Source: Heliocidaris tuberculata (Eukaryota; Echinodermata; Echinoidea; Camarodonta; Echinometridae). Taken from it: a stretch of DNA of 64,000 bases. The stretch lies in assembly GCA_025618425.1 (NCBI GenBank), contig CM046832.1, positions 23,294,359 to 23,358,358 on the forward strand, given 5' to 3'. Shown here one piece after another: positions 1 to 64,000 of the stretch. A program made the translations under genes and the position numbers. The notes under the pieces were generated by a model that saw only the letters and a program-made list of their open reading frames with translations, ran no database searches and had not been told where the DNA came from. The number at the start of each line of letters is the position of its first letter. The first letter of the stretch is position 1.

Positions 1-656
1 TTTGAATTAAAGGTAATGTCTCTGATGATAGTAACTAAAAACCGTAGCTGAATCTAGGACATTCGGTGCATGTTTACTGAAATGAGGGGCGACAAATGTC
101 AGCGTATGTTTGTCGTAATTACGCTATGTAGGCTAGAGCAATAATCAATGAATAACTTTAAATTCGTGGTGGGGAAAGAGCATTTATGCATTCTTTATGA
201 ATGGATTTGCGATACAAACTATCCGAGGTTTTTTTTCTGGAAACAAACATAAAATGAAACTAGAACACCGACCTAAATATCACCAAAAGCGACACAAATA
301 TAAGAGTGAGGATTAAATTCATCACATGATATCCTAACGTATTTACATATTCATGCAAAAGATTAAAGTTGTTCTGAATAACAAATGTTTTGAGCTGATG
401 AAGTAACATTAACGAAATATGACAATGTATGTTGCTATATTACAAAATATTTAGGGGTTTCGAACTTTATGTAGGTTTAAGTTACTTTACTGAACTATAC
501 ACTGACTTTCATTAGTATTTCGTGCGAAAACAGAACTAAATCAAGACATTTATGTGCACCATTTTATAATAACACAAAATATGTTTGAATTGTTTGCGTA
601 AACAAAAGGATTATCTGTTCAGAATTGTTTTTTGATAAATGCTAATTTCGATTAAA
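1..656. other. AT-rich non-coding stretch
   Basis: No open frame, splice-flanked coding segment or structured repeat could be recognised here. It may be an upstream intron of the GPCR at 8620 or intergenic DNA; the window does not show which. Confidence 0.5.
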
Positions 657-1072
657 GCCCACCGCATACTATACGATCGACTACGATCCGATATTGGAAA
701 TAAATCCCATTAGCATTAAATATAAGCATTTTAAGAAACAAAATATACCTGATTCAGGTTCTGAACAATATTATGAATACTCAACATAGGAATTTGGTGC
801 AATGTCAGGCTTATATCCGGAATAAGGGCCAATTCAGTTTCAAATTGTAGACAATCGCAGCAATACTCTGACGTCCCGACGATTTGGAGCCGATTTAGCC
901 TTTCCTCCGACTAGAAAGCTCGTAATAGGCCGTAATTTCGAATTTACTATCTATATATGACTATTCAGAACCTCAATCAAACATATTTTATGTGTTTAAC
1001 TATTTATATCTAATGCTATTATATTTTCTTCCAAAATCGGATCGCGGACCGATCGTATAGTGTGCGGTGGGC
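657..1072. mobile_element. MITE-like element with terminal inverted repeats
   Basis: The ends are inverted copies. The left end starts GCCCACCGCATACTATACGA and the right end, read on the other strand, starts GCCCACCGCACACTATACGA. Both arms continue with further similar sequence (CGATC, then GATCCGAT). The direct sequence TTAAA abuts both ends (652-656 and 1073-1077), which suggests a short target duplication. There is no coding capacity, so this is a non-autonomous DNA transposon. The superfamily is not certain; TTAA could mean piggyBac-like. Confidence 0.65.
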
Positions 1073-2607
1073 TTAAAACACGTTGGAAAAACACGTCTTA
1101 CACTGCACCAGTCACATCCCCAATACCTCCCCAATAACTCCAAATGGCCAAAAACCGGTCGGTCTGGCGGATTGACTGAGGGATTAATGTTTTATATACA
1201 TGTATAGATGTCGTTGAAATCTATACATATAGCCATGGGCAGATATACATCCCGCTCCAGCTTCCTGGCCTTGTAAATATATATGCGCTCATTCTTTTCA
1301 TTATCTATCGTCACAAAAATATAAGAATAAGGATTATTGCGGACAAACAACAAACATCTGTAACTTGAGGACTATTCTTAAAAACATAGGCAGAAATGAG
1401 AATATGCATTGAAGGTCATTAGCAAATTGGCAACGCGACTCGGGAACCCATTCGGGCAAGGACGTTTTATGTGGTATGAATAAATCATTGTCATTAACAC
1501 TTAGCTTAAGCGACGAAATGTAATATCCCCAAAATTCAAGAAACCAAGCATGTTGTTACCGTATTTTTCGGTAGTTTGTTTCTGGTAAAACAGATATCAA
1601 ATCGCTCAGCCACCGCCTATGTTTTCACTCCCAATTTGGATGAAAGCCTTTCTTGAGCAGCTCCACAATAAGGGGAATAAAGGCTGATTCCCTATTTTGG
1701 GTTATCGTAATTTTTATCTAGTTTTAATCCATATAAGTGATGTAAATATTTCAAACATTTTTTCTCTGCTGTTGTTTAACTATCAAAAATTTCTCTATGA
1801 TCATGCACTGTTGTTTTGAAGAATGATATAAATGAAATATAAAAGAAAACACAGTCAAATTGATTTCTCAGACTTAGGGGAATCAATTATGTACATTTAT
1901 TGGTAATTTTAATGTTAATCTTTTCCTAGTGCATATCACAGAAATACTTTATATCTGTAATTTAAACTGAGAGAGAGAGAGATGAAATTGACTGTTTTGA
2001 GATGGAACATTTTGAAATGGAATATCATCATTAGGCCTATCATACAAATTGTGCATATGCAACCGTGTATTCAGTCAAATATATCGTAAAGTCACATACA
2101 CCGTATATGATTATTCCTGTTGGTTTCGGACTGCCATCTTAGTATCCCGACGTTTTTAATTACAGAAATCTATTTTTATTTCAAAACGAATTGAGACTGC
2201 CTAGTGATAATTCATCATAATTACCAAAGCAGGAAAAAAGGAAATTGCAAGTGCTTCAGGTATATATATAAAACGTGACCTCAGTCAATAAAATTGTAAT
2301 TATACCTAATACGTAAGAGAAATATGGATCTTGAACTATTAATGCCATTATATGTTTTATAATAAAGAATCGTTTAATGGTTTCTCGAAGCAGAAGACAG
2401 GAGATGATCAGTTTTGAGGAGGGATAATAAAAGGGCGATTTTGATTCATTATTATTGTCTGACCTAGAGACTTGTGATATTGGTTATATGTATTCATACG
2501 CATTAATTGCACCTCTTGTCTTAATATGATTTATCTTATAAACAAAAAGAATAATTAGAAACCCTTCATAAATTGAGCTTTAAGATTAGGAAAGCATGAG
2601 GTCATAA
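1073..2607. other. non-coding stretch, nothing recognised
   Basis: AT-rich sequence with a short GA run near 1971-1982. I see no exon, RNA gene or clear repeat boundaries. It ends where the LINE 3' tail at 2608 begins. Confidence 0.45.
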
Positions 2608-3061
2608 GTTTGTTTGTTTGTTTGTTTGGTTGGTTTTATTTCTGCGTTCAAATATAAATTAATCAAATACATTTCAAACAATAACAAATACATACAGTGA
2701 AATTTTACAAAAGAAATTGCATTACGAAAGAATCATGTAACAATAATATTATACAACAAGAACGTAATAAACATACAAATAAGATTTTTTTTAAATATAG
2801 ATATACAGTAAATATTTTTCAATAAATTAGAGAGATAATTTTGAACGCAGGAGACCGCCATCGTGAGCGGTTAGGCTGGAGATGGATGGCGGCCTCGTAA
2901 AAAAAAAGGATTTGGCGACATAACTCTCTTGGAGAAATTGAGTGATCAAGTGGGTGCAGTGCAATTGCAGGTGTGGGTGCAGTGCAATTGCAGGTGTGGG
3001 TGCAGCAGTTGCATGATAAAGAAATAGGATAATAAGTTACAGTTCTGTAGTTGGCGTTATA
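2608..3061 (-). mobile_element. LINE 3' untranslated region and tail
   Basis: This follows the stop codon of the LINE ORF on the minus strand. The element ends, read on the minus strand, in AAATAAAACCAACC followed by (CAAA)n. That is a simple-repeat tail rather than poly(A), as is usual in CR1/L2-type LINEs. About 2949-3016 holds roughly three tandem copies of a 25-bp unit containing GTGGGTGCAGTGCAATTGCA, the last copy degenerate. Such tandem repeats in the 3' untranslated region are common in active LINE subfamilies. Confidence 0.75.
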
Positions 3062-6025
3062 CTAATTTGAAGGGTGGGGAGCGTATGATTCTATTATATG
3101 TCGCTTAAGTGTAGCTTTCAAGAAGTAAATGGTTGAACAAGACTTTATGTTGTTGGGGAAGTTGTTCCAAATGTCCGGACCAGAATGTCTGATAGATTTG
3201 TGTGTTATTGATAATTTGGGATTTGTAAGATGGAAGTTTCCAGATATGCGAGTAGGGTACGAATGAACAGAAGTATTAAACCTAAACATGTTATGAAAGG
3301 ATGGTGGAAGTAAATTATTAATGTACTTGAACATAATGACTGCTACTTGAATAGTGTTCAAATCGAATATTTTTAGTGTTTTAAGTTTACAGAATAAAGG
3401 ATCAGTGTGAGCTAAGAAATGTGATCCTGTACAAATGCGTATGGCTTTCTTTTGTAGTTTAAAAATAGAGTTAATTTTTGTCGAGCCACAATTTGCCCAT
3501 ACAATATTACAATATGTTATATACGGGAGAACTAGCGTGTTATATAGCAGGAATAAGGTTTCGTGGGGTAAAATAAACTTTAGTTTAGAAATTATTCCAA
3601 TGCTTTTGGAAATGCACATTATAACATGGTGTAAATGCTCATTCCAAGTCAAAGTTTCGTCTATAATTACTCCCAAAAACTTGGACTTAGTCTTCTTCTC
3701 AAGTGGCATGTTATCGATTTTGATATGTATCGGTGTTTCTGTATTATGAGAATAATGTTTAAAATACATGAAATGAGTCTTTTTTATATTAAGAGAAAGT
3801 TTATTGCACTTAAACCAGTTTGATACTTTGTCAATTTCACAATTCAAAGTATTGTTTGAAGATATGAGGTCTTTGTGAGAATAAAAGATATTTGTGTCGT
3901 CGGCAAATAAAACAAATGAAAGAAGGGAGGATGCATTAATGATATCATTGACATAAAGAAGAAATAATAGTGGGCCTAAGATGGAACCTTGAGGAACACC
4001 ACATTGAACTAAAAGAGGATCAGAATCATACCCATTGAATGTAACGTATTGTCTTCTGCTTGTTAAATAATCTCTAAACCATAAAAGTGGCTGACCCCGA
4101 ATTCCATAATGACTGAGTTTGGAAAGAAGAATGGAATGATTAAGTGTATCGAATGCTTTACTCAAGTCACAGAATATACCTACAACATGCTCTTTGTTAG
4201 CTATGGCATTTGTAATTTTGTCATAAATCTGAATTAATGCTAGGTCAGTTGAGTAATTTTTCCTGAATCCATATTGATTTGGAATAAGTATCTTGCGTTT
4301 AGTGATAAATTTTTGTAGCCTATTATAAACGATTTTTTCTAAGACTTTGGATATACTTGGAAGTAGGGAGATGGGACGATAGTTACTAATTTCGTGGGGA
4401 TCGTCTTTTTTGAAAATGGGATTGACTTTAGCTATTTTTAATAGATCAGGGAAAACACCTTGTGAAAACGAGTGATTAAATATGTGAGTTAAAGGTTTTG
4501 CAAGTGGGTAGATTATTTCTTTTAGGAGAGACATACTTATTTTATCGAAACCGTAAGATTTTGAGCTATTAAGAGATTGAGTAATATTAATGATTTCACT
4601 GGGATTTGTTGGGTTTAAAAAGAAAGATTCTCGGTTTTGAATGGAAAGGTAGTCTGTAAAGTGAGCGTGAGTTCTATTAATTTTGCTGGCGAGTTCAGGG
4701 CCGACATTCGTAAAAAATGAATTAAACGAATTTGCATGAAGACTAGGATCCTGTATTTTAGTACCATTTAATGTGATATTATCCATGGGTGGGGGATCTG
4801 TCTTTTTACCCATAACCTCTTTGATGATTTTCCAAGTTGCATTAGTATTTGAACTGTTCTTTTTTATTTTATTAGAAAAATGTAATCTACGGGATGTACG
4901 GATTAATTTAGATAATTTGTTGCGATATATTTTATATGTGTTTAGGTTAGTGTCAGTTGGATTGCGTATATGTAATTTGTAGAGGTGATTGCGTGTTTGT
5001 ATTGACTTCAGTAAACCCTTCGTTATCCAAGGATTCCTGGGTTTATTTCGCATATTTTTCATTTTGCCTAAAGGGATATTCTTTTCGTAATAATACTGTA
5101 ATTTTTTATTAAAATGTTTATATGCAGTATTGACATCATTTACATTATAAACATCAGCCCATCCCTCAAAAAATAAGTCCTGTTTTAGCAATTCTATAAT
5201 ACGTTTGGATTCTTTGCGATATAGAAGTTTATCAATTGATTTAAGGCAACATACTTTGCAATCACAAGTTAAAAATATAGGTAGGTGATCAGAAACTTCA
5301 GAACACAATATTCCCCCGGTGGTTATGCTATTATGTACGTTTGAAAAAATATTGTCAATCTGAGTTGATGAATGTGAACTTATTCTGGTGGGTTTATTAA
5401 TAATCGAAGATAAACCATAAGAGTACATTAACTGCATAACATTGGTTGAATTGCTGTTATCAGATGAGGGGGAGAAGTTGATGTTAAAGTCACCAAGGAT
5501 AAAAATATGTTTATTTTCATCCCCTATTTTATGAAGATTTAAGTCCAGTTCATCACAAAATAATTCACAATTTGAGTCAGGGGGTCTATAGATTAAACCT
5601 ATAATGACATTTTTTACATACGAGTTGTCAATTTCAATAAATAATGATTCTGCTTGTGTTAGTTTGATGTTGGAGCGGATTTTAAAATTTAGATTTTGTG
5701 CAATATAAAACGCAACACCGCCACCTCGCCTTCCTTTGCGATCTGCCCTAATCAATTTATAATTAGGCAAATTGAACATATCTGGAGAATTCTCATGTAA
5801 CCAGGTCTCACTTATTCCAATGACGGAAAATGCAAAGTTATTTAAAGTGTGTAAAAGGTTTTCAACATATTCGAAGTTTTTGTTCAGACTTCTGGAATTT
5901 ATATGTAGAAGTGAAATATTGTCTGGATTATAAGAAAATGTATTGTTGAATTCTAAAGGTGTGTAATATTTGCTTTCGTGTATATCGTCAGCAAGAATAT
6001 CGGGAATGTATGCATGTGAATCCAT
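3062..6025 (-). CDS. Non-LTR retrotransposon ORF2: endonuclease plus reverse transcriptase
   Basis: An uninterrupted 987-residue frame encodes the enzyme that nicks target DNA and copies the element's own RNA. The N-terminal third is an APE-type endonuclease: LLHINSRSLN, then SETWL with the catalytic Glu, GGGVAFYI, GLIYRPP, ILGDFNINF and the SDHLPIF active-site motif. The reverse transcriptase follows: NYRPISLLPSISK, DLSKAFDTLNH, GVPQGSILGPLLF and the catalytic FADDTNIF. A thumb and C-terminal region contain LFLLYNTLVLPYITYCN. The layout and motif style match the CR1/L2/Jockey group; the exact clade needs a tree. The ATG at 6025 directly follows a TAA of an upstream frame. No stop or frameshift is seen, so the copy may be young or active. 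It lies antisense to the GPCR at 8620-14571. Confidence 0.95.
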   Translation of the reverse strand: MDSHAYIPDILADDIHESKYYTPLEFNNTFSYNPDNISLLHINSRSLNKNFEYVENLLHTLNNFAFSVIGISETWLHENSPDMFNLPNYKLIRADRKGRRGGGVAFYIAQNLNFKIRSNIKLTQAESLFIEIDNSYVKNVIIGLIYRPPDSNCELFCDELDLNLHKIGDENKHIFILGDFNINFSPSSDNSNSTNVMQLMYSYGLSSIINKPTRISSHSSTQIDNIFSNVHNSITTGGILCSEVSDHLPIFLTCDCKVCCLKSIDKLLYRKESKRIIELLKQDLFFEGWADVYNVNDVNTAYKHFNKKLQYYYEKNIPLGKMKNMRNKPRNPWITKGLLKSIQTRNHLYKLHIRNPTDTNLNTYKIYRNKLSKLIRTSRRLHFSNKIKKNSSNTNATWKIIKEVMGKKTDPPPMDNITLNGTKIQDPSLHANSFNSFFTNVGPELASKINRTHAHFTDYLSIQNRESFFLNPTNPSEIINITQSLNSSKSYGFDKISMSLLKEIIYPLAKPLTHIFNHSFSQGVFPDLLKIAKVNPIFKKDDPHEISNYRPISLLPSISKVLEKIVYNRLQKFITKRKILIPNQYGFRKNYSTDLALIQIYDKITNAIANKEHVVGIFCDLSKAFDTLNHSILLSKLSHYGIRGQPLLWFRDYLTSRRQYVTFNGYDSDPLLVQCGVPQGSILGPLLFLLYVNDIINASSLLSFVLFADDTNIFYSHKDLISSNNTLNCEIDKVSNWFKCNKLSLNIKKTHFMYFKHYSHNTETPIHIKIDNMPLEKKTKSKFLGVIIDETLTWNEHLHHVIMCISKSIGIISKLKFILPHETLFLLYNTLVLPYITYCNIVWANCGSTKINSIFKLQKKAIRICTGSHFLAHTDPLFCKLKTLKIFDLNTIQVAVIMFKYINNLLPPSFHNMFRFNTSVHSYPTRISGNFHLTNPKLSITHKSIRHSGPDIWNNFPNNIKSCSTIYFLKATLKRHIIESYAPHPSN

Positions 6026-6385
6026 TTAGCGACACGAAAATGTAAAGTACCGGAAATTTGGAGGATAAACAACTGCGTGTGTGATATCGGTGCATTTGTG
6101 TGTGGTTGCTGGTGTATTTGCGTGTATACGAAGTGCAAGTGTGTGGGTAATTTCAATATACAATACAAAAGAAAATACAATAAGACCCATCTTGGTCACA
6201 GTTACAAAAATAGTTTGGGAGCAACTGAGCAGGAACCGACCACCCAAGTTGGAGGTGTAATTTTGACTCACAAAACAGGGGGAAGGAACATTAATGTGTG
6301 CTAGTACTATGGTTTGACACTTATAAAATGTTATAAGTGGTATTTTACCGCAACAAGACATAACTAGAATAATTATAGTTTCCAA
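6026..6385 (-). other. Possible LINE 5' region with a 119-codon open frame
   Basis: An open frame ends in TAA immediately before the ATG of the LINE ORF2 (TAAATG on the minus strand). The product is Cys- and Thr-rich and shows no zinc knuckle, RRM or coiled coil typical of ORF1 proteins. It is probably the 5' untranslated region of the LINE rather than a real ORF1. The exact 5' end of the element could not be fixed. Confidence 0.35.
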
Positions 6386-8283
6386 AGTTTAAGAAACCTG
6401 TATATACATTGTTTACTGTATAGAGATTTGTATTTTTTCTTTATTTTCCCTCTTTTTTTGTTTTGCTTATCAAAATATAAATGAAAACAAAGAATATATA
6501 TGTACATAATAAGACACAAAGGTAATTTGCAAAACAAAGATATTTTTGGACCAAGGAGGCGCTGGTTCACCAACACCCTCCTAGTTTGACATGGTGACGT
6601 GGCAGTGTCCGGTTTGAGGGAGGTCAATACAAAATAGAGATAACTTTAGTTCACTTAAAAAGGAATATTTCACGCATCAAATAGTTTCTGAGCTTATGAT
6701 TCATAGAATTTCTTGTTGATAAATCTCAAAATGAAACATGAAGATATTTCTGACGCAACAGTAAGCCAATAGAACATGAAGACGGGATGATAAAGGAAAA
6801 AGAGTGAACGGAAGTAAGGAAATAAAAAAAAGTTTGTTAATTGCAAAAATATGGAGAAGATAAAAAAGTTTTATCTGAACGGTTTATAAAGTGAAAATGA
6901 TGAGACCTTTATGAAAGTGGGTCTTTGCCTTGTCTCATTTTGTTATTATAAGATATAGCCATTCATCCGGAACGTAGGGGAGGAAGTTTCCTGCATGAAT
7001 CAATAAAAATACTGCACTATTTTTAATAGGATATCAAGTATGACAATCTTTATTATTACTGATTTGATGAAAAGACTGTATTTATTCTGCCTTTAAACCT
7101 CCACTTACAACCCCAAACCACATTATCCTACAAGGGAGGCCCATGCATCTTTAGACACAGGAAGGGCTCTTTTACACTTTTTTTTTCAAGTTAAGCATTG
7201 TAATGTCACTTTCAAGCGAATTTCCAATCGTTATCCACAAGGCCTAAAGAGGCGATTACAGCAAGCAAAGACGTTTGCTGGATACTAAATTAACCTCAGT
7301 TTTGCTCCTTTTTGTTATGGATGATTATACATAACCAATGAGAAAGTTCATGCTTTTTTAATCTACTCATTAACCTATTCATAATCTAATTCCAATCCGC
7401 TAACCATGAGTAAAGCACGATTCTATTCCTGACGCAAGAATACGTTTAAATCAATTTGTCATTTATACGCGGTAAACGAATTATAACTAGTGAATATGGC
7501 GATGTTGAAAACTATAGCTCTCTGTGATAAGTGTTTAGACTCATAGCTTGATTAGAAAGTAAATACAATCATTGTCGAGAAGAATCCATGTGTTCCAATT
7601 GCAAATTATTTGGAAAGAATAACTGCTTTATTTCAAACAAACAAAAAAAAAACATATTTTCACCTTTCTTCCTTAAATCACACACAGTTATAATCATGAA
7701 GCAATGTACATCTGGACATGTCCTCAGCCTGAACAACACATGATCTAGCTTTATAGTGCAATACCACATTCGTCACCGTTACCATGGTGATACAAAAAAC
7801 ATGAGTTATATTCCAGCGGGTCCTGTAAGCCGTTCCCATTTCGGTTTTAATTGGCCGAAGATACACTTTGACACGTTTTTATTACACAGGGTGATCATTT
7901 TTCTTCGTGTTACGTTTAGAAACACTGGAACCTAAGCTGAGCGATGAAATTTCAAAAGTTTGATCCCATCGCTCTCATTTTTGTTTTCTTCACCCCCCCC
8001 CCCCAGTAAACCTCGCCATACGCCCCAAACCTGCTTTACCCTCTTCTTAAAACATTCCTCCAGGCGAATTCACTCTTAACCTTACATTTTTCCATGACAT
8101 GCACAGGCTCACCGACCTCTTTCTTTATCTTCAGTTCACATTTACAATCCACATGACCCAGTTATGCCAACAAGCCTGAAGGCTTTTGACGAAACAAAAT
8201 AGGGCAATTTTCGAATTGTCAGTATTGTGAACACTAAATGACAGACGATACTCAATCATACTAATTATACATGTCATCATACC
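6386..8283. other. non-coding stretch, nothing recognised
   Basis: AT-rich DNA lying between the LINE and the first visible GPCR exon; probably intron of that GPCR. I looked here for a TM1 or GPS-domain exon and did not find one. A poly-C run lies at about 7991-8004. Confidence 0.45.
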
Positions 8284-8512
8284 CAATGGCGTAGTAGGAC
8301 AGGGACACGGGGGCACGTGCCCCTCCCCCTCCCATCGAATTGTGAAAAAGGAGAAAATATACATAAATGGAAAGAGAAAGGGAAGGAGAAAAGAAGATGA
8401 TAGGACGCCTCCCACGTCCACCCCCAAAAATCAGTGACCATTGTAATTTGCATTTCATGAACCCAGTAAGACGGGTGCCCCCTCTGATATGTGGACCTAT
8501 GTTATGCCACTT
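8284..8512. mobile_element. hAT-type MITE
   Basis: The left end reads CAATGGCGTAGTAGGACAGG and the right end ends ATGTTATGCCACTT, an imperfect inverted match of the CA-TGGCG terminus seen in the other hAT copies of this window. The 8-bp sequence ATCATACC directly flanks both sides (8276-8283 and 8513-8520). An 8-bp duplication is the hAT signature. The interior is G- and C-rich with no transposase. It sits about 100 bp upstream of the GPCR exon at 8620, inside the preceding intron. Confidence 0.8.
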
Positions 8513-8619
8513 ATCATACCCTACATACCATAGCTCTTAACCTGATTTCTTTTGTCATGTTTGTATGATTCGAATGTTTCTTATTTTATTAAAGATGCCT
8601 TCATGTTTTGTTCCATTAG

Positions 8620-11600
8620 AATCTTGCGACGTACCTCCTCCGGTAAAATCCTCATCCATCTCAGCACTTCTCTCCTTGCCCTCAACATCACCTTTGTTGT
8701 TGACACAATCTCCATGGTAACGGAAACCAGACTAGGATGTAAGATAGCCGCCATGTTGCTGCAATACTTCGTATTAACCACGTTCCTATGGATGGGCATG
8801 GAGGCTGTGAACATGTACCGCACCTTGGTTCAAGTGTTCCAGAAGAAATGCGCCACACATTTTGTCTTAAAGGGAGCGATCATGGCTTGGGGTGAGACGA
8901 ATTTGATAAAGTACCTGAATGTGCATGTCTGTGGTTTTTGCGTCTTCTCTTGCTCTTTAAAGTCTGCGACCTAGGAGGTATTACAGATGACGTCAGGGGC
9001 GTCGCTAGTGGGGGTGTGGGGGTGTCACACCCCCACTCAAAATTGCTGTCGGCAAATGCGCCACCTCTGTCGGCAAACCAAAAAAAGAAGGGGAAAGGGG
9101 ACAGGGAAGAGGAACGGGAACAGGAGAAAAGAGAAAGCAGAAAAAAGATAAGAAAAAGGGAAAATGAAAGGAAAACAAATACAGAAAGAAAAGAAGGAAA
9201 GGAAAAGGGAAGGAAAGAAAAAGAATTTTAAAATGGCCAAATTTTTTTGCTCGCTCGCAAATAACTGGAAAGTTAATATTCGGGCAACCACCACTTCATA
9301 TTCGGGAAGCGAAGTTAGATGCCAAAATATGCACATATTTGGGCAGCGAGGTTCCCAAATAGTTATATAACTTCCGTATGTAACTTCTGTACATTTTTCT
9401 GCAAAAAGTTTTTAAAATTTTGCTCGCTCGCTTCGCTCGCTCGCAAAATTTAGAAATTGAAAAGTTGATATTCAATCAAAAGGCGTAAGCCCCCTCCTTG
9501 CAAAAATGGGCCTGTATGATCAAGATCTCTACATCTGTGATTTTCTTTTATTATTATTTGGGGGGAGATTAGGGTGCAGCATTTTGTCGGAAAATTTGGG
9601 TGTCACACCCCCCCCCCCCCCCCATTCAAAATGTTCTAGCGACGCCCCTGGATGAAGTCCCAGCTATAATGAATACAGACATCTGGCAGAATTGAAAGGA
9701 TGTACAATACTGCCTTGATTCTTTGATGTCGGATGTTCGAAGCCGCCAAGCATGTAAAAGCAGAAGAAGCGAGTGAGAGAGATTTTCAAATTTGAATTGC
9801 TGTGATGCGTATGATTTGATGAATCAATAAACACTAAAAGAAAAAGTGTAATGTTGGATAATTGATTAGGATTTCATTCTGAAAATTCCTTGCCTCAATA
9901 TGAAAAACATCTTGAGATATATCCTAGAAAGTATCATGAACATAACTTCTTTACGGGCAGTTCGACAATGGATAGTGTTTTTTTTAATATCGAATTGTTC
10001 TCATGGACCCCTTGTGCTTTGAACACGATTGCAAAGAATGATGAGAAATCAACGTATAAGCGATTTCAATACAGTGTTGTATTTCCCATAGAATCATGTT
10101 CGATTATGTAATGATTTCATTGTAATGTTCGCACATTTCAGTACATGACATACAAGGCTATTGAATGTTCCTCTTTTATTATTTCTTTAAAATCTTTGCC
10201 ATCGTGGGATTTTTTGTGTGTGCTCTTTAAAACCGCTTATTCAAGTGGACAATTTTTTTAAAAGATTTTTTTTTCACCATTTCCATGATTCAGTGAATTC
10301 TTTTGTATTATTTCGTTTATTAAAGGGCCCCTGCCATCAAAATGCAAGTGGATACCTGTTGATGTGCATTCCTACACACATCTCATATTTTGATGTTTAA
10401 ACTTCTAAATATGTTTCATAGATTTTTAAATATTTTTTGAAATAATGTTCTACAACCTTCTAAGCCCCACCCACAATTCTATTTAGAGTGTGTGCTGAGC
10501 TGGGGGATCACTGTATATTGTATTGTAGAATATGTGGAATGTAACTTCCGCCAGCTCAGCACACACTCATAATAGAATTGCATGTTTTCATACAATACCT
10601 CCTCATTGCCTTTGTTTTCCTACTGATGCTCAGCATGTCTGACATAGCAACTCCTATGTTGTTATTGTATGTTTTATTGTAACAAGTGTCAGCTTTGACA
10701 AAGTTAAATACCAATTTCACTTGCAAAATCGCTATTAGCTCACTGATGATTGACAGATTATGTCACAGGGGGAAAATGGTCTGGAGGATTATTTTAAGTG
10801 GGTGGGGCTTAGCAGGTTGTAGAAAATTATTTCAAACTAGAGGGGCCGTCAAAGGCGGCAGACCCACGCCTTGGCGGTGCTACAGAGTAGTTGCAATACT
10901 ATACTATGGGGTCAAAACTGAAATCTACATTGGGTGATTTCACGCTCGGTGTTGGTGTTTGTGGTTAGTGTTTATTTTGCCGCGAAATCATGATCTAACA
11001 CCGACTATGAAACGAGAAAAAAATCAGTCGGTGTTAGGTGTTGACCTCTGATTTTCTGACGTAGTTCCGGTTGCCGGTGTTTAATTTTTGTCAGATGTTG
11101 TCTGCTGAACCGAGCTCGGCAGCCGGTGTTTAATTTCATGTACAAAATTCCGTTCACTAACAGTGCTGGTGTTGCTACTTGTATGCTAGATACGGGAAAT
11201 TTGGGGGATTAGCCGTGAGAAATAAAGTCAGTAGGCATCATTCGAAGTGTAATTTTACAGGTGTTATGAGGTAGTATGTTCATATAGGTCTGAAATTAAA
11301 TCTAGGCCAACATTTAGTCCAACGTTCGATCTAGAGCACAAGGAAAGGAACTAGATCTACCTTTGCTTTTTAAAGGGGCGGAATGAGTGAATAAAAAATC
11401 CTACCTAGTTTTTTTTCCAGATAGATTTGATAAATATGATGTTCGATATTCCGTAGTAAAAGACCCAGAGAATCCACATTATTAACTAGGATGAGTTCTA
11501 AATCAACAATCACAATGCAAAAGTAATGAAACTTCGGGGCTAATCTGAGCCGATGCCCGAAATTTGGCCGTTTGCCATGTACGCGCTGGGCCGTCCGATC

Positions 11601-14571
11601 CGGCGTCTAGCTGCATTAGCTACCGCAGCATTTTCTGCTGCAAGTGAGAAACTCGAGAGAAATTAAATCTAAACTTACTGTTCCTATCAGTACTATCCAT
11701 TTCTGTGAAGTTTCTTACCGGTCTCTTTCCAGATAGATTTGATAAATATGATGTTCGATATCCCGTAGTAAAAGACCCAGAGAATCCACATTATTAACTA
11801 GGATGAGTTCTAAATCAACAATCACAATGCAAAAGTAAGGCTTCACGGCTAATCTGAGCCGATGCCCGAAATTTGGCCGTTAGCCATGTACGCGCTGGGC
11901 CGTCCGATCCGGCGTCTAGCTGCATATTGACTACCGCAGCATTTTCTGCTGCAAGTGAGAAACTCGAGAGAAATTAAATCTAAACTTACTGTTCCTATCA
12001 ATACTATCCATTTCTGTGAAGTTTCTTACCGGTCTCTAGATCAAATAAGGATTGCTTTTAGAATCACCGGACTACTCGGGCAATTTTACGATATTCTAGA
12101 CTAATAAATCAGTAGTTAAAAACATTTTTTTCTTCTTCGTTGAGAATGGTGCTGACGCCATTACCAGTGTTAAGCTATCGATGCGCTTTGTTGGGATATC
12201 GGTATCGGCTCCGAAACGGTGATCTTTACATATACTATACTACAGAGTCAAAACTAGAAAGTCTCACAGAATTTGCAGGGATCAACCAATCATCACCAAA
12301 ATTTAATCGATTCTTTCCTGTCACTATCCAAACAATCCCTGAAAATTTGGTGCAAATCCGTTCACCCGTTCTCTAGTTATCTTGTACACAAACAAACAAA
12401 CAAACAAACAAACAAACAAACAAACAAACATACAAACATACGGAACCCTTTACATAACCCTGCCGATTTCATCGGCGTGGGTAAAAATATTTTAAAATCT
12501 ATGAAACATATTTAGAAGTTTAAATATTAAAATATGAGATGTATGTAGAACTGCACACCAACAGGTATCCACTTGCATTTTGATGGCAGGGCCCTTTAAG
12601 GAAGATAACTTAATCGAATACTGATTATTCTTAAATTGAAATTAAATTTAAATTAAATTGAATTGAATTGAATTGAATTGAACTGTTATTGCGAAACAAA
12701 GATGTATACGATACCTCACTAGCATACTGTCAAAAATCTATTATGCCCCATTGTGCTATTTACGCACAATTATCCAGTTTGGAAAAGAAAAAAGAATTCA
12801 TCGAAAACAAAGCTTTTCTTCAGGTACTTACACTGTACGTCTGAGGATTTTGTTACCTTCCTCCGTCGATGGGCGTATGAAACTTGATCGGTTGAATGTT
12901 ACTCAAAGACTCCATTTTCCCTTGCACTTACAGGTCTGCCGGCTGTACCTGTCGTCATCACTGCGACGATGGATATCGATCTCTATCGGAAGCTACCTCT
13001 CAACGAGATGTGAGTGACTCTCAATTTGTTTTATTTGGCGCCGAAACCCTTCAAAATGACTGCCCTTCCCTCATCCCGCTCTAAAAAAAGTTATATACGT
13101 ATTTTTCTCCCTCTCTTAGAGTAGAGCTTCCAAAGTAATGATCAGTCGATTTTTTTTTCCTCTCGTTGAGAACAAATGATTCCGAAGGGTAGACTTACTA
13201 AATTTGATGCTCACCTTCTACAGGTCATGTTACAAAGGATGCCGCATTTTCAAGGTGTTGAAACATTTCATGTTGTTGCCGTTTAGACAAGGCTTTGGCC
13301 TTCACATTCCATCAAAGATCACCCCCCCCCCCCCTCCATTTTGTTATTACCTGCTGAATCTGCAGCATTCTACGGCGAAACAAAACATTTCCTGATGAAG
13401 GAAGTGTTTTACCTACACCCTCCTCCGATATATCGTGTGTCTTACTATTTTGTTCGCAAATTCTTATCTATATACAGTTCAGAATAATATTCGAAGGACT
13501 CTATGTACTCATTACATCGTACTATGAAGAAATCGGCTACAGCGCAGCCCACGAGACCAACAATGTTGTTCTCATGGACCTTTTCGCAACTTTTGTAAGG
13601 GCTCAATAGACCAACGGCCTATGAGACCGACAGTGTCGGTGTCATGGGCTATCGGTCTCTAGCATTCTAGCCACTTTTCATAGTGGCCGACGACCATCGA
13701 GACCGACATCACAAATCGAAGCCCATCCAATCCGCATATTAAACGTCTGAGGACTAAATACTAAGTATTCCTTTAAGTTTGATTACTTGCAAAGAAAAAA
13801 AATCCTTTTTGTTTGTGAGAATTCGACGTCAATTTATATTGATTTCTCTGTTCCATTCACAGTTGCATGCTGTCCACATCTAATTCCTACTTTTACTACG
13901 GTGGGTACCTCGGCCCATGTTGTGTGCTACTTCTGGCAAACTTCATAGTGTTTTCAATGATCCTCCACACAGTGTGTGCATCCAAGAAGGATCTCCATCA
14001 GCGCAGCACGCGGGTCCGTCGCACACAGATCGGCTGCGCGTTGAGCGTAACGTTCCTCCTAGGAATCACCTGGGTTCTTGGCTTCTTCGCCATCCAGGGC
14101 ACAACCCTTGTCTTCACCTACCTGGTGTGTATCATTAACCCGCTCCAGGGATTCTTTATATTCCTATTCCGATGCGCCCTCTACCCTGAGGCCTTACGAT
14201 CTTGGACTGTCTTCTGCACCAAGCACACGACCAACGTGGAGAAACAGCAGCGCAGTTCATCTTTGGCCATGGGCCACAGAAATACCATCAGCTCGGGGGA
14301 TAAAATGGGGAATGGCAAGAAGTACCGCAGGGACGCTGAGAAACTCATCAGTGGTCGAAGTGGCTCGACGTCGAGTTGCAAGAGGAATTCCCAGTCGGAG
14401 AGCGCCATCACGAAGGCAACGGATATTACGTCGGTACAGTTCTTTGGCGGGTTGAAGCATGAAAGTTTTGTCAATGTGAACTCTAACAATAGCAACCGAA
14501 GAAAGATCACTGACATACGGTTCATCAACATCAAGGTCAAGGATAGCAAAAGTGAAATCAGAACCTACTAG
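8620..14571 (+). CDS. Adhesion-family (class B2) GPCR, 3' part, three exons
   Basis: Spliced exons are 8620-8891, 12934-13009 and 13863-14571 (stop TAG). Phases agree: the first exon opens with one base completing a codon, ends phase 1, and the second ends phase 2. All introns are GT-AG. The joined product covers TM2-TM3 (KILIHLSTSLLALNITFVVD, FLWMGMEAVNMY), TM4 (GAIMAWGLPAVPVVIT), an extracellular loop with Cys in NEICMLS, TM5 (YLGPCCVLLLANFIVFSMIL), TM6 (FLLGITWVLGFFA) and TM7 (NPLQGFFIFLFRC). WMGMEA, GITWVLGFFA and the LQGFFIF motif are diagnostic of adhesion GPCRs, closest in feel to the ADGRG group. A serine- and basic-rich tail of about 130 residues ends SEIRTY. The GPS/GAIN region and TM1 must lie upstream, outside the window or in unrecognised small exons. 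It is a plasma-membrane receptor; the ligand is unknown. Confidence 0.88.
8994..9650. mobile_element. hAT-type non-autonomous element
   Basis: It begins CAGGGGCGTCGCTAG and ends CTAGCGACGCCCCTG, a perfect inverted pair. The 8-bp flanks are GATGACGT (8986-8993) and GATGAAGT (9651-9658), 7 of 8 identical. The interior includes mirror poly-G/poly-C blocks next to the ends, a purine-rich stretch (about 9080-9230) and a CTCGCTCGCTTCGCTCGC cluster. There is no transposase. It lies in the GPCR intron after exon 8620-8891. Confidence 0.88.
10837..12482 (+). mobile_element. Retroposon nested in the TTAA MITE
   Basis: This 1.65 kb segment interrupts the right arm of the surrounding MITE. It starts CTAGAGGGGCCGTCAAAGGC. 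It ends with a tail-like block: GTGCAAATCCGTTCACCCG, CTAGTTATCTTGTACAC, a (CAAA)n run at about 12390-12430, then GCCGATTTCATCGGCGTGGG. CCCACGCC near the start and GGCGTGGG near the end are inverted. The phrase ATACTATACTA followed by GTCAAAACT occurs near both ends (about 10897 and 12231). There is no reverse transcriptase or transposase frame, so it is non-autonomous. The class is uncertain: SINE-like by its 3' end, though it is long for a SINE. Confidence 0.55.
11419..12037. repeat. Tandem duplication, two 312-bp copies
   Basis: AGATAGATTTGATAAATATG begins at 11419 and again at 11731, and the copies stay nearly identical through GTTTCTTACCGGTCTCT. Differences are single bases and a few small gaps, so the duplication is recent. 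It lies inside the nested retroposon. Confidence 0.9.
13010..13862 (+). other. Last intron of the GPCR gene
   Basis: The intron starts GTGAGT and ends TTCACAG. It contains a poly-C run at about 13321-13334 and a region around 13540-13710 with repeated GAGACCGACA/GAGACCAACA phrases. No other coding exon is needed: the phases of the flanking exons join directly and restore the loop cysteine. Confidence 0.7.
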
Positions 14572-15014
14572 TTCATAAAGAAGCTGTGGACAGGCTTTAA
14601 ATCTTGAAGGTGACCTTAAGTTGTGTGTTTGATCAGGGTCGTGTCTTACAAAAATTTGCGATTTATTCGAATCCATCGAAAGTCCTCCAATCAATTGCAA
14701 AGTTACAGTACATCGCCCATCTCTAATATGTACATAGCTTGGATTGATTTTAATCTCAAGTTTATTTGCCATCAATTCGAATCCATGCAACTCTTTATAA
14801 CACAGGGCCCCGATTGACATTATTCAAGTTGTGTATGATATAATTTTTCTTAAATAGAAATATTAACAGGGAAATTCACTCTTCGATATGGGCAGTGAGA
14901 TTATTTTTAGGAAACGGGGGGTACATTAGGCTCTCATAATTATGGTATCATTCATAAATTTGTAAGAGAATCAGAGAAAAGCAACATTTTTTTCTCTCTT
15001 AATGCAATTCTGTG

Positions 15015-15015
<1 letters not shown>

Positions 15016-15064
<49 letters not shown>
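15016..15064. repeat. (TA)n microsatellite
   Basis: A nearly pure TA dinucleotide run of about 49 bases in the intergenic region downstream of the GPCR. Confidence 0.95.
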
Positions 15065-15069
<5 letters not shown>

Positions 15070-15368
15070 CTTCTGAAACGTGCTTTCAAGGATGCGATCA
15101 TATGAAATCAGAGGACTCGGGTTGACATAAGGCTGCTAGCCTTCGAAAGGGGAAATTTCTTTGTCTTAAGCCTTTGACACACTGGCGATTTTAATACTTT
15201 AATGGAGCGTTTCAACTATTTTTCAAATAACGCAGGAAAATAAATGAATAGTGTAATTTGAAGCTTGTGGTGCAGAAATATATGTACATTCATATAATGT
15301 TTCAACAGCTCAGTCTCGTTCATCATCTGAAATAGACACTACACAAAATAAAACAAAATACTTGGAAC

Positions 15369-15526
15369 CAGGGGCGGATCCAGGATTTTGTAAAAGAGGG
15401 GGCCAGAGCCGGAAAAGTACACAATTAAGGGTGCGATTTTTTTTTTATTGTGTACTTAAGGTATGCCAGTTGGGTTTCAAAAGAGGGGGCACGGGCCGGT
15501 TTTCTCCCTATGTAGATCCGCCACTG
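15369..15526. mobile_element. hAT-type MITE, 158 bp
   Basis: It begins CAGGGGCGGATCCAGGATTT and ends TAGATCCGCCACTG. The flanking 8-mers are CTTGGAAC (15361-15368) and CTTGGGAC (15527-15534), 7 of 8 identical. The interior has G-rich blocks typical of this family. Copies with the same termini occur at 43928 and, degenerate, at 55422. Confidence 0.85.
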
Positions 15527-15695
15527 CTTGGGACTAAAAGTAATAATCACTGCTCTACGATTATTTTATCTTTGAATGAGGCAATTATTGTATTCACGTT
15601 CAATGAGGAGGAACGTGGATTTGAATAAAATGCTGTCATTATTGGAAAACTGTACGTTCTAACGCAGCACCTAATGATATAAAATTAATGTCTGC

Positions 15696-15985
15696 AATGA
15701 ATATGACATTACCTCGTTGCCTTTCAAGCGAATATTTGCTGCATGCAACCAACATCTATAATTTTGTCGTAGTGATTTTTCTTGATATCGTTCGAATTTC
15801 GTTTATGTAGAATAAGCACTTCACTTTAACGACCAATGAATATGACATTACCTAGTTGCCTTTCAAGCGAATGATTGATGCATGCAACCAACACCTATAA
15901 TTTTGTCGAAGTGATTTTTGTTTCTTTTCTTTCTTTTTTTTGGTAGCGTTCGAATTTCGTTTATAAAGAATAAACACTTCACTGG
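15696..15985. repeat. Tandem duplication, two copies of about 139 bp
   Basis: AATGAATATGACATTACCT starts at 15696 and again at 15835. Each copy continues with GTTGCCTTTCAAGCGAAT, GCATGCAACCAACA, CTATAATTTTGTCG and TTCGAATTTCGTTTAT. The second copy carries a small T-rich insertion. No coding function is seen. Confidence 0.85.
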
Positions 15986-16245
15986 AATTACGAAGGGCGT
16001 ACTTTATAGCCCTAACGTGGCACCAATGTCCTTTGGCAAGATTTTAACATACTTTTGCTTCTCTCGACCCAGGATTATTTTTTTCCATTTAACAGTAATT
16101 TGTTGTAGTCCATCAGTTGTAATAATTGTAATAATCTATGATAAAGATAACATTTAAAACAAAAAATCTTTTTTTTTCTGTACGTTTATAACAAGAAGTG
16201 GTTCTTGTCGTGCATGACATATAATGTAAATTTGAATAAGATCAA

Positions 16246-16283
<38 letters not shown>

Positions 16284-16289
<6 letters not shown>

Positions 16290-16523
16290 GTGAGAAATTA
16301 AAATGAGAGAATAATGGTTGCGTAGCTTAAATCAGTGTTCCCCAGAGCTGTCCTCCGTTTTTGAAATTTTTGCAAAGGTTGAAAAAATGTCTCCGCCGGG
16401 AATCGAACAGCGGAGACATTTTTTCAACGTTTGCAAAAATTTCAAAAACGGAGGACAGCTCTAGGGAACATTGATTTAAGCTACGCAACCATTATTCTCT
16501 CATTTTCATTTTTCACAATTATA
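16284..16523. mobile_element. Perfect-looking palindromic element between TA runs
   Basis: The sequence from ATAATTGTGAGAAATTAAAA to the centre near 16404 is repeated in reverse up to about 16523 with only a few mismatches (AGTGTTCCCCAG versus AATGTTCCCTAG in the other arm). Each arm is about 115 bp. The loop is short, CGGGAATCGAACAG. (TA)n runs lie on both sides (about 16249-16286 and 16576-16610). It looks like a foldback MITE inserted in a TA microsatellite, or a hairpin MITE with TA target preference. Confidence 0.75.
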
Positions 16524-16572
16524 ATCCTTTCCACGAGAGTTGTCAAAGCTATTGTATATGTTATTTCCTTAC

Positions 16573-16619
<47 letters not shown>

Positions 16620-17280
16620 TACACACACGCATATCTTATTCATTGCATCACGCATTTTCACGTCTTTCTAAACATTTTTACAGTTTTACATGTCTTACTG
16701 AGCGAAAGATATGTAAGTTTTCTTAAAAACAAATGAGATATTTACTATAACAGCCTGCTATTGTATATAAATTATGATTGTGTATATAATGGTGAAATTA
16801 TATATAGTACAAGGTGTATAGATACATTGTAATGATCGTGATGTATAATCACACTGTGTTTGTCTTGGAGCCACCTATATACAGCACATGCCTTGCCACA
16901 ATGTACAGCTTTTTATAAATCAATGATGCAATGCGACAAGCATATTTTATATTTTGGCTATCAGTCTTTTGAACCGTATAGGCGATGTATACATGGAATT
17001 TGTTGGGGGTTTTGTTTTTGCTATGGATGCACTTGTCCAATTTGTGAATTTGTATGTCAGCGCGGATCTTTCCATTATGAAAGTATAATGTTAGTTAAAA
17101 TGATTGGCACTTCGCTGTGGATTGATTGACCCGTCGCCCTATTTTGTATATAATTAGCATGAAGACAAGGGATATTTATATGTTACGTTGTATATGACAC
17201 ATAATTATATTCAGGCAAATTGCTATCGTTCTTTTTTTATTAGTTTACTTCTTTTGATTACTAACTTTTGTCTGCTTTGA
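16524..17280. other. Intergenic DNA without a recognisable gene
   Basis: This contains a (TA)n/(CA)n run at about 16576-16630 and otherwise AT-rich unique-looking sequence. The open frames are short and show no family similarity. Confidence 0.5.
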
Positions 17281-17530
17281 GTGGAATGAGTTGATTGACT
17301 GATAGATTAGTTGATGAATATATTCTTTGGTTATCAGTTGATTGATAAATCCTCAGCTGGATCAGTTGATTAATTGCGTGATTTATTACTTTCTTAATTG
17401 ATTACTTGCTCGTTTGACTGATTGACTGATTGACCGATTGGGTGGATGATCTCTTGAATGATTGCTTGATTATAATTGATTGATTGGCTGACTGATTTAT
17501 TAATCGAGTGAGTGGTTGATTCATTGATTT
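17281..17530. repeat. Degenerate ATTG/ACTG tetranucleotide array
   Basis: About 250 bp dominated by GATTGATTGACTGATTG-type phrases with many substitutions, an old eroded tetranucleotide microsatellite. Confidence 0.75.
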
Positions 17531-17872
17531 ATATACTGGCATTAGTTAACCATTTTTCATTTTAAAAAATAATGACAGATATAACACGGATGACATCATT
17601 TCAAGCAATTTAATTGCAAATTAAACTATGGAATGCGTCAGACATTTTGTAGAAACATGACAGAAATACAATACTAAGGCAAGATGGTGCTATTTAATAA
17701 ACACCCTGCATTCATAAAGTCTGACAAACACACTAAAACAAATTACTCACAGCATTTTCACAAAATGCATTGAAATTAAAATACGTTCCAAATTCACAGG
17801 GGAGTGTTTCAACACTGTTTTGAAAATTTAAAGGTAAACTAGATGAATTCTCGACCGCGCGCAGTCGAAATT

Positions 17873-18956
17873 TATGCCTCCGCCGTTGCCAGATCAGAAA
17901 TATTTCGCACATTCATGTTGTTTTTTTTTTATTTTGTTTGAAAATTTTAATAAAATATTTCATCACTCGTTAAAACTGATATGCCAAGTGGTTCATGGGT
18001 TAAAGATCACAAGCAGAGTTGCCATATGGCTAAATTCCCTAATCTAATCAGATCACTGTCACCCTAGTATGCATACATGTACTAAGTGTGAAGTTAAAAT
18101 GTCAAACTGTGCTCAAGTTATTGCAAGAACAGTCTATTTTATCCTCTGTGACCTTTGACCTTTGAGCCCATGACCCCCAAATCTAATCAAATCACTGTCA
18201 CCCAATTATATACATGTGTGCCAAGTTTGAAGTTGATCCATTAAATCGTTCTTGAGTTACTGTGAGAACCATCTATTTCCAGGTATATAATGACCTCTGT
18301 GACCTTTGACCTTTGACCTCGTGACCCCAAAATCAACTCAGATCATCATCACTCCCTTATGCATACGTGAGCCAAGTTTGAAATTGATTCGCCAAACGGT
18401 TCCTAAGTTATAACTAGAACAATCTATTTTCATATATATAATGACCTCTGTGACCTTTGACTTCGTGACCCCAAAATCTAACCAGATAATCATCTCTCCC
18501 ATATGCATGCATGAGCCAAGTTTGAAGTTGATTCGCCAAATGGTTCTTAAGTTATCGTGAGCCTCAAGCCATTTTCATATACGCAATGACCTCTGTGAAC
18601 TTTGACCTTTGACCTCATAACCCAAAGTGTAATCAGACTATTGTTCCATCCATATGCATACATGAGCAAAGTCTGAAGTTGATACGCCAAATGGTTCTTC
18701 AGTTATCTCGAGAACAAGCCATTTTCATTTATACCTGACCCCTATGACCTTTGACCTTTGACCTTGTCACCCCAAAATCTAACCAGATCATTGTCCTTCC
18801 CATATGTATACATGAGCCAAGTTTGAAGTAGATCTGCCAAATGGTTCTTAGGTTATCGTGAGAACGAAAACGGGACGGACGGACGGACCGACCGACCGAC
18901 CGACAACCCGAAAACATAATGCCTCCGGCACCCACCTTCGGTGGGCGGAGGCATAA
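17873..18956. mobile_element. Retroposon-like repeat with tandem nuclear-receptor-type half sites
   Basis: TTATGCCTCCGCC begins the element and GGCGGAGGCATAA ends it in inverted form. Between about 18050 and 18850 there are roughly five tandem units of about 150 bp. Each carries GACCTCTGTGACCTTTGACC, then a phrase like CCCCAAAATCTAA, CATGAGCCAAGTTTGAAGTT and CCAAATGGTTCTTAAGTTAT. It finishes with a GGAC/CCGA run (about 18870-18905) and a short hairpin CACCCACCTTCGGTGGG. No protein is encoded. It is a non-autonomous interspersed repeat of unknown class. Confidence 0.7.
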
Positions 18957-19826
18957 AAATCTCACCTGAAAGTTCCATTGAGGTTAATGCATATAGTACG
19001 GGTTCGATACTAAGTTTCAGTCTGTTGAAAGTTCCTCTATGCCTTTTGAAAATTCTTTCCGGCAGAGTCAATAATATTTTCCAGGGTTTGAATAGAAGTA
19101 TACAAATTTCGGTCGTTGTAAAGAAGTACGCAAGCTATCATTTGTATTCATAAAAATAATTCTTCAAAAAGTATATTCCTTTTTTTTTTAATGAAACAAA
19201 CAATTGTACGATACTGGAATCAATTAAAGCATTACACATACTCATACCGACAATACATTGATATAGCACATCACTGGTCCAACTCATTATTACTTGCTTA
19301 AAATGACATTGCACACGACAATAACATCATTCTTTTACAGACACCTTATTTTCTGCAAATAGTACAATCACACAAAGAAAATTTTAAAAAAATTAAAATT
19401 TAGATCACTTTCTACAATCCCATATGATCACAGTTTTAGCGGATATTATCATCAGCAAATATACTACACATAATGTACATCAGCAGACTTCCTAGAAGAT
19501 TCTGAAATACCTTGGTTTTCACGAAATCACATATTCCGTACGACTACATTGGCTATAGCATAACCTCCAACAAACAAAAAACACCAAGAATTTTCATTTT
19601 GCTTTGAAAGTTTGCACAAACCGAAAATAACACAGCATAGTACTTGCACAAAACCAAGAAGAGAGAGAGAGAGAAAGATAAGACACACTTCTTGAAAGAC
19701 GAAACGCAAAAAAAAATAAATAAATAAAATAAAGTTTATGAACTCACACATGTTCACTCATCCTGAAACAAATAAAAAAAATATTCACATAGGCCTCGTT
19801 AAATATACGAGATAATAATGGGTAGC
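18957..19826. other. Intergenic DNA, nothing recognised
   Basis: AT-rich sequence between two repeats. I found no exon-like segment or RNA gene. Confidence 0.45.
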
Positions 19827-20118
19827 CAGGGGCGGAGCCAGGGTATTTTGATAGGAGGGGCAAGACGACCTAAAGATGACGTCATATTTTTTCTCCATTA
19901 AATAACAGGGGTAATATAGAGTTATATGTTTAAGACCTCTCTTTTTAATACTCCTCTTTCTTCTTTCTTCCCTTTTCTTCCCTTTTCTTCTTTCTTCCCT
20001 TTTCTTCCCTTTTCTTCCTCCTTTCTTCTTTTTTCTTTTTTTTTTTTTTTTTCACTACTTGAAAAATCATAGGGGGCGGTCGCCCCCTCTGCCCCCCCCC
20101 CCTGTAGCGCCGCCCCTG
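19827..20118. mobile_element. hAT-type MITE, 292 bp
   Basis: It begins CAGGGGCGGAGCCAGGG and ends GTAGCGCCGCCCCTG. A perfect 8-bp duplication, TGGGTAGC, flanks it (19819-19826 and 20119-20126). The interior has a C/T-rich tract of CTTCCCTTTT repeats (about 19960-20050) and a poly-C block. No transposase is present. Confidence 0.92.
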
Positions 20119-20644
20119 TGGGTAGCAATCAACGAACAAGATAACCAATAGAGGTTAATAAAACGAACGTAAATTATTAATAACTACAAAATTTCAGCTT
20201 TTGTGTATCACTTTTATATCACTACCCGAAAGAAAGTAGGTCTATATTATATTAGGTTGCGTATAAAGAAGTGAAATTTCAACAGCGGTTTATGCCGGCG
20301 CTCCGGCGTTGAACAGTTCAGATGCACTCATGAGCTGTCTATACACAGATAAGAGTGATAACCAATATTTACAGTTTTGAAACAGTTTTTACAAGATAAG
20401 CTTATTTTAAACGTTATCATAAATACTGTACAATCAGCTGTTTTGTCTAAAAGAATTATAAAGATTACATCAACTTGAAGTGGCTTCGTAGTTTAAAAGA
20501 TAATTGTCAAAATACAAATGAAGTTGAATAGTATGAAATATATAAATACTATGTACCCGAACCATTTCAGCTGTATGATTGTAAGAAAATATAACGTTGA
20601 TTATGACCCGTTGATTGTTAGAATACAGAGTCGTCAGATCTGTA

Positions 20645-20650
20645 TTTATT
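20645..20650 (-). promoter_or_regulatory. Candidate polyadenylation signal AATAAA
   Basis: On the minus strand AATAAA lies about 135 bp past the stop codon of the 32-exon gene. The position is plausible for its 3' end, but other AT-rich signals may be used. Confidence 0.4.
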
Positions 20651-20785
20651 TGATTCATGTCTCCACGAAAAATTCCGATCAAATTTAGCCCTTCTTGGAT
20701 ATAATGATAATATACGTTTGGAAGATTTTTAGGACTCCTAACACCCATTGTATTATTTGAATATATTTCCCCTGTATCATGACGT

Positions 20786-48076
<27,291 letters not shown>

Positions 48077-50739
48077 TGCGGCAGGGATCTAATCCGTCAC
48101 ACCGGGAAAATAATAATTTGCAATGCTCCTCATGTTTTCATTACCGGTTAGCAACGTGTTGTAGTATTTAAGTATACATGATTTATAAGTAATATTCATA
48201 TGAATCGTCTGATGGAAATCGTAAATGTGTGCTCCAAGAAAGAGAGTTTCTTTAACTAGTTTAAGCTAAGATACGAATTATTCACTTCATATTTCACATT
48301 ATGATGAGCAGGCTCCACGTATATAAATCCGGAATCAAAGTAGAATAAGTGTAGACGATCCTCTTTCTATCTCTTTTGAGTCATATGGACCTGGTACATC
48401 ACAAATTATTGAAAATCGTTGAGGCCGCGTTCAGAAGCTTCTGTGAGATATTAAGAGAAATTAAAATATCTCCAATACTTCCGGCTATGAAAACGTTAAC
48501 GTGTACCGGTACTCAATTTTAAAATTTTCGACTAATGGCCTTGAGTTTTTCATCCAAACTTAACACAGAGTGAAGAAATGCGTACGCCATATGCCTTAAA
48601 CTTGAAAAAATAATATATATGGCAAGATGACATTGCGTGTGGTATACTTGATAAACCGGTTCCCTCCAATGTTGTCCTTCCAGATTTGATTACCGGTTGG
48701 TGTGGTAGTGTTGTGAGTAGCACACATGACACGTTTCTGAGATCGCTGACAATAGCAACGGAGGTTAATGGAGTCACAAATTGTATATAGACCGGCGCAC
48801 CGAGTCAATGAAAGTCGATACCAACGACCATGGGAGGGAGAGGGGGGTAAACTTTACACCCCAGACAAAGATCGATAATATTACCCTTGCTTTCAATAAC
48901 TCTGTCGTTGCATCAACCTTCTCCCGTTTTTTTGTTCTTTCTTCTGTCGTCAGCCTAATCTTTGACCCCTCCCCCTACCAACCTTCAACCCCTTTCCCCT
49001 CTCTCAGTCTTCGTCTCAACTTTTCTTTCTCGTTATTTTCAGAATAATTTCGGCTTCGCACCTCATATCTTTTGCCAGGATGACGTGAAAGAACAGGTGT
49101 AAACTAGCTGAATTCAATTTTCGGAATAATCGTTAAGTCATGAGATATTATTTGTTTAGATATTGACCATAATGACTGAATAATAATGAATTAAGATTCT
49201 ATATTTCTAGATTAATTTTATCTTTTCTTTCTTTTGCGTTCGTAATATTTTCATGGTGTTGATATTTTTGTCATTTTTTGTTTTAAATTTATTCTTACTA
49301 CCATTATTGATCATCAATATTTGTTACGCACAACATAAAATTGAAATGATAATCTTGAATACATTCTGCAGAATATGAAATATGACAAGCTATATAGGGT
49401 ATCATTATAGATAATACCGTTGTGTGAAAAACTCAACGTGTCTTGATAATTTGTTTTTCAAGCCAATATTCATGTCTGAATAAATGAAGTCATCAGCAGT
49501 TGGTTTATACTGCGTATAAGTGAGCTATATTCGAAACTTCATATCATAAGTCTAATCGCATTAATTATTTTCAAAGTGATTATCATGGAACACAGATTTT
49601 CAACGAGCTCATGAAATTAAAAAACATATTATGAAAATAGAAAATATAGACCTACACCGATACTCCTTTCTACGTGTCGCTCTCAGTAAATGATTTTTTA
49701 TTATTACATCGCACGGGGAGTAACGAATAATATTAAAAATGAGTCAGCATTCACGATGATTCACTTAATTACAATAGATGTTTTTATCACGTTATAAATG
49801 ACTTTCAGTACCAGTTCAACGTGTGCAAATTCAAAATATCGAACAACATAATGAGTGTTTACATCTTTCATGGTGTTTTTTTGTTAGCACAGAAAATGAC
49901 TGCAATCCGCTGAGGGCAAAGGGCAGCCCCATACCACGATTCTTGCAAAAGTAGTCTGTCTGTCAGACGTTTACTCTGTTCTCAAACTCAAAATAGTATT
50001 GTAGTGAGTAGGTAAATCAAAGTAAAACATTTTTGCTTTTAACATCATTATCTCATTTTATCTAAACACATTCCCGTAAAAGAATGTTGATTTAAAAACT
50101 TTTGTTAGAAGACTACAACAGTCTACAAAACAATTCCGAAAATACAATTCAATTTTTGCTACAAATTCAACGTGCAAAAAGCAGAAAAGAAAAGGTTTGA
50201 AATCAGTCTGACAACGCAGCAAGAAAACAAACACTGAAATATTGCATTTCAAGAAAAGTGCAGCAATATAAGTATGACGTCATTATTTTGATTTGGAAAT
50301 GTATACTTTATAGGAATTTCTTTAACCACATTCAATGAAGATAACCCCTTTGCTTGAAACATTCATATAAATTCTGTCCAATATTTAAAAAACTGAATAT
50401 TTTCAACCACAAAAAGGAAATACTTTCGAAAATTATAATTGATTAACATTATTATGGTGTATAATGCAAACATGTATTTTTGATTCAGAAGCATTGATTC
50501 ACTCAAGTTGAGGGTGGGGGAGGGGGGGGGGGGGGGACTCCATTATAGCCTGCGCCGGCCACGTGCTCTGATCTGAATCTCGGGTGCTTGCTCCTCATAT
50601 AGGGCCTTCCAGCCTTCCCAGCCCATCTTTTCACACTCGGGTTTTTTCTCCATAGATATGTTTTTGTACTTGGATATTGGGCCAACATTCAAGTTAGGAA
50701 TTCTTAATTTCTTTCATCCAGGAAACACTGCCGTTGCCA
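48077..50739. other. Upstream region of the 32-exon gene, no gene seen
   Basis: It must contain the 5' untranslated region and promoter of the minus-strand gene, but no TATA box or CpG-rich segment stands out. A poly-G run lies at about 50520-50535. I found no other exon or repeat with clear ends. Confidence 0.5.
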
Positions 50740-53700
50740 ATTTATTTCATTTATTTATTTATTCATAATATTTAATCAGGAAACCCAATCAACAAATGCT
50801 GCTCTCCCTTGGGGTCCTGTACAAAATAAAAATAAAATGCGAGCATCATACATGTGTAGTTAATACATATCAATGATCATTATGTGTAATAAACAAATTA
50901 AAAACATCAGCAATGAAATAACACATGTTTGCTAAAATTACAAACGCAATTGCTAAACAAATTGAATTATAAGGAAGACATTTAAAGATTATTCTGCAAA
51001 TATTGACGGAAGGATGCAAGAGATATGTATATTTTGACAAGAGGGTTCCAAACTGATCCACAGTGGGACCGCTAAATAGTGAAAAGAATGTTTGAAGGAC
51101 TCTGTATTACATTTGGGATAATGTAACTTATTTTGAGACGATGATCTAGTTCCATGTGTATGAAGGTCTTTCCTAAAAGTAAATAACTTCGAAAAACATG
51201 AAGGGGCAATACCTTTCATGCATTTAAACATTAATAAATATCTGAAAAAACGAACTCTATATGTTCAAAACGCATCCAGCCTAAAGAAGCGAATAACGTA
51301 TCATCAGGAGTTATAAAATCTGCTTTTAAAATCATCCTTTGAATCTTTCAGTGTCTTCCTTGAATCTATCCTCCCAAACAGTACAACTATAATCTAGGAT
51401 AGGCATAACCATAGCATTATACAAGGTGAGTAATGTATTTTCATTAACGATTCTAGGACAACTACCCCTAGACAACTACCCCCCGGACAACTACCCCCCG
51501 GAAAACCACCCCCTGGACAACTACCCCTCGGAAAACCACCCCCTGGACGACTACCCCCTAGGACATCTACCCCCCAGGACAACTACCCCCCAGGACAACT
51601 ACCCCCCAGGACAACTACCCCCAGGACAATTACCCCCCAGGACAACTACCCCCCAGGACAATTACCCCCCAGGACAACTACCCCCAGGACAACTACCCCC
51701 AGGACAATTACCCCCAGGACAGTTTTTCCGGGGGTAGCTGTCCAGGGGGTAGTTGTTCGGGGGGTAGTTGTCCGGGGGTAATTGTCCTGGGGGTAGTTGT
51801 CCTGGGGGGTAGTTGTCCTAGGGGGTAGTTGTCCTGGGGGTAGTTGTCCTGGGGGGTAGTTGTCCTAGGGGGTAGTTGTCCTGGGGGGGTAGTTGTCCTA
51901 GGGGGTAGTCGTCCAGGGGGTGGTTTTCCGGGGGGTGGTTGTCCGGGGGGTAATTGTCCAGGGGGTAGTTGTCCGGATACGTCATTAACACACCCCTTTA
52001 AATCTTCTTATTTCACCAAGTTTCCTGCTAACTTTACTATAGTTTGGATACATGTTCCTTCCACGAGAGCTCATTATCTATCGTTACTCCCAAACATTCA
52101 AAGGAAAAAACTTGCTTAATCTCATGGTTATCACAAATTATGTTAAAAGGGGTTTCATTGGACTGCACAGATTGCGATAGTCTAGTTCGTGTACCAATTA
52201 TCATGCATTTTGTTTTTTTCATAATTTATCGTCATGCGGTTTCTTTCTAATCAGTCAACAACATTTTTAAAATCTTCTTGTAATTTACTCTGTATTTCAG
52301 ATAAAGTTGCACCTTCCGCATTTATCGATGTATCATCCGCGTATACATAACAATTTTAGAGTGTTTTAGTACCTTAGGCATATCATTTATAAATATGGAA
52401 AATAATTTTGGGCCCAAGATAGATCCCTGTGAAACACCTTTACAAATTGTTTTACTATCAGACAATGCCCCATTTACAAACACGCTGTGACCTATCAAAT
52501 GAATAAGAGTGAAACCACTTGATGGCATCTGAGGAAAAACCGTGATATTTCAACTTACATAATAACAAATCTAAGTCTACCAAGTCAAATGCCTTTTTGA
52601 GATCGATGAAGATAACACCAACCATTTTCCCATTATTAATACTTGTATACCAATCATTAACCATACAGACCAAGGCAGTTTCAGTTGAATAATTTTTCCT
52701 AAAACGAATCTAGTTCCATGTTTATAATCTTTTCTATTATCTTAGAAATTACACTTAACACAGAGATAGGTCGAAAATTATTCATTTCTTCAAAATTACC
52801 TTTTTTATGAAGAGGTAAAACTTTAGCTTCCTTCCATTCACGAGGGAAACAACAAGATGAAAAAAGATTTATTTATCAAAGTCACAAGAGAGGGAATCAC
52901 ACCTTGACCACATAATTTAAGTATTTTACAACTTATACCATCAAGGCCACAAGAAGCATTTGAGTTTAAACTTTTTTTATGGCGTTTACAACAATATCAG
53001 CATTTACAATGGGTAAATTGAAAGTTACATTTTCTTGAGATAAATTATGCTGAGCCAAAAACTGACTTCCAGATACTTCACTACTATCAGCAATCAAGTC
53101 CTTAGTGACTGATATGAAATGATCATTAAAATGGTTTGCAATATACACCTGGTCATCAAATTCATTTCCCTCAACTACAACTTTATTTAAAGAAGGTTTA
53201 CCTTTGCCAGGTAGTATTTCTGTAATACATTTCCATAAATCACTATTATTATTTTTACAATCGAAAATTCTTTTATGGAAATATTTCTTCTTACTTGACT
53301 TAATTAATCTATCAACTTCATTTCTAAGTTTTTTATACATGACCCAATCAACTTCAGAATTTGATTTCATGAATTTCTTCAACTTCTTATCTCGCTGTAT
53401 CATAATATCCCGTATATCACTTGTAATCCAAGGCGTATGTTTTACGTGTCTTTAAAGGTATAAGTGAGTATCAACAATATTTAATAAAGATCGTTTCCAT
53501 TTTCCCCATAGAACATCAATATCATTATTTTGACCCCAAAAGCTCCAATCCATATTAAATCAGCTATGTGAACAAAAGCATTGCTTTTAAAAATTTGTTT
53601 GTAAATATTCAACATATTTATCAATACATTCATGAACATTATTTTGATGGGTGTTGTTCTACTTTCAGTAGTATATACTTCTCGCCTTTTGCAGATAGAT

Positions 53701-53810
53701 ACGGAATAAATTTTACCCTTAGTATGATGCCTATAGAAGAAATCACCTGATGAACGAGGAAGGGCCATGCAGGGCCAAGAAGTTTTGTCGGAATCCCGTC
53801 TAGGCCTAGG
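50740..53810 (-). pseudogene. Degenerate LINE (reverse transcriptase remnant), interrupted
   Basis: Minus-strand fragments in three frames line up as one old LINE. There is a linker (DWVMYKKLRNEVDRLIKSSK, 52966-53403), RT core pieces (IFIDLKKAFDLVDLDLLLCK, 52458-52673; GVSQGSILGPKLFSIFINDM, 52322-52528), the thumb (FECLGVTIDNELSWKEH, 52037-52222) and C-terminal parts (LLTLYNAMVMPILDYSCTVW near 51370-51440; MFKCMKGIAPSCF, 50989-51231). The 3' end is classic: a phrase around GGTTTCCTGATTAAATA followed by (AAAT)n at about 50741-50768. The endonuclease is missing or unrecognisable, and frameshifts and stops are present. It has YHGFSSDAIKWF and DLVDLDLL rather than the motifs of the intact copy at 3062, so it is a different family. 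Confidence 0.88.
51449..51981. mobile_element. TU-like foldback transposon made of minisatellite arms
   Basis: The left arm (about 51455-51720) is tandem GGACAACTACCCCC(C)A units of 15-16 bp. The right arm (about 51732-51975) is the same units inverted (TAGTTGTCC with GGGGG). They meet at CAGTTTTTCCGGGGG with almost no loop. TCATTAAC occurs directly at both borders (51441-51448 and 51982-51989). Removing the insert and one copy rejoins the old LINE in frame (VNENTLLTLYNAM), which confirms the boundaries. Foldback elements with inverted arms of 15-bp tandem repeats and 8-bp duplications were described in sea urchins as TU elements (recalled, not checked). There is no coding capacity. Confidence 0.88.
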
Positions 53811-55018
53811 CTAGAGGCCAACCATTTTCAGTTATGTGCAATATCATACATCGTAAAAAAAAAAAAAAATAGAATGCATAGCCGAACCCCCCCCCCCCCC
53901 TTTTAAGAAACATTTGCCGCGGAACCGCGGGGGGAGGCTGGGGTGTTGCAGCCCCCCCCCCCCACTATTTTTAGTAGACACGTGTTATAAAACCTCGGAA
54001 AAAAGGTTCGAAAATTTTCATTAATGAGTGAAATCATATCAGTCCCCCCCCCCCCCCACCCACTTTCAAAAATGCTCCGCTGCCCCTGAGAAAGATGAGG
54101 AAGTGGATTAAGAATTTACATGAATATACTATGTCCCTGCACAAATAATGTGAAAATATTTTCATCATCAAACCATGCAGGAAGATGTGAAACTCCCCAT
54201 CTCCCTGAGAAACTTTATCCAGAATGTACCTCATCCCTCCATAATCATAATCTATTCTAAATGATAATACACTGTAACTGTAACTTTAAAGGGGAATTCC
54301 AGTCCAATTTAATTTAATTTAATTTAATCTAATTGAAGCAGAAAAATCAGAGCTACAGATCAAAAAAAGTTTGAAAAAAAAATCGGACCACTAATAAGAA
54401 AGTTATGATTTTTTAGTGGCATGAAAACCTAGGAAAAACAATGAAAGTCACTAGACAAATTGGCAACTATAATGAGTTTGTGACGTCATTGGCTCACAAT
54501 TCAACAATTATTTTGATTTTTTTTAATACAACAAATTGGACTTCCCCTTTAAGTCTGGTTTCTGTCTTATATGAACTTTAGGTTGTGGTCAAATTGATAA
54601 TCATATATGCGGGTGTGACGAGAAACAAGAAATCTATAACTTGGCTGGCCTAAGACTTATACTATACAGTGTGATTTAATTAATAACTATAAAAGAAAAC
54701 ACTTTCAAGCCCCTTCATCTTCAAAACTAAATGAAATCGCTGAAATTTATTATTATAGCTGATAATTAATCCTTTAATTTATTAGGCTGTTCATCAAAAT
54801 CCAATCCTGAATGACTGAGCACTTGCCAATTAAAAAAAAAAAAACATGTCAAAATCGACTTTGCCCATGTTTGGGCTGAATTGTGTTCAAGAGTTACTTT
54901 CAGTAATATTTGTGAGTGCATTCAATTGGAGACAATTCAACCAACCTTGGGTTGACCGTTCATTTCAGTCAAAACTTGGGCACAGGCAAAATTTATTATA
55001 ATCATCATGCACCTTCCC

Positions 55019-55065
55019 CTCCCCCCCCCCCCCCCCCTCCCCCCTCCCCTCCCCCCCCCTCCCCC

Positions 55066-55119
<54 letters not shown>
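55019..55119. repeat. Poly-C tract of about 100 bp
   Basis: Almost pure C with a few T and one A. Length may be unreliable in an assembly. It ends 49 bp before the inverted-repeat element at 55169. The poly-Pro and poly-Gly frames here are not genes. Confidence 0.95.
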
Positions 55120-55122
<3 letters not shown>

Positions 55123-55168
55123 TTTCCCATCCCTCTACGTAGGTTAGGGGTAGGCCCATAGCCAGGCT

Positions 55169-55966
55169 GCGCGTTTACGTTTTACAACCTTGCCTAGGCA
55201 TATTTTCCAAATATTGCAACGAAACGGCTCGAGCTCACTCTAATTATTGACTGTTGTGTGCAAGTGTGTATGATGACCATTACAGTTCACAGAACTCCTA
55301 AAGACGCGTCCTTATTAGTTCTGCAATTCGGTTCCGCCGCCTGTTTTTGTGTATACTGACCTAAGTTCCTACGGTCTGCAAATTAAGCTTAGATAACTAC
55401 ATGTCACTCATGCCCTTCCATCAGGGGCAGATCCAGGATTTTGCATAAAGGGGGGGGGGGGGGGGGGCAACGTAGGCCCTACTGTATGTAGTGCATTTAA
55501 GCCTCCCCCCCCCCCACTTTTTTCAATGATCTTTATTTTGATTTCACTCAATAATACATGGATTTTTTTCTTTTTTCAAATTATTTTCATTGAATTACAT
55601 AACAAAAAGACAATGAAAATCACAAGTAAAATATTTCAATGACTTACATGATCATATGAACATAGAAGATAAGGCTTAACACACTAAAATATGCCTACAT
55701 TACCAGAAATACAATCAATCATCACTAAAACTATTTCACTGAATTACATGAGCATGTATACATTAGAAAAGACCTTTAAAAATTTTTTTATAAGAGAGAC
55801 ATTGAGTGAAATCTTTCTTCTTTACCAAAACCCGGCCTTTGACCTCCCCTAACCCCACGTACCCTCCTTAAAAAACCAAAACAAAAACAGCCGCAACACA
55901 CACAGAAACACAACTCTATGTACACAATCACAAATCCTCTTAAATCTCTTTCAAACCCCTCTATCT

Positions 55967-56017
<51 letters not shown>

Positions 56018-56409
56018 TACCCCTACATCGCCCCCAATCCTGCCATTTCGGTGCGATCTCTTCCATTAAACTCATTCCTTTTAATAGCTATTGCTTTTTC
56101 TTCATTTTGATATTCTAACAAAATTTGAAAACATCTTTCCTGAGTAGGAACTCTGCCCTCTGACCTTGAGTTGAAAATAATATATTCATTAAGAAAATTA
56201 CAGTAAAAGTACAGTACTGTCATGACTGTGTACACAATGGTTCGTGTGGATCTGTATAGTTTTCTCCATATACTCTGTATCACCCACAAGCATTAGGCCA
56301 TGTGCTCTGTTTGTTGAGCTGAGCCTGTCAATGCGTAGGGTGAGCTCGAGCCGTTTCATGGTGATTTTGGACAAATCTGCCTAGGCAAGGTTGTAAAACG
56401 TAAACGCGC
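55169..56409. mobile_element. 1.24-kb DNA transposon with about 100-bp TIRs and a 9-bp TSD
   Basis: It begins GCGCGTTTACGTTTTACAAC and ends GTTGTAAAACGTAAACGCGC. The arms stay similar through CTTGCCTAGGCA, GAAACGGCTCGAGCTCAC and further, about 100 bp. The 9-mer AGCCAGGCT flanks it on both sides (55160-55168 and 56410-56418). A 9-bp duplication with long TIRs points to the Mutator (MULE) group. The interior has a partial hAT-like end (CAGGGGCAGATCCAGGATTT at 55422), a poly-G/poly-C pair, and a (CT)n run at about 55971-56015. An 88-codon minus frame (56023-56289) has no recognisable domain. It ends about 145 bp upstream of the TMA7 start codon. Confidence 0.85.
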
Positions 56410-56418
56410 AGCCAGGCT

Positions 56419-56552
56419 GGTGGACAAGTGTTTCTCGAGCCAAGACTATATACTGGCGCGCGCGCGCACACTCCGTGCACTCGACTCACGTGTATGTATA
56501 AAGTGTAAGAAGAGTGTTGTTAGTGTTACAAGAGGAGGATTTTTCTTACAAA
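56419..56552 (+). promoter_or_regulatory. Presumed TMA7 promoter and 5' leader
   Basis: This is a short region between the transposon end and the TMA7 start codon. It contains a CG-alternating run (GGCGCGCGCGCGCAC), CACGTG-like GACTCACGTGTATG, and GTATAAAG about 55 bp before the ATG, which could act as a weak TATA box. The transcription start is not determined. Confidence 0.45.
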
Positions 56553-59500
56553 ATGTCTGGCAGAGAAGGTAAGCTTGCACCATATAAATGGGATTTTGAT
56601 TTACCTGAAGGTAGCAACGATAAAAAAATGTGATAAATAGGTCGATCATATGTTTTCAAAATTTTGGGTAAATTTTGAGTTTTGTTCTATCACAAACACA
56701 CATCGAAGTAAGTGGGACAACATATTGTCATTAGCAAACATGTTGGATAAAAATGTTATCAATTGTAATACTAAATTACTAATAGTTCTATCTATTTACT
56801 TGTGACTTGTGTGTGTGTGTGTGTGTGCGTGCATGTGTAAGAATGACATTTATCAGTCATCTCGTGAAATAATCCACTGCTCATTCATCATGTTGGTTGG
56901 GGACCCCACTGGAAATAAGCTCTCGAGCTTTCGCGCTCCTTGAATTTGGCGACCACAAGTTCAGCGACCAATTACGGTGTCGACAAAACGACAAATAAGA
57001 AAAAGAAAAAAAACTAACTGTTCAAAAAAGGCTTATTCGGCCGGCAAAAACACTTCTTTAAAGCTTTGTCATGTTTGTAGAACTGGAAATAGGTCTACAG
57101 TAGCTATACGAGCTCTGTGGCTTATCAATCTGGTACTGGCCACAGAGCTATACAGCCCATGCCTATACTGTGTGTGGAGGAGGATATCAACCAAAAAATC
57201 TAGATCTAAATATCACCATTTCCCACATACTGTGAGCCATGCACACCACCCTCGGAGTTTGCTAAAGGGGTTACCTTCCAGGATCAACTAAGATTGTACA
57301 AATTGAATGAATAAAAAAGAAAAAAAGCCACAAAATTGGCAGGTGTGATCAGGTTTTTTTACCTTGCACTTGTAACTTGTATATATGGGACTACACATGC
57401 AAGGTAAGATTGGTGTAGTCCCATATATACAAGTTACACAGTGTAACTTGTATATATGGGACTACATCAATCTTACCTTGCATGTGTAGTCCCATATATA
57501 CAAGTTACAAGTGCAAGGTAAAAAAACCTGATCACACCTGCCAATTTTGTGGCTTTTTTTCTTTTTTATTCATTCAATTTGTACAATCTTAGTTGATCCT
57601 GGAAGGTAACCCCTTTAGCAAACTCCGAGGGTGGTGTGCATGGCTCACAGTATGTGGGAAATGGTGATATTTAGATCTAGATTTTTTGGTTGATATCCTC
57701 CTCCACACACAGTATAGGCATGGGCTGTATAGCTCTGTGGCCAGTACCAGATTGATAAGCCACAGAGCTCGTATAGCTAGGTCTACAGCCGAAATAGAAA
57801 TGAACCGGTTTTCAAAAAGTATCATCGTAGGTGATTGATAATTTTTGCTAATAACGTCATTTTAGTTCTATGATTGGAGAAATGACAGAACAGCGAACGC
57901 AAATAAAAATCATCACGAATTTTCGACGTTTTTATTTAACCTCTGTATTTCGCTATCATTATGCTGAATGATGTTGTTCGAAATGGGAATTATGTAGAGT
58001 GTAATGTAACTACAAGCCTATTTGTAAGTTAAAACAGTAAGATCCAGACCTCTTGCCCCGGTATGTGGCATATACCACCAGAAAGCTGAACTCTTCAGCT
58101 TTAATTTGGTATAGTCAGATAAGAATTAAAAATGTCGATGAAAATTTAAGAGAGCTTTTATTTAACCACTGTATTTCGCTATCATTATGCGGACTGACTT
58201 TATGTTCGAAGACGGGTTATTGAGTGTCTAAGTTTAAGTTAAAACGGTAAGATCCAGACATCTTGCCCCGGTATGTGGCATATAGCACCAGAAAGCTGAA
58301 TTCTTCAGCTTTAATTTGGCATAGTCAGTTAAGAATAAAAAATGTCGATGAAAATTTGAGAAAGCTTATATTTAACCTCTGTATTTCGCTATCATTATGC
58401 TGACTGACTTTATGTTCGAAGCCGGGTTATTGAGTGTCTAAGTTTAAGTTAAAACGGTAAGATCCAGACATCTTGCCCCAGTATGTGGCATATAGCACCA
58501 GAAAGCTGAACTCTTAAGCCTTAATTTAGTATAGTCAGCTAAGAATAAAAAATGCCGATGAAAATTTAAGAGAGCTTTTATTTAACCACTGTATTTCGCT
58601 ATCATTATATGCGGACTGACTTTATGTTCGAAGCCGGGTTATTTAATGTCTAAAGGACAAAGTTTAAGTTAAAACAGTAAGATGCTGACATCTTGCCCCG
58701 GTATGTCATATTTTCCATCATAAAACTGAATATTTTACACACTCATTCCTGGAGTACAATCCTGTATCGCCTCACTACGCCTACTTGAATTGAAGTTTCC
58801 GACCGGTAATGAAGCGAAATTGACGGTGCAAATATTTTTTTGTTTTGTTTTGTCTCTTTTGAGGACACCGTACAGCGATTTTCTATTGTTCTCGACCGCG
58901 TCACGCTTCGGTGCCTCCGAGTGGTCGCTGGAGTGGTCGCCAAAGGTAGCGCAATGAGCTTTCGTGGGTTATCCTGTTCAAGCTTACATAATTTTGATCT
59001 GATATTCTTTTATTGTTGTATGTTGGAGGCTTGGCAAATAAAATCAATCAATCAATCAATCAATCAATCATGTTCATGGTAGTGCTGGTATCGGCATGGA
59101 AAATCTATGTCGCCATGTCGCAATAAAATTAACGCCGATGTCGACATGTGTCGACATCTGGACATGAGTCAAACAAGTCTAAACTCGGGTCGCTCCCGTA
59201 GTGACCGTACACTATTAAACCAGAGTTACCCGACACAAATTCACAAGAGCTTTACATGGAATACATGCACTATGTCCTCACAGGCTCACACTCGCAGTCA
59301 TACTCACTTACAGTTCTCAAAGATGCACACTGTCAACTATTTGCCCCAAAATTTGTTTTGTATGATCCAATTTATCAAGCATTAATGAAAGTCATGCGGT
59401 GCGAGTCAGCTAGTGTCGCATATCTAGGCGCATGTACATGTACGTAATGTGTACCGGTCGTCGCAGCTAGATACGCAGCGATCGTGTCGCGCGCGCGCGC

Positions 59501-62500
59501 TGCTAATGCGTATGTGAAACAAATCACGTACGCGCGGACGACGCCTCGGCGAGGTACATGTAAAAAGACCCATTTTATGTCGCCATCGGAGCATGCGTGT
59601 CGACATGTCGGCAAAGTCCAAAACCAGTACTTTTGTCGCCATAGTGGCGACATCAGGCGTGTCGATACCAGCACTAGTTCATGGTGTAGATCAACCTAGA
59701 CCGAAAATTCTGTCTCTCGTTCATTAGCCTCTTATTAATTTTGACAGGGTCCGCCATTCACTTAGAGACAGAAACGCTCCTGTCACGATCAGTCGGCATG
59801 TAGTCGTAAAAAGGCTTGTAGACCCCCTTCTTAATTATTTATTACAAATTGAATAGATTAGGCCTAGGCTCTAAACATTCACAAATCTGTTCACTTACCA
59901 ATTTGACTGTTTTATTCCTTGTAATGTTCCTTTTTCAGGTAATTCAGGGTCCAAGTTATCTGTTTGAAAATCTTGCTGCCGTATTCAAACGGTTTCCTCT
60001 GCGCAGGAATGAATTAACATCACACCTGTTCTAGTCTATGTACAAGGGAAAATTATTGTGAAGGGAAAAAATCAATGTGTGCGAGTTCGTAATGAATTCA
60101 TCACATTTTTCCCTTCATAATAATTTTCCCTTGTACGTACATGTAGACTAGAACGGGTGCGATGTTAATTCATTCCTGATCCTGCGCAGAGGAAACCTTT
60201 TGAATATGCCTGCAAGATTTTCAAACGGATAATAACTTGGACCCTGAATTACCTGAAAAAGGAGCATTACAAGGAATAAAACAGTCAAATTGGTAAGTGA
60301 ACAGATTCGTGAATGTTTAGAGCCTAGGCCTAATCTATTCAATTTGTAAAAAATAATGAAGAAGGGGGTCTACAAGCCTTTTTACGACTACATGCCGACT
60401 GATCGTCGGCTCTCAGAAAGTTTGCACAGCAGAGTGATAGGAGCGTTTCTGTCTCTAAGTGAATGGCCGACCCTGTCAAAATAAAGAGGCTAATGAACGA
60501 GAGACAGAATTTTCGGTCTAGGTGTAGACCTAGATCTATATAGATCTATATAACTTGTTAGGTCGTTTCATTAAATCAACCCAATGACAGTCATAACTGT
60601 TGTCGGCGATCTACGGAAATGTCATGGGCCTGACAAACTGTTTCACGACAGCTCATGGATATCGATACATAGTCTATATCACAGCACAGTCCATTGGAAT
60701 TATCGTCAATTACCCAAACAGATTTTGAGGCTCAGTTTTTCTCAAACTAAGCTAACTTAGACCTCTATTCCAAAATGTCAAAAATGGCAGCGAAGATGAA
60801 TGCCGGTAATACAAACATCCCGTTTACATGAAAAGATATGTTACTTATGGCATCTTAGAATTTATAAAATTGAGAAGACTAGAGGAGGTTTTTGCGATGT
60901 ACGAATCTAGATTTGTAGGTAAGAGGATACCATAATTGACTAATTATGGAAAGAAGACCCAAATCATGTTCACTTCAGAGAAAATGATTAAATTAAGATA
61001 TTTTATGGCCCAATTTTTAATATTTATTCATTAAAATATACATACAAAATTATTCATATCAAAGCATTGCATGAAAAGGGAAAATATAGGAAAAATACAT
61101 GATAAATTGTTGTCGTTCTTATGGGTCTGTATATACAGACTGTTCCATTTTTGATGCTGATTCTATGGTAGACGGATGTGGGTATTTTTAATATTAATCT
61201 CATTTACTTGTTGGGGGGTCAAGAAACCATAAGAACATATTGTCCGTCTGTACAATATTATAATACGAACATTAGTAACACTATTTGATAAAGGAATGGT
61301 AAAGGATGGTGTTTGGAGATCAGGAAATAAATGTTCTCTTAATTTACTTTCTTATTTTTTCGCAGCCCATAGACTAACTAAAAGCTGGCTTGTGATGGCG
61401 TTCTAAAAAGATATGACAGGTCTGGAGTACCGACAAGTCACTTGTCAGCGAAGTTGTCGCTGGCCTTGGCAAAGACAGCTTTGTGTAACACTTTAATAGC
61501 GGACAAGTTGAGCGACAGTGTTGAGATGTCGCTGATCTTGTCGTTATGACGGTTTGATGAAATGACCCCCAGATAGACCTAGATAGATCTAGAGTCTATA
61601 GGCCTACACACTTGTGACAGGCCTATTTTTTACACAACACAGTACCGTACTATGTTGTGTAAAAGATAGGCCTGTTTAATGTATTCAAATAAGTAATCGT
61701 ATGCAAATCCCCCGCGCAAAAAATTTCTAATTGGGTTAATGTCGATCTTGTAACTTTAACAATTTAGCCTGTTTATTACTGTAATATATTGTCTGGATGT
61801 CAACACAATTTTCCCTAGATCTCTAGACAAAATCATGAAATTGGACTCATAAGAACTAGGGTAAAGAAAGTGAAAAGAAATCGCATCTTGATATGGATAC
61901 CATTCCATGTGGCGTTGAAAAATTGTTTCATTTTTCAACAAATGAGTACATACTCCAAAAGTTCAAGGGGCTGTTGGTTTACATGTAATTAAATTTACAT
62001 ATAGAGTGTATGATGGTTTCATGAGACCCAGCCAAGCTGCACTGATGGAAAAGTGTGAATTCAATTTTATACTTGGCCCTACATGTACATTGTAGACAGC
62101 GTTGTCACTACAGTGGTCGGCGCCGGTCGGGACCTTCCACCACTCGAAATTTCTGACCAGCACTCAATGCAATATCACACCCACTAATTTCCCCACTGAC
62201 AGAAAAAAATACTACGATTTTGACCTACAAACATGCAATTGTTTTTTAAGCCAGCAGATTCAATGACAAAATTTTACGTACGCATAAGCAAATTTACATG
62301 AAATCGGGCGAAGAATTTTCCTGGAAGGTATACACCTATACACAGCCACTAGCGCAGCGCAGCTCCTTCCCAAATATGAATCATATTTACGTATAAATTG
62401 TTTACGTACCCCTACCCGTACCTGTGCGTGCATGCCCAACAACAAATCACTACACACTGTACTCGTCTCCAAGCTGGAATGTCGCAATCAGCTGATTTGC

Positions 62501-63383
62501 ACATGTTCAGGTTTTGAGAAAACTAGCCCGTAAGTAACTCACGGGCGATAAAATTTCCGCCACTAAAAAGTCCCTGGTGACAACTCTGATTGTAGATCTA
62601 GTTAGATGTAATACCATTGCCATTGGCAATGGAGATCAGCTATTGAAAAGTGTCAACTACATAGAGTAGAGCTATTGGGTCTAGTAGGTCCATGTTGGTT
62701 TGATTAAGACACATTCCTGCATGTTTCAATCATTTCATTTTGATGTTAACCATTGGCATTTGTGCTTTCATCAAACTTGTCTGCAGGAGGAAAGAAGAAA
62801 CCTCTGAAGCAACCCAAGAAGAAGGGCGGTGACCTAGATGAGGTAAGTTTTATCAACCCTCCAGCTTCCTGTTGATAATTTACCTTTGCTTCTTTGTACT
62901 TCTGAATTCATCGGACTTCACTGGGTACTTCATTAAAAAAAATAAAGGTTTAGAATGTATATTGAAAAGAACATGGTTAACAGATAACTGGTATCAGACA
63001 AATCAAAACTGCAGATCATTTAAAAATGACGCCTGATGGTCTTTACGCAGGAAGGAACCTTCACAGAATGCTCAAATTAGTCGTTAATGTCATGACTTAA
63101 TCATTTTGCAGCATGAAATTCTTACCAATCTAGACCACTCATGGAATTTGCAAATGTTTCTGGTTCTGCATGATACTTCTTTTACATTTTGATAATCAGA
63201 CTCCATACTACTGTATGTTGAGTATTTTATGTCCTTCTTTCGACTAATGAATTTGATTTCACTTGTCATTTTTCTCATGTTTTTTTTATATGCAGGATGA
63301 TGTGGCTCACAAGCAGAAATTAAGAGAAGAGCAGAAAAAGTTAAAAGAGGCACAAACTATGGCATCCAAGAAGGGGCCTATGG
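56553..63383 (+). CDS. TMA7: Translation machinery-associated protein 7 (TMA7/CCDC72), first three exons
   Basis: Exons are 56553-56568 (phase 1), 62787-62842 and 63296-63383 (ends phase 1). All introns are GT-AG, with donors GTAAGC, GTAAGT and GTAAGA. The product starts MSGREGGKKKPLKQPKKKGG, continues DLDEDDVAHKQKLREEQKKL and reaches KKGPMG. Both the order and the exact start match the TMA7 family, a basic protein of about 64 residues linked in yeast to ribosomes and translation. About 53 residues are present here; the last exon, expected to encode a short Gly/Lys-rich tail, lies beyond 64000. The first intron is 6.2 kb, large for such a tiny gene, and is full of palindromic transposons. Confidence 0.95.
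57101..57779. mobile_element. 679-bp near-perfect palindromic transposon with 9-bp TSD
   Basis: The left end TAGCTATACGAGCTCTGTGG and the right end CCACAGAGCTCGTATAGCTA are exact reverse complements, and the arms remain identical wherever I compared them, about 330 bp each. The centre (about 57380-57500) has further nested inverted and direct copies of AACTTGTATATATGGGACTA. GGTCTACAG flanks it directly on both sides (57092-57100 and 57780-57788). The two mirror-image open frames it creates encode the same peptide and are not genes. It lies in TMA7 intron 1. The 9-bp duplication suggests a MULE-type foldback. Confidence 0.92.
57925..58745. repeat. About four tandem copies of a 210-bp satellite unit
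   Basis: AAAACAGTAAGAT or AAAACGGTAAGAT followed by CTTGCCCCGGTATGTGGCAT recurs with starts near 58031, 58241, 58451 and 58671. Spacings are 210, 210 and 220. Units include GCTGAACTCTTCAGCTTTAA, AAAATGTCGATGAAAATTT and CTGTATTTCGCTATCATTAT. The outer copies are more diverged. It lies in TMA7 intron 1. Confidence 0.9.
58750..59070 (+). mobile_element. 3' end fragment of a retroposon with (ATCA)n tail
   Basis: The sequence TTGTATGTTGGAGGCTTGGC, then AAATAAA, then (ATCA)n at about 59043-59070 looks like the 3' end of a LINE or SINE in plus orientation. The upstream part (TGGTCGCTGGAGTGGTCGCC) shows no clear protein match. The left boundary is uncertain. Confidence 0.55.
59080..59676. mobile_element. 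hAT-type element, 597 bp, perfect 8-bp TSD
   Basis: It begins TAGTGCTGGTATCG and ends CGATACCAGCACTA, an exact 14-bp inverted pair. GTTCATGG flanks it directly (59072-59079 and 59677-59684). Subterminal GTCGACATGT and GTCGCCAT motifs recur near both ends, as expected for transposase-binding sites. No transposase frame is present. Confidence 0.92.
59695..60522. mobile_element. Palindromic foldback element, about 830 bp
   Basis: CCTAGACCGAAAATTCTGTC on the left is mirrored by GACAGAATTTTCGGTCTAGG on the right. Arms of about 370 bp are similar throughout (AAGGCTTGTAGACCCCCTTC, GATTAGGCCTAGGCTCTAAA), with scattered substitutions and a gap of roughly 29 bases specific to the right arm. The centre is near 60085. 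Flanking TGTAGATCA and TGTAGACCT are 7 of 9 identical, a possible eroded 9-bp duplication. Mirror open frames in the two arms are artefacts. Confidence 0.85.
60561..61567. mobile_element. Possible 1-kb inverted-repeat element
   Basis: AGGTCGTTTCATTAAATCAA (left) and, from the right on the opposite strand, GGTCATTTCATCAAACCGTC are similar. Inner phrases (GACAGTCATAACTGTTGTCG; CGTCATAACGACAAGATCAG) also match in inverted form. No clear target duplication was found. The interior is AT-rich without coding. It lies in TMA7 intron 1. Confidence 0.45.
61617..61675. repeat. 59-bp hairpin
   Basis: ACAGGCCTATTTTTTACACA on the left pairs with TGTGTAAAAGATAGGCCTGT on the right around the centre AGTACCGTACT. 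Only a few positions mismatch. It stands alone in TMA7 intron 1. Confidence 0.8.
61676..62786 (+). other. Distal part of TMA7 intron 1, nothing recognised
   Basis: AT-rich sequence without clear repeats or exon-like segments, up to the acceptor TCTGCAG before exon 2. Confidence 0.5.
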
Positions 63384-64000
63384 GTAAGACTCTATCAAGA
63401 AATAAACACTATCTTCAGTGCCAGATCCACGATTCTCTGGCCAGAGGTCAATTTAACCTTGAAGTCAGAAATCAATTAAATCTGAAGTCCGAAATTCTTT
63501 GATAAGCAAGTTTTTGGATGCCTTTGTTCTGCCAATTTTTTTCAGCATGCTAAAAAATAGAAATGCTTATCATTTTTTTTTTCTTGGGGGGGGGGGGTCT
63601 TAAATTGTTGCTAGGGGGCACATTTTCTTTTTGTTCTGGATTTGTACTTACCCGGTAGACATGCAAGCTTGGGTTTTGCTGAGGGGGGAGGGCAAATGTA
63701 CTAAAAAATGCCAGCATTCTGGAGCAAATTTTGTTCTTCTGTCATTTAGTACATGTATGTAAATATAAGAGAACGAGGGAAACATATTTTTGACCACTTT
63801 GCACTTTATCCACTCTGTGCTTTTACTTCAATTCAACTTAAAAGGTGGACATGCATATTAATGTGAGTTTCAATCATGTCTGGGTATTTAGAGTTGTTGA
63901 GGATGTAGAAAAAAAAAGATGACAATCTGTTGAATTTGTATTGCATGCCACATATTCTCCGTCTTCATATTTGTGATCGTCCCCTTACAATCTGTGTAGG
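63384..64000 (+). other. Start of TMA7 intron 3 (truncated by window)
   Basis: It begins GTAAGAC. A poly-G run lies at about 63587-63597, with a loosely related G-rich block near 63610-63690. No Gly/Lys-rich final TMA7 exon is visible before the window ends. Confidence 0.6.

Follow-up and report, generated by a model that had tools for sequence, protein, structure and literature searches.

A probable foldback transposon with arms of tandem 15–16 bp units, inserted in a decayed LINE, and its relatives in other genomes

We find that positions 51449–51981 of the window (the whole 64-kb stretch of DNA analysed here) very probably hold a non-autonomous cut-and-paste (class II) transposon of the foldback type. 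An earlier note on this DNA had proposed a foldback transposon, and that reading is supported by the anatomy of the element, by its flanking duplication, by an empty-site comparison and by relatives in other genomes that show a fixed border and opposed arms, one of the four copies tested carrying a duplication of its own.

Results

Structure of the element

The element is 533 bp long, nearly all of it taken up by two opposed arrays of a 15–16 bp unit. The left arm (51456–51720, + strand) was parsed into 17 units of the type GGACAACTACCCC(C)N followed by a last partial unit, and the right arm (51730–51974, − strand) into 16 units of the same type in the opposite orientation. Unit lengths are mostly 15–16 bp, and a short centre (51721–51729) separates the arms. 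When up to two mismatches are allowed, all 33 matches to the 14-base unit GGACAACTACCCCC in the 64-kb window fall inside the element (0.21 expected), which confirms the opposed arrays described in the earlier note. The same search found neither copies of the element nor isolated units elsewhere in the window. Tandem Repeats Finder reports two separate arrays, and it is plausible that repeat pipelines would label the element a plain minisatellite. Because such elements can pass as plain minisatellites, a mobile family may hide under the label "simple repeat".

The + strand folds into one long hairpin at −280.3 kcal/mol, compared with −115.3 kcal/mol (sd 5.2) in 100 shuffles (z = −31.6). A gapped alignment of one arm against the other shows 231 identical positions out of 253 and contains 27 columns with gaps. 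The order of variant units also agrees between the arms, to a moderate degree that 37 of 2000 shuffles reached (0.0185). Both arms contain a GGAAAACCACCCCC unit followed by GGACGACTACCCCCTA, and near this pair both switch from outer 15-bp units to inner units mostly ending in A, the inner units being more uniform than the outer ones. The matching unit order and the common switch point suggest that the arms were copied or converted from one another. All open reading frames within the element derive from the arrays, and the element is therefore unable to move by itself. No transposase was found.

Directly outside both ends lies the same 8-bp sequence, TCATTAAC (51441–51448 and 51982–51989). The chance of an exact match at this spacing is 1e-5, and 0.0028 at random places when a slide of 0–7 bp is allowed at each border, so that the perfect 8-bp duplication claimed for the element stands. 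Counting the C at 51448 as part of the element would shorten the duplication to 7 bp. Each array's first GGA is separated from the duplication by 7 bp; read outside-in, these are GATTCTA on the left (51449–51455, + strand; the beta end) and CGTATCC on the right (51975–51981, − strand; the alpha end). These two ends are unlike and are not inverted copies of each other.

Other hairpins were observed in the window. Positions 57101–57779 form a 679-bp perfect palindrome, with 339-nt arms that are 100% complementary and a 1-nt centre, flanked by a perfect 9-bp repeat, GGTCTACAG (57092–57100 and 57780–57788). It may be a second hairpin element with a duplication of Mutator length or, in part, a palindromic artefact of assembly. 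Another long hairpin, spanning 830 bp with both arms included, occupies 59694–60523, and inspection by eye showed no perfect flanking duplication at its ends. A short hairpin at 37302–37514, with 100-nt arms starting TACACTCTAAAAA and a 13-nt centre, is possibly a small inverted-repeat element.

Insertion site

The element sits in a decayed LINE on the − strand, whose protein matches extend over 51085–53451. This LINE is recognisable from three RVT_1 pieces with E values of 1.9e-6, 2.2e-5 and 0.003, none of which reaches the curated cut-off of Pfam. For the empty-site comparison we used as query the window's own uninterrupted LINE ORF (3062–6025). In the occupied site, the LINE protein match ends at the element. 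Removal of 541 bp (the element and one duplicate) makes the match run ungapped over 15 residues, LKGCVNENTLLTLYN against LKFILPHETLFLLYN. The resulting gain in score is small for the two pieces concerned (65.1 to 66.6 and 48.9 to 53.5 bits), and the far side beyond the duplicate contributes only four residues (LKGC), two of the four being identical to the reference. This continuity fits an insertion into a pre-existing LINE, for which it is modest evidence. The earlier note had stated that removing the element restores the LINE reading frame. The LINE is indeed recognisable and its match continuous across the junction, but the restoration is only local, since the host ORF carries other frameshifts and stops too.

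The ORF that served as query lies on the minus strand and encodes 987 uninterrupted residues with endonuclease and reverse transcriptase domains. Such an uninterrupted frame may reflect recent LINE activity in the genome.

Relatives in other genomes

A protein collection was searched with translated pieces of the array and then with one of the proteins retrieved, P0013, which yielded 54 different predicted proteins. These relatives come as predicted proteins alone, so that statements on their DNA are deduced from codons. The presence of the unit in them is a matter of selection, the query being either the array or P0013; their borders, flanks and exact ends, and the duplication of P0037 described below, were not selected for by the queries.

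Three forward unit frames (GQLP, DNYP and RTTTP) occur among the first 39 relatives. In these 39 proteins, 199 spacings between units are shorter than 40 nt, and they are most often 15 nt (82), 16 nt (47) or 17 nt (20). The array starts at V/M-[T,L,S,K]-GQ in 27 of the 54 relatives, these rows being those that fit the pattern V/M/A-T/L/S/K-GQ-L/P; the remaining ones have their first unit in another frame, other preceding residues or no GQ unit. Counted otherwise, a V stands at residue −2 before the first GQ[L,F,P] in 26 of the 50 relatives with enough flank. Among the 27 relatives with the fixed border, 2 of 351 pairs have an upstream 4-mer in common (P0049 is without upstream residues, and P0012 and P0052, whose contigs are listed with equal lengths, may share one contig), and the order of unit variants behind the border is common to many of them. 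A fixed border, unrelated flanks and a common unit order look like what dispersed insertions of one element would leave. Given recognisable relatives at unrelated places in other genomes, the window array likewise has the look of a mobile element and not of a simple repeat grown by slippage.

Five relatives (P0016, P0019, P0026, P0027 and P0054) have in common a non-repeat stretch starting QITEFPKHKSTKF. P0007 contains PDZ domain residues that match animal proteins, for instance Disks large homolog 4, and therefore the host of at least one relative is probably an animal. The arrays of P0005, P0022 and P0023 read like TTATQDNCHPGQLPP, which would imply a variant of the same minisatellite with GGACAACTGCCACCC as a sister unit. 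Exact unit-pair patterns gave 0 matches in viral and prokaryotic sequence collections, from which records near the source genome were possibly excluded. Four 13-base forms of the unit, searched in the literature, matched 5 papers that, judged by title, are on other subjects.

Units in both orientations were detected in five relatives: a script picked out P0013, P0024 and P0037 (3 of 39), and inspection of the last 15 by eye added P0042 and P0049. Such two-armed relatives were favoured, because the second query spanned the turn-round. In all five the reverse unit frames come after the forward ones, P0024 having a single reverse unit. P0037 shows the residues IFW, a 9-nt repeat, on either side, each exactly 7 nt beyond the outermost unit. 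This offset is the place predicted from the window copy, which has 7-bp ends inside its duplication. A compatible 9-nt pair has a frequency of 0.0007 at one fixed place and of 0.11 when 27 placements are allowed. No flanking duplication was found in 27 placements in P0013, P0042 or P0024, so that P0037 is the only positive of the four copies tested; P0049, which is without a left flank, stood outside this test.

We then compared the ends of the relatives with those of the window element. Against CGTATCC, the left end of P0037 scored 7 compatible positions out of 7 (null 0.0008) and that of P0013 scored 6. The right ends of P0013, P0037 and P0049 are each compatible with GATTCTA at 6 of 7 positions (null 0.029 each). 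This comparison with the window's own end is not post hoc, whereas the 7/7 matches to a beta form GGTTCTA are, because that form was deduced from the relatives after inspection. The ends of P0042 fit both window ends poorly, with a best score of 5 of 7. As the ends of P0037 and P0013 are compatible with those of the window element, the pair of unlike ends recurs in these two relatives, and P0049 agrees for its one scored end.

Discussion

The foldback reading implies that a transposase would be supplied in trans, and with moderate confidence we regard a Mutator/Phantom-like enzyme as the most likely one. Such an enzyme would use the ladder of 15-bp units in each arm as its binding sites, join the ends, cut beside the 7-bp ends and insert the element with a stagger of 8–9 bp. 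We read the ladder as a binding platform because the tandem arm repeats of Galileo, a Drosophila element of the P superfamily, bind its transposase (available sections of PMC3688188). The arms may grow, shrink and homogenise through slippage and conversion between arms, which would account for the order of units common to both arms and for the uniformity of the inner ones.

One competing account has a minisatellite expanding on the spot and becoming partly inverted, with no transposition involved and TCATTAAC a coincidence. Such arrays do expand by slippage; the gradient from variable outer to uniform inner units would follow from it, and the window holds no second copy. Against this stand a perfect duplication placed exactly at both borders, a LINE match that becomes continuous once 541 bp are removed, flanks free of isolated units, and a unit that elsewhere starts at a fixed border in unrelated flanks. 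On these grounds we rejected a purely local minisatellite, which we consider highly improbable. Superfamilies other than Mutator, for example hAT or P, also give duplications of about 8 bp, and the 8 bp seen here do not single out Mutator among them. A foldback element moved by another such superfamily, its foldback arms having arisen independently, is rather unlikely in our view. It is in keeping with the fact that foldback-like elements carry different transposases, such as the P-type enzyme of Galileo (available sections of PMC3169594). However, Tm1, a Mutator/Phantom element, has the same succession of unlike 7-bp ends, GGA and tandem units, as far as the same sections describe it, and the duplication of P0037 is 9 nt, a usual Mutator length (8–11 bp in the available part of PMC6446971).

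A further question, compatible with the foldback transposon favoured here, is whether the element is a sea urchin TU element, as the earlier note proposed, or a direct homologue of one. TU elements of Strongylocentrotus purpuratus have long inverted repeats, tandem units of about 15 bp and 8-bp duplications. The window element resembles this general description in its long inverted repeats of short tandem units and in its 8-bp duplication; we give identity or direct homology a fairly low probability. A sea urchin element is counted among foldbacks, with Lieberman et al. 1983 as the reference (available sections of PMC4079207). If the host is an echinoid, the element may connect modern sequence data with a transposon known since the 1980s.

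Only tentatively do we extend the foldback reading to a widespread family with minisatellite arms. Its members would have kept the unit GGACAAYTACCCC and two unlike 7-bp ends across distant genomes, an alpha end like CGTATCC/NGTNACN and a beta end like G[G/A]TTCTA. In this family the array would be a conserved multi-site platform for the transposase, and the family might be a source of dispersed animal minisatellites, by shared ancestry or by horizontal spread. The foldback class itself is already known, and it is the shared unit and ends in other genomes that add interest. The fixed 7-bp ends offer a handle for finding all copies, as well as the transposase that moves them. The common unit in other genomes makes it testable whether foldback arms retain a tandem unit because it forms a ladder of binding sites or through passive expansion.

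Comparison with known systems

Tm1 of Meloidogyne (root-knot nematodes) is a Mutator/Phantom-type foldback and appears to have the layout closest, among those described, to that of the window element. According to the available sections of PMC3169594, its copies are mostly non-coding, a coding member carries a MULE (Mutator/Phantom) transposase, and the duplications are mostly 8–10 bp (45 of 53 elements). These sections describe inverted arms with a variable number of tandem units and, just inside the duplication, unlike 7-bp ends followed by GGA. The window element, with GATTCTA/GGA and CGTATCC/GGA, has this layout of ends and tandem units, the units being of similar length (13–15 bp in Tm1, 15–16 bp here), and its 8-bp duplication lies within the Tm1 range. 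The two differ in other respects. The sequence of the Tm1 unit, CGATTCAGTATCCGC, is different from GGACAACTACCCC(C)N; the Tm1 ends are CGGTTAA and CCTACCC, different from GATTCTA and CGTATCC; and a Tm1 arm has 1–9 consecutive units, compared with 16–17 here. Because the unit and end motifs differ from those given in these sections, we do not class the window element as a member of Tm1. Two strings of the published Tm1 unit, as given there, recur in the window element: CGATTC at its left end, if the final duplicated base is included (51448–51455), and GTATCCG at its right end (51974–51981); this may well be chance. Muta1, which belongs to a group merged with Phantom (available part of PMC6446971), has duplications of 8 or 9 bp (available part of PMC5225508).

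Two Drosophila elements share some of these features. Tetris of Drosophila virilis is a non-coding foldback with 8–9 bp duplications in three complete copies (available sections of PMC4079207). As described there, its arms reach 1,735 bp and contain as many as three domains, and its middle is variable, whereas in the window element the arms measure about 260 bp and there is hardly any middle. Galileo, for which a P-type transposase is known, has arms of 0.5–1.2 kb in the sections cited above, again longer than the window arms. The likeness to Galileo is in long, internally repetitive inverted ends, whose repeats in Galileo hold the binding sites of its transposase.
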